Shown here piece by piece: positions 1-64,000 of a DNA stretch of 64,000 nt. This DNA comes from Fimbriimonadaceae bacterium. Its GTDB lineage: Bacteria; Armatimonadota; Fimbriimonadia; Fimbriimonadales; Fimbriimonadaceae. How positions within the stretch are numbered: position 1 is the first letter of the stretch; every line of letters starts with the position of its first letter. The stretch covers positions 1 to 64,000 of the forward strand of contig JAICWL010000005.1 in the NCBI GenBank assembly GCA_025934835.1, read 5' to 3'. The notes under the pieces were generated by a model that was given only the letters and a program-made list of their open reading frames with translations, was not told where the DNA came from and ran no database searches. A program made the translations under genes and the position numbers.

Positions 1-527
1 CGAGGTTGTGACAATCCGGGAAACTATCGGACATGTAGACACGTCTCTACACATATCCAACCGGCCGTGCGGCCAGTCGGACGCACTTTGACAATCTAGC
101 ACCGGCCCCCCCTGACCGGCAGAGTCCGAGACCGAAAAGAGGTTCGCAACGCCGCTGTACGGCGGGCCAAGGGCGAGCGCCGATCGAGCGAAATGTGTTT
201 TTTGCGAAACGAATTGACGTTTTAGATTCGATGTCGCGATAAATTGGGCCGAGAAACACCCCCAAAGCGCCCAGTTTCTGCATGAAAACGGCCCTAAAAC
301 GTCAATAAACGCCCTCAAAGCGACCCGTCTGGCGCCCAAAAGCAAATCGCTGCCCCCCTATTCATCCGTTAGGCAATTCCGGGATAATAGGTCCCAATCG
401 TTCTGCAACGACGCGGGCGGGCAATTCTGGAAACGCCTCGGGCTTGACCCGGGCGTTTTCGTTTTCGCCACGGCGGAACGCCCAGCGGCGATCCTGCCAT
501 GGCCGTATGGACCATACCGGAGGATCT
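1..527 (+). promoter_or_regulatory. glnA upstream region with phased A-tracts and a putative promoter
   Basis: No convincing gene is seen here; the two minus-strand ORFs in the track look like chance frames. From about 241 to 341 short A (or T) tracts recur roughly every 10-11 bp, including AAAACG at 285 and 296 and AAACG at 307. The best -10 candidate is GATAAT at 383-388; the element 16 bp upstream (TTCATC) is a weak -35. A second possibility is TTGACG at 214-219 with CGATAA 17 bp downstream. An imperfect inverted repeat, TGTAGA and TCTACA, lies at 34-51 and could serve a gene to the left of the window. Promoter calls are by eye only. Confidence 0.35.
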
Positions 528-1937
528 ATGTCACCCAAGGACGCCGTCGGTTTCGTTAAAGAGAACGACGCCCAATTCGTCGATATCCGCTTCACGGACC
601 TTATGGGTACGTGGCAGCACTTCTCCATTCCGGCCGGGCACTTCACCGAAGACAAATTCGAAGAAGGGCTGGCGTTCGACGGCTCCAGCATCCGAGGGTT
701 CCAGACCATCAATGAGTCGGACATGCTGCTTGTGCCCGACCCCGCTTCGGTCTTCCTCGACCCGTTCACCGAGGCGCAGACCGCCGTGGTCATCTGCAAC
801 ATCGAGGACCCGCTCACGCGCCAGCCGTATCCCAAGGACCCCCGCTACACGGCGGTGAAGGCCGAGCAGTATTTGCGCTCGACCGGCATCGGCGACACCG
901 CGTTCTTCGGGCCCGAGGCCGAGTTCTTCGTTTTCGACGGCCTGGCCTTCGAGAACAAGCCTCAGGGCGCGTTCTACAGGCTCGATTCGGTCGAGGCGGA
1001 CTGGGCGTCCGGCAGAGACGAAGGGCTGGGCTTCTCGATGCGCGTCAAGGGCGGCTACTTCCCCGTGGCGCCGAACGACAAGCTGCAAGACTTGCGCTCG
1101 GAGATGGTACTTCGCATGCAGGAGGTCGGCATCGACGTCGAGATGCACCACCACGAGGTGGCGGCCGCAGGCCAGTGCGAAATCGACATGCGATTCGACA
1201 CGCTCGTCAGCATGGCGGACAAGCTGATGAAGTACAAATTCGTTGTCAAGAACACGGCGTACGTGAACGGGCAGATCGCGACGTTCATGCCCAAGCCTCT
1301 GTTCGGCGACAACGGCAGCGGCATGCATGTGCACCAGTCGATTTGGAGGAACGGCGAGCCGACGTTTTACGACGAGACCGGCTATGCGGGGCTTAGCGAA
1401 TCGGCGCGGTGGTATATCGGCGGGCTGCTGAAGCATGCCCCGTCACTGCTCGCGTTCTGCGCTCCCACGACGAACTCGTACCGTCGGCTGGTTCCGGGCT
1501 ACGAGGCGCCGATCAACCTGATGTATTCGGCTAGAAACCGGTCGGCGTGCGTGCGCATTCCGATGGTGAGCAAGTCGCCGAAAGCAAAGCGACTCGAGTT
1601 CCGGGCGCCCGACCCCACGGCGAACCCGTACTTGGCGTTCTCGGCGCTGCTGATGGCCGGCCTGGATGGCATCCAGAACCGGATCGAGCCGCCGAAGCCG
1701 CTGGACAAGGACCTGTATGAGCTGCCGGCGGTCGAGCGGGCAGGCATCCAGCAGACCCCGGGCTCGCTCCGGGCGACGTTGGCGGCGCTGGCGAACGATC
1801 ACGACTACCTTCTCAAGGGAGACGTGTTTACCAGCGAACTGATCGAAAGCTACATCGAGTACAAGCTCGTAAGCGAGTGCGATGCTGTCGACCTACGTCC
1901 CCATCCGTATGAGTTTTATTTGTACGCGGATGCGTAA
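528..1937 (+). CDS. glnA: Type I glutamine synthetase
   Basis: Cytosolic enzyme that makes glutamine from glutamate, ammonia and ATP. The product is 469 residues if it starts at 528, where GGAGG lies 4 nt upstream and the protein begins MSPKDAV; the longer track ORF adds an implausible N-terminus. Visible signatures are DGSSIRGF, GPEAEFFVFD and NGSGMHVHQS in the ATP and metal sites, and NRSACVRIP. DLYELP places a tyrosine at residue 397, the position adenylylated in GSI-beta enzymes, so covalent control by an adenylyltransferase is likely. Monocistronic: followed by a strong hairpin and a convergent gene. Confidence 0.97.
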   Translation: MSPKDAVGFVKENDAQFVDIRFTDLMGTWQHFSIPAGHFTEDKFEEGLAFDGSSIRGFQTINESDMLLVPDPASVFLDPFTEAQTAVVICNIEDPLTRQPYPKDPRYTAVKAEQYLRSTGIGDTAFFGPEAEFFVFDGLAFENKPQGAFYRLDSVEADWASGRDEGLGFSMRVKGGYFPVAPNDKLQDLRSEMVLRMQEVGIDVEMHHHEVAAAGQCEIDMRFDTLVSMADKLMKYKFVVKNTAYVNGQIATFMPKPLFGDNGSGMHVHQSIWRNGEPTFYDETGYAGLSESARWYIGGLLKHAPSLLAFCAPTTNSYRRLVPGYEAPINLMYSARNRSACVRIPMVSKSPKAKRLEFRAPDPTANPYLAFSALLMAGLDGIQNRIEPPKPLDKDLYELPAVERAGIQQTPGSLRATLAALANDHDYLLKGDVFTSELIESYIEYKLVSECDAVDLRPHPYEFYLYADA

Positions 1938-1984
1938 GGGAGAAGTCTTGGTATTAGTGTTTGCGGCAGCGTTGGCGTAGACAA

Positions 1985-2015
1985 GGAAGCCCTCGAGCCT
2001 AGCTCGAGGGCTTCC
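1985..2015. terminator. Bidirectional terminator between glnA and the outer-membrane protein gene
   Basis: A perfect 14-bp inverted repeat (arm GGAAGCCCTCGAGC, loop CTA) sits between the stop of glnA and the stop of the convergent gene. Neither side carries a T-run, so it is an I-shaped terminator or mRNA-end stabiliser. It is the only convergent junction in the window with room for such a structure. Confidence 0.75.
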
Positions 2016-2039
2016 GTTAGATTTGAACCTGCTGCGCGA

Positions 2040-2552
2040 TTAGAAGCGAACGCCGACGTAAAGACCGAAGCCGCTCAACTCGCTCTTGCTCGAGAGGAAG
2101 TACTTCCCCTGAATGAACACGGGGGTAGTCGTGTTATTCGCCAGGTCGTAGGCCACGCCTACCTGGCCGCTGATCCCCACGGCGTTGTCTCCGCCAAGGT
2201 GGCGGAACTCGGGCCCGAGGCCCACCGACCAAACGAGCTGGTCGCTGCGGACGTTATAGTTCAGCGCCAAAGGCACCGAGCTTACGTCGTGGCTGCCATA
2301 CCAATCGCCCGAGATGCTTAGATATGCCGGATTGCCGGGTGTGACGGAGCTCACGCTTTGCGTAGCGATCTTGTAATCGGCTCCAAATCCCAGCCAAGTC
2401 GAAGCGACGTCCCTCGAATCGGAATTCGTCGGGAAGAAGATGCCTAATCGGGCCGAGAAGCCCGTCGGTCCATTGGTTTGGGCCATGGCGGCCGCGCCCA
2501 CGCCGATCGAAATCGCCACTGCGATTGCCTTCGAAATTTGGTTTGTCCTCAT
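2040..2552 (-). CDS. Secreted beta-barrel, outer-membrane-type protein
   Basis: A 170-residue protein with a clear signal peptide (IAVAISIGVGAAAMAQ, cleavage after AMA). The mature part shows alternating hydrophobic and polar strands (ARLGIFFP, WLGFGADYKI, VGLGPEFRHL) and ends YVGVRF. A terminal aromatic residue is typical of proteins inserted by BamA. Start chosen at 2552 because AGGAGG lies upstream (12-nt spacing, slightly long); the upstream ATG at 2576 would place that Shine-Dalgarno inside the coding region. No specific porin family is recognised, so its role (small pore or structural OmpW/OmpX-like protein) is inference. Confidence 0.7.
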   Translation of the reverse strand: MRTNQISKAIAVAISIGVGAAAMAQTNGPTGFSARLGIFFPTNSDSRDVASTWLGFGADYKIATQSVSSVTPGNPAYLSISGDWYGSHDVSSVPLALNYNVRSDQLVWSVGLGPEFRHLGGDNAVGISGQVGVAYDLANNTTTPVFIQGKYFLSSKSELSGFGLYVGVRF

Positions 2553-2576
2553 AAAAAATCCCAACCTCCTGTCCAT

Positions 2577-2699
2577 GCTACTCAGGGATACGAAGTCTTG
2601 TATAGCTGTCAGGTTCCTGTAACGGACTTTTTGCTCTTGTTGAAGCTTCGAGCAAAGTGCGATCTTTACCGGACGGCGACGGCGTCGGGCAAACCGTGA
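2577..2699. other. Intergenic spacer
   Basis: About 120 bp between two minus-strand genes. It should hold the promoter of the outer-membrane protein gene, but no clear -35/-10 pair was identified. Confidence 0.3.
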
Positions 2700-3116
2700 T
2701 CAGCCATCGATGAGCTGGATGACGACCTGGCGCTCACGGGGGCGGGTATCGAATTCCAGCAGCACGATCTGCTGCCACTCGCCCAAGGTAAGCCGGCCGC
2801 CGGAAACCGGCACCGATAGGCTGGGACCAACGAGGGAGGCTCGGATGTGACTGTGGCCGTTGTCGTCGTGCCACTTCTCCTCGTGCTCGTAGACCGCATC
2901 GACCGGAGCCACGCGCTCTAGCGCGACCGGCATGTCGCGTTGGAGGCCCGGCTCGTATTCGATGGTGGAAAGCGCTGCGGTCGATCCCACGACGAAGGCC
3001 GTCATCAGCGCCTCGCTCACGCCCTCCGACCGGAGGACCTGCTCTATCTTGGGGGTCAGGTCCACCATGTCGTCCTGCCCGTTCGTCGCCACGCGGATTC
3101 TGGAGGTTCGAATCAT
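2700..3116 (-). CDS. yjbQ: YjbQ/UPF0047 family protein
   Basis: Exactly 138 residues from the ATG at 3116, the usual size of this family; the long track ORF runs back into rhaA. Family marks are the histidine/acid-rich EHEEKWHDDNGHSHIRA stretch, GPSLSVPVSGGRLTLGEWQ and LLEFDTRPRERQVVIQ near the C-terminus. YjbQ proteins form trimers with a conserved His/Asp/Glu pocket and can complement thiamine-phosphate synthase loss; the physiological reaction is not settled. It starts 4 nt after the rhaA stop, so it belongs to the rhaA operon. Confidence 0.88.
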   Translation of the reverse strand: MIRTSRIRVATNGQDDMVDLTPKIEQVLRSEGVSEALMTAFVVGSTAALSTIEYEPGLQRDMPVALERVAPVDAVYEHEEKWHDDNGHSHIRASLVGPSLSVPVSGGRLTLGEWQQIVLLEFDTRPRERQVVIQLIDG

Positions 3117-3120
3117 ACAG

Positions 3121-4362
3121 CTAGTTCCGGTTCGCCAGCACGCTCTTCGAATACTCATCGACGCCGGCCATCCAGCCCACGGCAGGCACATTCGCGCGGC
3201 GGCACAGCTCCTCCCACACAAAGCCGAACGGCAAAGTCTTGGCTTCTTCCATCAGGGCGAGCTTCTCGCCGAGCTTTCCTTCGCGCTCCAGGCGGCGGAG
3301 CTCGTCCGAAGGGTCCAGCAACGCGTAGAGCATGGCTTTGCGCGTGGCCCGGATGCCGATGACGTACGCGGCGATTCGGTTGATGCTCGCATCGAAGAAG
3401 TCGAGAGCCACGGTTGCACGGTCGATGGCTTTGCCGCGGGCCAGCTCGAGAAAGACGCTTCGGAGCACGTCGTCGAAGAGCACGACGTGGTCGCTGTCCC
3501 AACGCATCGGGCGGCTCGCATGGAGCAGCAGCCCTTCGCGAAACTGCATCAAGCCGGAGAGCTTGTCGGCCACGCTTTCGGTCGGGTGGAAGTGCCCCAT
3601 ATCCAAGCAGAGCAGCACTCCGTTTGCCTGGGTGTAGGATGCGCAGAACTCGTAGGAGCCGACGACGTAATCCTCACTGCCCAAGCCGAACAGCTTGCTC
3701 TCGATCGAATCGATGCACCCCGGGAGGCTTTCGGCTAGGATCTCGTCGTAGGAGCTTCTGAGCCTTGCGCGCGGGCTCCATCGATCCGCCGGCGAGTCTT
3801 TCGCGCCATCCGGAATCCAGTGGTTGTTCACGCACGGGCTGCCGAGCTCTTTGGCTATGCCGGCTGCTATTCGCCTGCTCGCGATGCCATGCCGAATCCA
3901 GAATCGGCGCACATTCTCGTCGGCGCTGGAGAGCGTGGCCCCGCTGCTCGCCATGGGGTGCGCGAAATAGGTCGGGTTGAAGTCGAGCCCCAAGCCGCAT
4001 TCTTTTGCCCAGTCGATCCAGCGGGAAAACTGTTCCAGGTCGACCTCGTCTCGGGGCTTTGGCTTTCCCATCGGCTCAGCGTAGATCGCGTGGAGGTTCA
4101 GGCGGTGCGCTCCGGGAACCAGCCTCAGCACCTGCTGCATGTCGCTGCGGAGCTCGTCTCCGTTTCGCGCTCGGCCCGGGAAGCTTCCAGTCGCCATGAT
4201 CCCGGAGTCTCCGCCTGCGCCGAGGCTGGGCTCAAACCCGGCGACGTCGTCGGCCTGCCAGCAATGAATCGATATCGGGTACTTGGCAGCGCGCGCGATG
4301 GCGCGATCCGTGTCGACGCCGAGCTCGGCGTATCGGTCTTTGGCGATGGAGTAGTCGGACAT
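3121..4362 (-). CDS. rhaA: L-rhamnose isomerase
   Basis: Predicted to interconvert L-rhamnose and L-rhamnulose in the cytosol, the first step of rhamnose catabolism. The 413-residue protein has the xylose-isomerase-like TIM barrel layout, with NNHWIPDG, LCLDMGHFHPTE and RWDSDHVV carrying likely Mn-binding Glu/Asp/His residues. It is the middle gene of a three-gene minus-strand unit (gaps of 6 and 4 nt). No rhaB kinase or rhaD aldolase is in the window, so the rest of the pathway must be elsewhere. Frame and length fit the family well. Confidence 0.93.
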   Translation of the reverse strand: MSDYSIAKDRYAELGVDTDRAIARAAKYPISIHCWQADDVAGFEPSLGAGGDSGIMATGSFPGRARNGDELRSDMQQVLRLVPGAHRLNLHAIYAEPMGKPKPRDEVDLEQFSRWIDWAKECGLGLDFNPTYFAHPMASSGATLSSADENVRRFWIRHGIASRRIAAGIAKELGSPCVNNHWIPDGAKDSPADRWSPRARLRSSYDEILAESLPGCIDSIESKLFGLGSEDYVVGSYEFCASYTQANGVLLCLDMGHFHPTESVADKLSGLMQFREGLLLHASRPMRWDSDHVVLFDDVLRSVFLELARGKAIDRATVALDFFDASINRIAAYVIGIRATRKAMLYALLDPSDELRRLEREGKLGEKLALMEEAKTLPFGFVWEELCRRANVPAVGWMAGVDEYSKSVLANRN

Positions 4363-4368
4363 GCTCGG

Positions 4369-4878
4369 TTAGTTCGGACCGGCAACCTCTGCTGGCCGCT
4401 TGTCACCAGCGTACCGCTGCAGCTCCGCGGGGCCGAGGATAACCACGTTGGCGTCGGCCAGGCGCACGAACTCTTCGAAGTCCAAATGCTCGATCTCTCC
4501 GTTCGCGTCGAACTCCTCGAACAGGGCGCGGAGCACCTGCGTCTGCGAGGGCCTGGTGGGATAGACGTCGACCCAGAGCCCCGGCTTGCGGTGCTCGGCT
4601 GCGTAGGCAACCGCCGCTACGAAGACGTCGGCTCCCGGGCCGCCATCCGCGGATGCGCAGTCCCAGAATCCATGCGAAGGCTCCAAATGGGCTTCGCGGA
4701 GCTTGGCCATGACTTCGTCCACGGCTCCTTCGGTGCGGCTGACGAGCCCAACATTCTTGTCCACGCACATCGCGCTCACGGTGACTTCGCGCCCGCCTCC
4801 GGAAACGAATACTTGCTTGTGCCCGATCACCTTGCGCATGGCGAGAGGGAATTCGTCAAAGGGTACTGTGAGTGTCAT
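4369..4878 (-). CDS. Hypothetical protein upstream of rhaA
   Basis: Not recognised. From the ATG at 4878 it is 169 residues, acidic, with no signal peptide or membrane segment. The sequence alternates predicted strands (KQVFVSGGGREVTVSAMCV, PGLWVDVYPTR, NVVILGPAEL) and helices (DEVMAKLREAHLEP, VLRALFEEFDANG), suggesting a compact alpha/beta fold. The track ORF starts at 4965, but its first 29 residues have no RBS support. It ends 6 nt before rhaA, so a role linked to rhamnose use is plausible from context only. Confidence 0.6.
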   Translation of the reverse strand: MTLTVPFDEFPLAMRKVIGHKQVFVSGGGREVTVSAMCVDKNVGLVSRTEGAVDEVMAKLREAHLEPSHGFWDCASADGGPGADVFVAAVAYAAEHRKPGLWVDVYPTRPSQTQVLRALFEEFDANGEIEHLDFEEFVRLADANVVILGPAELQRYAGDKRPAEVAGPN

Positions 4879-5027
4879 GGGCTTGTTTTCAGGCAATTTA
4901 GCATGAAACGGTCCCAGCGTCCGGAAATCGCTTGCCGCCGAAGGACGTTTATAGAAAGGGAACATTGATTTTCGCGCGAAAGCAGCATCGAGTTCAAGCT
5001 ACGGCTTCCCATCAAGCGAACCTGCGA

Positions 5028-5591
5028 GTGCAGTGGCCGCTATATTTGCGCTGCTTCCCTTGGCTGAAGAAGCGGCTCATGCTGCCCGCCACCATGTGCG
5101 TGCTCTCACTGGCGGCGCAGCTTTGGACTTTCGCGGGGCTGTGGGTTCTCCTCTTGATGCCGTACCTCACGCGTTTCCACTGGATCAAGCGGCACTTCCA
5201 GCGTGGAGACGTGAACGCCGCCAAGGTGATCGCGACCGACCCGTATCTCGTGGCGGCCTTCGCGGACCTTTCGACCAGCGGCGAGTATTTCTTCCCGGTG
5301 ATCAGGATTTTGGAGCAGCCGCTGGACCGGCTCGGGGCGAGCGGGTTCGAGACGGGATACAACATGCCGACGGTGTCGCTGTATTACGGCAGCGCGGCGG
5401 GCTATAAATGGGACAGCTTCAATCCGATCGTGGCACAATGCGCCACCACGGACGAGGCTGAGATCCGGCGGCTTCTCGAAATGATTCCCGAGTGGCAGTG
5501 GGCGCTTCTGAACGAGGGGCTGTTCCAGCTTCCTCAGCCCTACCGACCGGGGCTCTACCAGATCAGCGTGGGACCTCTCGGCGAGGCCTGA
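5028..5591 (+). CDS. Hypothetical single-pass membrane protein
   Basis: Not recognised. A basic N-terminus ([10 protein letters not shown]) is followed by one or two hydrophobic helices ([20 protein letters not shown]) and a soluble domain of about 120 residues with [20 protein letters not shown] and [14 protein letters not shown]. Start uncertain: GTG at 5028 gives 187 residues and ATG at 5079 gives 170; neither has a good Shine-Dalgarno. The track start at 4932 would overlap the divergent gene's promoter. It lies just upstream of rpsB but is probably transcribed separately. Confidence 0.55.
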
Positions 5592-5596
5592 GCAGG

Positions 5597-5664
5597 TATA
5601 CTGACCGTTCGTTTTCCAATACACACGGGCTCGGCTGCGCGGCCAGGTCCCTCGAAATCGAGGG
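5597..5664 (+). promoter_or_regulatory. rpsB promoter -10 and leader hairpin
   Basis: TATACT at 5597-5602 is a good -10 hexamer with no recognisable TTGACA at 16-18 bp. Inside the presumed 5' leader, 5649-5664 forms a perfect short hairpin (CCCTCG, loop AAAT, CGAGGG). Leaders of rpsB operons are often bound by S2 for autoregulation; whether this hairpin does so is speculation. Confidence 0.45.
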
Positions 5665-5713
5665 TGTTGCGCAAAATCCAACCGACCCGGAGGAACAACC
5701 TGGAGGTTACGAT

Positions 5714-6538
5714 ATGCCCCAGCTCAGCATGAAGGAGCTGTTGGAATCCGGTGTCCATTTTGGGCACCAAACAAGACGCTGGAATCCGAAGATGAAGCGC
5801 TATATCTATGGCGCTCGGAACGGCATCTACATCATCGATCTGCATCAGACGATCAAGCTGTTCGAGGACGCTCTCGAATATATCAAGAAGCTTGTCGAGG
5901 ATGGCGGCACGGTGCTTTTCGTCGGCACTAAGAAGCAGGCTCAGGCCGCTGTGAAAGAGGCTGCCGAGAGATCGGGCCAGTACTTCATCAGCGAACGGTG
6001 GCTGGGTGGCACTCTCACAAACTGGAAGACCATCCAGGGCCGCGTCCAGCGACTGAAGGAGCTGGACCGTATGGACCAAGAGGGGTACTTCGAGCGACTG
6101 CCCAAGAAGGAAGCGATCAAGCGGCGCGAAGAGCGCAACGAGCTGAATCGGTTCCTCGGCGGCATTCAGAACATGAGCCAGCCACCAACATGCATGTTCG
6201 TGGTCGATTTAAACAAGGAATCGATCGCCGTGAAGGAAGCCAAAAAGCTCAACATCCCGATCGTCGCAATCGTGGACACGAACTGCGACCCGGACATGGC
6301 GGATGTCGTAATCCCCGGCAACGACGACGCGATCCGCGCGATCCGACTCGTCACCCAGAAGATAAGCGACGCCATTTTGGAGGCTCGGCCATTGAGCGAG
6401 GCCCTCACCGAGGGGGTCGTCACACCGACAGGCGAAGAGCAGCCGGTCGATGAAGCCGAAAGCGCGCTCGATTATGCCGCGCCGATCGACGCCGAGCTGC
6501 TCAAGGCATTCGGCGCCGACGAAGAAGAGGAGAAATAA
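5714..6538 (+). CDS. rpsB: 30S ribosomal protein S2
   Basis: Component of the small ribosomal subunit. The start at 5714 has TGGAGG 7 nt upstream and gives [19 protein letters not shown], the classic S2 N-terminus; the track ORF is extended upstream by chance. Conserved blocks include [38 protein letters not shown] and DTNCDPD. At 274 residues it has a moderately long acidic tail. First gene of the rpsB-tsf unit with a 3-nt gap to tsf. Confidence 0.98.
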
Positions 6539-6541
6539 CGA

Positions 6542-7348
6542 ATGGCAGGTTATACGGCAGCGGACGTCAAGAAGCTTCGAGACGAGACGGACGCCCCAAT
6601 CATGGATTGCAAGTCGGCGCTCGAAGAAGCTGACGGCGACTTGGAAAAGGCGAAGAACGTGTTGCGTGAGAAGGGCAAGGTCGCGGCGGCAAAGCGAAGC
6701 GGCCGGTCGACCGGCGCTGGCGTGGTCGCCTTCGCCTCGAAGGATAATGGCAAGACCGTCGGCGGCGTCGTGCTCGAATCGGAGACCGACTTCGTGGCCC
6801 GCACCGAGGACTTCATCGAACTCGCCCAGCACATCGCCGAGGCAGTTCGTGACAGTGAGTCGTTCGATCCTGCGGATGTTCAGGGTCCGATCAACGAAGC
6901 TGTGGGGAAGATGCGCGAGAACATTCGCATCTCTCGAAACGTGCAGCTGAGAAGCCCGAATCCGATCACGACGTACGTGCACCACGACCGGTCCAAGGGC
7001 GCCGCGGTTGCCACCGATCCTTATGCTGGGGACGCTGCGCGGCAGCTCGCGATCCAGGCTGTGGCGTTTCCGCCGGAGGTCGTGAGCAAGGAGCAACTGC
7101 CTCAGGAGAAGATCGCTCAGGAGATCGAGGTCGAGACCCAGCGCGCTATGAACGAGGGGAAACCTGAGAATATCGCGCGCAACATCGCTACCGGCCGCGT
7201 GAACAAGGAGTACGTCAAGCGCGCTGTGCTGCTGGAGCAGCCGTACTACAAGGATCCGAACAAGAGCGTCTCGCAGTTTCTGGGCGAAGAGGCGAAAGAC
7301 GCCAAAGTGGTCGAGTTCGCTTACCTGGCCGTGGGCCAGGGCGAGTAG
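6542..7348 (+). CDS. tsf: Elongation factor Ts
   Basis: Nucleotide-exchange factor for EF-Tu. The protein is 268 residues with the N-terminal UBA-like domain (AADVKKLRDETDAPIMDCK), the conserved ESETDFVAR motif that contacts EF-Tu, and a C-terminal core containing LLEQPYYKDPNKSV. It follows rpsB directly, as in most bacteria. The following gene begins 4 nt after the stop but is not the usual pyrH. Confidence 0.98.
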   Translation: MAGYTAADVKKLRDETDAPIMDCKSALEEADGDLEKAKNVLREKGKVAAAKRSGRSTGAGVVAFASKDNGKTVGGVVLESETDFVARTEDFIELAQHIAEAVRDSESFDPADVQGPINEAVGKMRENIRISRNVQLRSPNPITTYVHHDRSKGAAVATDPYAGDAARQLAIQAVAFPPEVVSKEQLPQEKIAQEIEVETQRAMNEGKPENIARNIATGRVNKEYVKRAVLLEQPYYKDPNKSVSQFLGEEAKDAKVVEFAYLAVGQGE

Positions 7349-7351
7349 CGT

Positions 7352-8278
7352 GTGACGTCCCGGAGCCCGGCTCGAGGCGAGTTGGCTCCGCCGAGCGACC
7401 ACGTCGTTCGTGAAGCTCTGGCAGCGCACCGGCTGCCGAGCGAGGGAAGGATCAGCCTGCCGAGGGGGCTCGGAGTCGCCAACCATGTTCGCTTGGTTGG
7501 CAACTTTTGCATTCGCTTCCTGCGAGATTGGGAGTATGAATGCGACGTCCGGACGGAGGTAGCGGCTGCGCCGTACGTTTGCGCGTCGGGCGCACTGAGT
7601 CCCAAGCTGATCGCGTCGGATTTCAGCGGCCGATGCTGGCCCGGGCCGTATACGATCTTGGAGCGCGTACCGGGCGAACCCGTAGGGATGGATTCGAGTC
7701 CAGGCCCCTGGATCGAGCTAGCCGGGGAAGCTCGGAAATGGCATGAGCGGATCGCTGGCATCGATGAAACCGCCGAAGCATTCGACCTTTACGAGAAGGC
7801 AGACCCCGAAGCGATGCTCGAGCGCGCAACCGGCGTGTTTTCGGCTGCCGAAGAGGCTTGGGTGCGGAGTCTCGCCGTGCGATTGATGGGAGCTCCATCC
7901 GGCGAGCATAGGTTTGTGCACCAGGACCTTCACGACCAAAACGTAATGTCCGAGCGGGGCCGGCTCACCGGCATCATCGACTGGGGAGATGCCGGATGGG
8001 GTGACTCCGCCGTGGACTTCGCATACTTCCCGGCTTCATTGCTCCCAATGGCACTTGCGGAGTACGGTGACACGAGCGAAGGAATGATCGGCCGGTGTCT
8101 GCTGGAGAACCTCGCCCACTCGCTTTACGGCTTGGCCGAAAGGGAGGGCTGGACTGGTCGGTCTTGCAGATGGCGGTTCGGGACCCTCGTCGAGCTTTGT
8201 ATGGGCGAGGTCGGTGGGAACTGGCGATCTTGGCTGGGTGATACCCCGCCGAGCACGCTCACCAGATTCTTGGCTTAG
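7352..8278 (+). CDS. APH/ChoK-family phosphotransferase (aminoglycoside phosphotransferase fold)
   Basis: A 308-residue kinase-like protein. The catalytic loop FVHQDLHDQNVM (about residues 188-199) carries the HxDxxxxN arrangement, and IIDWGDAGWGD (about 208-218) supplies the metal-binding Asp, so the active site looks intact. The substrate cannot be read from sequence; the family includes antibiotic, choline, homoserine and sugar kinases. GTG start 3 nt after tsf. It sits inside the otherwise universal rpsB-tsf-pyrH-frr cluster, which is unusual, and is presumably co-transcribed with tsf. Confidence 0.85.
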   Translation: MTSRSPARGELAPPSDHVVREALAAHRLPSEGRISLPRGLGVANHVRLVGNFCIRFLRDWEYECDVRTEVAAAPYVCASGALSPKLIASDFSGRCWPGPYTILERVPGEPVGMDSSPGPWIELAGEARKWHERIAGIDETAEAFDLYEKADPEAMLERATGVFSAAEEAWVRSLAVRLMGAPSGEHRFVHQDLHDQNVMSERGRLTGIIDWGDAGWGDSAVDFAYFPASLLPMALAEYGDTSEGMIGRCLLENLAHSLYGLAEREGWTGRSCRWRFGTLVELCMGEVGGNWRSWLGDTPPSTLTRFLA

Positions 8279-8341
8279 TGGCCGCAAAGCAGCCGGTGAC
8301 GAGCGGCGCGGGCGCCCCACAACCAGCCATGGAACGGTAGG

Positions 8342-8347
8342 TACACT
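8342..8347 (+). promoter_or_regulatory. Putative pyrH -10 element
   Basis: TACACT lies about 60 nt upstream of the pyrH start in a context (GGTACACTCTTG) that also occurs upstream of rpmH. There is no TTGACA-like -35. It would restart transcription after the inserted kinase gene. Confidence 0.35.
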
Positions 8348-8405
8348 CTTGGCCGACGCTCGCACTCCTCGCGGGCGTTTATTGCAATCAAGGGGCGAGA
8401 ACGCA

Positions 8406-9128
8406 TTGAGCAGGCGGCGCTACAAAAGAGTCCTCATCAAATTAAGCGGCGAGGCGCTCTCTGGTCGCCAGAGCTCGGGGCTCGATGCCGCAACTCTCAA
8501 GTACATCGCATCCGAGATCGGGCAGGTGTGCGCGACGAATGTCGAAGTTGCAGTCGTCGTCGGGGGTGGCAACTTCTTCCGGGGAGACACGTTCTCATCT
8601 CAAGGCGAAATCGATCGGACTGTAGCCGATCAGATGGGGATGTTGGGGACGCTCATGAACGCTCTCGCTTTGCAATCCGCGCTGGAGAGCCACGGCGTAA
8701 CCGTGCGCGTGCAAAGCGCGATCCACGTCACGCAGGTCGCTGAGCCGTTCATACGGCGGAGGGCCATGCGGCACTTGGAAAAGGGCCGCGTCGTGGTGTT
8801 TGCCGCAGGCACCGGTAATCCGTATTTCACTACCGACACGGCTGCAGTACTTCGGGCGCTCGAAATAGAGGCCGAGGTGCTTGTGAAGGCGACCAAGGTC
8901 GACGGGGTGTACGACAAAGACCCGAAGAAGCACACAGACGCGGTGAGGTACGAAAAAGTTAGCTTTCAGGTCGCGATCGAGGAGCAACTCGGAGTGATGG
9001 ATCAGACAGCCTTCACGATGTGCCGGGAGCATGAGTTGCCGATCATCGTGCTAGATTTCAACCAGCCTGGCGCACTGCTGGACGCTGTGGCCGGCGGGCG
9101 AACTGGAACGCTGGTAGGAGGCGATTAA
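8406..9128 (+). CDS. pyrH: UMP kinase
   Basis: Phosphorylates UMP to UDP as a cytosolic hexamer. The TTG at 8406, preceded by AAGGGG with a 10-nt gap, gives a 240-residue protein, the normal family length; the track ORF adds about 64 unrelated residues. Motifs are KRVLIKLSGEAL at the N-terminus, VVVGGGNFFRG, DQMGMLGTLMNALAL and AGTGNPYFTTDTAA. The stop (TAA) is followed at once by the frr ATG, so the two are translationally linked. Confidence 0.96.
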   Translation: MSRRRYKRVLIKLSGEALSGRQSSGLDAATLKYIASEIGQVCATNVEVAVVVGGGNFFRGDTFSSQGEIDRTVADQMGMLGTLMNALALQSALESHGVTVRVQSAIHVTQVAEPFIRRRAMRHLEKGRVVVFAAGTGNPYFTTDTAAVLRALEIEAEVLVKATKVDGVYDKDPKKHTDAVRYEKVSFQVAIEEQLGVMDQTAFTMCREHELPIIVLDFNQPGALLDAVAGGRTGTLVGGD

Positions 9129-9689
9129 ATGTCAGTCGAACAAATTTACAAGGATGCCGAGCACCGTATGAAGGCGGCGCTCGACGCGATGGCCCATGAC
9201 TTCTCTTCCTATCGCACCGGGCGGGCTTCTCCCGCCGTGCTGGACCGCGTGCACGTGGATTATTACGGCGTGGAGACGCCGGTGAACCAGGTGGCGAATG
9301 TCAGCGTTCCTGAGCCGCGCCAGCTACTCATCCAGCCGTACGACAAGAGCCTGACCGGTTCCATAGAGAAGGCGATCATGAAGAGCGACCTGGGCATCAA
9401 CCCGGTGAACGACGGTACCGGCATCCGCCTAACTTTCCCATCGATGACGGAAGAGCGACGTAAAGATCTCGCCAAGCAGGTCCACGCCAGGACCGAGCAG
9501 GGACGCATCTCGATTCGCAACGTGCGGCGGGACGCCATCGAGCATTTGAAGGCTTTGGAGAAGAAGAAGGAGATTTCAGAAGATGATTTGAAGGCCCAGG
9601 AGGGGCGTATTCAAAAACTGACGGATAGCAACGTCCATCAGGCCGACGAACTCGGCAAGCAGAAGGAAGCCGAGCTAATGCAGGTTTGA
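9129..9689 (+). CDS. frr: Ribosome recycling factor
   Basis: Splits post-termination ribosomes together with EF-G. The protein is 186 residues, the family's usual size. It shows the start of the long helical domain (MSVEQIYKDAEHRMKAALDA), the hinge and beta domain (RTGRASPAVLDRVHVDYYG, QLLIQPYDKS) and the C-terminal helix with RISIRNVRRDA. It begins on the base following the pyrH stop. Confidence 0.98.
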   Translation: MSVEQIYKDAEHRMKAALDAMAHDFSSYRTGRASPAVLDRVHVDYYGVETPVNQVANVSVPEPRQLLIQPYDKSLTGSIEKAIMKSDLGINPVNDGTGIRLTFPSMTEERRKDLAKQVHARTEQGRISIRNVRRDAIEHLKALEKKKEISEDDLKAQEGRIQKLTDSNVHQADELGKQKEAELMQV

Positions 9690-9760
9690 CGGGCCGCGTC
9701 CGACCCGTGCGGGAACTCAAATCGGCTTCGCCGGGTTGCTCCGAAAACCACACCCGTAAG

Positions 9761-10522
9761 ATGCCAGTCGAACAACCACAGGCCGCGAATAAGACGGCCG
9801 CTGCTGCCTTGGCGTTGGGAATCGACCTCACGCGCCTTCCTAAGCACGTTGCCATCATCATGGATGGCAACGGTCGCTGGGCGAAGGGGAAGGGCATCGG
9901 CAGGCTGCTCGGCCACCGGGAAGGGTACAAGACGTTGCGGGGAGCTTTACTCGCTGCGAGCGAGTTGGGGATCGGATACCTGACCGTCTACGCTTTCTCG
10001 GCTGAGAATTGGCGTCGGCCCACCGACGAAGTTAGCGGGCTCATGAAGCTGATCGAGCAGGCCGCCCGGGACGAGCTTCGATCGATGCACCAAAACGGCG
10101 TACGCGTGCGGACCGCCGGCAGGCTCGACGGAGTTCCCGAAGGTCTTCGGAGCGCTCTCGAGCATGGGGTCGAGACAACCAGCCGCAATCAGGGGATCAC
10201 ATTTACGCTCGCAGTGAATTATGGCGGTCGCGCGGAGATCGTGGATGCCGTGCGGGAGATCGTGGCCGAGGGCGCAGCCCCCGAAACGATCACCGAGGAG
10301 ACCATCTCGGCTCACATGTACAACCCCGAACATCCGGAGCCCGACTTAATGATCCGTACGGCTGGGGAGATGCGCTGGAGCAATTTCCTGATCTGGCAGG
10401 CGGCCTATTGCGAGCTATTCGTGACCGAGGTGCCCTGGCCCGAATTCAAGCCGGCGCACCTCCTCGAAGCGGTCGCGGCGTATCAGCGCAGAACTCGCAA
10501 ATTCGGCGCCGTTCTCGAATAG
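9761..10522 (+). CDS. uppS: Undecaprenyl diphosphate synthase (cis-prenyltransferase)
   Basis: Makes the C55 lipid carrier used for peptidoglycan and for the polysaccharide locus in this window. Motifs are HVAIIMDGNGRWA (diphosphate-binding Asp), GHREGYKTL, LTVYAFSAENWRRP, and PEPDLMIRTAGEMRWSNFL near the C-terminus. Starting at the ATG at 9761 it is 253 residues, normal for UppS; the track ORF start at 9686 overlaps frr. Usual downstream partners (cdsA, dxr, rseP) are absent and a GH38 gene follows instead. Confidence 0.96.
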   Translation: MPVEQPQAANKTAAAALALGIDLTRLPKHVAIIMDGNGRWAKGKGIGRLLGHREGYKTLRGALLAASELGIGYLTVYAFSAENWRRPTDEVSGLMKLIEQAARDELRSMHQNGVRVRTAGRLDGVPEGLRSALEHGVETTSRNQGITFTLAVNYGGRAEIVDAVREIVAEGAAPETITEETISAHMYNPEHPEPDLMIRTAGEMRWSNFLIWQAAYCELFVTEVPWPEFKPAHLLEAVAAYQRRTRKFGAVLE

Positions 10523-10558
10523 CAGGCGCTATCTGGGCGGCTATGATCTGGTTGACCC

Positions 10559-13420
10559 ATGGACCCGAACGCCTCAACCCGCCACCTACGACGCCTCGCC
10601 CGCGAGCCTGCCGAGCGAATCGAAGCGCAGCTCAGACGCGCCCGGGTTCAGGTGGAGTTCGCGCGGGAGCTTGCCGCCGGGAGCGAGCTGGAGGGCGCGT
10701 TCAAGCGAGCCGAGGCGGTTTACGGGCGAACTCCGGAAGGGGACCTTTCGGCTTGGGTCGCGGAGATCGAATCCGAGCTCGCACCAGTAGGAAAGCTCGC
10801 CAAGGAGCACACCGTCCACTGCGTCGGGCATGGCCACATCGATATGAACTGGATGTGGAGCTGGCCCGAGACCGCTGCCACGACGCATGACACGTTCGCC
10901 TCGGTGCTGGGACTCATGGACCGCTATCCTGAGCTCACATACTCGCAGAGCCAAGCGAGTGTGTATGCGCTCGTCGAGGAGCTGTACCCGGAGATGTTCG
11001 AGCAGATCCGAGCGCGCGTCCGCGAAGGGCGGTGGGAAGTCGCTGCCGTGCATTGGGTCGAGGGGGACAAGAACCTCGCTTCAGGGGAATCGCTCGCGCG
11101 GCATCTGCTTTACACGAGGCGGTATTTCAAAGACAAGTTCGGGTTGGAAGCCGAGGACGTAGAACTCGATTGGGAGCCAGACACCTTCGGCCATGCGAAT
11201 ACCATCCCGGGTATCGATGCCCTGGGAGGCGTGAAGTACTACTACTCGTGCCGCACCGGCGGCGGATTCGATCATTCTCGGGTTGGCGATGCCAGACCCG
11301 CGCTCTTCTGGTGGAAGGGACCCAACGGCGCCAGGCTGTTGGTGAATCGCGAGACCACTTGGTACAACAGCTACGTCAATATCGGCGAGAATTTCGCGCT
11401 GCCGCTCGTGCGCTTTTGTCGCGAGACCGGGCTGAGAGACTGGCTGAACGTGTACGGCGTTGGGAACCACGGCGGCGGTCCCACAAGGGATGAGATCGAG
11501 TGGTTCTTGGCTGCACGCGAATACCCGGTGTTCCCAAAAGTAGTTTTCAGCACCGCGACCCGGTATTTCCGAAAGATCGCCGCAGAGATCGACGCCCGCG
11601 GAATCGTGCTTCCCGAGATCGATCATGAGCTGAACTTCGAGTTCACGGGCTGCTACACGTCGCAAAGCGCAATCAAGCGGGCGAACCGTTTTGGTGAGAA
11701 TTACTGCGTGGAGGCCGAACAGCTGAGTGTAATCGCGCGCGCACTGGATCCCAACTTTCCAGACCAGCGTGAGAAGCTGCGAAAGGCGTGGATCAACGTT
11801 CTATTCAATCAGTTTCACGACATCCTGCCTGGCTCGGGCGTGGCAGCCACGCGAGAGCACGCGATGGGACTGTTTCAGGAAACCGCAGCGATCACGGGCG
11901 CCGCGAAGCGGATGGCTGCCCAGAGGATCGTTGCCGAAGTCGACACGCTATCGATCCTGCCGGACAACCCGGAGGCTAGAGATGAGGCGAATCGCCTTGG
12001 GGAGGACGCGCCGTTCGAAGCGGGCGCGGGGCTCGGCGCAGGCATGTCCGGGTTTTCCGAAGCGAGCGGCGCGGGCCGGAGGTTCTATCCGGTCGTGGTG
12101 TTCAACCCGTGCGCATGGCGGCGTTCGGAGCTTGTCGAAGCTCACCTTTACGACGACGTGCTCGATCCGGTGAGGCTGGTGGCCGTGGGCCCTGATGGCA
12201 AGGCGCAACCCACGCTCATGACCTATCACAGCCCTTACCGAAAGGCGGACTGGGGGCACGATAAGACCTCCATTTTGTTTCCGGCCATCGATGTGCCGCC
12301 TCTCGGCTACAAGACTTATGTGATCTGCGAGGGCGCTCCGGATTCGGGCTCTGCTCCGCAGGTCCGAGTGCATTCGGACACCGAGATCGAGACACCCTTT
12401 CTGAAAGCTGCGCTCAATCGTTACTCTCCGGAAGCCAAGGTTGGAATCGGCATCTTGGGAGAATGGGATTACGTCACGGAGCAGCCGCGGGGAATGACTG
12501 CTTGGGTTCTGGGCGGTGAGACGAGCTCGGTGCCGCTTCGGACGACGAGCTTCGGCCTACGCGGAGTGGCAAGGGACGAAGGTCGCAACACCGCAGTCGG
12601 CAACCAGTTCGCCGTGCAGACCGTGCAGGATTTGTCCATTCCCGACTCGGAGAGCAAGGTCAAGCTCACGACGACTTTTCACGGTCTCGCGCCAAGGATC
12701 GACTTTGAAGCAGAGATCGATTGGAGAGAAATCGGAACGCAGCAGCGGGGAATTCCTGGGCTCGTCGTGAGTTTCGAATCCGGCTTGGGAAACGCCGAGG
12801 CGATCTACGAAACGCCTTTCGGGTCGGTGCAGCGGGAGGGAGCGCCGGGTGACGTGCCTACCCTTCGGTTTGCGCATTTGCGGGGTCCTGGCGGAAAAGG
12901 GATGACGGTGACGCAGGACTCGAAGTATGGCTTCTCGCACCAGGGCGGCAAGCTTCGGATGCGAGTGGTCCGGTCGAGCTTCGATCCGGACCACGCCCCG
13001 GAAGTCGGGAAGCAAACAGTGCGATTCTCGGTTGTACTGCACGAGAAGGATCCCTCGCCGGCTGAACTCGCGCGGCTGGGAGCGGAGCGAAATCATCCTC
13101 TGATGGTGCTCCCGGCGTCCGTGCAGCGCGGCTCCCGACCGGCGAGCGCGTCGTTCTTGAGCGTGGAGCCCGACAGCGTAGTTCTCACTTCCCTGAAGCC
13201 TCGCGAGGATGGGGCGGGCCTCATCGTGCGGCTGGTGGAGATGAATGGCGACGACGTCACTGCTCGAGTAACCCTCGCTCCCGAGCTCTTGGGCGGGATT
13301 TCCAGTGCTCGGAGAGTAGACCTCCTCGAACAACCCATCGAAGGCGAGGCGCTCCTAGAGAATGGCGTCGTGACCTTCGGCCTGTCGGCGAACGACATCG
13401 CCACTGTTCTGCTGAGCTAA
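10559..13420 (+). CDS. GH38 alpha-mannosidase
   Basis: A 953-residue retaining alpha-mannosidase with no signal peptide, so probably cytosolic, acting on imported mannose-containing oligosaccharides. VGHGHIDMNWMWSWPET (about residues 95-111) holds the zinc-binding His and Asp, and LDWEPDTFGH (about 203-212) the nucleophile Asp. NQFHDILPGS is the conserved second zinc-site block, followed by the C-terminal beta-sandwich domains. It follows uppS with a 36-nt gap. Its stop codon overlaps the stop of the convergent clc gene. Specificity (alpha-1,2/3/6) cannot be read here. Confidence 0.93.
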   Translation: MDPNASTRHLRRLAREPAERIEAQLRRARVQVEFARELAAGSELEGAFKRAEAVYGRTPEGDLSAWVAEIESELAPVGKLAKEHTVHCVGHGHIDMNWMWSWPETAATTHDTFASVLGLMDRYPELTYSQSQASVYALVEELYPEMFEQIRARVREGRWEVAAVHWVEGDKNLASGESLARHLLYTRRYFKDKFGLEAEDVELDWEPDTFGHANTIPGIDALGGVKYYYSCRTGGGFDHSRVGDARPALFWWKGPNGARLLVNRETTWYNSYVNIGENFALPLVRFCRETGLRDWLNVYGVGNHGGGPTRDEIEWFLAAREYPVFPKVVFSTATRYFRKIAAEIDARGIVLPEIDHELNFEFTGCYTSQSAIKRANRFGENYCVEAEQLSVIARALDPNFPDQREKLRKAWINVLFNQFHDILPGSGVAATREHAMGLFQETAAITGAAKRMAAQRIVAEVDTLSILPDNPEARDEANRLGEDAPFEAGAGLGAGMSGFSEASGAGRRFYPVVVFNPCAWRRSELVEAHLYDDVLDPVRLVAVGPDGKAQPTLMTYHSPYRKADWGHDKTSILFPAIDVPPLGYKTYVICEGAPDSGSAPQVRVHSDTEIETPFLKAALNRYSPEAKVGIGILGEWDYVTEQPRGMTAWVLGGETSSVPLRTTSFGLRGVARDEGRNTAVGNQFAVQTVQDLSIPDSESKVKLTTTFHGLAPRIDFEAEIDWREIGTQQRGIPGLVVSFESGLGNAEAIYETPFGSVQREGAPGDVPTLRFAHLRGPGGKGMTVTQDSKYGFSHQGGKLRMRVVRSSFDPDHAPEVGKQTVRFSVVLHEKDPSPAELARLGAERNHPLMVLPASVQRGSRPASASFLSVEPDSVVLTSLKPREDGAGLIVRLVEMNGDDVTARVTLAPELLGGISSARRVDLLEQPIEGEALLENGVVTFGLSANDIATVLLS

Positions 13421-15303
13421 CCAGAGTGGCGCGTGGGCAGGCGGCGAATCCGGATGTTTCTGAGCGCCTCCTGGGAGTCTCTCAGCCGTGGTTTGTGTGC
13501 CACGAGTAGGTCGCTGCGCGTGATGATGCCGAGCACTTTGGACGGCTCGTCGCGTGAGACCACCGGCAACCTTCCTACGGATTCATGCACCATATGATCG
13601 GCCGCATCACGCAGAGATTGGTGCGTAAAGACGACTGCGGGCGGGCGATGGATGATCGATCGGACGGTTGCCGATGGAGGCAGGTCCGGATCGAAGAGAT
13701 CGCGACGGGTGAGAACGCCGATGAGGCGATCGCGATCGTCGATTACCGGATAGCCCTGGTGGTGCGATTCGCTGGACCGTTCGGCGAGCCATGCGAGCAC
13801 ATGCTCTAGGGTGTCCGACGCCAGCAGACAAACCACAGGTTTGAGCGCAACTGCTCCGACTTCGATCTGGGCGAGGTAGTCGGCCTGGTATTCGCTCGGA
13901 ACTCTGATCCCGCGCCGGACGATTTTCTCGGTCATGATCGTGTTCCGCATCAGCAGGCAGGACACGAGAAAAGCCGCTGTGCAACCTCCGAGGAGCGGCA
14001 GTAGACCGAGCGGCTGAAGAGTGGTTTCGAACGCGAACACGACGCTCGCAAGTAGCGCCCTGCTGGCCCCGGCGAATATGGCGGCCATGCCGACCAACCC
14101 GGCGATTCGGGGATCGATTCCCAGTGAGGGCAGCATAGCCGCAGCCACGCCGCCGAGAACTCCGCCGAGCCCGCCTCCGATCGTGAACAGCGGAGCGAGG
14201 GTGCCGCCTGAAGTTCCGCTTCCGAGAGATAGCGACCACGAAGCCAGCTTGGCTAGGGCCAGCCAAAGCAACCCTACTCCAAGCAGCTTGCCTGTGAGAA
14301 AGGAATCAATATTGTCGTATCCGACGCCGAGCGTGCGAGGAGCGAAATAGCCGACGATGCCAACGAACAACCCGCCGATAGCGGGCCACCACATCCAGTG
14401 CACGGGCAGCTTTTCGAATCCATCTTCTACGAGATATACGAGCTTGGTGACAACGACCGCGACGATGCCTATAAGAGCACCGATGACCACGTAGCAGGCG
14501 AGTGCGCCGAGGCCCGGGGGCACAGCGTGCGGCATGGGGAAGACCGGACCCGAGGAGATGATGACGTGGCGCACGGCGTCGGCCACGGCGCATGCTAGGG
14601 CAACGGGGATGATCGTGCGGGGCCGAAGCTCGAACAGAAGCAGCTCTACGGCGAGGATAACGGCCGAAACCGGTGAGCCGAAGATGGCGGTCATACCCGC
14701 GGCTGCACCAGCTGCCAGGAGTGCCTTACGCTCGGAAGCGGTGGTGCGGAGCAATTGGCCCACAAGCGAGCCGAGTGCTCCGCCGGTGGCGATGATCGGT
14801 CCCTCGGCTCCGAAGGGCCCGCCTGTGCCGATGGCGATGGCGGACGAGATCGGCTTCAGAAACGTGATCCTGGGCGGGATCCGGCTCTGGTTCGTGAGGA
14901 TCTGCTCCATTGCTTCGGGAATGCCGTGCCCGCGGATGGCCTGGGAGCCGTAGCGGGCCATAAGGCCTACCAGCAAGCCACCGACCGTCGGAACGAGAAG
15001 TACCCAGAGACCTATCTTGTTGTCGGCCGGCGATACGAACTGAGATGACAGTTGCCCAAAAAATGCTAAATTAGTTACGAAGCCGATTAGCGCGACCAAA
15101 GCCTTGGCAACAAGCGCCGCGCCGACGGCAACCAGCATCGAAAGAGCGCTTATGAGAACCACGCGTCGGTCGACGAGGCTCGGCTCCTGCGGCACCCGGT
15201 TCGCTTCAAGCGTTGGTTCTAGGTCGGGCGCGATAGGCAAGCCTTCGGTCGTGCTCGCCCTAGCCGGATCTGGTCGATATTCGTTATCCTGGGTTTTGGG
15301 CAT
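13417..15303 (-). CDS. ClC-family chloride channel/antiporter with C-terminal CBS pair
   Basis: A 628-residue inner-membrane protein: about 40 polar residues, then the multi-helix ClC core (to about 445), then two CBS domains (about 470-610). Selectivity-filter motifs are RGHGIPEA, GPFGAEGPI and GGTLAPLF. The gating glutamate is present (Glu167 in GAEGP), as in H+/Cl- antiporters and gated channels. The CBS pair implies nucleotide control. It is divergent from a MarR gene over a 65-bp spacer with two inverted repeats, suggesting MarR control. Confidence 0.92.
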   Translation of the reverse strand: MPKTQDNEYRPDPARASTTEGLPIAPDLEPTLEANRVPQEPSLVDRRVVLISALSMLVAVGAALVAKALVALIGFVTNLAFFGQLSSQFVSPADNKIGLWVLLVPTVGGLLVGLMARYGSQAIRGHGIPEAMEQILTNQSRIPPRITFLKPISSAIAIGTGGPFGAEGPIIATGGALGSLVGQLLRTTASERKALLAAGAAAGMTAIFGSPVSAVILAVELLLFELRPRTIIPVALACAVADAVRHVIISSGPVFPMPHAVPPGLGALACYVVIGALIGIVAVVVTKLVYLVEDGFEKLPVHWMWWPAIGGLFVGIVGYFAPRTLGVGYDNIDSFLTGKLLGVGLLWLALAKLASWSLSLGSGTSGGTLAPLFTIGGGLGGVLGGVAAAMLPSLGIDPRIAGLVGMAAIFAGASRALLASVVFAFETTLQPLGLLPLLGGCTAAFLVSCLLMRNTIMTEKIVRRGIRVPSEYQADYLAQIEVGAVALKPVVCLLASDTLEHVLAWLAERSSESHHQGYPVIDDRDRLIGVLTRRDLFDPDLPPSATVRSIIHRPPAVVFTHQSLRDAADHMVHESVGRLPVVSRDEPSKVLGIITRSDLLVAHKPRLRDSQEALRNIRIRRLPTRHSG

Positions 15304-15310
15304 TATTTAC

Positions 15311-15361
15311 GTCTTGGCGACGCGGCCCAAGACTCCTCTATTGTATCTTTTAGCGACACAA
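15311..15361. promoter_or_regulatory. Divergent clc/marR control region with two inverted repeats
   Basis: The spacer holds GTCTTGG (15311-15317) and CCAAGAC (15327-15333), a perfect 7-bp inverted repeat with a 9-nt spacer. It also holds TTGTATC (15341-15347) and GACACAA (15355-15361), a 6-of-7 inverted repeat with a 7-nt spacer. Both suit a dimeric winged-helix repressor such as the adjacent MarR protein. No clear -35/-10 pair was assigned. Confidence 0.5.
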
Positions 15362-15368
15362 CACTTCA

Positions 15369-15776
15369 ATGCCCCGACTCTCTAAAAGCGATTATACGGC
15401 TCTCTCTGCGTTCCGCAAGGAACTCAGACTATTCCTTCGATTTAGCGAGCAAGGCGCTCGAAGCGTGGGTATTACCCCTCAGCAACACCAGGTGCTGCTC
15501 GTCATCAAAGGCCAGGCCAAGAAGGACTGGGCTTCAATCGTCGAGCTTGCCACCGCAATGCAACTCCGGCACAATACGCTTGTCGAACTCGTCGACCGAT
15601 GCGTCAAGGCCGACTTAGTTCGACGAGAACCTTCGCCGGAAGACCGGCGCATGGTCCGCGTATTTCTCACCGACCATGGCGAGGAACTTCTGAGCAAGCT
15701 TTCCGTTAAGAATCTTACCGAACTTCAGAAGTTGCGTGAGAAGTTTTCTGAACTTATCAGCCCTTCAGACCAGTAA
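15369..15776 (+). CDS. MarR-family transcriptional regulator
   Basis: A 135-residue winged-helix dimer-forming regulator. ITPQQHQVLLVIKG begins the DNA-binding region, MQLRHNTLVELVDRCVKADL is the recognition-helix segment, and REPSPEDRRMVRVFLTDHG is the wing with the family's conserved Asp-Arg-Arg. It is divergent from clc and convergent with the sugar permease gene, overlapping it by 20 bp. Likely autoregulated through the inverted repeats just upstream. The ligand is unknown. Confidence 0.9.
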   Translation: MPRLSKSDYTALSAFRKELRLFLRFSEQGARSVGITPQQHQVLLVIKGQAKKDWASIVELATAMQLRHNTLVELVDRCVKADLVRREPSPEDRRMVRVFLTDHGEELLSKLSVKNLTELQKLREKFSELISPSDQ

Positions 15777-16695
15777 GGGCAATGCCCTGAATGAACACGC
15801 GCTGCGTGAAGAAGAACAGCACGATGATCGGTGCTATCACAATCGTGGACGCTGCCATGAGCAGGTTCCATTGTGTACCGCCATGCTGGCTTTGGTAGAA
15901 CTGCAGCCCTAGCGAGAGGGTGAATGTTTTCTGATCGAGCAGGTAGATGAGCGGTCCCAAGAAGTCGTTCCAGGTTGCCAGAAAACTGAACAGAGCCACC
16001 ACCGCGAGCGCCGGCTTGCTCAACGGGAGGATGACGTCTTTGAAGATGCGCCACTCCGAGCAGCCGTCCAACTTCGCGGCTTCGCTGAGCTCGAAGGGAA
16101 TAGTGCGGAAGAACTGGCGGAGCAGAAAGATGCTGAACGCGCCGCCGAACCAGGCAGGCACCCATAGCGGTCGATAGGTCCCGATCCAGCCGAGGTCTCG
16201 GAACAGGCCGAAAATGGGAACCATGACCACGGGGAAGGGAACCATCATCGTGGCGAGGGTCGCTGCGAAGGCGATATCGCGCCCGGGCCATCGGAGCCTT
16301 GCGAACGAGTAGGCGACCAGCGAATTGGATGCGACCGTGCCCGCCACCACGAGGATGCATACGATCAGCGTGTTGCGGGCATAGACGAGGAAGGGAATAT
16401 AGCCGAGCGTCGCGCTGCCGTATGTGATCGCGTCCCAATAGTTGCCCCAGAAGATGTGCGACGGGATCCACACCGGCGGCTGCTTCATCGTTTCCTCGAT
16501 GGGCTTCAGGGAAGTGGAGATCATCCACGCGAGCGGTGTGAGGAAGATCAGGGACGTGACCAGCAGAACCAGATGGATGAGGGCCTTGGAAGCCACTCCC
16601 TGTTTGCCTTTGGAAGTTTTCTGGCGCGCTCGCGTCGGCCGGTTGGCTCCTGCATCCGTCAGGGGATCAACGTCTCGGATTTCCGCTTTGGCCAC
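15757..16695 (-). CDS. Sugar ABC transporter permease (MalG/UgpE type)
   Basis: Inner-membrane permease of a CUT1-type carbohydrate importer, 312 residues. The GTG at 16695, with GGAGG 6 nt upstream, is preferred; it overlaps the stop of the preceding permease by one base, while the longer track ORF is a read-back into that gene. About six membrane helices are visible (HLVLLVTSLIFLTPLAWMI and others). The EAA loop ELSEAAKLDGCSEWRIFKDV contacts the ATPase. No ATPase gene is in the operon, so a shared MsmK-like ATPase is expected. Confidence 0.93.
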   Translation of the reverse strand: MAKAEIRDVDPLTDAGANRPTRARQKTSKGKQGVASKALIHLVLLVTSLIFLTPLAWMISTSLKPIEETMKQPPVWIPSHIFWGNYWDAITYGSATLGYIPFLVYARNTLIVCILVVAGTVASNSLVAYSFARLRWPGRDIAFAATLATMMVPFPVVMVPIFGLFRDLGWIGTYRPLWVPAWFGGAFSIFLLRQFFRTIPFELSEAAKLDGCSEWRIFKDVILPLSKPALAVVALFSFLATWNDFLGPLIYLLDQKTFTLSLGLQFYQSQHGGTQWNLLMAASTIVIAPIIVLFFFTQRVFIQGIALTGLKG

Positions 16696-17579
16696 TAGCT
16701 GCCTCCGTAGTGGACGCTCTTTTCGGACGCCCTGAGCGAGACCATCGTAAGCACGAAGATTATCAGGAACATGATCCAGCCCATGGCGCAGGCGTAGCCC
16801 ATCTTGTGAAACCTGAAAGCGTTGTCGAACAGGTACATCGCGTAGAAGTAGGTCGAGCGGGCAGGGACGCCACCCGGAAACATAACGTAGGGCACGGTGA
16901 AGATCTGCAGGGTGCCGATGATGCCCATGATGACGTTGAACAGGATCACGGGCGAGATCATGGGTAGCGTCACATGCCGCGTTTTGTCCCATGAGCGAGC
17001 GCCGTCGAGCTCGGCAGCTTCGAGCATTTCCTGTGGGACGTCTTGTAGGCCTGCTAGGTATATCACTACGGCGTTGCCGAGTCCCCAAAGGCTCATGACA
17101 ACGAGCGCCGGCTTGGACCATGCCGGGTCGCTCAGCCAGGGAGGGGAGCCAAGACCGAGATGCTTGAGGCCGACGTTGACCAGTCCGTACTCGCCGTTGA
17201 ACATCCAGAGCCAGAGCACAGCCAGGGAGACGAGGGGAACGAGGGACGGGATATAGATGGCTGTTCGGTAGAACGCGAGGCCCCTTACCTTCGCATTTAG
17301 CATCAGCGCCAGCGCAAGCGAAACGACCACTCCAAGGGGCAGGGCGAAAAGCGCGTAGACGCCGGTGTTCTTGAGCGTGATCCAGAAGACGTCGTCACGC
17401 CAGAGCTCGCGGTAGTTCGAAAGGCCGACCCACACTGGCGCTTTGAGCACAGAGTAGTCGCAGAAGCTGTAGTAGATCGACGCGAGCAGCGGATAGGCCA
17501 GGAACACCAAGAAACCGAGAAACCACGGCGACGCAAACAACAGCCCTGCCCGCGACTCCGACTTTCGTGGCGAGCTCAC
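16695..17579 (-). CDS. Sugar ABC transporter permease (MalF/UgpA type)
   Basis: A 294-residue inner-membrane permease pairing with the MalG-type protein. It starts with a helix SPWFLGFLVFLAYPLLASIY typical of UgpA/LacF. The EAA loop is EMLEAAELDGARSWDKTRHV, followed by LPMISPVILFNVIMGIIG. The GTG start overlaps the stop of the binding-protein gene by 4 nt (GTGA), so translation is coupled. Order in the operon is binding protein, MalF-like, MalG-like. Confidence 0.94.
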   Translation of the reverse strand: MSSPRKSESRAGLLFASPWFLGFLVFLAYPLLASIYYSFCDYSVLKAPVWVGLSNYRELWRDDVFWITLKNTGVYALFALPLGVVVSLALALMLNAKVRGLAFYRTAIYIPSLVPLVSLAVLWLWMFNGEYGLVNVGLKHLGLGSPPWLSDPAWSKPALVVMSLWGLGNAVVIYLAGLQDVPQEMLEAAELDGARSWDKTRHVTLPMISPVILFNVIMGIIGTLQIFTVPYVMFPGGVPARSTYFYAMYLFDNAFRFHKMGYACAMGWIMFLIIFVLTMVSLRASEKSVHYGGS

Positions 17580-18922
17580 TTGATCACCCCTCGAGCACGC
17601 AGCCTGAGCAGGTATTCGTCGAGCTCCGGCTGCATACGGTCTTGCACTTCTTTCAGCGCTTCGGCCGGCGTCGACTTCAGCAGGTTGACCTCATCGAAGG
17701 CGTTGTTCAGAGCGTCCTGGTATTCGGGCCAGATGCCGAGCTTTGGCGGCTCGACCGTGTTCTTACCCTTCGGAAGATCGGTGAACAGACGGATGAACGG
17801 GTTCGGGTGCTTTGCGTAGAATTCCGGGCTGACCTTTTTGAGCGGCGAGTTCTTGCGCTGGCCCATGCAAAGCAGCTCCATGCCCTTTTGCGACTCGACG
17901 AACTTGATGAACTCGAACGCTTCGTTCGGATGCTTTGCACCGCGCGGAATGACGAGGATGTCCTCGTCCGCGTAGGTCATGTCCTTCAGGTCGGGCCTAT
18001 CCGCCGGGTAGGGGAAGGGCACGGCGCCCCATTTGAGCCCTGGCGCGTACTTGCTGATGAAGTTGTACATCCAGACGCCCTGTTGCTCCATCGCGACTTT
18101 GCCATCGAGAAATGCGTTCTGGGGCGACGAGAAGTTACCGAAGCCGCTTCTGAACGTTTGCAGCGCCTGACTGCCGTAGATCTTGGCGAAATGCTGGATC
18201 CAGGTGAACGCTCGAATGTTTTCCGGAGAAAGGGCGGTGATTTTGTCTTTGCCATCCCAGAGCCTTCCTCCGAAGTTGTAGCCCCATGCCCAATTCCACC
18301 AGCCGGGCTCGGCCGGCATGAAGCCTGCCCTCAGGAGGCTGTGATTAGGCCCGAACTTGGTGATCCTATCGGACATGGAGTCCAGCTCTTCGATCGTTTT
18401 CGGCGGCTTGTTCGGATCGAGACCGGACTCCTGCATCAATGTCTTGTTGTAGTGAAGGGCGGTGGATGCCGGTGCGCTGGGCAACGCGTACACGTGGCCC
18501 CTGTAGAAGCTCATATCCCAGAACGGCCGAATGTAGTCGTCGGGCTTGATGCCTGCCTTCTTGCAGTAGTCGTCCAAGATGAGCACGGCATTGTCGTCGG
18601 CATATTGAGCGACATCGGGACCGAACAGACCTGCGACGTCGGGCGGGACACCCCCAGCGACGGCCATCAGAGTCTTGTCTTGGATGTTGCTGATCGTGAG
18701 AAGGTCGACGTGGATGTTCGGGTGCTCTCGATTGAATTCGTCTACAACGGCGCGCATGGCGTCGCCTTCGAATTCGGTCCACTTTTCCCAGTAGGTGACG
18801 TGGACGGCGCCCTTCTCCGGCGCCGGCGTCGTGAGGAACTCGCTGTAGATGGCCGAGCCCGCGACAACCGCGGCCATGAGCGCAAGCTTGAGCGAACCGA
18901 GTTCCATAGGCGTTGCAATCAT
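17576..18922 (-). CDS. Extracellular sugar-binding protein of the ABC importer
   Basis: A 448-residue periplasmic-binding protein of the family-1 (MalE/UgpB) type. The N-terminus has a hydrophobic segment (LKLALMAAVVAGSAIYSEF) without an obvious lipobox Cys, so it is secreted or anchored by an uncleaved helix. The mature part starts VHVTYWEKWTEFEG. Conserved parts include GGVPPDVAG, YALPSAPASTALHYNK and WNWAWGYNFGG. It heads the three-gene importer operon. Substrate unknown; the nearby GH38 suggests a mannose-containing or other oligosaccharide (context only). Confidence 0.92.
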   Translation of the reverse strand: MIATPMELGSLKLALMAAVVAGSAIYSEFLTTPAPEKGAVHVTYWEKWTEFEGDAMRAVVDEFNREHPNIHVDLLTISNIQDKTLMAVAGGVPPDVAGLFGPDVAQYADDNAVLILDDYCKKAGIKPDDYIRPFWDMSFYRGHVYALPSAPASTALHYNKTLMQESGLDPNKPPKTIEELDSMSDRITKFGPNHSLLRAGFMPAEPGWWNWAWGYNFGGRLWDGKDKITALSPENIRAFTWIQHFAKIYGSQALQTFRSGFGNFSSPQNAFLDGKVAMEQQGVWMYNFISKYAPGLKWGAVPFPYPADRPDLKDMTYADEDILVIPRGAKHPNEAFEFIKFVESQKGMELLCMGQRKNSPLKKVSPEFYAKHPNPFIRLFTDLPKGKNTVEPPKLGIWPEYQDALNNAFDEVNLLKSTPAEALKEVQDRMQPELDEYLLRLRARGVIK

Positions 18923-18969
18923 AATAGACGCAACGGCGCGCCACTGGCGCGGGCTGTGACCTCGCAGAT

Positions 18970-19785
18970 CTAGACTTCTGCCGGAGCGATGACCACGCGC
19001 CGATTCGGCTCTTCGCCTTCGCTGTACGTGGTAATGCCGCCGAGGTCCGAAAGGGCCTTATGAACGATGCGTCGCTCGAAGGCGGGCAGGGCATCGAGAA
19101 CTGCCTCTTCCTGACGCTTCCTCACCTGATCGGCGATGTTCTGCGCGAGCTGCGTAAGCTGATCCTCTCGGCGCTTCCTGAAGTCGTTGCCATCGAGGGT
19201 GACTCGGACGCCGTTGCCGAACCGCCGTCCAGCCATGATATTGATCAAGTATTGGAGGGCGTTCAGAACTTCGCCGTGCTTGCCGACGAGGTGCGCGACA
19301 TCCTTCCCGTCGAGTTGCACGCTGACGTACCTGCCGCTGATGGACGTCGAGTGGGCGGTGATTTGCAGCCCCGCGGTAGACGTTACTTCTCGTACGAGCT
19401 CGGTAAGCCGGTCTGCGTCCTGCTGGGTTGCCTCGACAGCGTCTTGATCGGGCTCTGCGGCTGGCTCCGTCTTTACCGCCGCCTTGGTCGCCTTAGCGGC
19501 AGCTTTGGCTACCGGTGCAGGCGGGGGCTCATTCATGGCCTCGTCGATGGCTTTCATCGCCTTCGATGGGCCCTTGGCGGCGCGCGCCTTCTTTGGTGCT
19601 GGTTCTGGCGCTTCCGGGGCGGCCTCCACAAGCTCGGCCCGAACGCGAACTGTGCTCTTGCCGAAGAGCCCTTTCGTCTCTTCTAGGACGGACACTTTGA
19701 CGGAATCCGGGGTCACGCCGAGCTTGTCGGCGGCCGCCTTGGTGGCGTCCTGGAGGGTTTTGGCTGTAACTTCGACTGACTGCAT
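18970..19785 (-). CDS. jag: Jag/KhpB RNA-binding protein
   Basis: RNA-binding protein with three parts: a Jag_N domain (LGVTPDSVKVSVLEETKGLFG), an Ala/Pro/Lys-rich linker (about 60-110), then KH (GKDVAHLVGKHGEVLNALQ) and R3H (FERRIVHKAL with Arg-x3-His) domains. Partners with KhpA in other bacteria and influences cell elongation and sRNA-like regulation. It follows yidC with a 38-nt gap, the normal rpmH-rnpA-yidD-yidC-jag order. Start 19785 (ATG) is favoured over the GTG at 19797. Confidence 0.94.
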   Translation of the reverse strand: MQSVEVTAKTLQDATKAAADKLGVTPDSVKVSVLEETKGLFGKSTVRVRAELVEAAPEAPEPAPKKARAAKGPSKAMKAIDEAMNEPPPAPVAKAAAKATKAAVKTEPAAEPDQDAVEATQQDADRLTELVREVTSTAGLQITAHSTSISGRYVSVQLDGKDVAHLVGKHGEVLNALQYLINIMAGRRFGNGVRVTLDGNDFRKRREDQLTQLAQNIADQVRKRQEEAVLDALPAFERRIVHKALSDLGGITTYSEGEEPNRRVVIAPAEV

Positions 19786-19823
19786 TCTTCTTTGCACTTT
19801 ACTCGGTTGGTTGCGATTCTAGG

Positions 19824-21239
19824 TTATTTGCGCTTCTTGGGCTTATGCTTTGCCGGAGCGCCGGTAGAGGTGGAGCCGTTCGACGAGATCTTCGGCTTTC
19901 CGTTCGTCGCAGAGCCTGCAGTTTCCCGACGCTGCTGCTCGGATTCGGCGGCCTTCTGCATTTGAGTCATGAAGCTCATCCACTTGCCCTGCGGCGCCTG
20001 AGCGTGTACGCCACCTGCTTTTGTATTCACCTTGACGAGCGGAGGTAAGGGCATCCGATAGGCGCGCAGCAACTGCGCGGTGGCCAGGATGTTCGTGAAG
20101 ATCCAGTAGAGCACGAAGCCGCCGGCGACAGGGAATACGCCGGTAAACATCGAAACCGTGGCGAAGACGGCGAATCCCAGTCCGATTAGGCGCTGCTGCT
20201 TCTTTTGGGAAAAATCGGTGACCGGAGTGAGCAGCGTGGTCGTTATCATCGTGACGCCGTAAATCACGATCAGCACCGCGTCGAGCTGGCCCAGGTTCGA
20301 GGCGAAGAACCCACCAGAAGCACGACTGGTCGCCGGGTTCACCCAGAGGAATGTGCCCTTGGTGAACTGGAACTGATACAGCAGCATGCACTGGTAGACC
20401 GTAAAAAACAGCGGCATCTGGATGAACGCCGGCGCGCATCCCTGGAACGGGTTGATGCCGTACTCCTGATACAGCTCCATTGTGCGGCGCTGCTGCTCGG
20501 TGGGATTGTCCTTGAACTGTGCCTTGATGTCCGCCATCAGCGGCGCGAGCTGCGAAACCTGCCTGGCCGCCATAAGCTGCTTTTGAGCGAGCGGGAATAC
20601 AGCGGCTCGTACCAGAAAGGCAAGTAGGAAGGCTGCGAACGCATAGCTGAACGATGGGATCGCGCCCGTGGCCTTCACGAGAAAGTCCATGAGCTGGTAT
20701 CCGCCCGGGATGAAGCCCCAGATGAGGTCCGTCTTGTTCTTTGCGCTAAGCGTATCGATGACGTGGTCGTACAGACTGTGCGGCGTCCAGCTGTTCCAGC
20801 CAAAGCGCGGATCGTGCGTAGCGTCGGCGACCTGGATGGTTTGGTCCCAGATGGGCCGTGTCGAGTCGTTCTTCAGGATCGGTAGGATCGTGCCGTACGC
20901 AGCCCTGATCCGACTGGTGTCATTCCAACGGATGCCTGCCTTTAGCTGCACGTCCGCGACGATGACGGCAGCCTCGACCTTTTTCGCGTCCCGATCGGCT
21001 TTGCTGAGAGATTTATCCTCGTCGAGCTTTCGCTCGTATGCCGTCCGCGTTGCGATGATGCTCTGGTCTTTGAGCGTCAGGTCCTGCTGGAGGAGCTGGG
21101 CGTGGAGCTGATCGACCGTACGCAAGTCGGGCGGCTGCGTATTGTTCGGCATCAGCAGGCGCATGCCCAGAAAGATGGTCAGGAACAGCAGGGCCGTCTG
21201 CAGGAAGTTCTGTTTCGTTGAAGGAGCGGGCTTAGACAT
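19824..21239 (-). CDS. yidC: Membrane protein insertase YidC
   Basis: Inserts and folds inner-membrane proteins with or without SecYEG. The 471-residue protein has an N-terminal helix (TALLFLTIFLGMRLLM), a periplasmic region of about 170 residues, then the conserved five-helix core starting FSYAFAAFLLAFLVRAAVFP with the hydrophilic-groove Arg. FQGCAPAFIQMPLFFTVYQ follows, and a long basic tail ends HKPKKRK, which can contact the ribosome. The periplasmic part is shorter than in E. coli. It lies 53 nt after yidD. Confidence 0.96.
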   Translation of the reverse strand: MSKPAPSTKQNFLQTALLFLTIFLGMRLLMPNNTQPPDLRTVDQLHAQLLQQDLTLKDQSIIATRTAYERKLDEDKSLSKADRDAKKVEAAVIVADVQLKAGIRWNDTSRIRAAYGTILPILKNDSTRPIWDQTIQVADATHDPRFGWNSWTPHSLYDHVIDTLSAKNKTDLIWGFIPGGYQLMDFLVKATGAIPSFSYAFAAFLLAFLVRAAVFPLAQKQLMAARQVSQLAPLMADIKAQFKDNPTEQQRRTMELYQEYGINPFQGCAPAFIQMPLFFTVYQCMLLYQFQFTKGTFLWVNPATSRASGGFFASNLGQLDAVLIVIYGVTMITTTLLTPVTDFSQKKQQRLIGLGFAVFATVSMFTGVFPVAGGFVLYWIFTNILATAQLLRAYRMPLPPLVKVNTKAGGVHAQAPQGKWMSFMTQMQKAAESEQQRRETAGSATNGKPKISSNGSTSTGAPAKHKPKKRK

Positions 21240-21292
21240 GGGTTCGGGCGAGGGGCGCCGGGATCGGCGGCTCGATATGAAATCGTTCGAAT

Positions 21293-21502
21293 TTAGGGGA
21301 CTGGGTCATATCCTCCGGAATGAAACGGGTTGCAGCGAAGGATTCTGAGCGCTCCCATCCAACTGCCCCTGAGCAGTCCGTATTTCTGCACTGCTTCCAA
21401 GGTGTACTGCGAACAGCTTGGCGTGTAGCGACACGTGGGGGGCATCCAAGCGAAACCGCGCTGGTAGCACCGGATCATAAATACTCCGAATCTTTTGCCC
21501 AT
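21293..21502 (-). CDS. yidD: Membrane protein insertion efficiency factor YidD
   Basis: A 69-residue peripheral inner-membrane protein that assists YidC. The conserved region [20 protein letters not shown] with its Cys residues and the C-terminal [14 protein letters not shown] are diagnostic. The gene begins inside the 3' end of rnpA, overlapping it by 28 nt in another frame, which is common for this pair. Confidence 0.95.
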
Positions 21503-21813
21503 CGCTGCTTTGCTTGACCAAAAAGGCTCGTTAGCTCCGCTTGCAGGACCGCGAAAGGGGCTCTCGCACCTTGTTCACTGATGATTACGACGATATCCAG
21601 ATTAGGCTCCGTCATTTGGGGCTGAAGTCGCACCGCTTCCCTATATCTTCGCTTCGCGCGATTTCGTTGTGGCTTGGTTCCGATCTTCTTCGATGTAGCG
21701 AAACCGACCCTGCCCTCGCCTGGTAGGGACACGATCCTTCCGAGCGCGCCACCCACTCGTTTGCCGCTGCTGAAGACGGCTTCGAATCTCTTCTTGCCAA
21801 GCCCGCCTACCAG
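21475..21813 (-). CDS. rnpA: Ribonuclease P protein component, with apparent CTG start
   Basis: Protein subunit of RNase P, which matures tRNA 5' ends. The track ORF begins at a GTG at 21756, but the open frame upstream encodes [14 protein letters not shown], the conserved first helix of RnpA, so that start is too late. Between the upstream in-frame TAA (inside rpmH) and this helix there is no ATG, GTG or TTG in frame. The most plausible start is CTG at 21813, overlapping the rpmH stop, with AAGG 5 nt upstream, giving 112 residues. RNR core: [21 protein letters not shown] sequencing indel is the alternative. Confidence 0.85.
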
Positions 21814-21941
21814 GACAGCCTTGACCGCCCTCGGACCCGGCGACGCTTCAAGACGTTGCGGCCGTTGGTGGTTCGCATCCGGACGCGGAATCCGTGCGTC
21901 GTCTGCTGATGTCTCTTATTTGGCTGATACGTGCGCTTCAT
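21807..21941 (-). CDS. rpmH: 50S ribosomal protein L34
   Basis: A 44-residue ribosomal protein missed by the ORF track because of its size. The sequence runs [18 protein letters not shown], then [20 protein letters not shown], ending in SRLSW before a TAG at 21807-21809. This is a textbook L34. It heads the rpmH-rnpA-yidD-yidC-jag block and its last codons overlap the likely start of rnpA. A TACACT -10-like element lies about 35 nt upstream. Confidence 0.97.
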
Positions 21942-21975
21942 GGCGGGTCAAATCTCTCGGTCGTTAAGGCTCAAG

Positions 21976-21981
21976 AGTGTA
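21976..21981 (-). promoter_or_regulatory. Putative rpmH -10 element
   Basis: On the minus strand the sequence GGGGTACACTCTTG contains TACACT about 35 nt before the rpmH ATG. The same GGTACACTCTTG core lies upstream of pyrH. A convincing -35 is not visible. Confidence 0.4.
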
Positions 21982-22057
21982 CCCCGAGCTTATGGCATGG
22001 CAGCTTCGCCCAAGCCGGACAGGTTGAGCCAACGTTGGACGCCTCGTGGCCCTGTGC

Positions 22058-23443
22058 TCAGATAACATCTCTCGGGTCCGCGAATCGGCCCGATAGCGCT
22101 GTTGCCGCCGCGGTGAGGGGCGACACCAAGTGGGTTCGCGACCCGGGACCTTGTCGGCCCTCATACGGGCGGTTCGACGTGGACGCCGACCGCTGTGTGG
22201 GCCGAAGAATGTCGCCGTTCATGCCGAGGCACATCGAGCAGCCCGAGTTATGCCATTCGAAACCGGCTCCCACAAAGATCTCGCGCAGACCTTCGCGCTC
22301 CGCGGCCCTCTTGACGGCCTCGCTCCCAGGCACGACCATGGCTCGCACCCCGCTCGCAACCTTTCGGCCCCGCACCACTCCCGCTGCGGCTCGAAGGTCC
22401 TCGATTCGAGAATTTGTGCACGAGCCGATGAACACGGTGTCGACTTCCAGGTCCCGAATCGAAGTGCCTGGCTCGAGTCCCATGTACATTTGCGCGCGCC
22501 TCTCGCTGGCGTCGCGTGGCTCTGGCACGGAGCCGGTGATATCGACGGTCATGGCAGGCGTCGTGCCCCAAGTGACCTGTGGTTGAAGGCTGGATACGTC
22601 CAGTTGTTCCAGCCGGTCGAACGCGGACGGGTCGTCGGTCTTTAGGGACTGCGAGCGCTCACGGAGCTGCTCCATCGCGTGGCCCTTCGGAGCGTACGGC
22701 CGGTCTTCGGCCTCAAAGTAGCTGAACGTCACATCGTCTGGGGCTATCATGCCTGCGCGCGCGCCCATCTCAATCGACATGTTGCAGATCGTCAGCCGTC
22801 CGCTCATATCCATGCCGCGGACCGTGTTGCCGAAATACTCGGCCACAAAGCCGGCGCCACCGCCGGCGCCAAGCTTGCGGATCACGGCGAGGATGACGTC
22901 CTTTGCAGCCACTCCTTCTGAGATAACACCGGAGATCTCGATGCCGAGCGATTTCGGCTTTCCGCTCGTGCGCAGGGTCTGCGTGGCTAGCACGTGCTCG
23001 ACTTCGCTGGTACCAATGCCGAACGCCAGGGCGCCCAGCGCTCCGTGAGTCGATGTGTGGCTATCCCCGCAAACGATGGTCGTGCCTGGGAGCGTGATGC
23101 CGAGCTGAGGGCCGATGACGTGCACGATGCCCTGCATCGCTTCGCCGTAGCCGTACAGCGGAATATTGAATTCCTGGCAGTTCCGAGCCAGCGCGGCGAG
23201 CTGCTTGCCGCTTAGTGTCGATTCGTCGATAGGACGCCCGTCGGTGGGAACGTTGTGATCGACGGTCGCGAATGTGAGGTCGGGTCTTCGCACCGCGCGG
23301 TGATGCTCGCGCAGCCCATCGAATGCCTGCGGCGAGGTGACCTCGTGAATGAGGTGCCGGTCGATGTACAGAAGTGAGCCACCCCCGGGAAGATCCTCCA
23401 CGATGTGGGCGTTCCAGACCTTGTCGAATAGGGTAGCAGGCAT
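22058..23443 (-). CDS. leuC: 3-isopropylmalate dehydratase large subunit
   Basis: Aconitase-family enzyme of leucine biosynthesis, 461 residues. It shows LLYIDRHLIHEVTSPQAF, CGDSHTSTHGALGALAFGIG, and the 4Fe-4S cysteines in GSCTNSR and SGCSMCLGMN. The C-terminal CASTSNR-type block appears as SASTSNRPYEGRQG. The small subunit leuD, normally adjacent, is not in this window. It lies 47 nt after the GGDEF-like gene and 117 nt before rpmH. Confidence 0.96.
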   Translation of the reverse strand: MPATLFDKVWNAHIVEDLPGGGSLLYIDRHLIHEVTSPQAFDGLREHHRAVRRPDLTFATVDHNVPTDGRPIDESTLSGKQLAALARNCQEFNIPLYGYGEAMQGIVHVIGPQLGITLPGTTIVCGDSHTSTHGALGALAFGIGTSEVEHVLATQTLRTSGKPKSLGIEISGVISEGVAAKDVILAVIRKLGAGGGAGFVAEYFGNTVRGMDMSGRLTICNMSIEMGARAGMIAPDDVTFSYFEAEDRPYAPKGHAMEQLRERSQSLKTDDPSAFDRLEQLDVSSLQPQVTWGTTPAMTVDITGSVPEPRDASERRAQMYMGLEPGTSIRDLEVDTVFIGSCTNSRIEDLRAAAGVVRGRKVASGVRAMVVPGSEAVKRAAEREGLREIFVGAGFEWHNSGCSMCLGMNGDILRPTQRSASTSNRPYEGRQGPGSRTHLVSPLTAAATALSGRFADPRDVI

Positions 23444-23490
23444 CTTCGAAAGATTCTACGCTCGGACGCCGGTGCTCGCGCGACGTTCGC

Positions 23491-24333
23491 TCACATAACG
23501 GTCAGGGAGTTTCGTCCTCGCTCGCGAACCGTAACGAGGCATGCGCGGATGCGTTCCACGAGCTGCGGGAACGTTTCGTCTCTTCCCGGAAAGAGAACTC
23601 CGGAGCTAAGCGACAGGGAATAGGAGCGACCCTCTCGCATGAGCCCGTCGTCGGCAAGCGAGTCCTGCAAGCGGCAGCACGTGTCTCTCGCAGCAGCCTC
23701 ATCAGCCCCCCACAGCACGCCGACAAACTCGCCGCCATCCCATCTGCCGAGCCAGTCGGAGGTGTCCATGTGCTTCCTCAGGCTATTGGCGACATGCCGG
23801 AGTGCTGCCTCAGCATCGGCTTCGCCTCCGTGGCTGGCAACGAATCCGAGCTGGTCGAGGTGGAATACGAGCACCGCATAGGAGTCGTTCGAACGCTTCC
23901 CGCGCTCGAAATCCAGGCGGAGCCGTTCCATGACGAACGCCTGATTGTAGAGGCCGGTAATACCGTCTCGCGTCGTTAGGCTGTCGTGCTTGCGTTGGAG
24001 AAACTCGAGGCGGCTGACCGCCTTCGTGGCGTGCTCCATGGCCTTCTCAGCTGGCGTTGTTCCTCCGATCGGCAACGTGCCGACGAGCCCCTGCTCGAAA
24101 TAATCTGCAATGAGCTTGGCGGCGCGTCGGTATCCCAAGCCGCTGCTCGCGAGCCGGGGCGCGGCAAATGCGGCTCCAGCGACTGCTGAGACGCAGAGCG
24201 CGGCGAATTCGATGGAAGGCTTACCTTTCAAGCCGAACAGGAACACGCATGCGACTGCGAGCGTGGGAATCTGACTCAGCGCGCAAAGCCAGAACGTGTG
24301 TATGAAAGATCCTTCTTCTCGGCCCGTGCTCAA
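23491..24333 (-). CDS. Membrane-anchored degenerate GGDEF-domain protein
   Basis: A 280-residue protein with two N-terminal membrane helices (about 10-35 and 42-60), a linker, then a GGDEF-fold domain starting RDGITGLYNQAF (about 122-133). The signature reads RWDGGEF at 197-203, so the GG(D/E)EF loop is DGGEF. The first metal-binding Asp (usually in a DxD pair) is His in VFHLDQLG. Both changes argue against diguanylate cyclase activity; it may bind GTP or c-di-GMP as a receptor, or be structural. It could be co-transcribed with leuC downstream. Confidence 0.8.
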   Translation of the reverse strand: MSTGREEGSFIHTFWLCALSQIPTLAVACVFLFGLKGKPSIEFAALCVSAVAGAAFAAPRLASSGLGYRRAAKLIADYFEQGLVGTLPIGGTTPAEKAMEHATKAVSRLEFLQRKHDSLTTRDGITGLYNQAFVMERLRLDFERGKRSNDSYAVLVFHLDQLGFVASHGGEADAEAALRHVANSLRKHMDTSDWLGRWDGGEFVGVLWGADEAAARDTCCRLQDSLADDGLMREGRSYSLSLSSGVLFPGRDETFPQLVERIRACLVTVRERGRNSLTVM

Positions 24334-24395
24334 TAGTCACCCAGGGCTCGTGCGACCCAGCCCGCAATGCGAGCAACCAAATCCTTGTTGCTACT

Positions 24396-24424
24396 ATTGT
24401 GAATAATGGTCGATTGTGGTGCAA
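24396..24424 (-). promoter_or_regulatory. Putative promoter for the GGDEF-like gene
   Basis: On the minus strand TTGCAC and CACAAT are separated by exactly 17 bp, upstream of the start at 24333, in an AT-richer patch. By-eye prediction. Confidence 0.35.
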
Positions 24425-24478
24425 AGGTTCGCTCAAATTAGCAAGTTCTGGGCCCGGTACCTGAAAATGGCGACAAAT

Positions 24479-25090
24479 TTAGCGTGTCCGACGGACCCGC
24501 TCGGGAAGCCGGAATAATGCCGCGGCGTCGGAAAGTGCGTCATTCGGAGTCGGTGGCCGGGTGACTATTGCGCCGTCCATGGTCACCGCGAGGAACGGCC
24601 CGAACACCTTAGCCGCAAAGTCGCTGCCCGGTTCGACGCGGCCCTCCCAGGGTGATACCAGCAGACCCAATGTCGGGTCTTGGCTCGCCGCGGTCCAACT
24701 ATCGACATGGAGCTTTCCCGCACGAACCAAGTCGACCACGTAGCCGTAGCTTATGCGGTATGGAGCTCTCGGAGGCCAGCTCGGGAGACAGGGATCGAGC
24801 GGGAAACTGTCCGAGTCCGCGCCTCTAAAGGGGTCCTTCGGGGAAACAAAAATGCTCGGAGCGTCGAGCAACGAAAGGAGCGCCGGCAGATCCGGCGCCG
24901 GCCCGTCGTTCGATTCCTGATAGATCGCCCAAGCCGCGTAGATTTGGCGGAGATTATCGACATCCGCGGTTTCCATCCGCTTTGCTGCAACCCGGCGAAA
25001 TATCAGGCCCGTAATACTGCCGCAGGCGACGAGAACCGCCATCACAAGCAGGGCTTGTCCAAGCGTGAAGCCACGGATGCGCAGGTTCAT
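24479..25090 (-). CDS. Pseudopilin-like (type IV prepilin N-terminus) protein
   Basis: A 203-residue protein with a prepilin-peptidase-type N-terminus: short basic leader, then GFTLGQALLVMAVLVACGS. Cleavage would be after Gly, leaving FTL at the mature N-terminus. The conserved Glu at position 5 of the mature protein is Gln here. DVDNLRQIYAAWAIYQ resembles the helix following the membrane spine in type II secretion pseudopilins. The rest resembles the short secreted prepilin-like proteins common in Armatimonadota and Planctomycetota. No pilus machinery is adjacent. Confidence 0.7.
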   Translation of the reverse strand: MNLRIRGFTLGQALLVMAVLVACGSITGLIFRRVAAKRMETADVDNLRQIYAAWAIYQESNDGPAPDLPALLSLLDAPSIFVSPKDPFRGADSDSFPLDPCLPSWPPRAPYRISYGYVVDLVRAGKLHVDSWTAASQDPTLGLLVSPWEGRVEPGSDFAAKVFGPFLAVTMDGAIVTRPPTPNDALSDAAALFRLPERVRRTR

Positions 25091-25145
25091 GCGAGTCTAT
25101 TATGCTGGGCCGGCTTGACCATGTATTAAAATTTTGATTGCCACC

Positions 25146-25829
25146 ATGAGCGAAGACTTGGATCCGACATACAGCGAGGAGGATGTAGAACAGATTCTCC
25201 GTCTTGCCGTTTCGAGAGGAAGCGCTGCCGGCAGGGTGAGCCGAGACCAGCTCATGCAGTCGGCGACGGAGCTCGGTGTGTCTCCGGAGGCTTTGGCCTC
25301 GGCGGAGCGAGCGTGGCACGAGCAAAAGTTGGTCAATGCAGAGCGGAACGAATTCGAGGGAGAGCTCAGGCGGAATTTTTGGAGCCACGTGACGACGTAC
25401 ATCGTCATCAACGCGTTCCTGTTTTGCATCAATTTGGCGACCTCGCCGGGTGAGTGGTGGTTCATATTTCCTCTGCTCGGGTGGGGCATCGGTATGGTCT
25501 TCCACGCCGTGAACACGTTCGTGCGGAGCAGCGCGGGGCACCAAGACGAGTTCGAGTCGTGGCAGCGCAGAAAACACCGCAAGCTGGCACGCCAGGCAAA
25601 CTTTGGCGGCATCAAGGCGGGGCTCTTCGTTGGAACCAACCCGCACGAGGGCGACCAGGTCTCTGAGTTGATCGAGCAGAGCGTTCGAACGCAGCTTGCC
25701 CAAGACAGCCTCGCCCGACAATCGCGAACTTTGCGGGACCTACAGGATGTTGGCGGCCTGAGCGCCGACGAAGCTCGGGAGGCGCTCCAATATTGGTCGC
25801 AGTCGAATCCCGGCCGGATCCAAGGCTAG
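25146..25829 (+). CDS. 2TM-domain protein
   Basis: A 227-residue protein. The N-terminal acidic helical region YSEEDVEQILRLAVSRG with LGVSPEALASAERAW resembles the short helical modules that often precede 2TM domains. The 2TM domain (about 80-125) is FWSHVTTYIVINAFLFCINL, a short loop, and PLLGWGIGMVFHAVNTF. The C-terminal half is a soluble, helical, charged tail. Function unknown; such proteins are often fused to or found beside regulators. ATG at 25146 chosen; the track start 12 nt earlier is also possible. Confidence 0.7.
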   Translation: MSEDLDPTYSEEDVEQILRLAVSRGSAAGRVSRDQLMQSATELGVSPEALASAERAWHEQKLVNAERNEFEGELRRNFWSHVTTYIVINAFLFCINLATSPGEWWFIFPLLGWGIGMVFHAVNTFVRSSAGHQDEFESWQRRKHRKLARQANFGGIKAGLFVGTNPHEGDQVSELIEQSVRTQLAQDSLARQSRTLRDLQDVGGLSADEAREALQYWSQSNPGRIQG

Positions 25830-25899
25830 GCGTATCGACGCTCGGGCGGGACAATGACTTCCCACCAGGCCAGGTCGCGTATCCCATAATCCCTGGCAT

Positions 25900-27729
25900 A
25901 TGTGCGGAATTGCGGGGTACGTCGGAAAGAAGAATGCGGTCGAGGTCGTTTTCGACCAGCTCAAGAGGCTGGAATACCGCGGATACGACAGCGCGGGAAT
26001 TGCGTTTCCGCAAAACGGCGGCATCGGGGTTCTGAAGCGAGCCGGCAAGCTAGTCAACCTAGAGAGCGTGTTGGGCCAAGCGCCCAGCGACGCCCGATAC
26101 GCCATAGCGCATTCCCGATGGGCTACCCATGGAGCGCCCACCGACGAAAACGCGCACCCGCACTTCGATGAACACGAAGACGTGGCAGTGATCCACAACG
26201 GGATCATCGAGAACTACTTGGAGCTGAAGGAGGATCTCGAGAAGCGGGGGCATGTGTTTCGTTCTCAGACCGATACCGAGGTCGCCGCGCACGTCATCGG
26301 GCACGAGTATGCCGACGGCGGACCGCTGGAAGAGGCCGTCAGGCGGGCGGTCAAACAGTTTCGCGGAGCTTATGCGCTCGTGGTGATTTCGAGGCGTGAG
26401 CCCGGCAAGATCGTTGCGGTGCGCAACGCCAGTCCGCTCGTGATTGGGCTCGGGAAGGGCGAAAACATGCTCGCAAGCGACATTCCTGCGCTCTTGCCTT
26501 ACACGCGCGAAGTGCTGGTAATGGAAGAGAACAGCATTGCGACGCTGACGGACGACACCGTCGCAGTGACGGATGGAGATGGCCGCGAACTGCCTTTTCA
26601 TCCGCAGCACATCGACTGGGACTTGGCTTCCGCCGAGCGAGGCGGCTACGAGCATTTCCTACTTAAGGAGATTCATGAGCAGCCGCACGTCATACGGCAA
26701 TGCCAAGCCGGCCGGTTCAACGAGGATGGGTCCGTCCATCTCGAAGGAGTGTTTTCCGAGCACGTGTGGATGGAGATTGACAGGGTGAACATCATCGCTT
26801 GCGGCACGGCGTTTCATGCCGGGCTGATGGGAAAGACGCTGTTCGAGCAGATGCTGCGATTGCCGACCGACGTTTACTACTCCAGCGAATTTCGGTATGG
26901 CGACCCGGTTCTCTCACCCAAGTCGCTGGCGATATTCATCAGCCAATCCGGGGAGACGGCGGATACCTTGGCGGCGCTGAGGCTGTGCAAATCCAAGAGA
27001 ATCCGGACCCTGGGAATCGTGAACGTGCTGGGCTCGAGCATCGCTCGCGAATGCGACCGTACCCTGTATACGCAGGCGGGGCCGGAGATCTCGGTGGCGA
27101 GCACCAAGGCGTACACGGCTCAGGTGATCGTGTTGACACTGCTGGCGATGTACATCGCCCAAATCCAGGAGATGCCCGGCGTGCGGCTGCAGGATTGGGC
27201 GAAAGCCCTTTCCAATCTCTCTGGGCTCGCAGACGAAGCCCTGAAGACGGAATGTGAAGTGCTCGAGATCGCCGAGAAGGTGCAGGACATGAAGCTGGCG
27301 TTCTTTTTAGGCCGGGGGGCGGACGCCAACCTTGCCTTGGAGGGAGCGCTCAAGCTGAAGGAGATCGCCTACGTCCCGACTCAGGAATCTCCTGCTGGGG
27401 AAATGAAGCATGGCCCGCTAGCTCTCGTGGAACCGGGAGTCGTGGCGTTTTTTGGCGCCACCGATCCATCGGTCAGCGACAAGATCGTTTCGAATATCCG
27501 TGAGGTCCAGGCAAGGGGCGGCACTGTGGTTGCCTTCACGACGGAGGATGAGACGATCGTTCCGCGGGCTTCGGATTATGTTCTGCGCGTGCCCACGAGC
27601 GGCGAAGAGTTCCTCAGCTCGCTCCTGACGATCATCCCCATGCAGCTCATGGCATACCACGTTGCGAGACTGAGGGGATGCGAGATCGATCAGCCCAGGA
27701 ATCTGGCCAAATCCGTCACCGTTGAGTGA
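25900..27729 (+). CDS. glmS: Glutamine-fructose-6-phosphate aminotransferase
   Basis: Makes glucosamine-6-phosphate, the first step to UDP-GlcNAc for wall and surface glycans. The 609-residue protein starts MCGIAGYVG, with Cys2 as the glutaminase nucleophile once Met1 is removed. The N-terminal domain has LEYRGYDSAGIA and HSRWATHG; two SIS domains follow with IACGTAFHAG and FLGRGADANLALEGALKLKE. It ends with the conserved NLAKSVTVE. The short upstream gap (70 nt) holds no glmS ribozyme-like structure. Its 3' end overlaps a convergent gene by 14 bp. Confidence 0.98.
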   Translation: MCGIAGYVGKKNAVEVVFDQLKRLEYRGYDSAGIAFPQNGGIGVLKRAGKLVNLESVLGQAPSDARYAIAHSRWATHGAPTDENAHPHFDEHEDVAVIHNGIIENYLELKEDLEKRGHVFRSQTDTEVAAHVIGHEYADGGPLEEAVRRAVKQFRGAYALVVISRREPGKIVAVRNASPLVIGLGKGENMLASDIPALLPYTREVLVMEENSIATLTDDTVAVTDGDGRELPFHPQHIDWDLASAERGGYEHFLLKEIHEQPHVIRQCQAGRFNEDGSVHLEGVFSEHVWMEIDRVNIIACGTAFHAGLMGKTLFEQMLRLPTDVYYSSEFRYGDPVLSPKSLAIFISQSGETADTLAALRLCKSKRIRTLGIVNVLGSSIARECDRTLYTQAGPEISVASTKAYTAQVIVLTLLAMYIAQIQEMPGVRLQDWAKALSNLSGLADEALKTECEVLEIAEKVQDMKLAFFLGRGADANLALEGALKLKEIAYVPTQESPAGEMKHGPLALVEPGVVAFFGATDPSVSDKIVSNIREVQARGGTVVAFTTEDETIVPRASDYVLRVPTSGEEFLSSLLTIIPMQLMAYHVARLRGCEIDQPRNLAKSVTVE

Positions 27730-28081
27730 ATTCGTCGTGGCGAAACTCCGAGTGAAGCTCGCGGCGAATAATGCGCTCGATTGGCACGACCGCCAGCAAG
27801 GCGGCGAGCATCAGGATTGGGAGGGCGTAGTGCGCGATCTTGTTCGTTCGTGTTCGGATGGTCTGCTCGTAGAAAGCGCCCATGCTCGGGTTCATAAGAT
27901 CCCAGAGGTGCTGCGCAGCGCTCAAAAGCCCGAGCGCAATAAGGCAGACGCCGATCCAACGCCAGGGTATCGACCGCCCGTTCGCCACGGACTGGTATGC
28001 GCCGGTGCCGTAAACGAAGCCTCCCAAGATGAGGCAAACCATCGGGAGGAGGATGAGTTCGAATGTTTCAGGAGCACCCAT
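27716..28081 (-). CDS. Hypothetical small integral membrane protein
   Basis: From the ATG at 28081 it is 121 residues with three likely membrane helices (LILLPMVCLILGGFVYG, WIGVCLIALGLLSAAQ, YALPILMLAALLAVV) and a charged C-terminus. No family recognised. The track start at 28171 adds 30 Arg-rich residues that look non-coding. It overlaps the end of glmS by 14 bp in tail-to-tail orientation. Confidence 0.55.
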   Translation of the reverse strand: MGAPETFELILLPMVCLILGGFVYGTGAYQSVANGRSIPWRWIGVCLIALGLLSAAQHLWDLMNPSMGAFYEQTIRTRTNKIAHYALPILMLAALLAVVPIERIIRRELHSEFRHDEFTQR

Positions 28082-28189
28082 AAGCGGAAGTGTCGCGCGG
28101 ATTGATCCGCGTCTCAGCGATCTCAAATGATACTGGACGCGCACTCGGATGCGCTGACCTCTGGCGGGCAACTTTCATGCCGAACGGGC

Positions 28190-28612
28190 CTATGAGCGCG
28201 ACTGACCCGAGAGCCGCGCGCCGCGGATCGTGAAGTCGACTGCTCCGACGCTCGTAACGTCCAGCACATATTCTCCCTTCGGCACGCTAAGGGTTTTCGA
28301 GCCTGTCGCCTGTTGCGCGCTGAACCCGTCCGTGGCGATCCCCGTTGCGGGGTTCATCACGGAGACCTTCACAAACGGACTGGCATTCTCCTCGCGGCAA
28401 TTCCAAGTGATCGTTTGCGTGGGTTCGACGATTTCAAACGTCTGACTGCGAAAGCTGTTTACGCCCTTGACGGTAACGATTGGACCGGCGCCCGGCGCTT
28501 GTCCTGCCGGCGGCTGAGCCGACGGACTGGAGCAGCAGAGCAGTGCCGCGAAAATCGGGAGGCAAAGCGCCAGCCTCCCCGGCCCACAGCATTGGCGGAA
28601 TCGAACGTTCAC
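28190..28612 (-). CDS. Putative secreted lipoprotein
   Basis: A 140-residue protein with signal sequence LALCLPIFAALLCCSSPS. ALLC fits a lipobox, so it is probably an outer-surface or periplasmic lipoprotein. After a Pro/Ala/Gly-rich linker, the small domain (VTVKGVNSFRSQTFEIVEP to FTIRGARLSG) looks beta-rich, perhaps an Ig-like or cupredoxin-like fold. Function unknown. It starts 9 nt before the stop of the GDP-sugar dehydratase gene upstream on the same strand and may be the last gene of that unit. Confidence 0.55.
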   Translation of the reverse strand: MNVRFRQCCGPGRLALCLPIFAALLCCSSPSAQPPAGQAPGAGPIVTVKGVNSFRSQTFEIVEPTQTITWNCREENASPFVKVSVMNPATGIATDGFSAQQATGSKTLSVPKGEYVLDVTSVGAVDFTIRGARLSGQSRS

Positions 28613-28621
28613 CTGAATGAA

Positions 28622-29656
28622 TTATGAATCCGGGTTCTGGCGGACTTGCTCTAAATCGTGCTCGACCATGCGCTGAACCAACGTTTGAAACGGAATATTA
28701 ACATCCCACGCCAGCTTGTTCCGCGCTTTGGCAGGATTGCCCACGACTTCGTTGCGCCCCGACGGCCTGAAAAACCGGGGGTCGATGCGAACGAGAACCT
28801 GGCCGGTTCGCGTATCCACGCCGGTTTCATCCAAACCGACGCCTTCCCAGCGCAAGTCGAATCCTGCAACCGCCGCGGCTTCCTCGGCGAAGCCGCGAAC
28901 CGTGTTCGCGACCCCCGAGGCGATGACGAAGTCTGAGGGTTGGTCGAGTTGAGCCATGCGCCACATCGCCTCGACCACATCCTCTGCGTGACTCCAGTCT
29001 CGCACTGTGTCAAGGTTTCCGAGCGCGACGGGATCGCCTCCGCGAGCGGCGCACCGGGCGATGCCGAGCGTGATTTTGCGTGTGACGAAGCTCTCGCCTC
29101 TCAACTCGCTCTCGTGGTTGAATAGAATCGCGTTGCTCGCCCAGAGCCCGTACGACATTCGGTAGGTGGCGACTGCGAGATGCGCGACCAACTTCGACAT
29201 GGCGTACGGATCGGACGCACCGAGGGGCGAGGCTTCGTCCCTCGCGCCGGTTGTCGAGGAATCGAAGATCGCGCCAGAGCTTGCGTTCACGAGCTTGGCG
29301 TAGCTTCCGGTGCGCCGCATCGCCTCCAAGAGGTGAATGGCTCCAAGACCGTTGTTGCGAATCGTTTCAACGGGCCGATCGAATGACACGCCTACGTCCG
29401 AATGGGCGGCGAGGTGAAAGATAAAATCTGGCTGCTCTGACTTGAGAAGAGATTCGAACGAGGCGGAGTCGTCGAACTCCAATCCGACGAGACTCACCGA
29501 TTCCCGGATGCCCAGCCTCCCAAGCCTCCAGTCGGCATTCGCGCCCGGACGATGCTGGCCGATCACTCGGACGCCAGCGCCCGCAAGGAGCCTCGCCAGG
29601 TATGCGCCATCCTGTCCAAAGATGCCGGTGATCAGAGCCGTTCGGACTTTGGCCAT
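28622..29656 (-). CDS. GDP-sugar 4,6-dehydratase (Gmd/WcbK-like)
   Basis: Extended short-chain dehydrogenase of the GDP-mannose 4,6-dehydratase type, 344 residues. The NAD(P) motif is TGIFGQDGAYLARLL; FHLAAHSDVGVSFDRP is typical. The catalytic set is NASSGAIFD and DPYAMSK (Tyr and Lys), with FNHESELRGESFVTRKI as the substrate loop. In the context of the GDP-heptose genes next door, the substrate may be GDP-D-glycero-manno-heptose (as for Burkholderia WcbK or Campylobacter DmhA) rather than GDP-mannose; sequence alone does not decide. Confidence 0.88.
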   Translation of the reverse strand: MAKVRTALITGIFGQDGAYLARLLAGAGVRVIGQHRPGANADWRLGRLGIRESVSLVGLEFDDSASFESLLKSEQPDFIFHLAAHSDVGVSFDRPVETIRNNGLGAIHLLEAMRRTGSYAKLVNASSGAIFDSSTTGARDEASPLGASDPYAMSKLVAHLAVATYRMSYGLWASNAILFNHESELRGESFVTRKITLGIARCAARGGDPVALGNLDTVRDWSHAEDVVEAMWRMAQLDQPSDFVIASGVANTVRGFAEEAAAVAGFDLRWEGVGLDETGVDTRTGQVLVRIDPRFFRPSGRNEVVGNPAKARNKLAWDVNIPFQTLVQRMVEHDLEQVRQNPDS

Positions 29657-29720
29657 GCTTTGGCGATGCTACCGCCGATCGCACGTCGGCTAAAATGAGG
29701 GCCCGCTGGTGCCGCGCGAC

Positions 29721-30470
29721 ATGCCCGAACGAGCCGATACGCTGCCTTCGCCGACAAACGTGTGCGGCTTCGAGATCACGCCCGTCGACCTTCCGACCTT
29801 GGTGCAGGAGACGTTGGCGGCTGCGAGAGACGGTCGAGGCGGCTGGATGCTGGCGCTGAACTTGGACCTCGTGGCACGCAGCCGGCGCGAGCCCGAATAC
29901 GGGGAGCTTCTTCGCAAAGCGACGCTCACATTCGCGGACGGCTTTCCGATCGTTTGGGCCTGCAAGAAGAAGAATCGGGCCAACGCGGGCATGCCGAGAG
30001 TGGCCGGTGTCGACTATACGCGCGAGCTGCTAATGAACCTCAGCCCCCAAGAGACGGCGATCATCGGCGGCCAGAATCCGCGCGCGGCGCTTTCCAAGCT
30101 CGGCCTCAACCCGGACGGGGAGTACTTCATATTCGATGGAAAAGTCGAAGTCACTGACGCATGGGCCGCCGAGATGGCGACCAGCCTAGAGGGAAGGAAA
30201 GTGGTGTTTCTCGCTCTCGGAGTGCCGAAGCAGGAGAAGCTGATTTGCTTGCTCAGGCCATTGCTTCCGAGCGCGATCTTCATCGGGGTCGGCGGCACTT
30301 TCGATTTTCTCGCGGGGATCATTTCCCGCGCGCCGGTGTGGATGCAGGACCGCGGGCTGGAGTGGCTATATCGGCTTAGCACCGAGCCAAAGCGGCTGTG
30401 GCGGCGATACCTGGTGGAGTATCCGCCTGGCGCGATGAGCCTGCTACGCGACGTAAGGGCGCGGAACTAG
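29721..30470 (+). CDS. WecG/TagA/CpsF-family glycosyltransferase
   Basis: GT26 enzyme adding the second sugar to an undecaprenyl-linked intermediate in surface-glycan synthesis. About 249 residues. Family marks are LALNLDLVARSRREPEY, ADGFPIVWACK, FLALGVPKQEKLI and GVGGTFDFLAGIISRAPVWM. Start at the ATG 29721 or the GTG 29709; RBS evidence is poor for both. Divergent from the dehydratase gene (about 65 bp apart) and overlapping the convergent hddC-gmhB gene by 27 bp. Confidence 0.92.
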   Translation: MPERADTLPSPTNVCGFEITPVDLPTLVQETLAAARDGRGGWMLALNLDLVARSRREPEYGELLRKATLTFADGFPIVWACKKKNRANAGMPRVAGVDYTRELLMNLSPQETAIIGGQNPRAALSKLGLNPDGEYFIFDGKVEVTDAWAAEMATSLEGRKVVFLALGVPKQEKLICLLRPLLPSAIFIGVGGTFDFLAGIISRAPVWMQDRGLEWLYRLSTEPKRLWRRYLVEYPPGAMSLLRDVRARN

Positions 30471-31652
30471 CGAGATAGCGTGCTCCACAGCCGTCATTAG
30501 GCTCCCTGACTCGTATCGGACAGAGCGCACTCCGGCTCGCCTTGCGGCTTCGGCGTCGGAGTCGGTGTCACCGATAAGCACTGCGCGAGAGGGAACGACT
30601 GACCAGTGCTCGAGCGCTTCGAGTATCATGCCCGGCTCGGGCTTCCTGCGCCCGCATGAGATCCTGTAGCGGCCCTGGCCCTCGGTTGGATGGTTCGGAC
30701 AGTAAAGAACCTCGTCGATGTGCGCCCCGTGCTCCGCCAGCCTCCGACCGATATATGCTGCGAAGGCGAGGTACTCGTGCTCCGTGTAGTAGCCCTTGGC
30801 GATGCCCGCCTGGTTGGTCACGACTACCACCAGGTAGCCGTGCTCGTTCAGCCAGCGCACGGCCCTAGGGGCATCCTCGGTGAACGCGAACTGCTCGGGG
30901 GTGTGCACGTGGCCGTAGTTGACGTTGATCACACCGTCGCGATCCAGCAGCACCATGGGCTTGTCGCGCCACGCTGGCAACTCGGTCTCAGCGTTGGCGA
31001 GAGTCTCGGGCAGGCCGATGTCGATAAAGAATCCGTTCGCCTTCACGGCAAGCAGCGCCTTCTGCGCCGCCAAGTGGGGAAGTAAGTCGCGCTCGAGAGA
31101 GCAAGGGCCATCCGGCAGGGCCGCCAACATAGATTTGTGGAGGGCATAGATTCCGCCGTTGATGAAGCCGGGTCCGGCGCCCGACTTTTCGCCAAACGCG
31201 GTGACGACGCCGGCCTCTTCTCTCACCTCTCCGAAGCGCGAAACGTCGTCCACGTGCCGCAGCGCGATGGCAGCTTTCGAGGATGGTCGAGCGAGCTCAC
31301 CCAGCAGCGTAAGATTCGCATCCAGGATGGTGTCTCCGTTCAGAACGAGGAACCGTTCACCCAGGTGCTTGGAACCAAATTTCACCGCGCCGCCCGTGCC
31401 CAGCGGTTCGGGTTCAGCCGCATATTGCAGCCTGACTCCATGGCGTTCGTGGCCCAACGTTTGCTCGACTTTGTCCGCGAGGTGGCCAGTAGCGATCGCA
31501 GCGCGCTGGATACCGTGCCTCGAAAGGTTCCAGAGAACGTAATCGAGGAACGGCACGCCGCCTACCGGCAATATCGGCTTCGGCGTTTCCCGCGTAAGAT
31601 CGCCCAGGCGCGTCCCGAGGCCGCCCGCCAAGATCAGGGCTTCGTCTAGCAC
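30444..31652 (-). CDS. Fused heptose-1-phosphate guanylyltransferase and heptose-bisphosphate phosphatase
   Basis: A 402-residue bifunctional protein. Residues 1 to about 225 are a sugar nucleotidyltransferase (LILAGGLGTRLGDLT, ETPKPILPVGG, FLVLNGDTI), matching HddC/WcbM. Residues about 230-402 are a HAD phosphatase (MVLLDRDGVINVNYGHV, VVVTNQAGIAKG) with the GmhB zinc loop CPNHPTEG and a following Cys before RRKPEPGM. Together they would turn heptose-1,7-bisphosphate into GDP-heptose. GTG start overlaps the gmhA stop by 7 nt. The domains are separate genes in most known pathways. Confidence 0.88.
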   Translation of the reverse strand: MLDEALILAGGLGTRLGDLTRETPKPILPVGGVPFLDYVLWNLSRHGIQRAAIATGHLADKVEQTLGHERHGVRLQYAAEPEPLGTGGAVKFGSKHLGERFLVLNGDTILDANLTLLGELARPSSKAAIALRHVDDVSRFGEVREEAGVVTAFGEKSGAGPGFINGGIYALHKSMLAALPDGPCSLERDLLPHLAAQKALLAVKANGFFIDIGLPETLANAETELPAWRDKPMVLLDRDGVINVNYGHVHTPEQFAFTEDAPRAVRWLNEHGYLVVVVTNQAGIAKGYYTEHEYLAFAAYIGRRLAEHGAHIDEVLYCPNHPTEGQGRYRISCGRRKPEPGMILEALEHWSVVPSRAVLIGDTDSDAEAARRAGVRSVRYESGSLMTAVEHAISLVPRPYVA

Positions 31653-32227
31653 AGCGCGGATTCAGCCAGCTCGCAGAGCGTGTGGGCGATCAAGATGTGC
31701 ATTTCCTGAATGCGCGGCGTCTCGGGGGTGGGGACACACAGGCATACGTCGCAAAGCGACTTCAGGACTCCGCCTGTTCCCCCAGTGAGGCCGACGACTT
31801 TGATGCCGAGACTCTTTGCCGTGCGGGCAGCCTCCAGCACGTTCGGACTTCCTCCGCTCGTGGTGATCGCGATCAAGACGTCACCCTTCTTGCCGAATGC
31901 TTCCACTTGGCGGGCGAAGACCCTGTCGAACGAGTAGTCGTTACCGATGGCGGTGACAACTGTGGAGTTCGTGTTCAGGGCGATTGCCGGGAGCGCCTTT
32001 CGCTCTTTGAGAAAGCGTCCTACGAACTCGCCCGCGATGTGCTGGGCGTCAGCGGCAGAGCCTCCGTTTCCGGCAAGTAGGAGCGTGCCTCCGCCGCGAA
32101 GGGACTGGACGATCATGTCGGAAGCCTCTTGGATGAGCGGGGCAAGCTCGCGGGTTCGGTCGAGAACGGCCTGATGCGAGTCCATGATCTCTGCGATGCG
32201 GGAGGATGTTTGTATCGTGCTGTTCAT
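31646..32227 (-). CDS. gmhA: Sedoheptulose-7-phosphate isomerase
   Basis: Converts sedoheptulose-7-phosphate to D-glycero-manno-heptose-7-phosphate. SIS-domain protein of about 193 residues with LLLAGNGGSAADAQHIAGEF, GNDYSFDRVFARQVEAFG and AITTSGGSPNVLEAA. The catalytic His lies in EMHILIAHTLCELAE. ATG at 32227 chosen; a TTG at 32236 overlaps the hddA stop and is possible. First step of the GDP-heptose pathway encoded by three overlapping or adjacent genes here. Confidence 0.94.
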   Translation of the reverse strand: MNSTIQTSSRIAEIMDSHQAVLDRTRELAPLIQEASDMIVQSLRGGGTLLLAGNGGSAADAQHIAGEFVGRFLKERKALPAIALNTNSTVVTAIGNDYSFDRVFARQVEAFGKKGDVLIAITTSGGSPNVLEAARTAKSLGIKVVGLTGGTGGVLKSLCDVCLCVPTPETPRIQEMHILIAHTLCELAESALC

Positions 32228-32232
32228 AACGT

Positions 32233-33249
32233 TCAATCCAGGCGCCAGGCTCGAACGCCGTCTTGCGTGAAACTGAAGCTTACAACCTGCGAGCCGTGCT
32301 CCCGAAGGGCCTGCTGGACATTGTGCCGCCGAACGGGATCGCAGATAAAGAACATGAATCCGCCGCCCCCTACTCCCGTAATCTTTCCTCCGATCGCTCC
32401 GCTAGCCCGGGCGGCATTGTAAAGCTGGTCGATTTGCGGATTGGATATGCCTTCCGCCATTCGCTTCTTATTCTCCCAGCCCATGTGCAGCAGCTCTCCG
32501 AACTCGTCGAACTTGCGGAGGAGCAGCGCCTTCTTCATCTCGATGGCGAGCGCCTTTAGGTTGTCCATAGCCTCGATCGCATCGACGTTCTGAGAGCGGA
32601 AGTTGTCTTGCTGCTTCTTGACGATGTTCGAATATATGCGCTGGCCGCCGACGTAGGCGAAGCACATGCGGTACTCGAGCTCGAAGATCGTCTCGTCCGG
32701 GATGCGCAGGGCGTTCACCAAGGTTGCGCCCTTCGTAAACTCGATGAAATTGAAGCCGCCGAATGCAGCGGCGTATTGGTCTTGCTTTCCTCCGACGACC
32801 TTACACTCTTCGCGCTCGATGTGATACGAGAGCTCGGCGATCCGATAAGGATCGAGAGGCAGCCGCAAATGCTCCGCTACAGCGCTAATGAGTGCGACGG
32901 TGATGGCGGAGGACGACCCGAGCCCCGATCCGGGCGGGGCGTCGTTATGGAGCAGGATTTTGAATCCTTCGGTGACCTTGAGATCGCGGCGAAAGTAGTC
33001 GATGACGCCCTTGGCCAGATCGAGTGTTCCGTCGTAGACGAACGGGTCCTCGATGCCATAAATGATGGTGGCGTCGTAGTCGAGGCTCGTGACTTCGAAG
33101 CTGGCGCCTCCCGGCATCAGCGTGGCATAGGCGTAACGATTGATCGTGGAGCTCAACACGGCTCCGCCGCGCTCGTCACAGTAAGGGGCGACGTCGGTTC
33201 CTCCCCCACCAAAGCTGACGCGGAGCGGTGCGCGCGATCGAATACGCAT
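32233..33249 (-). CDS. hddA: D-glycero-alpha-D-manno-heptose-7-phosphate 1-kinase
   Basis: GHMP-family kinase of 338 residues that makes the alpha 1,7-bisphosphate used for GDP-heptose. MRIRSRAPLRVSFGGGGTD is the characteristic N-terminus, PPGSGLGSSSAITVAL the ATP loop, and GGKITGVGGGGFMFF the C-terminal GHMP motif. The alpha-anomer kinase (HddA, not HldE) implies a GDP- rather than ADP-linked heptose. It is the first gene of the hddA-gmhA-hddC/gmhB operon. Confidence 0.92.
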   Translation of the reverse strand: MRIRSRAPLRVSFGGGGTDVAPYCDERGGAVLSSTINRYAYATLMPGGASFEVTSLDYDATIIYGIEDPFVYDGTLDLAKGVIDYFRRDLKVTEGFKILLHNDAPPGSGLGSSSAITVALISAVAEHLRLPLDPYRIAELSYHIEREECKVVGGKQDQYAAAFGGFNFIEFTKGATLVNALRIPDETIFELEYRMCFAYVGGQRIYSNIVKKQQDNFRSQNVDAIEAMDNLKALAIEMKKALLLRKFDEFGELLHMGWENKKRMAEGISNPQIDQLYNAARASGAIGGKITGVGGGGFMFFICDPVRRHNVQQALREHGSQVVSFSFTQDGVRAWRLD

Positions 33250-33399
33250 AACTACAGAATTATCGGCCCTGGTTTCGCCGAATCCGAGCCTAGCTTACAT
33301 GACCGCTGGTCGCCGTAGCCGCAAGATATGGATTCTATCTATGGCTTCGTAGGATGGAACTTGTGCTCAGAATCAACCGCCTGATCGCCAGGGGGACGA

Positions 33400-34437
33400 A
33401 TGCGTATGGATCCACGCATCGATTGCAGGCCTTGGACGATATTGGAGGCTTCGCGGGGCAGCCAGGCGGCAATGCGAAACGTGAAGCTCTACGAAGAGGA
33501 GTTGGCCGATCTGTTCGGTTGGGCGATTCGCCCGGGAGTCGATGAGGCGCTCGGAAGGCAATTTCACAGGCTGGCTAAGCTTGGGGCGGCGAGAGCCCTT
33601 GGCAAATTCGGTAAGTCGAACGACCGACTAGCGATCTTGATGGGAATCGACCACATGGTCAAGGTCGCCCCGTGGATGATCGCCGGAGGCGGAACGAAAG
33701 CCATCGTCCTGTTCGACGCATGGCCCAGCTCACACGATTTAATCCTCGACAACGCCGCCCGGTACGGGCTCGGTACGGTCTTCGTCACATCGTCCCAGGC
33801 GGCTGCCCGCCTCAGCGAGCGGAACCAGAGCTGTCGGTGGCTGTGGTTGCCAGAGGCGCTGCCGCGCGATGAGTATTCTCCTGCGCCGCTTTCTGGGAAG
33901 ACGATCGACGTGATGCAGTTCGGACGGAAGCATGACGCTTACCATGACGCGATCGTGGACAAGTGCGCCCGTGAAGGGCTCGGCTACTTTTACGAAAAGC
34001 GCAAGGGGGAAGTCGTCTTCCAGTCTCCGCAGGAGTTTCTACAGCGGCTTGGCGAATCCGCTGTTAGCGTCTGTTTTCCGCAGAGCTGGACGCATCCGGA
34101 GCGGGCGGGGGATATCGAAACGATGACTCTGCGCTATTTGCAATCTATGGCGTCGAAGTGCGTGCTGGTAGGGCACGCGCCGCAGGAGATGATCGAGGTG
34201 TTCGGCTACAACCCCGTCGTCGAAGCGGATATGAGCGACCCTTTCGGACAGCTCCGAGAGATTCTCGGATCTCTCGAGAGGTATGAGCCGCTCGTCGAGA
34301 GCAATTACGCGGCGGTCATGAGGGGCCACACGTGGCGGACGAGAGCGGTAGATTTGCGTGACATTTTGAACGGTAGCAAATCGCAATACGAGCCAGTCGG
34401 AACGAGTGAAATTGCTAGAAAAGTCAGAGTGCTGTGA
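33400..34437 (+). CDS. Putative glycosyltransferase (CgeB-like, GT-B fold)
   Basis: A 345-residue protein. The N-terminal half alternates strands and helices (KAIVLFDAWPSSHDLIL, GTVFVTSSQAAARL). The C-terminal half has VMQFGRKHDAYHDAIV, SVCFPQSWTHPERAG and ETMTLRYLQSMASKCVLVG. The last resembles the nucleotide-sugar end of CgeB/Glyco_trans_1_2 proteins, where a cell names a conspicuous target and raises its rank. No signal peptide. Start uncertain; an internal ATG at 33472 would also give a full domain. It is alone on the plus strand between the heptose operon and the initiating transferase. Confidence 0.6.
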   Translation: MRMDPRIDCRPWTILEASRGSQAAMRNVKLYEEELADLFGWAIRPGVDEALGRQFHRLAKLGAARALGKFGKSNDRLAILMGIDHMVKVAPWMIAGGGTKAIVLFDAWPSSHDLILDNAARYGLGTVFVTSSQAAARLSERNQSCRWLWLPEALPRDEYSPAPLSGKTIDVMQFGRKHDAYHDAIVDKCAREGLGYFYEKRKGEVVFQSPQEFLQRLGESAVSVCFPQSWTHPERAGDIETMTLRYLQSMASKCVLVGHAPQEMIEVFGYNPVVEADMSDPFGQLREILGSLERYEPLVESNYAAVMRGHTWRTRAVDLRDILNGSKSQYEPVGTSEIARKVRVL

Positions 34438-34707
34438 GGAACTCGTGGTCTTACCGGGTTTGGCCCCAACGCCGAATCAAGTTTGGCCCGCACGAAGCCG
34501 AAGATCAAAGTATCTCTCTCGGGCAGAACCGGCGTGGTTGCACGTGTAACGCAAGGGTATTGCAGGATATAGCCAATTTTATTGCGAGGACGAATCGTTC
34601 TGATTGGATAATGGAGTCGTAGTGCTCTGAGCTATACTAGGCCAGCCTCAGTTGGCGAGGTTTTTGTAATCGGGTGATTTGCTCGGTTCAATGCGTGAGA
34701 GGAGAAA
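34438..34707 (+). promoter_or_regulatory. Upstream region of the initiating sugar transferase
   Basis: No gene is convincing here; the 62-residue track ORF has no support. TATACT at 34633-34638 is the likely -10 of the downstream gene, giving a leader of about 60 nt and a Shine-Dalgarno (AGGAG) before the GTG at 34708. Right after the -10 lie GCCA/TGGC and CCTC/GAGG repeats followed by TTTTT at 34661; most of this would be too close to the transcript start to act as a terminator. Confidence 0.4.
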
Positions 34708-35379
34708 GTGAGTCAAAGGGTTTTGTTCGAGCCATCGATTGAAATAGTAGGGCTCCCGACCGTACAGGTCCGGCCCTGCACCTACGCGAGCGCCAAACGC
34801 TGCTTCGACTTTCTTTTCGCGCTCGTTCTGCTGTTTCTCTTGTTTCCGCTGTTCCTTGCCATCACCCTCGCGATCGCTCTGACGAGCAAGGGTCCGATTC
34901 TGTATCGCAGCGAGCGGATCGGCGTCGGCGGCGGGCCATTCCAGTTCCTTAAGTTTCGCTCGATGTACGTGGACGCCGACCGGCGTCTCACGGAGCTTCT
35001 AGAGCAGAACGAGAAGGATGGCCCAATTTTCAAGATGAAGCGCGATCCTCGGGTTACTCCGGTTGGCAGGTTCCTGCGTCGGTACAGTCTGGACGAGCTA
35101 CCTCAGCTCATTAACGTGCTGCGCGGCGATATGAGCATTGTCGGTCCCCGGCCTCCTATTCGCCGCGAGGTGGAGCAGTACGACGAGTATGCGCTTCAGA
35201 GGCTGACCGTGAAGCCGGGCATCACTTGCTACTGGCAGATCATGGGCCGCAGCGAGCTGACGTTCGAGCAGTGGATGGACTTGGACCACCGGTACCTTCA
35301 GGACATGAGCTTCTGGACCGATCTCATGATCCTATGCCGCACGCCGTCGGCGATCGTGCGCGGCGAAGGCGCCTACTAG
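34708..35379 (+). CDS. Undecaprenyl-phosphate sugar phosphotransferase (monotopic PGT)
   Basis: Initiates repeat-unit assembly by moving a sugar-1-phosphate from a nucleotide sugar to undecaprenyl phosphate at the inner membrane. The 223-residue protein has one re-entrant hydrophobic helix (KRCFDFLFALVLLFLLFPLF), then GPILYRSERIGVGG, FLKFRSMYVDAD (the catalytic Asp usually precedes a Glu; here DAD), LRRYSLDELPQLINVLRG, and MSIVGPRPP. The short form lacks the CoA-binding or N-terminal membrane domain of WbaP/PssY. GTG start with AGGAG upstream. It shares its stop tetranucleotide CTAG with the convergent gene. Confidence 0.93.
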   Translation: MSQRVLFEPSIEIVGLPTVQVRPCTYASAKRCFDFLFALVLLFLLFPLFLAITLAIALTSKGPILYRSERIGVGGGPFQFLKFRSMYVDADRRLTELLEQNEKDGPIFKMKRDPRVTPVGRFLRRYSLDELPQLINVLRGDMSIVGPRPPIRREVEQYDEYALQRLTVKPGITCYWQIMGRSELTFEQWMDLDHRYLQDMSFWTDLMILCRTPSAIVRGEGAY

Positions 35380-36602
35380 GATCCGGCCCCGCCAAGCCCT
35401 GCCTCGATGGTGTCGCATATGTTCTTGCCGAAGAGCTCGGGCGTGTGAAGCTTGGCCATCTCCTTGCCGTTGCCTCCAAGGCTTGCCGCGAGCTTGGGGT
35501 TCATCGCGAGTCTGGTAGCGGCATCCGCGACAAGCTGAGCACTCGAAATGTCTACGGTGAGCCCGGACTTGTGGCGCTGGACGAGCCATGCTACCAGGCC
35601 CTGGTCCATCGCAATCACCGGCAGCCCAGCAGTTCCCGCTTGGATGAGCACGCCGCTCATGCCAAACCAGCCTCTATATCCCACCCACACGGCGTCGGCT
35701 GCTTGGAAGACTAAGGCTTCCTGCCTGTCGTCCAAGAATCCTTCGAGCTCGTATAGCCTTCCGGCTTGGCGAAGATCGGCCGCGGCAGGCGATAACAGGG
35801 CCCGCTTGGCGAATGCGTCTTGCTTCCCGGCGAACAGCACAGCGACCCTCGGGTCGCAGCTAGTGTGGGCGAGGCCGGCAAGCAGCTCGCTTACGCCCTT
35901 TCGCTCGCTGAGGGCCCCATAGGAGAGGACTACGTATTTGTCTTTGGGGATGCCGAGGTGGGATTTAGGATCCTCGACACCGGACTCGGTCGCCAACGAG
36001 GCGATGTCCGGTATGTGTCGGACCTTCTCCCAATGAGGAAATCGATGCTTTTCGGCATAGCCCGCCATCGACTCGTCGAGCGTGAGCACATTGGTGAGCG
36101 TGGGAATGGCAATCATTCGGTCGAAGATTGGCCCCATGAATCTCTCGCGCAGCTTGCCGGAAGGCACCTTGATGCCCATGTCGCGGCAGTGGAAATTGCG
36201 ACCCATGAGAATGCCTGAGAACGGCGTCTTGCGAAATGGTGAGCCGCGCATCGACATCGGCATGTCGATTTGGTCGAGGTTCACCATGTAGACGAAATCG
36301 GGTTTCCAGCTGTGCGCGAGGCTCTTATAGCCTGCCCTGAAGGTCGACCAGCGACGTAGCTGGTCGAGGGTCCTCTTTACGTCGCCGCTTCCTTCTGGCG
36401 TCGAGGCATCTGGCATGAAAGATGTTCTAAGCGCATCGCCAAACTCGTCGCAAAGGATGCGGTAGGCGGGATGGGTGACGGCCCGTTTTGTGGTGACCAA
36501 GCGGACTTCCCATCCGCGCCGCAACGCCTCTCCGACGATGTGCCGCACATGCAGCGCCATATGATGTCCGGCGGCATCGGGCTCGAAAATGGCAAGCTTC
36601 AT
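35376..36602 (-). CDS. GT4-type glycosyltransferase
   Basis: A 408-residue GT-B protein. The N-terminus MKLAIFEPDAAGHHMALH is typical of glycan transferases acting on lipid-linked chains. The nucleotide-sugar half has YVVLSYGALSERKGVSELL and AADAVWVGYRGWFGMSGVLIQ, ending in an E-like contact region. No membrane helix. Its start is 6 nt after the stop of the GT2 gene upstream on the minus strand, so these two form an operon. Sugar specificity unknown. Confidence 0.85.
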   Translation of the reverse strand: MKLAIFEPDAAGHHMALHVRHIVGEALRRGWEVRLVTTKRAVTHPAYRILCDEFGDALRTSFMPDASTPEGSGDVKRTLDQLRRWSTFRAGYKSLAHSWKPDFVYMVNLDQIDMPMSMRGSPFRKTPFSGILMGRNFHCRDMGIKVPSGKLRERFMGPIFDRMIAIPTLTNVLTLDESMAGYAEKHRFPHWEKVRHIPDIASLATESGVEDPKSHLGIPKDKYVVLSYGALSERKGVSELLAGLAHTSCDPRVAVLFAGKQDAFAKRALLSPAAADLRQAGRLYELEGFLDDRQEALVFQAADAVWVGYRGWFGMSGVLIQAGTAGLPVIAMDQGLVAWLVQRHKSGLTVDISSAQLVADAATRLAMNPKLAASLGGNGKEMAKLHTPELFGKNICDTIEAGLGGAGS

Positions 36603-36608
36603 GGGTGT

Positions 36609-37469
36609 TCAGGCGGGTCCTGCGCCTCCGGGCGGCCGCACCGTGCGGAGCGTGGAAAGCAATAGGTACTTCGCGAGCCGCTTATCGAGTAGCGGCCACC
36701 CCGTCATTCTAAAGAATCCGAGCGCCTCGGGCATAGGCGAATTGAGCGCGTTTTGAAAAGCCAGGGTTCGCCGCAGCTCGGCCAAGTGCTTGGGTTCAAG
36801 GAATGGCATGCTCTGCTGAAGCTTCTGAAGAAGCCCCCCCACGTCGCGCTTGGCTTTGGAGACCGAGCCTCCAGTTTGGTGGTAGATCGTGAGCGCCCGA
36901 CCAAGATTCAGCGCCGGGCCCACAGCATGCGCGCACCGGATCCAGAAGTCGACGTCCTGCATCGCGGGCAGGCCCTCATTGAATCCGCCCGCAGCCCAGA
37001 AGTGATCGGCCGACACCGAAAATGCCGAGCCGCAGGTCCAGTTGCGGTAGTCGACCATGAGCTGCCATTCGAGCAGCCTCCGCTGCGGGTTCCCGTTCAC
37101 TTTGGAGCCTTTGCCGGATGGGCGAACTCGGATGGCGCCATCGAGGACGAAGCTCGGCGAATCGGATGTCCAGGCCTCGAGGTGTGCCGAAACTTTTCCT
37201 GGCAGCCACTCATCATCGGCGTCCATGAACATCAAGAGGCTGGTGGCGGCAGCTTTTGCGGCGCGATTCCTGGCGATGCTGCCGTTTCCTTTCGGCAGCC
37301 GCAAGACTTTAGCTCCGAGCCCCTCGGCTAAGTCCGGAGTCCCGTCGGTCGAGGCGTCGTCACCTACGACGATCTCATTTGGTGGGGGCTCCTGTGCCAT
37401 CACAGAGCGCAGGGTTCTCTCGATGGTATCCGCCGCATTGTGGGCGGGGACGATGACCGAATAATCCAT
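36609..37469 (-). CDS. GT2-family glycosyltransferase
   Basis: A 286-residue GT-A protein: MDYSVIVPAHNAADTIERTL, EIVVGDDASTDGT, then LMFMDADDEWLPGK with the metal-binding DAD, and QDVDFWIRCA towards the acceptor site. No membrane segment. ATG at 37469 chosen. The start codon lies about 10 nt after a very strong perfect hairpin that ends the preceding gene, so its translation or transcription may depend on read-through. Confidence 0.9.
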   Translation of the reverse strand: MDYSVIVPAHNAADTIERTLRSVMAQEPPPNEIVVGDDASTDGTPDLAEGLGAKVLRLPKGNGSIARNRAAKAAATSLLMFMDADDEWLPGKVSAHLEAWTSDSPSFVLDGAIRVRPSGKGSKVNGNPQRRLLEWQLMVDYRNWTCGSAFSVSADHFWAAGGFNEGLPAMQDVDFWIRCAHAVGPALNLGRALTIYHQTGGSVSKAKRDVGGLLQKLQQSMPFLEPKHLAELRRTLAFQNALNSPMPEALGFFRMTGWPLLDKRLAKYLLLSTLRTVRPPGGAGPA

Positions 37470-37478
37470 CAATGAAAG

Positions 37479-37506
37479 GGCCCGGCTCCGATATCGGAGC
37501 CGGGCC
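37479..37506 (-). terminator. Perfect 28-nt palindrome after the secreted glycosidase gene
   Basis: Each arm is 14 nt (GGCCCGGCTCCGAT) with no loop bases in DNA terms. On the minus strand it is followed by CCTTTCATT, a weak T-tract. It lies between the stop of the 886-residue protein gene and the ATG of the GT2 gene, acting as a terminator or processing barrier. Confidence 0.7.
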
Positions 37507-37512
37507 GGGATT

Positions 37513-40173
37513 TTACCTACCGATCTCGTAGTAGATCGTGGCCCCCTGTGGGCCGTTATTGTCTATCGAGAACGTGATGCTGCGGCTGCCTTTGGTGACG
37601 GGGATCTGGGCGATCCTATTGCCCGCCATGTCGAGCCTATACACGTGGAGGTAGGTCGGGTAGGCAGTCGTTAGGGTCACGGTAGCTCCGCCGGCTTTCA
37701 CAAGGTAGGGAAGCGTCCCGTAGTCGGTCAAGACTTGCCGGTCCTGGCTTCCGTACGACTCGTTCGAGTTTTGTAGGTCCGTCATATGCGTCAGAAGGAT
37801 CTTCTTGCTGTAAACAAGCGGCTGACCGTCTCGGCTTTGCATTGCGAGGACCGCTCTGCTGCCGGTGATCTTGGCCTGCATGGCTCCGGAGTTGAACGAC
37901 TGGCCGGGGATAGCCACACCTGCGCTCGACTTGGCTGAGTTCAGCAGGAGCTGGTTCTGCTGCGGAGCGAACATCACGGTCTTCTTCGGCGATGCAAAGA
38001 TGCCGTTCGCGGGTAGGTTCGTTGGCGGTACGGCCAGTCCGGTGGCGTACGACCAGCCGAGCTTGTTGACCGCGACTCCGACCTGGTCGGGGAGGATCAA
38101 GTTCGCCGCCGGGTCATCATTGTTGGTCATCAGCTTGATTTCGGCGTTCGGCGAGTCGTAGAGATCGCCACGTCGGAAGACCTGGCTGGTGAACCTGTCG
38201 ACAGCGACGGTTAGCGCGTCGTCCTGGCCGTTGAACTCCTTGGCGATGCCCGGGAACGAGAGCTCGTAGGTCGATCCGATCATGATGAATCGGAAGATGG
38301 CTCCCCAGCCCTGCATCGAGGCCGCGGCCGGCACTATGAGCGCCTGATCGGCGCGGAATGCGTTGGCAGAGCTGACACCCAGCTCACTCAGGGTGAAGGG
38401 CTTGGTGTACTGGCGCTTGCTAGCTTGCGTCGAAAGGAACGAGTTGGTAAGCATCGGCCGCCGGTCTTCTTGGCCGGTCGTTGGCAGCGTCCAAGGTGCG
38501 CCGAGCCATAAAGGATGATCCCAGTAGGCGTGCGAATCGACGAAATCGCACATGTTCCAGACCTGCTTGGCAGCGTTGTCATCGTGGATTCCGTTGATAT
38601 CCGTGAGCATCGCCTTGACGCCGATCCCTTTGAGCTGAGATTTCTCCCAGTTGTAGAGGGCCGCGTGGAGCGAAGCTCCCCAAGCCGCTCCTGCGGTGGT
38701 AGTCGGGTCGAATGTTCCCGTATGGCCGGATGCCAGCCAGGCGTTGTTGATCAGCGTCTTGGTTTGGGAGTGGATTCGGTTCCACTGGCCGCGCAGATAC
38801 GCTTCGTTCTGCATGCATACCCAGGCGATCGTCGGATCGTCTTTCCATGCGAGCCCCGTGTAGGGGTTCTCGGTGTTCATGGTCGTTTTGGCGAACTTGG
38901 CCCAGCTATTGCGAGCGTTGTCGGAAACGAGAAGCAGCGCCTTATAGTCGTCGTTGTTCTCGCCGACGAAATCGAGCTCGGCTGCCGGGGGAACGCGCTC
39001 GTCGAGCATGTCCATCCAGATGTAGATACCGCGCTTCTTCAGCTCCGCAATGAAGTAACTCATGCGGTCCTGCACATTGGGATCGAACTGGTCGCTGGCG
39101 GTCGCGTTCTGCTGCATGATCCATGAGTCGAAAGGCATGAAGCGCACAGCGTTGTAGCCGATGGCCGCGATCCTGGCTGCCAGAACGGGCGCGAACTGCT
39201 TCTCGGGCATGACGCATCCGTACTGGATATTCGCTCCATAGAAGCGGATGGGGGTGCTGTCCTGCTGGGTCGCGAAGTTGCCGAGCCCGTCGCTCACCAC
39301 CCAGCCCTTCGAGCCGCTAGGCGCAACCTTGGGGTCGGACATGTCGAGGATCGAACCTGGGACGACGTCGATGGCCGGCGTGAGTGGCAGCCAGTCTGGG
39401 CCCTGCTGGATCACGAGCGGAGACGCCTGAACGGGGGCTACGGAGTCGTTCGTCTTGAGCGTGAACGAGTAGTTCCGGAGCTCATTGATCGCCCAGGTGC
39501 CGGAAAGCCCGTCCTGGACCCGGAAGTCGAAGTTCGGAACCCAAAGCCGGTTGTCCTGGCTTCGGATGCTCGTCGGCACCGCGAACTGGAAAGTCATGGT
39601 CTTCGTGGGCGTCGAAATCGTGAGCACCTGACCCTTCATGCTGGGAAACACAGTGCTGCCGACCGCCCATGGCAGTGTGAACATCTGCACGCCGTCCATC
39701 GAGACGACGGCGCCGGCCCAAGCGCCTGCATCGAGCAAGAGGTGAGGTCCTGCCCAGCTCAAAGTGGCTCCGTTCGGGGCAAGAACGTTAGAAGAAACGG
39801 TAGCGTCCGTACCGCTCTGCGCAACCTTCGTCAACCCCTCGAGCACGCCGCCGGTCCAACCATTCGTGAGGTCTGTGGGGGAGGACAGGCGCCGTATATT
39901 GAGCAAGTTTCCAATGTGGGTGAATTGCGGATTCTTGCTTTGGACTGCCGTGATTTGAGTCTGGATTGCGGTCGTGTCGCCTTCGACTTGGGTGACGAAT
40001 TTGTTGTCGGGCGTGAACTGGTCAAAGGCGATTCGAGCCAGCGACCCGCTCTCATCTTGGAGACTGATGGTTCCGTCGGCGCGGACGATCGCCGTTGTGA
40101 TTCCCATGGCGGGCGCCTGCAACAACGCCAGGGCCGGGACCAAGAGCGAAACTAGAAACGGCTTCCTGCACAT
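37513..40173 (-). CDS. Large secreted glycoside-hydrolase-like protein
   Basis: An 886-residue exported protein with signal peptide FLVSLLVPALALLQAPAMG. An N-terminal beta-rich region (to about 300) precedes a clan-A-like TIM barrel: GYNAVRFMPFDSWIM, GIYIWMDMLDERV, then DDPTIAWVCMQNEAYL (an Asn-Glu pair as possible acid/base) and YTKPFTLSELGVSS (possible nucleophile Glu). A C-terminal beta-sandwich follows. It resembles GH5/GH-A type enzymes but no family could be fixed. Position in the polysaccharide locus suggests trimming or releasing the secreted glycan. Confidence 0.7.
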   Translation of the reverse strand: MCRKPFLVSLLVPALALLQAPAMGITTAIVRADGTISLQDESGSLARIAFDQFTPDNKFVTQVEGDTTAIQTQITAVQSKNPQFTHIGNLLNIRRLSSPTDLTNGWTGGVLEGLTKVAQSGTDATVSSNVLAPNGATLSWAGPHLLLDAGAWAGAVVSMDGVQMFTLPWAVGSTVFPSMKGQVLTISTPTKTMTFQFAVPTSIRSQDNRLWVPNFDFRVQDGLSGTWAINELRNYSFTLKTNDSVAPVQASPLVIQQGPDWLPLTPAIDVVPGSILDMSDPKVAPSGSKGWVVSDGLGNFATQQDSTPIRFYGANIQYGCVMPEKQFAPVLAARIAAIGYNAVRFMPFDSWIMQQNATASDQFDPNVQDRMSYFIAELKKRGIYIWMDMLDERVPPAAELDFVGENNDDYKALLLVSDNARNSWAKFAKTTMNTENPYTGLAWKDDPTIAWVCMQNEAYLRGQWNRIHSQTKTLINNAWLASGHTGTFDPTTTAGAAWGASLHAALYNWEKSQLKGIGVKAMLTDINGIHDDNAAKQVWNMCDFVDSHAYWDHPLWLGAPWTLPTTGQEDRRPMLTNSFLSTQASKRQYTKPFTLSELGVSSANAFRADQALIVPAAASMQGWGAIFRFIMIGSTYELSFPGIAKEFNGQDDALTVAVDRFTSQVFRRGDLYDSPNAEIKLMTNNDDPAANLILPDQVGVAVNKLGWSYATGLAVPPTNLPANGIFASPKKTVMFAPQQNQLLLNSAKSSAGVAIPGQSFNSGAMQAKITGSRAVLAMQSRDGQPLVYSKKILLTHMTDLQNSNESYGSQDRQVLTDYGTLPYLVKAGGATVTLTTAYPTYLHVYRLDMAGNRIAQIPVTKGSRSITFSIDNNGPQGATIYYEIGR

Positions 40174-40228
40174 AGCACCGGTTAATTTCCATGCACTCGT
40201 GCGCCGTTTCTACGCAAACATGCGGTGA

Positions 40229-40256
40229 TTGGCACGATCGGTTCTGCCGATGTGTT
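40229..40256 (+). promoter_or_regulatory. Putative promoter and operator of the Wzc-Wzy-Wzx operon
   Basis: TTGGCA (40229-40234) and TGTTAT, 18 bp apart, could be -35 and -10. Between them ATCGG (40237-40241) and CCGAT (40247-40251) form a perfect inverted repeat with a 5-nt spacer, in the position of a repressor site. The signal is modest. Confidence 0.35.
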
Positions 40257-40302
40257 ATGCAGAGAACGGTTTTATCCGTCGAATTCAGGAACTATTGGTA
40301 AA

Positions 40303-42432
40303 ATGCGATCTATGCTCCGCAACCACTTACTTAGGGTCTCAATTTTTGCGGTTCTAGGCCTAGCAATTGGACTTATCGTTGCGCTCGTATCCCCTCGGGT
40401 GTACGAGTCGGACATCGAGGTTTTGGTTGGCGGAGACAACGAGAACCGGTCGGCGATGCCGCAGCTCACGCCTGACGTTCAGGAGATTCTTTCCCGTGGA
40501 CAGAACCAGGACATGGAGACGGAGCGCCAGCTTATCAGCAGTGCCAGCATCTTCCAAAACGCGGTGGTTGACGTAGCGAACGCCACGGGGCACTCCGAGC
40601 TGATTCCAGAGGCCCAGGATCTTTACCAAAAGTACGACGTAGTCAGCGCCCGGCGCCCCACCAACATGCCGACCGAGGCACCCGGCGTGCTTATGTTGCG
40701 AGTGCGAGCCTACGATCAGGACATGGCGTCCAGGATCGCAGCGGCGATCGTGACCGAGTACGACAAACAGAAGGCCGAAAGCGCTGCATCGACGGCAACC
40801 GAGGCCGCGAACTACCTGGCCTCGCAAATCCAAGACACCAAGAAGGACTTGGACACGTCGCAGAACCGCCTAAAGCAGTACAAGGAGTCGGCCGGGATCG
40901 CCGAGTTCGCGGTGACCCAGCGCGACATGCAAACGATCGTCACGACGTTACAGCAAAACCTTCTCACGCTCCAAGAGCAGAAGAAGGCATCGCAAGCCGA
41001 GATCGCTTCGCTTCAAGACTCGATTCGCCACACGCCGAAGTTCTCTGCCGATTCCTCGGCTGAAACGAAGAGCCCAGTGATCGATCAGGTGACAGCGCAA
41101 ATCGTGAACGAAGAGGCCAACCGCCAGGCGCTGCTGAAGGAATATCAAAGCGACGCACCGGTAGTTCAGAAATCGGACGACGTGCTGCGGCTGTTGCGAT
41201 CGAGGCTCGCCACACTTAAAAAGCAGACGATGACGAAAACGCAGAGCGTTGAGAGAATCAACCCAACGTTACTCGCTCTGCAACAGAATCTGGACCAGGC
41301 GAAAGCAAAGCTCGCGAACATCGATGCGAGCGTTACGCAAAGCACTGCCGACCTTGCCGCGCAAAAGACGAAGCTGGCGCTGCTGCCTGCCAATGAAGAG
41401 CAGATCTCGAGCATCAGCCGAGATCTGGACATCCTGGACAACCGCTACAAGCTGCTTCAAAGCCAATTCAAGAGCGTGGAGCTTCGGAAGAATATCGAGC
41501 CAAAGGCGCTCGTGCTTGGCGATGGCCGTCCGATGCCAAACGAGGTTTTCCGCGAGCCGAACCCGATCAAGTTCGGTCTGATCGGATTTATAGCGGGCGC
41601 ATGTCTTGGATTGCTCGTCGGCTTCGCCGCAGACTCGCTGTCGCAGAGAGTCAAGGGCTCCCTCCAGCTCAGCGAGCTCACCGGGCTGCCAGTGCTGGCA
41701 TCGCTTCCGGCGGGCCGGGCATCCGAATCGAGCCTTGGGGCTCTGAAGTCACAGCTCGAATCTCGAACTCCGTCCAGCGAATCTTTCCGATACATGGCGG
41801 CCGCGCTTACCGCCAGGGGCGCGGATGCCTCACGGTCATTCCTTTTCTGCAATCCCCGCCGTTCGGGTCCGGCCGCGCTCGCTTCGCTAAACTTCGCCCA
41901 ATCGTTGGTCGAAGTCGGCAAACGCGTGCTGCTGGTGGACATCGACGCTCTTTCGGGCGCCTTGAGCAGAATTCTAGATGTCAAGGAGGCTACCGGCCTG
42001 ATCGACCTCCTGTCCGATCCTTCGGCGCCCATCGACCCAGTCCATGTGGCTGGATTCGACGTGCTGCCGATCGGGGCCGGCCAGGCAACCCTGCTTTCGG
42101 CCGGGATCCGGTCTCTTCCGCAGGTACTGGCGCGGCTGACCGAGGCGTACGACTGCGTGATCTTTGCCGGATCTCCTTGCGAGGTTCTTGCGGACTCTTC
42201 TAGCCTGTGTGGTCACGTCGACGAGACGGTGCTCGTAGTTTCAGAGCGGGCCAACAACGCTCTCGACGTTCTTCGCGCCCAGGAGCTCCTGCTTAGGGCC
42301 GGAGCGCGGGCGCTGAGCCTGGTGCTCGTCGACGCGACGAACGTCGAGGAGCCGTTCTCGCCGAGGTTCCGAGGCGCGCGGCCCGAGCCACTGCCCCCAG
42401 CCTCTGAAGGTGCCACGCCTGTCCTGAAATGA
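40303..42432 (+). CDS. Wzc/Wzz-type polysaccharide chain-length protein with degenerate ATPase domain
   Basis: An inner-membrane polysaccharide co-polymerase of about 709 residues: helix 1 (IFAVLGLAIGLIVALVSP), a long periplasmic coiled-coil region, helix 2 (FGLIGFIAGACLGLLVGFA), then a cytoplasmic BY-kinase-like domain. The Walker A position (about 515-525) reads CNPRRSGPAALASLNFAQ, with no GxxxGK(S/T), although the following VLLVDIDALSGALS keeps the Walker A-prime look. There is no Tyr-rich tail. It therefore probably regulates chain length without kinase activity. Start 40303 preferred. ATGA overlap with the next gene. Confidence 0.85.
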   Translation: MRSMLRNHLLRVSIFAVLGLAIGLIVALVSPRVYESDIEVLVGGDNENRSAMPQLTPDVQEILSRGQNQDMETERQLISSASIFQNAVVDVANATGHSELIPEAQDLYQKYDVVSARRPTNMPTEAPGVLMLRVRAYDQDMASRIAAAIVTEYDKQKAESAASTATEAANYLASQIQDTKKDLDTSQNRLKQYKESAGIAEFAVTQRDMQTIVTTLQQNLLTLQEQKKASQAEIASLQDSIRHTPKFSADSSAETKSPVIDQVTAQIVNEEANRQALLKEYQSDAPVVQKSDDVLRLLRSRLATLKKQTMTKTQSVERINPTLLALQQNLDQAKAKLANIDASVTQSTADLAAQKTKLALLPANEEQISSISRDLDILDNRYKLLQSQFKSVELRKNIEPKALVLGDGRPMPNEVFREPNPIKFGLIGFIAGACLGLLVGFAADSLSQRVKGSLQLSELTGLPVLASLPAGRASESSLGALKSQLESRTPSSESFRYMAAALTARGADASRSFLFCNPRRSGPAALASLNFAQSLVEVGKRVLLVDIDALSGALSRILDVKEATGLIDLLSDPSAPIDPVHVAGFDVLPIGAGQATLLSAGIRSLPQVLARLTEAYDCVIFAGSPCEVLADSSSLCGHVDETVLVVSERANNALDVLRAQELLLRAGARALSLVLVDATNVEEPFSPRFRGARPEPLPPASEGATPVLK

Positions 42433-43817
42433 AGACACTAGGCGTTCGCCCGGAAGCCACCGCGCTCTTTACGCCCGGAGCTAAGAAGGCTCTGGGCGTT
42501 TCACAATCTCTCGCCATTTCTTCGGGCGTCATGAGCGGCAAGGCGATCTTCGCCTGGGGGCTGCTCAACATGGTCGCCATTCAGTCCATGTGGTTCCTGG
42601 GATTGGCGCAGCAGATCAACCCCGGCAACTTCATGAAGTACATCAGCTTCAGCATCGCCGGGTTTCTTGCGGTTGCCTACACACGCTACAGGGTTCCTCC
42701 GTCAGTTCCGGCGGGGCTGAAGCTGATCGGTTTCCTGCAGATCTGGTTTACGTTCTGCACGATCTACGCGACGATCGTTTTAATGCGCACGAGTGATTTC
42801 GGATCTGCCGATTATTCGCTGGTCACGTTCATCCTCGCGTTTCTCCAAGGCGCGGCGCTGACTTATCTGTTCCCCGATCTGCGTAAGAAGATCCTGATCT
42901 ACCTGTATGTCCTCGGCGGGGCTTCATTTATCATGGGGCTGCTGCAGATGGCGCACTTCGGGCCAGCGATCTCGTATGGGAACGCCGTCATCGGGTTCGA
43001 GCAGATCGACGACTGGGGCGGCAAGGGTGGCGTGCGCGCTCCGGGTCTGTTCCCGAGCATCGGCGTCACAGTGGTCTTCAACCTGCTCATTGCAAGCCTC
43101 ATCGGCGCCACCGCGCTGGTTCGCAAGCTGAAAGGGTACGAGATGGCCCTTCTGGCGGCCGCGTTTTTAAGCTTGGTGTTCGTGCAGGTCCGATCCGCAG
43201 CCCCGCAGATTCTCGCCGTCTATGCGTTCGTGACCTATGCGCTTGCAAAGAGGTACGGCTCGCGTGCGCTGCTTTTGAGCCTCCTCTGCCTTGGCGGAAT
43301 CGTATTGATCGTCGCTTCGTTCCCTGAGAAGTTTGCGTATACGCTGAGCACTCTTTCCGATCAGACGACGCTCGACTATCGGACAGATGTTCTGTGGCCC
43401 CAGGCCATCCATATCTATGAGCAGCATCCGTTCACCGGGATTGGCGTCGAGCCGGCATTCGCCGGGTACGAGACCTTGGAGACGAGGTACGTTCGCGAGA
43501 ACATTCTCGATAGCGGATGGATGGTTGCCCTTGCCTATGGAGGTTTGCCGGGCGTATGCCTTCTCGGCCTGACATGCTTGGCGGGACTCGTGGGCTCTTG
43601 CATGGCTGTGCGGTTCAAATCGAACTACGAAGACGACACCCATCGCATATTCGGAATCGCCGGAATCTTCGTCGTGCTGTCTTTGGCGCTCAGCTTGGCT
43701 GTCGGCAACACGTTCACGAACGTGTCGATCGGCATGCCCTATTTCATGCTGTTGGGATGCATGACTCCTCGGGTGTTCAAGAAGCTCCAGAAAGTTAGGG
43801 CGCTGAGGACCGCGTAG
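42429..43817 (+). CDS. O-antigen/EPS polymerase (Wzy/ligase-type)
   Basis: A 462-residue inner-membrane protein with about 10-12 helices (FAWGLLNMVAIQSMWFLG, LVTFILAFLQGAALTYLF, LLLSLLCLGGIVLIVAS and others). A large periplasmic loop has DYRTDVLWPQAIHIYEQHPF and TGIGVEPAFAGYE, the typical Wzy_C/O-antigen ligase region. It would polymerise undecaprenyl-linked repeat units. It overlaps the Wzc-like gene by 4 nt and the next glycosyltransferase gene by 1 nt, so translation of the three is coupled. Confidence 0.85.
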   Translation: MKTLGVRPEATALFTPGAKKALGVSQSLAISSGVMSGKAIFAWGLLNMVAIQSMWFLGLAQQINPGNFMKYISFSIAGFLAVAYTRYRVPPSVPAGLKLIGFLQIWFTFCTIYATIVLMRTSDFGSADYSLVTFILAFLQGAALTYLFPDLRKKILIYLYVLGGASFIMGLLQMAHFGPAISYGNAVIGFEQIDDWGGKGGVRAPGLFPSIGVTVVFNLLIASLIGATALVRKLKGYEMALLAAAFLSLVFVQVRSAAPQILAVYAFVTYALAKRYGSRALLLSLLCLGGIVLIVASFPEKFAYTLSTLSDQTTLDYRTDVLWPQAIHIYEQHPFTGIGVEPAFAGYETLETRYVRENILDSGWMVALAYGGLPGVCLLGLTCLAGLVGSCMAVRFKSNYEDDTHRIFGIAGIFVVLSLALSLAVGNTFTNVSIGMPYFMLLGCMTPRVFKKLQKVRALRTA

Positions 43818-44698
43818 TGCCCGGCAGGGTTATCTTCACATTCGCGACCGGGCATCCGAAATATGCCCTTATGGCGAAGGGCTTGGCACTGTCGCTCAAG
43901 ATCCACGACTGCGAAATTCGCCGCGTGGTGGTTTGCGACCGGGAGAATTCGGGACTCGAGAAGTACTACGACCAGGTTGTGAAGCCGGTCGAAGGGTTCT
44001 CGCATTGGTTTACAAAGCTCAGCGGCCTCAAAGCGACTGATGCCGACGCTCTCCTGTTCGTGGATGCGGACGGGTTCGCGCTTCGTCCGCTCGCACCGAT
44101 CTTCGATGCGATGGAAGGGTGCAGCTTCGGCGTGCAGGGTCTTTGGCGGGAGGAGGTGCAGTGGTATGGCGACATGACGAGCACTATGCGCCGGCTCGGC
44201 CTGCCGAAGATCCCGCTCTTCAGTGGTGGGTTGCTGTATTACGAGCGCAACGACCGCACTCTGGAGCTAATCTCCCGCATCCTCTCGATTGCCGAGACTT
44301 ACGACGAGCTTGGGCTGCAGCGCAACGGCGGGCATATCGTGGACGAGGTATGCACCAGTGTGGCGATGGCCCAGACCGGAATAGGAACGGTATTCCCTGA
44401 TTCGCAGGCGTTTTCGTTCACACCGTGGGGGCTCATGGGCCGGCTGCATCTGGACGTGCTGGCGGGGGAATGCAGATTCTTGAAGGGGGCGGACAACCCG
44501 AAGCTGAGATCGCCGTTAATCTACCACTCCGGACACGCGAAATGGGATCCGATCTACTGGCGCGAGCTGAACCGGCTGTTGAAGCTTGAGGCCGACTCGC
44601 GGAAGGCTCCACCGACCGGCGTGCTAACCCGCGGAAAGATTTTCAAGCGTCTTCGCGCGGCAATCTCGGAAAGGGCCGCGCTGCGAGCGGGGCGCTGA
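43817..44698 (+). CDS. Putative GT-A glycosyltransferase (GT8-like)
   Basis: A 293-residue protein starting RVIFTFATGHPKYALMAKG, the form seen in GT8-like and related glycosyltransferases. DALLFVDADGFALRPL contains the metal-binding DAD. PLFSGGLLYYERND and NGGHIVDEVCTS resemble the acceptor-site part. GTG start shares one base with the Wzy stop (TAGTG). No membrane helices. Specific sugar unknown. Confidence 0.7.
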   Translation: MPGRVIFTFATGHPKYALMAKGLALSLKIHDCEIRRVVVCDRENSGLEKYYDQVVKPVEGFSHWFTKLSGLKATDADALLFVDADGFALRPLAPIFDAMEGCSFGVQGLWREEVQWYGDMTSTMRRLGLPKIPLFSGGLLYYERNDRTLELISRILSIAETYDELGLQRNGGHIVDEVCTSVAMAQTGIGTVFPDSQAFSFTPWGLMGRLHLDVLAGECRFLKGADNPKLRSPLIYHSGHAKWDPIYWRELNRLLKLEADSRKAPPTGVLTRGKIFKRLRAAISERAALRAGR

Positions 44699-44704
44699 AT
44701 TTCA

Positions 44705-46297
44705 TTGGTAACGCCTCCTGAATCAATCTACGACTCTACGACTGCGCCGGAAGAGCAGATCCTGATAAAGCCGATCTCGCGAACGCGAGGCGTGGCGCTG
44801 CTCGCCGGCGCTCGGTTCGTCTACATGGCGATCACGTTCCTATGCGTGCCGTTCTACCTAAACTGGCTCGGGGACGCCGGATACGGCGCCTACCTTCTGC
44901 ATTGGACCTTTGCGGGCTATCTCACCTTGGTCGATTTGGGTTTGCCGTATGCCGGGAACGTGAACATCGCCAAGGCGCTGGCGGAAGGCAAGACCGCCCG
45001 GGCGAAAGCGCTCCAGAGCGCCCTGTTTGGGGCGATGTGCGGTATCGCGGTCATCGCTTTCGCGCTCTATACCTCGTTTGGCGCTCTGATGAACGTGCTC
45101 AAGCCGGAGGGCAGTCCGGGGCACCTAGCTCTGGCGGGATTCTTTGCCATCGGCGGGTACATCAGCGCGATCAACATCACGGCCGCGGTCACGCCGATCA
45201 TCAACAGCCTGGAGGATTACCGAACGATCGGGCATATCCAACTCGTGAACGCCGTGTTGACTTCGCTCGTGCCATTTGCAGTGACCTACTTTATACGGAC
45301 ACCCGAGGCTTTGCTTTTCGGCAACACGCTCGGGGCGGCGATGACATCGGTTGTGGCGATCGTGATCGTCGCTCGGAGGCTCGGGTGGGGCATGGTGACG
45401 CCGCGCTTCGACCGCCAAGCGCTACGTGAGCTGCTGCCCACCGGAATGAGCCTAATGGCGATCAAGGTTCCGGGCGTGCTCATCGGATCGACCGACCGGC
45501 TTGTGATCGGCGTGGCGGCAGGGAAGACCGCGCTCACTCAATACGGCGTCCCCGCGAGAATTCCGGAGAGCTTGAACAACCTCTACCGGAGCGCATTCGA
45601 TACGGCACTCATCTCGGTGACTCGCGCAGCGCAAGACAAGGCGACAGACCTTGTAAGGCTGCTCCGGCGTTATTCGCTCATCAACCTGACGGGTGGTTGC
45701 GCCGCCGTGCTGATACCATGCTCGTTCGGCTACCCGCTTTTGTCGATTTGGCTGCGGGAACACGCGCCTGCCATCGGACCGCTCGTTATGCTGCTCCTTG
45801 CTATGAACACCACGTTCGACCTGTTCGTGGGTACAGCGTGGCATGGACCGATCGCGCACGGGAGCCCACACGCTATGGTGCGATTCTCGATCGCCGGCAT
45901 CACGTTTCGTATCCTCGCGAGTTACCCAGCGCTGCTGCTCTTCGGCGGGGTGGGCGTCGCGGCGGTGAACGTAATCGTGACGGTGCTGCTTTGCGTGCCG
46001 GTCTATCTACGCGCTTACAAGCTGATCGAAGCGCAGGAATCTCCCATGCCTCACGTTATGCGCGGAACGATCGTTGCTCTGATCGGGACGGCGTTCAGCA
46101 TCGTCGGCTTTCTTATCTCGCGCCACATGACTGTCGGCGCGGTCCGATTTGGGGCCCTTCTGGTCATTCCATTGTTCTCCCTCGTGTTTCTAATTCTCAT
46201 CCGAAGCACTCATCTGAGCCCCTTGCCAGACAAAATCGAGAGAGTTCTGGGAAAGGTGTTTCGGCTAAAATGGTCGCCTGTCGAGGGCCTGTCCTAG
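44705..46297 (+). CDS. Wzx-type flippase (MATE/MVF polysaccharide exporter)
   Basis: A 530-residue inner-membrane protein with 12-14 helices starting RGVALLAGARFVYMAITFLC. It shows the VDLGLPYAGNVNIAKALAEG loop typical of Wzx/RfbX, and STDRLVIGVAAGKTALTQYG in the middle. It would move the undecaprenyl-linked repeat unit to the periplasmic face. TTG start, 6 nt after the preceding gene. Part of the Wzc-Wzy-GT-Wzx operon, with two glycosidase/binding genes downstream. Confidence 0.9.
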   Translation: MVTPPESIYDSTTAPEEQILIKPISRTRGVALLAGARFVYMAITFLCVPFYLNWLGDAGYGAYLLHWTFAGYLTLVDLGLPYAGNVNIAKALAEGKTARAKALQSALFGAMCGIAVIAFALYTSFGALMNVLKPEGSPGHLALAGFFAIGGYISAINITAAVTPIINSLEDYRTIGHIQLVNAVLTSLVPFAVTYFIRTPEALLFGNTLGAAMTSVVAIVIVARRLGWGMVTPRFDRQALRELLPTGMSLMAIKVPGVLIGSTDRLVIGVAAGKTALTQYGVPARIPESLNNLYRSAFDTALISVTRAAQDKATDLVRLLRRYSLINLTGGCAAVLIPCSFGYPLLSIWLREHAPAIGPLVMLLLAMNTTFDLFVGTAWHGPIAHGSPHAMVRFSIAGITFRILASYPALLLFGGVGVAAVNVIVTVLLCVPVYLRAYKLIEAQESPMPHVMRGTIVALIGTAFSIVGFLISRHMTVGAVRFGALLVIPLFSLVFLILIRSTHLSPLPDKIERVLGKVFRLKWSPVEGLS

Positions 46298-46319
46298 GCC
46301 AATCTGCCAGAATCCACGC

Positions 46320-48302
46320 GTGAGCTTCTTCATGCTGCGCGCCGCAATGGCCGCGTGCTCGGCCCTGCTGGCTTCGGCCGCATTCCCATCTTCCGGCTGG
46401 CAGCCTTTTTCGCCTGGGCCAACTTCTGTCCGTCGAACAGGGAGCGCCGTCGACCTCTCCAATCGCGCGCTGCAGGTGCGATGGACGCTCGGAACGCGGC
46501 CCAATGCGACCATCATGAACCGTTGGACCGGCGAACGGATTTCGGGCGCGGCGGAGCCTTTCGAGCTAACTCTTCGATCCGGCAAGGTATTAGGCCTTTC
46601 ATCGCTTAGGCTCATGAGGGCGTCGACTTCTCGAGCCAAAGATCGCGGTGGCCGAACCAGTACGGTTTCACTCGAGCTTTCCGCTCCTGGAGAGGGCATG
46701 CGCGTGCGCTGGAGTTTGATCGGCGCCGACGGCGCCTCTTACGCCCGCGAAAGCTTGACCCTTACTGCCGAGAACGCCAACGTGGATGTTCGCGACGTCC
46801 GGCTGATCGATTTACCGATAGGCGGTGCATCGGTGGCCGGCACAGTGCCTGGCTCGCCGATCGAGGCCGGGAGCTTCGTGCTTGGGCTCGAGCATCCAAT
46901 GTCGTCCAGCGAGGTGCGGGCCGGCCGGGCAATTTGCCATATCAAGCGCGCGCTGCCACTTAGCGAGGGTGCCTCGGTGACCTACACAGCGGTCATCGAC
47001 GCTGCTCCGAAGGGCCAGACTCGAAGGTCGTTTCTCGCATATCTGGAGCGGCAGCGGCCAAGGCCCTACTCGCCGTTCCTTCACTACAACTCTTGGTATG
47101 ACCTCGGCTATTTCAACAAGTACACGGCTCCGGAGTGCGTAGAGCGGATCAACGAGTTTGGGCAGCATCTATCTCGAGAGCGCGGTGTCAAGCTGAGCTC
47201 GTTCTTATTCGACGACGGCTGGGACGACACATCGACCGTATGGAATTTCAACAGCGGTTTCCCGAACGGTTTCTCGCCGCTGAAGGCCGCAGCAGCGCAA
47301 TATGGCGCCGGTCCCGGCATCTGGCTTTCGCCTTGGGGCGGCTACGGAACCCCGCGCGAGCAGAGGCTTGCGACCGGCAAGAAGCTGGGCTACGAGATCG
47401 ACTCAGAAGGGTATGCGCTGTCGGGGCCGAAGTATTACGCGCGGTTCCACGATGTGTGCATGAAGATGGTGCGCGACTATGGCATCAACCAGTTCAAGTT
47501 CGACGGCACAGGCAGTCCGGACAAGCAGTATCCCGGGAGCAAATTCTCGAGCGACTTCGAGGCCGCGATCCAGCTGATCAGCGACCTGAGGCGCGCCAAG
47601 CCTGGGTTGTTTATCAACCTCACCACGGGTACGTGGCCCTCGCCGTTCTGGACGCGCTACGCGGATTCGATCTGGCGCGGTGGGTCGGACCATGAGTTCG
47701 CGGGCGTTGGTCCCTGGAGGGAAAAATGGATCACGTACCGCGATGGCGATACTTACCACGGGGTTGTGAAGAAGGGCCCGCTATACCCTCTCAACTCGCT
47801 GATGCTGCACGGCATCATTTTCGCCCGGTATGCCGCGCACTTGGGCGACGACCCTGGGCACGATTTTCGTAATGAGGTGCGCGACTATTTCGCGGGAGGA
47901 ACGCAGCTCCAAGAGATGTACATCACCCCCACCCTGCTCTCCAAGCAGAATTGGGATGATTTGGCCGAGTCCGCGCGATGGTCTCAAGCGGACTCGGCCA
48001 CGCTGAAAGACACCCACTGGGTAGGCGGTGACCCGATGAACCTGGAAGTCTACGGCTGGGCGGCATGGTCCGCCAAGAAAGCGATTCTGACTCTGCGAAA
48101 CCCGAGCGACAAGCCCCAATCGTTCTCGATCGATGCTGCCAGAGTGTTCGAGCTTCCAGCGGGATCGCGCGGTTCATTCATCATGCGAAGTCCATACAAG
48201 TCGGATGCAGGCAAGGGAGCGCTCGCACTTCCGGTTGGACGATCCCGTGTGGTAATGCTCCAGCCGTTCCAGGTGATGACTATCGAGGGGGCGTCTCGAT
48301 GA
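46320..48302 (+). CDS. Secreted GH36-type (alpha-galactosidase-like) glycosidase
   Basis: A 660-residue exported protein; the N-terminus FFMLRAAMAACSALLASAAF is a signal peptide. An N-terminal beta domain (to about 240) precedes a TIM barrel with FLHYNSWYDLGYF, LSSFLFDDGWDD, GIWLSPWGGYG and NQFKFDGTG, whose Asp is the likely nucleophile; RGGSDHEFAG may supply the acid/base Asp. A C-terminal beta domain follows. The family includes alpha-galactosidases and alpha-N-acetylgalactosaminidases; the exact substrate is unclear. GTG start. It overlaps the next gene by 4 nt (ATGA). Confidence 0.8.
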   Translation: MSFFMLRAAMAACSALLASAAFPSSGWQPFSPGPTSVRRTGSAVDLSNRALQVRWTLGTRPNATIMNRWTGERISGAAEPFELTLRSGKVLGLSSLRLMRASTSRAKDRGGRTSTVSLELSAPGEGMRVRWSLIGADGASYARESLTLTAENANVDVRDVRLIDLPIGGASVAGTVPGSPIEAGSFVLGLEHPMSSSEVRAGRAICHIKRALPLSEGASVTYTAVIDAAPKGQTRRSFLAYLERQRPRPYSPFLHYNSWYDLGYFNKYTAPECVERINEFGQHLSRERGVKLSSFLFDDGWDDTSTVWNFNSGFPNGFSPLKAAAAQYGAGPGIWLSPWGGYGTPREQRLATGKKLGYEIDSEGYALSGPKYYARFHDVCMKMVRDYGINQFKFDGTGSPDKQYPGSKFSSDFEAAIQLISDLRRAKPGLFINLTTGTWPSPFWTRYADSIWRGGSDHEFAGVGPWREKWITYRDGDTYHGVVKKGPLYPLNSLMLHGIIFARYAAHLGDDPGHDFRNEVRDYFAGGTQLQEMYITPTLLSKQNWDDLAESARWSQADSATLKDTHWVGGDPMNLEVYGWAAWSAKKAILTLRNPSDKPQSFSIDAARVFELPAGSRGSFIMRSPYKSDAGKGALALPVGRSRVVMLQPFQVMTIEGASR

Positions 48303-49180
48303 TCGTGCAGGCGCCCGTATTGCTGATTGAAGACACACGCACGCCCCCCTCGATCATCCAGGCCGTGTCAGACGCCCTCGGTCCTCGCGGCAAGCTGCTG
48401 GTGCGCGTCGCGAGCAGTTCGGCGCAAGCGGCTTCCCTGGCTCGCAAGCTCAAGCCTACCGCCGTAGTTTTCAGCCTCGGCGGCTCATTGGGGACCAAGG
48501 CGAGCTGGTCCGCGAAGAAGGACATGCTCGTACCGAGCCTGGAGACGGCCATCCGAAGCGTGCGAGCCGTTCGGCCGCACCCGGAGGTGCTTGTGCTGAT
48601 TCCTAGTGCGCCGGCAGCGCGAAGTGTTTGGATGGACACGCATGTCGCTCCTTTGCTGCGGCAAGCCGCCCGGGAAGCGGACGCCCCGCTCGTCGATGCG
48701 CGCCAGCCCGCGCGCGACTTTGCTGCCGACGTGGACGAGGCTCTGTTCGGCGGCAAGCAGGATAAGACCGGCTGGCAAATTGTAAGCGTGGACAGCGAAC
48801 AGCCGGACGAGGGGCCGGCGAAAAACGCCATCGACAACGACGCGCGAACCTATTGGCATACTCGGTATTCACCGAAGGTAGATCGGTATCCGCATGAGAT
48901 CGTGATCGACTTTGGCAAGCCAACTTGGATTCGAGGATTCACTTATCTGCCTCGTCAGGACGGCGGCGTGAACGGCAGAGTAAAGGACTATGACCTTTAT
49001 GGGAGCCTTGTTTCAAAATCTTGGCCCCCGCCCATCGCCTCTGGCAGGCTGTCGGACACGCTGAAGCGTTCGCGGGTGTGGCTGCCGAAGATGCGAGTGC
49101 GTTATCTCAAGCTGCTCGCGAAGTCGGAGTGGCATGGCGGGCCGTGGGCGTCTGCTGCTGAGATAGGCATCATCCGGTGA
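48299..49180 (+). CDS. SGNH-like plus F5/8-type C (discoidin) domain protein
   Basis: A 293-residue protein from the ATG at 48299, overlapping the glycosidase stop. Residues 1 to about 145 form a Rossmann-like domain (LLIEDTRTPPSIIQAVSDAL, TAVVFSLGGS, EVLVLIPSAP) similar in layout to SGNH hydrolases but without a visible GDS motif. Residues about 155-293 are a discoidin/CBM32-type carbohydrate-binding domain (AKNAIDNDARTYWHTRYSP, YPHEIVIDFGKPTWIRGFTY). No signal peptide or lipobox is visible, odd for a discoidin domain. The convergent hemY end overlaps by 11 bp. Confidence 0.7.
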   Translation: MIVQAPVLLIEDTRTPPSIIQAVSDALGPRGKLLVRVASSSAQAASLARKLKPTAVVFSLGGSLGTKASWSAKKDMLVPSLETAIRSVRAVRPHPEVLVLIPSAPAARSVWMDTHVAPLLRQAAREADAPLVDARQPARDFAADVDEALFGGKQDKTGWQIVSVDSEQPDEGPAKNAIDNDARTYWHTRYSPKVDRYPHEIVIDFGKPTWIRGFTYLPRQDGGVNGRVKDYDLYGSLVSKSWPPPIASGRLSDTLKRSRVWLPKMRVRYLKLLAKSEWHGGPWASAAEIGIIR

Positions 49181-50438
49181 ACTGGGCCGCGGCCTCGATG
49201 CCTTGGCGGACACAATCGGGCACGCCGATGCCTCCATAGGAAGCGCCCGCAAGCGCTATGGGCAGACCGGAAAGAGCCAGGCGAACCCCTGCTAGCCAAT
49301 CGAGATGTCCCAAGTTGTATTGGGGCAAGGCTCGGTCCCAGGTGTCGAAGCGCGTGAGCTCGGGAGCGGATGTTACGCTGAAAAGCCGATCGAGCTCGAT
49401 GAGCGCGCCTTCGGGGCCCCCGTGGCGGAGAAACGACCGAAGAAGCGTCTTGCCCTCGGGCGCCCTACCCGGCCATTTGAGAGAGCTGAACGTGCAGCCG
49501 GACAGTGCGCAATTCTCGCTTCGGGGCACGAGAAAACCGTTACCTTCCGGCGGCTTTCGGAATGCTCCCGCAGGAAACAGCATCGTCACAACGCTGGTGG
49601 ACGCGTGCTGTTGTCGTTCGAGCAGCTCGGATGCGACTGGCGCGACGCCCTGGAGGAGCCGCGCTGCAGCGAAACTGGGGACGGCCAAGACCAGCGATTC
49701 GGCCTCGAACGTTTCCGCACTCGTGCGCACCGACAGACTGGCTCCCGAGCGCTCGACCGCCTTGGCGGCGCTGGAGAGCCGGACGACGTCTCCAAGCCGG
49801 TTGACGAGTGCCTGGACTAGCGAGCCCATGCCTCGGCGCAGAGATATGAATGCGGGTCCGCCGGCGGGCGACGTCGCTTCGTGCGGGCGCCAATAGCGAG
49901 GGTAAAGCGCAGCCATACCGAGGGACTCAGGGTCGCCCGAGTACAAGCCCGCGAGCAACGGCTCCGCCACGAACTTGGAGAATCTCTCGCCGAACCTGGC
50001 ACGGAAGAAAGCCGCGACTGATGCGTCTCGCTCATGGGGCTCGGCCCAATCGGCTGGTCGAGCCGCGCGCTCTTTATCCTGTTCCCCAAGAAAATCAGCG
50101 CCGTCGAACGCTCCCGGGGCCACAGTGTCGAGCCTTGCGAGCGGCCGCGGCACCGGGCGGAGCCTACCGTCAACCAGCAGCGAGAATCCCTGAGCGGCAG
50201 GTTCTAGAACTTCCGAGCCTTGACCGATTTCCTCGATCAGCTCTTTGGCCCAGGGCTTGTGCGTGAAAACGGAATCTGGTCCGAGCTCGATAAGGGCGCC
50301 CTGCTCCCGGACCGTCGCGAGCTTGCCGCCCGCCCGGTCTCCGGCTTCGAGCACGATCACGTCCGCTCCCGCGCGCAGAAGCCTGTAGCCGGCGGTCAGC
50401 CCGGCGATACCACCGCCGATCACGATCGTTCGGCCCAT
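49170..50438 (-). CDS. hemY: Protoporphyrinogen/coproporphyrinogen oxidase
   Basis: FAD-dependent oxidase of haem synthesis, 422 residues. The Rossmann FAD motif is VIGGGIAGLTAGYRLLRAG at the N-terminus. GALIELGPDSVF, FVAEPLLAGLYSGDPESL and the C-terminal LALAGASYGGIGVPDCVRQG are typical of the HemY/PPOX family. Whether it oxidises proto- or coproporphyrinogen cannot be told. No other haem gene is nearby. ATG at 50438. The 3' end overlaps the discoidin protein gene by 11 bp. Confidence 0.92.
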   Translation of the reverse strand: MGRTIVIGGGIAGLTAGYRLLRAGADVIVLEAGDRAGGKLATVREQGALIELGPDSVFTHKPWAKELIEEIGQGSEVLEPAAQGFSLLVDGRLRPVPRPLARLDTVAPGAFDGADFLGEQDKERAARPADWAEPHERDASVAAFFRARFGERFSKFVAEPLLAGLYSGDPESLGMAALYPRYWRPHEATSPAGGPAFISLRRGMGSLVQALVNRLGDVVRLSSAAKAVERSGASLSVRTSAETFEAESLVLAVPSFAAARLLQGVAPVASELLERQQHASTSVVTMLFPAGAFRKPPEGNGFLVPRSENCALSGCTFSSLKWPGRAPEGKTLLRSFLRHGGPEGALIELDRLFSVTSAPELTRFDTWDRALPQYNLGHLDWLAGVRLALSGLPIALAGASYGGIGVPDCVRQGIEAAAQFTG

Positions 50439-50537
50439 TTCGTGCGTCGAGAAACGAGAAAGCCGAGAAACACTTTCGTCTCCCGGCTTCTCTTCTACCC
50501 TTTCACCCCGAATTGCGGAGTAAGTATTTCAATGCCG

Positions 50538-50681
50538 CTACGACAAAGAGACCGGAGTCGCGATCTCGTCGAGCGGCAGATTAATTGGATGGCCGAGCCC
50601 GATGTTCCTCATCTCGCGTCCTCTTCCAAGAGGAGTTTCCATTTCCTTGTGTGTGCTCTCCCTTCGCGCCGTATCGGCCAT
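50538..50681 (-). CDS. Small ORF (47 residues) with strong Shine-Dalgarno
   Basis: Too short for the ORF track. ATG at 50681 is preceded by GGAGG with a 5-nt spacer, one of the best ribosome-binding sites in the window. The peptide MADTARRESTHKEMETPLGR continues to LPLDEIATPVSLS. It is hydrophilic, with no signal or membrane segment. An overlapping frame encodes a hydrophobic 65-residue ORF (50581-50778, MASLIGILLKIAALTAIFMG) without an RBS, so the two are alternatives. Function unknown. Confidence 0.4.
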   Translation of the reverse strand: MADTARRESTHKEMETPLGRGREMRNIGLGHPINLPLDEIATPVSLS

Positions 50682-50724
50682 CCTGTCCTCCGTGACCGGC
50701 TACTGCCTGAACGATTCTACCCAT

Positions 50725-50752
50725 AAAGATTGCGGTCAAAGCCGCAATCTTT
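50725..50752. terminator. Hairpin AAAGATTGCGG / CCGCAATCTTT
   Basis: A perfect 11-bp stem with a 6-nt loop flanked by A/T runs on both sides, so it could terminate transcription on either strand. It lies between the small ORF and the glutaredoxin-like gene start. What transcript it ends is unclear because the flanking genes diverge from it. Confidence 0.5.
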
Positions 50753-50782
50753 AATAATATTCCGATCAGTGACGCCATTTGG

Positions 50783-51103
50783 ATGCAACTAGTGGAGATG
50801 TTGGGCCGTCGAACCGCCATGGTCGGTGACGTGGGCAGCTATTTGGGAGCCGGGCATCTCGTGCTGTACGGTTTGGAGGATTGTAACGACACGCTTTGGG
50901 TTCGGGGCCGTCTCGCAGAGCTCGGAGTGCCATTCAGCTACGTCGCTATCGAAGTCGACACTGTAGCCCACGACCTAGTGCTTCAGCGCAACGATGGGAA
51001 GGCCCGCACGCCCATGCTGGCGTTCGGGGAGCAGGAGTTTTCCTGCGATTTGGGTGAGCCGGAACTCTCGCAATTACTTCGGGCGCGCGGCTATCTGGCC
51101 TGA
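50783..51103 (+). CDS. Glutaredoxin-like small protein with a single cysteine motif
   Basis: A 106-residue (or shorter) thioredoxin-fold protein. LVLYGLEDCNDTLWVRGRL aligns with the glutaredoxin active-site region, but the CPYC motif is CNDT, leaving one Cys there. RNDGKARTPMLAFGEQEF holds the cis-Pro (TP). A second Cys is in EFSCDLGEP. Such monothiol forms often act in Fe-S or glutathionylation chemistry rather than disulfide reduction. Start uncertain: ATG at 50783, 50798 or 50819; none has a good RBS. Confidence 0.65.
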   Translation: MQLVEMLGRRTAMVGDVGSYLGAGHLVLYGLEDCNDTLWVRGRLAELGVPFSYVAIEVDTVAHDLVLQRNDGKARTPMLAFGEQEFSCDLGEPELSQLLRARGYLA

Positions 51104-51181
51104 TTGCCGAAGGCGCAAACTAAACTGAACCCGGATGAAACGAACCGAAGGCATCCGGAATCGAATCGGCTGGGGACTCGC

Positions 51182-51352
51182 ATGACGATTCGCCAGCTCC
51201 AACTCATGCTCGTGGTCATTTTCGGCCTCACTCTCGCCGTGGTGTGGGTCGGATATGTCCAGTTCATGCGATGGGGTGAACGGGAGGCCGAGAAGGCGCG
51301 GCTATTTCGCGAAGAGCAGGCTAGAGCTCGCAAAGAAGAATCTCCGGACTAA
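51182..51352 (+). CDS. Small single-pass membrane protein
   Basis: A 56-residue protein: LMLVVIFGLTLAVVWVGYVQF is one membrane helix, followed by a charged helical tail (GEREAEKARLFREEQARARK). It could also start at the TTG at 51104, directly after the preceding stop, giving 82 residues. Function unknown; the form resembles small assembly or regulatory membrane peptides. Its stop overlaps that of the convergent gene (CTAA). Confidence 0.5.
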   Translation: MTIRQLQLMLVVIFGLTLAVVWVGYVQFMRWGEREAEKARLFREEQARARKEESPD

Positions 51353-51666
51353 GGGCCGATGGTGCCTGGAGTGCCGTTCGGCAACTTGTGGGGAAGCTCG
51401 TCCGGAGGCTGCGTTCCCGGGGGCCACTCGGGGTTCATCGGCTCCGGGGGATCGGGAGTGGGCCCGCTTTTCGGTGCGGGCAAAACGATGCGGGGAGCGT
51501 TTGCTTCTCGAGGCTGCGCCTCCGGTGGCTCGAACGGCGGGCTTGCGGAGGGGACGGGCGCGGAGGAGAACAGCTCGTAGGCGCCCCAAGTGACGGCCAA
51601 GAGAATCAGGATGACCACGCCGCCGAGAGTCAGGAAGCGGATTTGAGATCGGTCATTCGGTTCCAT
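51349..51666 (-). CDS. Small membrane-anchored proline-rich protein
   Basis: A 105-residue protein from the ATG at 51666. One membrane helix (FLTLGGVVILILLAVTWGAY) is followed by a Pro/Glu/Ala-rich periplasmic tail (PPFEPPEAQPREANAPR) ending GTPGTIGP. Such tails often reach across the periplasm or bind SH3/PDZ-like partners. No family recognised. It is divergent from mrp and shares its stop tetranucleotide with the small membrane ORF. Confidence 0.55.
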   Translation of the reverse strand: MEPNDRSQIRFLTLGGVVILILLAVTWGAYELFSSAPVPSASPPFEPPEAQPREANAPRIVLPAPKSGPTPDPPEPMNPEWPPGTQPPDELPHKLPNGTPGTIGP

Positions 51667-51710
51667 ATGAGCCTTAGACGCGGAATTCGCCGGCAGGTAC
51701 TCTCTTCTCA

Positions 51711-52778
51711 ATGCCCCTCTCCGAGCAAGAGGTCTTGGACGCGCTCAGGCACGTTATGGACCCCGACCTGCATCGCGATATCGTCAGCCTCGGATTTGTT
51801 AAAGCCGTCAGCATCGACGGATCGGATGTATCCGTGCGCGTAGAGCTGACGACTCCTGCATGCCCAGTTAAGGACCAGCTCCGTGAAGAGTGCGAAGCGC
51901 GCATCTTGGAAGTTGCGGGCGTGACGAGCGCGTCTGTTGAGATGACGGCGCAAGTCCGGCAGCGCCAGACTCCGCAGGGGGACCTGATCCCGGGAGTCAA
52001 GCATTGCATCGCGATCGCATCCGGGAAAGGCGGGGTTGGCAAGAGCACCGTGACGGTGAACCTGGCGATCGCTTTGGCTGAAACGGGCGCCAAGGTCGGG
52101 CTGCTCGACGCGGACGTTTATGGGCCGTCGATCCCGATGATGATGGGCGCGGAGGCGGAGAGGCCCTTTACGAGCGAAGGGAAGATCATTCCGATCGAGC
52201 GCTTTGGCATTTCGATGATGTCGCTTGGGTTTCTGCTCGAGGAGGGCCAAGCGGTGTTGTGGCGCGGACCGATGGTCGCGGGCACTGTGAAGCAGCTTCT
52301 GGAAGACGTGGCCTGGGGCGAGCTCGACTACCTGCTCGTCGACTTGCCACCGGGAACGGGCGACGCGCCCATGTCGCTCGCCCAACTGGCCCCCCTGACC
52401 GGCGTCGTGATTGTAACGACACCTCATCACGTCGCGGCGAACATTGCCGGAAAATCGGTTCAGCTGTTCCGGCGGCTCAATGCGCCGATCATGGGTGTGG
52501 TCGAGAATATGGCCGGGTTCGTTTGTCCGAACTGCGGCGAGGTCAGTCAGATTTTCGCCGGCATGTCAGGCGAGGAACTCGCCAAGAAATTGGATGTGCC
52601 TTATCTGGGCTCGGTGCCGCTCGACCCTGCCGTGAGTGCGGCTGGCGACAACGGCGTGCCTTCGATCGTCTCCGATCCTTCCCGGCTTCAGTCGGCAAGC
52701 TTTCGGGCAATCGCAGGCAAGCTGGCTCGCGAGGCTTCGATTATCGCGATGTCCCGACGCGCACCGCAGCCGGTCTGA
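51711..52778 (+). CDS. mrp: Mrp/ApbC iron-sulfur cluster carrier ATPase
   Basis: A 355-residue P-loop protein that binds and transfers Fe-S clusters to client enzymes in the cytosol. Residues 1 to about 85 form an N-terminal MIP18/DUF59 domain (VLDALRHVMDPDLHRDIVSL). The ATPase has IASGKGGVGKSTVTVNLA, GLLDADVYGPSIPMMMG and LLVDLPPGTGD. CPNCG (about 265) is the cluster-binding CxxC. The start ATG is 44 bp from a divergent gene and the end lies 1 nt from a convergent stop. Confidence 0.95.
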   Translation: MPLSEQEVLDALRHVMDPDLHRDIVSLGFVKAVSIDGSDVSVRVELTTPACPVKDQLREECEARILEVAGVTSASVEMTAQVRQRQTPQGDLIPGVKHCIAIASGKGGVGKSTVTVNLAIALAETGAKVGLLDADVYGPSIPMMMGAEAERPFTSEGKIIPIERFGISMMSLGFLLEEGQAVLWRGPMVAGTVKQLLEDVAWGELDYLLVDLPPGTGDAPMSLAQLAPLTGVVIVTTPHHVAANIAGKSVQLFRRLNAPIMGVVENMAGFVCPNCGEVSQIFAGMSGEELAKKLDVPYLGSVPLDPAVSAAGDNGVPSIVSDPSRLQSASFRAIAGKLAREASIIAMSRRAPQPV

Positions 52779-52779
52779 A

Positions 52780-53184
52780 TCAGCGCATCACGCGCTGCCA
52801 GCAAAACAGGCCTTGGGAAGCCGAGTCGAGGCACATTTGATTGCCGCGTCCATCGATAGCGAAGTCGTACGATGGCAACGGCGGTCGACGCGCGACACCT
52901 GAGTCTGTTAGCACGTCCAAGTCGATATGAAGGGTGTCGCCGGACCGGCGCCAGTGCCCGGCAGCAACCCACCGATAATGAGGGCAGGAGAGTTCGAACC
53001 GCCGATCGGGAAAAAGCTTCATAATGCAGTCCGTACCGTCTTGAAGCGGAAATGGACCTCGCCAGGCGCCATCGACAGTTTGGCCCGTGCAGCCGGCCAG
53101 CGCCGAAGCTATACCGAAGCCGATAACTATGCGCGAGCCGAATCCGAGCACCAAACTGACGTTACCCGTCGCCCACGACTTCAT
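52780..53184 (-). CDS. Small putative lipoprotein
   Basis: From the ATG at 53184 it is 134 residues: a signal helix (VSLVLGFGSRIVIGFGIA) with lipobox SALAGC. The short domain after it has GAWRGPFPLQDGTDCIMKLF, FELSCPHYRWVAAGHWRRSG and CLDSASQGLFCWQR, the look of a small beta-barrel lipocalin-like or META-like domain. Starts at 53154 (TTG) or 53151 (GTG) are possible and would shorten its head-to-head overlap with the divergent fusion gene. The track ORF start at 53448 is not credible. Confidence 0.6.
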   Translation of the reverse strand: MKSWATGNVSLVLGFGSRIVIGFGIASALAGCTGQTVDGAWRGPFPLQDGTDCIMKLFPDRRFELSCPHYRWVAAGHWRRSGDTLHIDLDVLTDSGVARRPPLPSYDFAIDGRGNQMCLDSASQGLFCWQRVMR

Positions 53185-54421
53185 CAGCCCGTGGTGCTGG
53201 ATAGCGTTTTGGCAAACGAGACGCCTCAAGCGCGAGCTCGGCGTCGAGATCGAATGGCTGCCGTACGAAACTTTTCCGCTGGATTCCGAATGGCCGGACG
53301 ACCCAGGGCCAGAAGACCCGGGACTTCCGACTCGGCTCGACTTGATGCTCGCCTTGGAGGGCCTCGAGCTGCCGAAGGTTACTCGCAATCGGCGGGCTCG
53401 CACCCACTGGGCGCATGAAGCGGGCGAATTCGCAAAGACGGAAGGCAAGGGCGACCAGATGGTCTCCGCGCTCTATTCTGCCTACTGGGAAGCGGGGCGA
53501 GATATCGGCGACGCGGGAACTGTGCTGGAGATTGCCAGAGGCGTCGTACGCGACCTTGGCGCGCTGGAGCATGCCATCGGAGAGAGCGCTTTCGCTAACG
53601 CCATTCGCCCATTGGATCCGATCAACGACGCCCGGGGAGTGGTAAGCCTTCCGACGTTCCTCGTCGGCGGTGAATCGCTTCGCGATCCGACTTACGCAGC
53701 GCTTTCGGCGGCCCTCGGAGGGACCTCGAAGCGCACCGGTGATCAGCCGTTTCCGAAGCTGGAATTCCCGGCAGCTAGCTCCCTTCGGCCGTATGTGCTC
53801 GTGGACATGGTGGCTACGATCGACGGCAAAACGGTGAGCGGCGATCGGGACGAGGACGTTATGGACCTTGGGTCCGCAGTCGACAAGCGGTTGATGCAAA
53901 GACTGCAAGAGTGTTCGGATGCCGTGCTTCTCGGAGCAGGCACATTGCGAGCTTCCCCGAAGAGCTGGAATCCTCGCACAGAAAAGCGAATAGTGGTGAG
54001 CCGGTCAGGCGAGGTTCCGGTCGACTCGGAATTCCTGTCGAAGGGTCAGCCGATTTTGGCGACGGGAGGCTCGTCCAGCGTCCGCGCACCGAAGGGAGTA
54101 AAGCTGTTGCGCGCCGGCGGGCAAACTCTGGATTTCGCGATCCTGCTGAACCGCCTTCGGACAACGTTCGGAATCGAACGGCTGCTGGTGCTCGGCGGCA
54201 GCGAGGTCAATGCCGAGTTGCTCAGGCGCGACCTCGTCGACGAGCTGTTTCTGACCGTGGCGCCGAAGGTGAAGTTGGGCCGAAAAGTGCCCACCTACGC
54301 AGGCGGTGAGCCGCTCGACCGTCAACATTTGTTGAACTTCGAACTTGTGGACTCCGCTGCCGTAGGAAGTGAAGTGTTCTTGAGATATCGGAGGGCCGGC
54401 ATCCTTGGCGGTCAAGAATGA
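53129..54421 (+). CDS. Fusion of a DsbA-like domain and a RibD C-terminal reductase domain
   Basis: A 430-residue protein. Residues 8 to about 200 match the DsbA/FrnE (2-hydroxychromene-carboxylate isomerase-like) family: VAHDFISPWCWIAFWQTRRL, KTEGKGDQMVSALYSAYWE, VVSLPTFLVGGE. The active site keeps only one Cys. Residues about 225-425 are a RibD_C/DHFR-like domain: VLVDMVATIDGKTVSGD, DAVLLGAGTLRASPKSW, LLVLGGSEVNAELLRRDLVDEL. The pairing is unusual; a possible role is an NADPH reductase coupled to a thiol or GSH-type transferase. The 3' end overlaps the ABC permease gene by 17 nt. Confidence 0.82.
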   Translation: MREPNPSTKLTLPVAHDFISPWCWIAFWQTRRLKRELGVEIEWLPYETFPLDSEWPDDPGPEDPGLPTRLDLMLALEGLELPKVTRNRRARTHWAHEAGEFAKTEGKGDQMVSALYSAYWEAGRDIGDAGTVLEIARGVVRDLGALEHAIGESAFANAIRPLDPINDARGVVSLPTFLVGGESLRDPTYAALSAALGGTSKRTGDQPFPKLEFPAASSLRPYVLVDMVATIDGKTVSGDRDEDVMDLGSAVDKRLMQRLQECSDAVLLGAGTLRASPKSWNPRTEKRIVVSRSGEVPVDSEFLSKGQPILATGGSSSVRAPKGVKLLRAGGQTLDFAILLNRLRTTFGIERLLVLGGSEVNAELLRRDLVDELFLTVAPKVKLGRKVPTYAGGEPLDRQHLLNFELVDSAAVGSEVFLRYRRAGILGGQE

Positions 54422-55664
54422 GCCACTGACTGCGGGTGGCGAACTCGAGCCCCTACCCAGGGAGCGCAACGAAAACGGGCGAAAACCGGTGCTCCGGCCG
54501 CTCGCTCCATCGACCTATCTTCTCCGAAACGCGGGCAAAACTATCCCGCTGACGGGCGTCATCATGCTCGCGATCCTTCTGGTGGCGGGCATCATCTCGA
54601 TGATCGACTCGATCCCGTATTCCATCCGGACGATCTACAGCTATTCGAAGGAGATGTTGGGCGTTACCCCGCGCGGCGATCCTTCGTTGACGCCGAAGAT
54701 CATCGAGGAGATCAAGCGCAATTCGCCGGTTCCGCTCGATCGGGTCATGCTCTGCCGGGCGAGCAGTTCGCAGGTGCAGAGCATCGTCGGCAAGTGGCCT
54801 TTCGTGGTATTGGGCCTGAACCAGAGCGACACCCTGTATTACTTGAAGCGCCAGGGGTCGAAGCGGTTGATCGGAAGGCTGCCGAAGCCCGGCGCACCGG
54901 AAGCGATTGTGAGCACCCCGATCGCCAAGAACCTGGGCCTACGGCTAGACGATCCTCACGGCACGAAGCAGCAACGAGACGCCTCGGTGTTGCTAGGACC
55001 CGACAAAACTGACAGCTACTCGCCTCAATACGTCAAGGTGGTCGGCATTGCAGATACCGATCGCTGGCTCATGGTCGACTCGGTCGAATATCAGCGGGAG
55101 CATTATCTGCCGCCCGTGGACATCGCGCTCGTGTTCGCGAGGAACCCGGCCGATCAGGACCGGTTGGATCATTGGGCGGACAACCGTTTCAAGGGCCAAA
55201 GGGCGCAGATTTTCGCGTACTTTCAAATAGATAAGAGCACACGCGACATGTTCAAGACACTCTATGCAATCTTGAACATAGTGATCGGGACCTTGGTGCT
55301 CGTCATCACGTTTATGATGGGCATGCTGATGAACATCTATCAATCTCAGCGCCTTCAGGAATTCGGACTCTTGCAGGCGATCGGCTACACGAGGAAGCAG
55401 CTTCTGCGGCGTGTGGCCCTGGAGTCGGTCGCTGTTGTTGTGCTCGGCTGGGTGCTCGGCGTGTGCTTGGCGTTCGGCATGCTGAACGTCGTCAAGACGG
55501 TATTGATGGATCCCAAGGCGTACGCGTTGGATAGCCTCGACCCGATGGCTTATCGATACACGGCGCCGCTTCCATTTGCGATCTTGATCGTGGCGCTCGC
55601 GACCGTGATCATTCGTTTCAGGCGATTCGACCCCGTCGGCATCGTCGAGAGGCGGCTCGTATGA
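54405..55664 (+). CDS. FtsX/MacB-like ABC transporter permease
   Basis: A 419-residue inner-membrane protein: N-terminal helix (IPLTGVIMLAILLVAGIISM), a large extracytoplasmic MacB-type domain (about 85-280), then the FtsX core of three helices (LNIVIGTLVLVITFMMGMLM, SVAVVVLGWVLGVCLAFGML and LPFAILIVALATVII). QSQRLQEFGLLQAIGYTRKQLLRRVALES is the coupling region. TTG start at 54405 overlaps the fusion gene by 17 nt. Works with the next gene as a type VII ABC (mechanotransmission) system; substrate unknown. Confidence 0.88.
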   Translation: MAVKNEPLTAGGELEPLPRERNENGRKPVLRPLAPSTYLLRNAGKTIPLTGVIMLAILLVAGIISMIDSIPYSIRTIYSYSKEMLGVTPRGDPSLTPKIIEEIKRNSPVPLDRVMLCRASSSQVQSIVGKWPFVVLGLNQSDTLYYLKRQGSKRLIGRLPKPGAPEAIVSTPIAKNLGLRLDDPHGTKQQRDASVLLGPDKTDSYSPQYVKVVGIADTDRWLMVDSVEYQREHYLPPVDIALVFARNPADQDRLDHWADNRFKGQRAQIFAYFQIDKSTRDMFKTLYAILNIVIGTLVLVITFMMGMLMNIYQSQRLQEFGLLQAIGYTRKQLLRRVALESVAVVVLGWVLGVCLAFGMLNVVKTVLMDPKAYALDSLDPMAYRYTAPLPFAILIVALATVIIRFRRFDPVGIVERRLV

Positions 55665-56320
55665 TCGAGGCACGAGATGCCTCGCTGCTTTACAGCGACC
55701 ATGGGCGCGATGTGTTCGCTTGCCGCGACATCTGCATGGTCGTCGAAGAGAACGAGTTCCTCGGGATTCTGGGCCCATCGGGCTCGGGAAAGTCATCGCT
55801 CCTTTACCTTCTGAGCGGGCTCAAGATTCCGACGAGCGGCGACATCGTTTACCACGGCCGCAGTCTTCCGTCGATGCACGAAGACGAGCGGAGCAAATTG
55901 AGGTTGCGCGAGTTCGGGTTCGTGTTTCAACAGCCGTACTTGCTCGGCTATCTGACTGCCATCGAGAATGTGATGCTAGCCTCACCGAAAGCGTCCAGGG
56001 AAGAAGCATACGAGCTGTTGGAAAACCTCGGCCTTTCGGACAAGACTCACCGTCTGCCCCATGAGCTTAGCGGAGGCGAGCGGCAACGCGTTTGCGTCGC
56101 AAGAGCGCTGCTGGGCGATCCGCGCGTGATTTTCGCCGACGAGCCGACTGCGGCACTAGACCACCGAAACGGGCTGTCCGTCGTGAGCCTGTTGAACAGG
56201 CACCGTGGGAGCGGGTCCCTGGTAATGGTAACACACGACCCGTCGATGCTCTCGGAGGCCGACCGAGTCGTTCAACTGAATGACGGAACGATAGCTGAGG
56301 TTATGGCCGCGAGTGCCTAA
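55661..56320 (+). CDS. MacB/LolD-type ABC ATPase
   Basis: A 219-residue ATPase subunit: Walker A GPSGSGKSS, Q-loop FVFQQPYLLGYL, signature LSGGERQRVCVARAL, Walker B VIFADEPTAALD, H-loop MVTHDPSML. It overlaps the permease gene by 4 nt. There is no MacA-like adaptor here, so the pair could be a LolCDE-like or peptide-sensing system. A small AT-rich patch and a structured region follow. Confidence 0.94.
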   Translation: MIEARDASLLYSDHGRDVFACRDICMVVEENEFLGILGPSGSGKSSLLYLLSGLKIPTSGDIVYHGRSLPSMHEDERSKLRLREFGFVFQQPYLLGYLTAIENVMLASPKASREEAYELLENLGLSDKTHRLPHELSGGERQRVCVARALLGDPRVIFADEPTAALDHRNGLSVVSLLNRHRGSGSLVMVTHDPSMLSEADRVVQLNDGTIAEVMAASA

Positions 56321-56439
56321 ACTTTATTATTGTTAAATACAATGTAGGCGAACGAAAGCGGGTGTCCCTTCCCGTCCAATATATGTGTCCAGCGGTGGCA
56401 GGACGCTCAAATTCTTTTGGCCCATTTGCACTAAAAGAG

Positions 56440-56668
56440 GCGGCGTTCGGAACTCTCCGGAACCATACTCCAGTAAAGGGGGAAGAAGCCTGGAGGAGCG
56501 GCGAGCCAATAAAACTTTGCCGGTCTAATGGCGTCAAAGCCATCATACATCGTTCATGGTACCAAGGCATCTTCGGGGCCGCTTAGCTTACGAAGAGCCG
56601 ATCGCCTACTTAGGTAGGAAGTGGCATAGGCTGCCGGGAACAAGCAACCCGGCGGCCACTTTCTTTTT
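56440..56668 (+). ncRNA. Candidate structured non-coding RNA or long leader
   Basis: A 371-bp gap between genes holds a chain of hairpins: GTTCGGA with TCCGGAAC (56445-56463), CTCCAG with CTGGAG (56468-56495), ATGGC with GCCAT (56528-56543), GGCaTCTTCG with CGAAGAGCC (56566-56599), CCTAC with GTAGG (56605-56618), then a strong terminator. No ORF of any length fits. It matches none of the RNAs I can recognise by eye (RNase P, tmRNA, SRP, 6S, T-box, TPP, SAM, cobalamin, c-di-GMP). It may be an independent sRNA or a riboswitch-like leader of the downstream TMEM14-like gene. Confidence 0.5.
56619..56668 (+). terminator. Intrinsic terminator ending the structured region
   Basis: GGCTGCCGGG pairs with CCCGGCGGCC (one G-U pair), extended by AAGTGG with CCACTT, followed by TTTCTTTTT. 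This is the most canonical terminator in the window. It lies 23 nt before the ATG of the next gene, so it either ends a separate RNA or controls that gene. Confidence 0.85.
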
Positions 56669-56691
56669 AAGGGCTGCGGTACGCTGAGCCC

Positions 56692-57021
56692 ATGAGCTGG
56701 CTTACTCTCGCTGTGCTGATCTATGCGCTCATCATGTTCGGTGGCGGAGTGGGCGGCTACGCGGTGGCGCATAGTCTCCCATCGCTGATCACCGGCATCG
56801 TAGCCGGGGTTCTGCTCGTGATCGCCGCCGTATTGGCGCGAACCAACTCAAAGGTGGGTTACGGCTTGGCCGCCGTCGTTGCTCTCGCCCTGGGGATCGT
56901 GTTCATCCGCAGATATTTCGAGACCGGTAAGCCGATGCCGAGCCTCGGGCTGCTCGGGCTTTCGGTCTTGATGCTCGTGGTCCTCGCCGCGGGCCACTTC
57001 ATGCTGAAGAACCCGTCGTAA
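56692..57021 (+). CDS. TMEM14/UPF0136-family membrane protein
   Basis: A 109-residue protein with four membrane helices: LAVLIYALIMFGGGVGGYAV, LITGIVAGVLLVIAAVLART, GYGLAAVVALALGIVFI and LGLSVLMLVVLAAGHFM. The Gly-rich GGGVGGYAVAHSLPSLITG and the RRYFETGKPMPS loop fit the TMEM14 family. Function in bacteria is unknown. Its start is 23 nt after a strong terminator, so expression may need read-through or anti-termination. The stop is 3 nt from the convergent ygfZ stop. Confidence 0.8.
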   Translation: MSWLTLAVLIYALIMFGGGVGGYAVAHSLPSLITGIVAGVLLVIAAVLARTNSKVGYGLAAVVALALGIVFIRRYFETGKPMPSLGLLGLSVLMLVVLAAGHFMLKNPS

Positions 57022-57024
57022 GGC

Positions 57025-58020
57025 TTACTCGAAGCGAAGAATAGGCATCTGTCGAAGCTCGGCTTCCACGGGCCCTCTGCTCGTTTGAACAGTCACGGCC
57101 TCCATGGGAGCGGCCACCTCGTTCCGCATCATCGCGCCTGCTATCTCCCCGTAGATAGGCGAGAATACCGCACTCGTGACGATCCCTGCATCCGGTCGCG
57201 ATGGGTGAGTTATCGGGGCGCCGGCCTCGAGCGGAGCATCCGCGAGCAGCCCCATCCATGTACGGTTTGTGTGCCCCCTGCTGTGGATGCGCATGAGCAC
57301 CTCTTGACCGGTGTAGCAGCCCTTATTGTAGCTAACAGTCTTGGCCTCGAACGCGGGCCCCATCTCGGGCGGAAGGGTGCGGCCATCCATGTCTTGACCG
57401 AAAAGTGGGATGCCTGCTTCCAGGCGGGCGACCTCATACGCTTCGCGAGACACTCTTGGAAAATGCTTTGCGAGCTTGGCGAGCGTCTTGCGCTCCTCGG
57501 ACGGCACCCATATGTCCCAGCCTCCCATCCCGGAGTGGTTCGCACGCAGGCACAGCACCGGCACTTCGCCGATTCGCGATTCGGCGGCGTCCAGAGTAGG
57601 AAGCGTGACGAGATCCGAAAGCTCTCGACTAGCAGCCGGGCCCTGAATGCTCACAAGCGTGTACGAGCCGGTGAGGTCTTGGGCTTGGACGTCCTCCATA
57701 ATCACCATTTGGCGTACTCGCTCCATCAGCGCCGGCAGAGTCGAGCGATGGCAGGTAGAGACGAATCGTCCGTGTAATCCCCAAAGGTCGCAAGCGGCCT
57801 GCATTTGGCCGCTTGGCGCGCATATGCAAAAGGAGATCGAGGCGCCGAGATCAATCGACCTGAGGTTATTGGTCGCCTGTCCTTGCAGCCAGCCCTTGCG
57901 GTCTTCGCCCGTAAAGCTGACGAGAGACAGGAAGTCCAACTCGACTATGCCGGCCCCGTCTCTAAGCAGGTCGTAGCCTTGCACGCTCGTGTTCCTCGCT
58001 GGATTCAAAACATCGGACAT
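57025..58020 (-). CDS. ygfZ: Folate-binding Fe-S cluster repair protein YgfZ
   Basis: A GcvT-related tetrahydrofolate-binding protein that supports some Fe-S enzymes. The 331-residue protein starts at 58020 (MSDVLNPARN). KGCYTGQEVLMRIHSRGHTNR contains the defining KGC(Y/F)xGQE motif. It shows LDFLSLVSFTGEDRKGWLQGQATNN in the N-terminal domain. The track ORF begins earlier at 58089. Its position near mrp, another Fe-S factor, is loose (4 kb apart). Confidence 0.92.
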   Translation of the reverse strand: MSDVLNPARNTSVQGYDLLRDGAGIVELDFLSLVSFTGEDRKGWLQGQATNNLRSIDLGASISFCICAPSGQMQAACDLWGLHGRFVSTCHRSTLPALMERVRQMVIMEDVQAQDLTGSYTLVSIQGPAASRELSDLVTLPTLDAAESRIGEVPVLCLRANHSGMGGWDIWVPSEERKTLAKLAKHFPRVSREAYEVARLEAGIPLFGQDMDGRTLPPEMGPAFEAKTVSYNKGCYTGQEVLMRIHSRGHTNRTWMGLLADAPLEAGAPITHPSRPDAGIVTSAVFSPIYGEIAGAMMRNEVAAPMEAVTVQTSRGPVEAELRQMPILRFE

Positions 58021-58166
58021 TGCAAACAATCCTTGCCGCCGGGGTGCGATCGGCAAATCTAATGAGGCGCCCCGGTCCCTGGGCTGCATTGGTCAGCGGG
58101 CTTCAACCACCGCGGTGGACGCCCAACTTTCTTTTACGAACCTTTTCTATACTGAGTGTCGTTCCC

Positions 58167-58970
58167 ATGAACCCGTTCTTCGCAGGTCTCGCATTTGGGC
58201 TAGTGTTTCTGGGCGGCTCTCAGGTAAGGCGGTTCGAGAGAGACGCCGCGAAGGAGATCCGCACCAAGCTCTCCGGGCCGGAGGCGCGGGTATCGGTCCA
58301 GGCCGATGTGGGTCCGGAAGCCATCTTTGGCGATGTTCACGGGGCGGTGATACGAGCCTCGAATTTCTCAACTGATGGGCTGCCCCTCTTCACGGAGCCG
58401 CACAGATCCACTCGGGGAATCCTGCGCTCGCTAAGAATCGAACTGGAGAGCTTCGATCTCAATGGCCTGCACGTACTCCGGCTTTCGTCTTCGATCCCGG
58501 ATTGCCGCTTCGATCTCGGCCTTGCGTTGAGGCACCACAAGATCAGGCTCACGCGCAGCGGAGTTGGTGAAGGCGAGGTCGAGATCGCTCAGGACGACCT
58601 GGCCAAGTTCATATTGAGGAAATTCCACGAGATCAAGCGCGTCACCGTGAGGATCGACCGAGGGAAGGCGTATGTTGTCGGCTACGGTGAATTCGTAATT
58701 TTCAAGACAGACTTTTCTGTGGTCGCGGACCTGGTTCCGATTGGCGGCTCGAAGATCGGCCTGGCTAATGCGACGATACTGCTGGGCGGCCGGCGGACCG
58801 ATCCCGATTCCGAGAAGATCCTGATGGACACTCTAAATCCCGTTGTAGATTTGGATCGCGACCTCAAGCTGTACGGAGCGGTCGACGTGAAAGAGGTGAT
58901 CCTGTCGGACGGGATTCTGAAGGCGCGCGGCGCCACGCGCATTCCGGACGACCCGCTCGGGCGGCCGTAG
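58167..58970 (+). CDS. DUF2993 (LmeA-like) exported protein
   Basis: A 267-residue protein from the ATG at 58167; N-terminal helix NPFFAGLAFGLVFLGGSQV is a signal or anchor. The body RTKLSGPEARVSVQADVGPE to DVKEVILSDGILKARGATR has repeated beta-strand patterns typical of DUF2993 tubular lipid-binding (BPI/LPS-like) folds. In mycobacteria LmeA acts in lipoglycan assembly. The gene upstream on the opposite strand is ygfZ and it is followed by a Dpm1-like glycosyltransferase 57 nt away. Confidence 0.6.
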   Translation: MNPFFAGLAFGLVFLGGSQVRRFERDAAKEIRTKLSGPEARVSVQADVGPEAIFGDVHGAVIRASNFSTDGLPLFTEPHRSTRGILRSLRIELESFDLNGLHVLRLSSSIPDCRFDLGLALRHHKIRLTRSGVGEGEVEIAQDDLAKFILRKFHEIKRVTVRIDRGKAYVVGYGEFVIFKTDFSVVADLVPIGGSKIGLANATILLGGRRTDPDSEKILMDTLNPVVDLDRDLKLYGAVDVKEVILSDGILKARGATRIPDDPLGRP

Positions 58971-59027
58971 CCTGGAATCTTCTGGGCGATCGTGGGGTTT
59001 GTTCGCTTGGTGTATCCTTTGCCGCAA

Positions 59028-59738
59028 ATGCCGCCAGGCGACAAGCCCGAGGTGTCCGTACTAGTGCCGGCCTTGAACGAACAGGACACGATCGCCGAGG
59101 TCGTCGAGCGGTCTCTGGCTCTGCCCCTTCGAGTCCAGGTGATTGTTATCGATGACGGCAGTACGGACGCTACCTTCGAGCGGCTTCAGCCGTACTGCTC
59201 GCAGATCACTTTGCTGAGGAACGACCGGCCGCAAGGAAAGGGAAGCGCCATACGCCAAGCCATGCCTTATGCCGAAGGCGAGGCTGTGATCATTCAGGAT
59301 GCCGACCTCGAATACTTCCCGGAGGAGATCCCGAAGCTGATTCGGCCCATCTTGGATGGATCTGCGGACGTGGTCTATGGGACACGGTTTTCCCATGGCT
59401 TGCCTGCGGCCATGGCCCTGCCGAACAAGCTGGTGAACGTGTTACTCGCCCTTGCCGTGCGCGGACTTTACTTTCACAAGCTGACCGATGAGGCCACCTG
59501 CTACAAGGCTTTTCGGACTTCCGTGCTCCAGTCGATGGACCTCCGATGCCGACGATTCGAGTTTTGCCCGGAAGTGACCGCAAAGTCGCTGCGGCTCGGA
59601 AGAAACATCGTCGAAGTTCCTATTTCCTACGAGCCGCGCTCGAAGGCGGCCGGCAAGAAAATCCGCTGGACAGATGCGCCGGACGCCTTTTGGACTTTGC
59701 TTCGCTACAGGCTCTGGAAAGGTCCTTCCGGCAAGTGA
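59028..59738 (+). CDS. GT2-family glycosyltransferase (dolichyl-phosphate mannose synthase-like)
   Basis: A 236-residue GT-A enzyme without membrane helices. EVSVLVPALNEQDTIAEVVE, VIVIDDGSTDATFERL, GKGSAIRQAMPYAEGEAVII and DADLEYFPEEIPKLI (DAD metal site) are the Dpm1/DPG-type marks; the C-terminus RSKAAGKKIRW is typical. It transfers a hexose from GDP- or UDP-sugar to a polyprenyl phosphate. ATG at 59028 chosen over 58992. Follows the DUF2993 gene. Confidence 0.88.
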   Translation: MPPGDKPEVSVLVPALNEQDTIAEVVERSLALPLRVQVIVIDDGSTDATFERLQPYCSQITLLRNDRPQGKGSAIRQAMPYAEGEAVIIQDADLEYFPEEIPKLIRPILDGSADVVYGTRFSHGLPAAMALPNKLVNVLLALAVRGLYFHKLTDEATCYKAFRTSVLQSMDLRCRRFEFCPEVTAKSLRLGRNIVEVPISYEPRSKAAGKKIRWTDAPDAFWTLLRYRLWKGPSGK

Positions 59739-59777
59739 TAGTTGCCGCCCCAAGGCGTGTGAGGCTATTCTGCTGGC

Positions 59778-61424
59778 ATGGATGCCAAGGCGCTGAATCG
59801 AATGCTCGAGCTTCGTGTGCGTGATCTCGCAGCGCGCCCGCTGCCTCGGAACCGCGAGGAACACGCTCAGCGTGTCGCTGCGGAGCGGGATGAGCTTCTA
59901 CGCTGCCTCGGTATTTATCCGTTGCCTCCCCGCACCGACCTCAAATCCGAGGTGACTGGAACGATCCAACGCGAGCGGTATCGAATCGACAAGCTGCGCT
60001 ATGAATCGCGCCCGGGCGAACTCGTGACTGCGCATTTATACCTGCCGGAAGGCGAAGGTCCGTTCCCGGTGATTTTGAATCCACACGGGCATTGGCAGTA
60101 CAAGAAGTGCGAGCCTGTCGTCCAGGCGAGGGGGATCAGCTTGGCGCTCCAGGGGTTCGCCGCCCTTGTAATTGATTCCCCTGGCGTTTCGTGGGACGAC
60201 AACGATCAGAACGAGCGCAAAGCGATGGGGCCGCACGATGATTGGTTCCTCCAAATGGGCTCCCCCGTGACAGGGGTTTATGTCTGGGACCTGATGCGTG
60301 GGCTGGACTACCTAGAAACGCGCCCGGAGATCGACTCCAAGCGCGTGGGAGTAACAGGTGCCAGCGGCGGCGGGCTGACGTCGATGTACGCGTTCGCCGT
60401 TGATACGAGGATCGGGGCCGCCGTGCCCGTGGCATATCCGGCGAGCTATGAAGACATGCCGTTCAACGGATGCCTGTGCAACCACGTACCTGGGGCGCTG
60501 CTTCTCGGCGACCGCTCGGACGTTCTCGCGATGCGCGCTCCCGCGCCGGTTATGGTCATCGGTGCGATGATCGACGAGGAGTTTCCCGCCGAGGGCACGA
60601 AGCGCACTTATTCGAAGCTTCAGTCGATATACAAGCTGTACCGCGAGCAGGCCAAAGTGAGGATGGAGCTCGTCGAGGGCGGCCACGACTACTCACGCCG
60701 CATGCGGGAAGCGATGATCGCGTTCTTTCGAGAGCATCTGATGGGTGAGAAGCCCAAGCCGTACGTGGTGGAAGCGCGCCCGCTTACGGATGGAGGCCTC
60801 GTTCCCTACCCGAGCGGCACTGTGCCGCCGGATGACCCCGGCTTGCTGGTGACACGCTGGGATCAGCGCCAGACGACTACTTTCCGGGAGCTGCTGCACA
60901 CTTCGCTCATCAACCCCTATCCGAAGGAGTTATCCGCCGAGCATCGCCTGGTGCGCTGGGGCAAATACGGGAAGCTGCCTCTCGCGCAGGCAGGCGGCGC
61001 GCTCAAGCTCGCTGATGAGCCGAACAACGACGCTGGGGTCATCACCCTGCCGATCGAGCATTTGGACGAGCGGTCGTGCATCTATATCGGTTTGAGCCCG
61101 GCGGAGTTCTTTGCGCAGGTCCTTCATTTGCTTTGTCCGGGCGGACCGGAGGGATGGGAATCGGTTGGCGCGCATGGCGACATCCTGACCTCGATGATCG
61201 CCTCGATGAAGACTTTGGCGGGCAAGCCGAAGGAGGAGGAGCAACCCACGGAAGTCGTTGCGACCGGCCCTGTGGCCAGCATGACTGCCAAGCACCTCAA
61301 GCTGTTGCGGCCGGAGCTTACCGTGTCGATTTCGCACGATTTCAAGAGCTGGGATGACGTGCTTGCCTCCGGCGTTCGACAGATCGCCATGCCGAAGGCG
61401 CGCTACCTCGCCTGGCCGTTCTAG
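59778..61424 (+). CDS. Acetyl-xylan-esterase-like alpha/beta hydrolase
   Basis: A 548-residue cytosolic protein with no signal peptide. An N-terminal helical cap is followed by an alpha/beta hydrolase core: FPVILNPHGHWQYKK (oxyanion hole), GVTGASGGGLTSMYAF (nucleophile Ser), IGAMIDEEFPAEG and VEGGHDYSRRMREAMI (catalytic His). The C-terminal 220 residues are an extra alpha/beta domain of unknown role. The core resembles acetyl-xylan esterases or dienelactone-type hydrolases. Its stop shares CTAG with the convergent SDR gene. Confidence 0.75.
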   Translation: MDAKALNRMLELRVRDLAARPLPRNREEHAQRVAAERDELLRCLGIYPLPPRTDLKSEVTGTIQRERYRIDKLRYESRPGELVTAHLYLPEGEGPFPVILNPHGHWQYKKCEPVVQARGISLALQGFAALVIDSPGVSWDDNDQNERKAMGPHDDWFLQMGSPVTGVYVWDLMRGLDYLETRPEIDSKRVGVTGASGGGLTSMYAFAVDTRIGAAVPVAYPASYEDMPFNGCLCNHVPGALLLGDRSDVLAMRAPAPVMVIGAMIDEEFPAEGTKRTYSKLQSIYKLYREQAKVRMELVEGGHDYSRRMREAMIAFFREHLMGEKPKPYVVEARPLTDGGLVPYPSGTVPPDDPGLLVTRWDQRQTTTFRELLHTSLINPYPKELSAEHRLVRWGKYGKLPLAQAGGALKLADEPNNDAGVITLPIEHLDERSCIYIGLSPAEFFAQVLHLLCPGGPEGWESVGAHGDILTSMIASMKTLAGKPKEEEQPTEVVATGPVASMTAKHLKLLRPELTVSISHDFKSWDDVLASGVRQIAMPKARYLAWPF

Positions 61425-62302
61425 CTCGACGTCGACGCGCCCCCGTCGGGATGCAGAATCTGTCCGGTCATGTACGACGCGTCATCTGATGCGAGGAAAA
61501 CAAAGCACGGAGCGACCTCTTCGGGCTGGCCCGGCCGCTTCATCGGCGTATCCTGGCCGAACTTCGCGACATGTTCGCTCGTGAACGTCGAGGGAATGAG
61601 TGGCGTCCAGATGGGTCCAGGGGCAACACCATTCACTCGGATTCCCTTTTCAGCAAGGGAGAGCGACAGTGACCGCGTAAACGCCGTGATGGCGCCCTTC
61701 GTGGACGAGTAGTCCAGGAGGTGCTCGGAGCCCTCGTACATAGTGACGGACGTCGTATTGATGATTGCGCCGCCCGGCTGGATGTGCGGAAGGGCAGCCT
61801 TGGCCAAGAAGAACATGGCGAATAGGTTCGTTCGGAACGTGCGGACTAGCTGCTCCTCCGAAATGCCCTCGATCGATTCTTGAGGATGCTGCTCCGCGGC
61901 GTTATTGACGAGCACATCGATCCCGCCAAGCTCGCGCACCGTCTGTTCGACAGCGGACCGGCAGAACTGCTCGAAGCCAATGTCGCCCGCGATCAGGATG
62001 CATTTGCGGCCCTCTTTCTCGACGAGCTGCTTGGTCTCCTGCGCATCGTTGTGCTCGTTCAGATACACAATCGCCACGTCGGCGCCTTCTTTGGCGAATA
62101 GCACGCTCACCGACCGTCCGATTCCGCTGTCTCCACCTGTCACGAGCGCCCTCTTGCCGACGAGCTTGCCGGCTGGGCGATATTCGGGCCGCTCGAACTC
62201 CGGCCTCGGGTGCATTTCACTTTCGATGCCGGGTTCGCGGTCTTGATGCTGCGGAGGCAGTCCGTGCTTATCCTGTCGTGAGGTGTGCTCTTTCTGTGCC
62301 AT
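61421..62302 (-). CDS. Short-chain dehydrogenase (YghA/general-stress type)
   Basis: A 293-residue SDR from the ATG at 62302. Its long N-terminal extension (PPQHQDREPGIESEMHPRPE) is typical of the YghA / GsiB-neighbour stress class. The cofactor loop is RALVTGGDSGIGRSVSVLFA, with LVNNAAEQHP, INTTSVTMYEG and DYSSTKGAITAFTRSL (Tyr/Lys). GVAPGPIWTPLIPS follows. Catalyses an NAD(P)-linked alcohol/carbonyl reaction; the substrate is unknown. It lies downstream of the LuxR-PAS gene on the same strand with a 73-nt gap. Confidence 0.9.
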   Translation of the reverse strand: MAQKEHTSRQDKHGLPPQHQDREPGIESEMHPRPEFERPEYRPAGKLVGKRALVTGGDSGIGRSVSVLFAKEGADVAIVYLNEHNDAQETKQLVEKEGRKCILIAGDIGFEQFCRSAVEQTVRELGGIDVLVNNAAEQHPQESIEGISEEQLVRTFRTNLFAMFFLAKAALPHIQPGGAIINTTSVTMYEGSEHLLDYSSTKGAITAFTRSLSLSLAEKGIRVNGVAPGPIWTPLIPSTFTSEHVAKFGQDTPMKRPGQPEEVAPCFVFLASDDASYMTGQILHPDGGASTSS

Positions 62303-62375
62303 TCCGGTCTCCGTGGCCCGAGTGGCTACGGGCCTAGTGGCGTGACGGACCACGAGGGGGGAGGGTTCCGCGGGG

Positions 62376-62990
62376 TCAGAGCAAACTGATGGCGCTTTCG
62401 ATCGGGTCGGCAACCGCATCGGCCGCTACTCCTACAGCCCACGAGTGCCAGCCCGGAACTGGATGCGTCCACGACCGCGAGAACCACGCGAAGCTTCTCA
62501 TTACACCGTCTGCACACATGAGCTCCCTGCGCCGATTCCAATACTCTCCGGTCCTGCCGCTCCACTCGTCAACGACTTGGTTCGTAGCCTCGGACCCGGG
62601 GAAGAGTCGCGCGTAGATGTTCTCGTCGGCAAGCTGATCGGCTTCGTAGCCGAGGGCGCGGCGAGCTTCGAGGTTGCAATAAGCGATGCGCGTCCTGTCG
62701 TCGAAACCGAGCACGAGCACGGGCAAGTTTTCGACTATGGTGCGCCAACAATCTTCGCGGCGGCTTAGCTCGTCATAAGCCAATTTGAGCGATATAGCGA
62801 GCGCCTGAGTGCGGCTAGCCGCCGCGAGCTTTTGCCGGATCCTATCCCAGTAGGTGCGAACGGTTTTCGAGCCGATCTCGAGTCGCAATGCGATCTCTTT
62901 GTCCGTCAGACCCTCGGCGGCGAGCAGAAGAACTTCCCGCTCCCGGTCGGACAAGACGCCGTTACGTATGCTGACTTCGAGCGAACTCAT
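62376..62990 (-). CDS. LuxR-type regulator with N-terminal HTH and C-terminal PAS domain
   Basis: A 204-residue regulator with reversed order. The LuxR helix-turn-helix comes first (LSDREREVLLLAAEGLTDKE, IALRLEIGSKTVRTYWDRI, about residues 12-60) and a PAS domain follows (WRTIVENLPVLVLGFDDRT, IAYCNLEARRALGY, about 85-190). PAS likely senses a small molecule or redox state and the HTH binds DNA. No receiver domain, so it is not a response regulator. Probably controls the following SDR gene. ATG at 62990 preferred to the track start. Confidence 0.85.
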   Translation of the reverse strand: MSSLEVSIRNGVLSDREREVLLLAAEGLTDKEIALRLEIGSKTVRTYWDRIRQKLAAASRTQALAISLKLAYDELSRREDCWRTIVENLPVLVLGFDDRTRIAYCNLEARRALGYEADQLADENIYARLFPGSEATNQVVDEWSGRTGEYWNRRRELMCADGVMRSFAWFSRSWTHPVPGWHSWAVGVAADAVADPIESAISLL

Positions 62991-63055
62991 CGATTTCGGA
63001 GAGGCCGGCACGAGTTTATGACGATATTTATTGAAGTATCGCCTAGAAGAATTGT

Positions 63056-63433
63056 CTATTTTGGCCGTCTCGGGGCGGAGCGAACGAGTGTGATCAGAAC
63101 GCCTGCCTCGTCGGCGATCGCGTCCATGGGGGGCAGCCGCTTGGATAGGTCGATCTGAACCTTCGAGACCATTGGGAACCGATCCAGCAGAGTCTTGCCA
63201 ATATGGCTCGCTGCACGTTCGACGGTGCGAAACTTCTGGCTCGAAGCGGCTCGTAGCGCCATCTGGGATGCTGCGCCATAGTCCACCGTGTCGCCGATCG
63301 CGTCAGTACTGTCGGCCGACCCTTCGACGTCCAGCTCGAGGCTCAAAGAATATCGATGCCCGATGGACTGCTCCTCTTCGGAGACGCCGTGGTAGCCATA
63401 GAACTCTAGCCCGTTCACGTACAGCACGAACAT
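63056..63433 (-). CDS. folB: Dihydroneopterin aldolase
   Basis: Folate-pathway enzyme forming 6-hydroxymethyl-dihydropterin. The 125-residue protein shows NGLEFYGYHGVSEEEQSIG (conserved Tyr/His/Gly and Glu), DTVDYGAASQMALRAA, TVERAASHIGKTLLDRFP and the conserved lysine region VQIDLSKRLPPM. Normal length. No other fol gene is adjacent in the window. Divergent from nusA across about 140 bp. Confidence 0.95.
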   Translation of the reverse strand: MFVLYVNGLEFYGYHGVSEEEQSIGHRYSLSLELDVEGSADSTDAIGDTVDYGAASQMALRAASSQKFRTVERAASHIGKTLLDRFPMVSKVQIDLSKRLPPMDAIADEAGVLITLVRSAPRRPK

Positions 63434-63489
63434 GGCCTATTATGGGGTTTCGGACCAGGCTGGTTGGGCCCGACCGGGGCGCGTCGTGC

Positions 63490-63545
63490 TATACTAAAGA
63501 AAAACTAGGCACCGGAGAAAGGGTGGCTTGGAGCCGCCTTTTTTT
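63490..63545 (+). promoter_or_regulatory. nusA promoter and leader terminator (attenuator candidate)
   Basis: TATACT at 63490-63495, preceded by TGC (extended -10), is a likely promoter. About 16-20 nt after the expected start, AAAGGGTGGC pairs with GCCGCCTTT (one G-U pair, one bulge) and is followed by seven T residues at 63539-63545, giving a terminator before the nusA ribosome-binding site. No plus-strand gene lies upstream, so this terminator acts on the nusA transcript itself. Confidence 0.6.
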
Positions 63546-63575
63546 GTTCAGGCACCTGAGTTTTGGAGCGAGGCG

Positions 63576-64000
63576 ATGGACATTCTGCAGCAGCTTAATC
63601 AGATCGCACAGGAACGAGACCTCCCTCTCGAGGACCTTCAACGGGAGCTCGAGGAGGCGCTGAAAGTCGCTTATAAGCGATTTGTTAACGCTACGGGGGA
63701 AGTCAGCGTCCGACTTGATCCTCGCACCGGTTGGACGGCCAACGTCGAGAAGGAAGTCGTCGCGATCGTTTATGAGCCGTCGATCCAGATCGGCCTCGCC
63801 GAGGCCAGAAAGCGCAAGCCGGATGCCGAGGTCGGCGACTTCATCGCAATGGAAGTCGACCCCAACCGCTTCGGTCGGATCGCAGCGCAAACGGCCAAGC
63901 AAGTGCTGAGCCAGAAGTTGCGCGAGGCCGAGACTCGCCGCATCCAGGAAGTTTTCCACGAGCACATCGGCGAAGTCGTCACGGGCGTCGTCAGCCGTCG
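63576..64000 (+). CDS. nusA: Transcription termination/antitermination factor NusA (N-terminal part, cut by window end)
   Basis: RNA-polymerase-binding factor controlling pausing, termination and antitermination. 141 codons are visible: the N-terminal RNAP-binding domain (ILQQLNQIAQERDLPLEDL, EEALKVAYKRFVNATGEV, VGDFIAMEVDPNRFGRIAAQ), reaching the start of the S1 domain (GEVVTGVVSRR). The start ATG at 63576 follows TTGGAGCGAGGCG. No rimP gene precedes it, unlike the common rimP-nusA order. It runs off the window. Confidence 0.95.
   Translation, partial: MDILQQLNQIAQERDLPLEDLQRELEEALKVAYKRFVNATGEVSVRLDPRTGWTANVEKEVVAIVYEPSIQIGLAEARKRKPDAEVGDFIAMEVDPNRFGRIAAQTAKQVLSQKLREAETRRIQEVFHEHIGEVVTGVVSR

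What the first reader, a model, noticed from the sequence alone, without database searches (positions are those of the whole stretch)
56321..56691. Chain of hairpins ending in a strong terminator before a TMEM14-like gene
Five separate stems (5-9 bp, most perfect) and a long GC terminator with TTTCTTTTT occupy 56445-56668, with no reading frame. The density of structure and its ending 23 nt before an ATG fit either an abundant small RNA or an unknown riboswitch controlling a small four-helix membrane protein. This is the best candidate in the window for an undescribed RNA.
Basis: partly seen in the sequence, partly recalled or inferred. Interest (0 to 1): 0.65.

Follow-up and report, generated by a model that had tools for sequence, protein, structure and literature searches.

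The report
Stress sigma-factor-driven small RNA in Fimbriimonas
The hairpin cluster is a real, previously undescribed bacterial small RNA with its own start and stop signals, and its start signal matches that of a cell-envelope stress regulator, so it looks like the RNA arm of an envelope stress response in a phylum where I found no such RNA described.

Summary
A structured RNA ends in a strong terminator at 56668, 23 nt before a TMEM14 (PF03647) ATG. Rfam has no match.

A covariance model of its last 107 nt finds it in 12 of 20 Fimbriimonas-genus genomes, in G044, and in G057 (found later through its promoter). Over 14 sequences 97.6% of pair cells are paired and 15 of 24 pairs show two-sided changes.

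It is most likely not a TMEM14 riboswitch. TMEM14 has its own leaderless promoter (GGTANNNT, 6-7 nt before ATG, 11/11 measured RNA-bearing loci, and seen in family genomes without the RNA). The RNA also occurs without TMEM14 (G007).

The RNA has an ECF-type promoter, GGAAC-N18-CGTA. One single-copy ECF sigma factor carries exactly this promoter in 19/19 genomes. In the three genomes examined it heads a sigma / zf-HC2 anti-sigma / MucB-RseB operon, like rpoE-rseA-rseB. A matrix trained only on those sigma promoters scores 12/13 RNA upstream regions at or above 9, against 15/310 controls (p = 7e-9).

Best reading: a sigmaE-type stress-induced sRNA of about 188 nt (about 56481-56668), analogous to MicA/RybB and fusobacterial FoxI/FoxJ, in Armatimonadota. 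Targets are unknown, and no expression data were available.

The parts
56449..56475 (+). Predicted ECF-sigma promoter: -35 GGAAC (56449-56453), 18-nt spacer, -10 AGTA (56472-56475; CGTA in most relatives)
   Evidence: Top unbiased dyad upstream of the RNA; same motif, spacing exactly 18, before the ECF sigma gene in 19/19 genomes; matrix score 10.9, p = 0.018 in 1000 shuffles for this locus
56481..56668 (+). Predicted sRNA transcript, about 188 nt; 5' end uncertain by a few nt (inferred from the -10 box)
   Evidence: Promoter position, terminator, fold z = -3.8; homologues by model R1
56566..56599 (+). Conserved hairpin 1: GGC-A-TCTTCG paired with CGAAGA-GCC; AAGGC and GGCCG nearly invariant
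   Evidence: 6 of 9 pairs with two-sided changes, 97.6% of cells paired
56605..56618 (+). Conserved hairpin 2: CCTAC/GTAGG
   Evidence: 97.1% of cells paired, compensatory changes in the most distant members
56617..56627 (+). GGAAGTGGCAT, conserved in 12 of 14 members and partly single-stranded; candidate pairing region (function inferred). Can pair with GCCG of hairpin 1 as an alternative fold in this sequence
   Evidence: Alignments A3, A5, A6; pair probabilities
56629..56668 (+). Rho-independent terminator: GGCTGCCGGG / AACAAGCAA / CCCGGCGGCC + ACTTTCTTTTT; loop AAGCA conserved in the genus
   Evidence: 7 of 10 pairs with two-sided changes
56678..56685 (+). TMEM14 leaderless promoter -10, GGTACGCT, 6 nt before ATG
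   Evidence: GGTANNNT 6-7 nt before ATG in 11/11 RNA-bearing loci measured and seen in family genomes without the RNA
56692..57021 (+). Downstream gene, Tmemb_14 family membrane protein (109 aa); neighbour, not part of the RNA
   Evidence: PF03647 E = 3e-19

Best explanation
A stand-alone, trans-acting small RNA of about 188 nt, transcribed by RNA polymerase carrying an RpoE-like ECF sigma factor and ended by its own intrinsic terminator. Envelope stress would release the sigma factor from its membrane-bound anti-sigma/RseB-like pair. The sigma factor then raises its own operon and this RNA, and the RNA base-pairs with mRNAs (most likely of envelope proteins) to lower their expression, like MicA/RybB in enterobacteria and FoxI/FoxJ in Fusobacterium. 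Shown by comparison: a conserved structured RNA, a terminator, a promoter motif shared with the sigma operon, and a TMEM14 gene with its own promoter. Inferred: actual transcription, stress induction, base-pairing targets, and direction of regulation.
For: Covariation: 97.6% of cells paired, 15/24 pairs with two-sided changes, slid controls 28-52%. Promoter: GGAAC-N17/18-CGTA is the top dyad upstream of the RNA (6/12 against a maximum of 3 in 30 shuffles), and the distance to the RNA core varies 51-85 nt while the spacer stays 18 (17 once). 19/19 orthologues of one single-copy ECF sigma gene carry GGAAC-N18-CGTA, spacer exactly 18; of 30 ECF loci first scanned only two had the motif just upstream of the gene, and they were orthologues. 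Matrix built from sigma promoters only: RNA 12/13 at or above 9, controls 15/310, p = 7e-9. In the three genomes examined the operon is sigma + zf-HC2 anti-sigma + MucB/RseB. The same matrix pointed to G057, where the covariance model then found the RNA at 44 bits. ECF promoters generally use AAC at -35 and CGT at -10 (PMC8103513).
Against: No transcript data. The promoter in this very window has AGTA instead of CGTA and a middling score (10.9). Two of 14 members (L015, L019) have no convincing promoter at the expected place, and L018 is weak. Seven genus genomes have the same sigma factor but no detectable RNA. The exact motif is not enriched genome-wide, so the regulon would be small. Synteny with TMEM14 in 13 of 14 loci still hints at some link in cis. 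No target was tested.
Confidence: 0.78

Rival explanations
1. Cis-acting leader (riboswitch or attenuator) of the TMEM14 gene: the terminator is conditional and read-through expresses TMEM14, perhaps under ECF-sigma control.
For: The RNA lies directly upstream of TMEM14 in 13 of 14 loci, including two other genera, even where GcvT has moved away (G008, G012). Hairpin 1 has two mutually exclusive partners for its GCC.
Against: TMEM14 has a leaderless promoter after the terminator in RNA-bearing loci and in family genomes without the RNA. G007 has the RNA without TMEM14. Every folded member forms the terminator and no overlapping antiterminator was seen. The alternative pair does not touch the terminator stem and is lost in G057.
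Confidence: 0.1
2. Independent sRNA, but not part of the ECF regulon: the GGAAC/CGTA motif is a conserved 5' part of the RNA or a chance resemblance, and the promoter is a housekeeping one further upstream.
For: Two or three members lack a good motif; some loci have TANNNT-like boxes just upstream.
Against: Constant spacer with variable distance to the RNA core, no consistent pairing between the two boxes; match to a matrix trained on another gene's promoters, p = 7e-9; correct prediction of the G057 locus.
Confidence: 0.09
3. A protein-binding or housekeeping RNA (6S-like, RNase P-like, tmRNA-like, sponge) rather than a base-pairing regulator.
For: Rfam's 6S model finds nothing in 13 genomes, so the clade's 6S RNA is unaccounted for; conserved GGA-containing motifs.
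Against: RNase P and tmRNA are found elsewhere in G000. The RNA lacks the one-long-hairpin 6S shape, is absent in related genomes, and has a stress-type promoter.
Confidence: 0.03

Closest known systems
SigmaE-dependent sRNAs MicA, RybB, MicL (Enterobacteria; PMC1804206, PMC8103513)
   Same: Stand-alone intergenic RNA, ECF/RpoE promoter, intrinsic terminator, sigma factor in an operon with anti-sigma and an RseB-like protein
   Different: No sequence or structure relation seen; longer (about 188 nt); 3' part with three conserved stems; Armatimonadota; targets, Hfq dependence and expression unknown; anti-sigma is of zf-HC2 type
FoxI / FoxJ sigmaE-dependent sRNAs of Fusobacterium nucleatum (PMC11005410)
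   Same: SigmaE-driven sRNA outside Proteobacteria; FoxJ (~156 nt) had also been taken for the 5' UTR of the next gene
   Different: Not matched by sequence; FoxJ was shown by experiment, this one only by comparison
Transcription-attenuating riboswitches
   Same: Structured RNA with a terminator just before an ORF
   Different: The downstream gene has its own promoter; no antiterminator seen; RNA also found without that gene

Membership tests
SigmaE/ECF-dependent sRNA (functional class) | Promoter of the ECF sigma factor directly upstream | tested here: met
   11 of 14 loci with at most one deviation from GGAAC-N18-CGTA; the window has one mismatch
SigmaE/ECF-dependent sRNA (functional class) | RpoE-like sigma with cognate anti-sigma and RseB-like protein in the same genome | tested here: met
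   G000 C45: sigma, zf-HC2 (PF13490), MucB_RseB (PF03888, 1.5e-10)
SigmaE/ECF-dependent sRNA (functional class) | Discrete non-coding transcript with intrinsic terminator | tested here: inconclusive
   Terminator and structure shown by sequence and covariation; transcription itself not observed
SigmaE/ECF-dependent sRNA (functional class) | Induced by envelope stress in a sigma-dependent way | not testable with these tools
   Needs RNA-seq or Northern blots
SigmaE/ECF-dependent sRNA (functional class) | Base-pairs with envelope-protein mRNAs | not tested
   No target search done
Known Rfam families (4227) | Score at or above gathering threshold | tested here: not met
   Window: none; locus and eight homologous loci at permissive E-values: only chance-level hits
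6S RNA (RF00013) | Match to model | tested here: not met
   No match in 13 genomes; weak test, since the model also misses most control genomes
RNase P / tmRNA | This locus being the genome's copy | tested here: not met
   Copies at G000 C9 and C66
Riboswitch/attenuator of TMEM14 | RNA is the 5' leader of the gene it controls | tested here: not met
   Leaderless TMEM14 promoter; G007 lacks TMEM14. By sequence comparison only; no transcript mapped
Riboswitch/attenuator of TMEM14 | Alternative antiterminator fold | tested here: inconclusive
   None seen in MFE folds; no ligand or probing data

The most novel reading that the evidence does not exclude
A separately evolved non-coding arm of an RpoE-type envelope stress response in Armatimonadota, acting on leaderless mRNAs: the conserved UGGCAU segment would pair with AUGCCA at mRNA 5' ends and so block the start codon directly, a target geometry unlike the Hfq/omp-leader pairing of MicA and RybB.
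Probability: 0.08. Interest if true: 0.82.

Novelty: new member of a known kind. Interest (0 to 1): 0.62.

Why it matters
No small RNA of Armatimonadota turned up in the literature searched. SigmaE-dependent sRNAs are documented in Proteobacteria and Fusobacteriota, and a third distant phylum would suggest that pairing an RpoE-type sigma with a repressor RNA is general or has arisen repeatedly. The prediction is precise (promoter, ends, regulator) and testable in the cultured type strain. It also gives an example of an RNA that looks like a riboswitch leader but is a neighbouring independent gene.

Tried and rejected
Rfam at gathering and permissive thresholds: nothing. Sigma70-type promoter and terminator consensus scans: nothing found; the simple terminator pattern misses this one. 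6S, RNase P, tmRNA readings: not supported. Exact-pattern scan of GTDB contigs: only the genus members already known plus scattered hits, at about the number expected by chance, in unrelated taxa. Weak model hits L022, L024-L027 (24.9-31 bits): not accepted as homologues; L024 lies next to coding-looking sequence. Genome-wide regulon by exact motif: no enrichment over the reversed pattern; a few hits lie before secreted or envelope-like genes but could be chance. RNA in the sister clade near GcvT with unfiltered model: none. RNA before TMEM14 in 27 further family loci: none. Sequence complementarity to TMEM14 starts: inspected by eye, not conserved.

Full report
What is there. The + strand between the ABC-transporter gene (ends 56320) and a Tmemb_14 gene (ATG 56692; PF03647, E = 3e-19) holds a dense run of stems and a terminator whose T-tract ends at 56668. 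The region folds better than all 100 shuffles (z = -3.8). Rfam finds nothing in the window at curated cut-offs and only chance-level hits at the locus and at eight homologous loci.

Relatives. A DNA search found the 3' part in 9 of 41 genomes, all in the window's genus. A covariance model of the last 107 nt (R1) found it in 12 of 20 genus genomes at E below 1e-19, one copy each, and in one genome of another genus, G044, at 53.5 bits. Public record titles place these in Fimbriimonas and Armatimonadetes. A further member was found through its promoter (below): G057, a third genus, 44.2 bits over the full model; the genome-wide search had missed it, so the true range is wider than listed. On 14 sequences 97.6% of pair cells are standard pairs and 15 of 24 pairs change on both sides; sliding the partners by 1-3 columns drops pairing to 28-52%, and 0 of 500 shuffles reach the observed values. 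GGAAGTGGCAT between hairpin 2 and the terminator is unchanged in 12 of 14 members, and the terminator loop AAGCA is kept throughout the genus members. The 5' part is much more variable in length and sequence. One ambiguity remains: GCC of hairpin 1 can pair with the upstream GGC (kept in 14/14) or with the downstream UGGC. Energy favours the latter in the window sequence, but G057 has lost it.

Not a TMEM14 leader. In 11 of 11 RNA-bearing loci measured, the TMEM14 ATG is preceded at 6-7 nt by GGTANNNT, downstream of the RNA's terminator. The twelfth, G044, shows GGTACCCT 7 nt before ATG. The same box is visible before TMEM14 in family genomes that lack the RNA. This is the arrangement of a leaderless mRNA with its own promoter. 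In G007 the RNA is followed by an ORF with a pseudopilin-like N-terminus, not TMEM14. In G008 and G012 the RNA stays with TMEM14 although GcvT lies elsewhere. The neighbourhood is therefore strongly but not absolutely conserved.

Promoter. An unbiased search for two-box motifs upstream of the RNA core ranked GGAAC-N17/18-CGTA first: 6 of 12 exact, with at most 3 in any of 30 shuffles. The spacer is 18 (17 once) while the distance from CGTA to the RNA core varies from 51 to 85 nt, as a promoter should behave. ECF sigma factors as a class use AAC at -35 and CGT at -10 (PMC8103513), and the two genomes scanned have 21 and 54 matches to the sigma region-4 family. Of 30 such loci scanned, only two had GGAAC-N18-CGTA just upstream of the gene, and those two are orthologues, one from each genome. 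Across the genus this sigma gene is single-copy at the cut-off used in 19 of 20 genomes, and all 19 have GGAAC-N18-CGTA upstream, always with spacer 18. In the three genomes examined (G000, G008, G014) the operon is sigma, zf-HC2 anti-sigma, MucB/RseB, the layout of rpoE-rseA-rseB.

Independent test. A weight matrix built only from those 19 sigma promoters was run over the RNA upstream regions without telling it where to look. 12 of 13 scored at or above 9, against 15 of 310 control regions (other ECF genes, TMEM14 genes without the RNA, tiles of this window); Mann-Whitney p = 7e-9. Two cautions: relatives are not fully independent, and in L015 (and partly L018) the best site is not at the expected place. 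The top-scoring 'control' was TMEM14 of G057 (19.2 of 21.9); inspecting it revealed promoter, RNA, terminator and leaderless TMEM14 in the same order, and the covariance model then matched the RNA. For the window itself the site is 56449-56475 with AGTA at -10 (score 10.9, p = 0.018).

Distribution. On a tree of the sigma factor the RNA-bearing genomes form one group (one change, 0 of 500 shuffles; the separating branch is weakly supported, 83/40). Seven sister genomes have the sigma factor with the same promoter but no detected RNA. Unfiltered searches around their GcvT genes found none, although the TMEM14 neighbourhood is not certain to be included for all of them.

Mechanism. Best reading: a stress-induced base-pairing RNA. 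In Salmonella, sigmaE-controlled RybB and MicA speed the decay of omp mRNAs (PMC1804206); in Fusobacterium, FoxI and FoxJ do comparable work, and FoxJ had been misannotated as the 5' UTR of ylmH (PMC11005410), much as this RNA looked like a TMEM14 leader. Here induction, targets and direction of regulation are inferred. Tmemb_14 includes plant FAX1, a fatty-acid exporter (PMC4344464); whether the neighbouring gene shares a membrane theme with the RNA is speculation.

Novelty. A new RNA family, absent from Rfam, of a known functional kind in a phylum for which the paper searches found no described sRNA. The library holds only open-licence papers, so absence there is not proof.

Noticed in passing
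L199 1441-3593 (G000 C45), L193, L191: RpoE-like operon in Fimbriimonas: ECF sigma, zf-HC2 anti-sigma, MucB/RseB protein; the sigma gene has promoter GGAAC-N18-CGTA in 19/19 orthologues.
   Followed up: yes
window 56678-56691 and TMEM14 loci L055-L084: TMEM14 genes across the family appear to be leaderless: GGTANNNT 6-7 nt before ATG. Whether leaderless genes are common in these genomes was only crudely checked in the window, without a clear signal.
   Followed up: partly
L017 281-1150 (-) and 1501-1604 (-): In G007 the RNA is followed by an ORF with a pseudopilin-like N-terminus (RRAFTLIELLVVIAIIAILAAILFPVF) instead of TMEM14.
   Followed up: partly
window 53087-54421: One ORF carries both a DsbA-like thioredoxin domain and a RibD C-terminal domain, an unexpected fusion; a weak ECF-promoter-like site (score 14.2) lies at 53009.
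   Followed up: no
L214 from 1501, L210 from 1501, L234 from 1501: Exact GGGAAC-N18-CGTA sites before ORFs that by eye look like a fasciclin-type secreted protein, a PDZ-type exported protein and a membrane-fusion protein: possible members of the same regulon, or chance.
   Followed up: partly
window 24987: A second strong matrix hit (15.2, GCAAC-N18-CGTA) on the + strand; context not examined.
   Followed up: no
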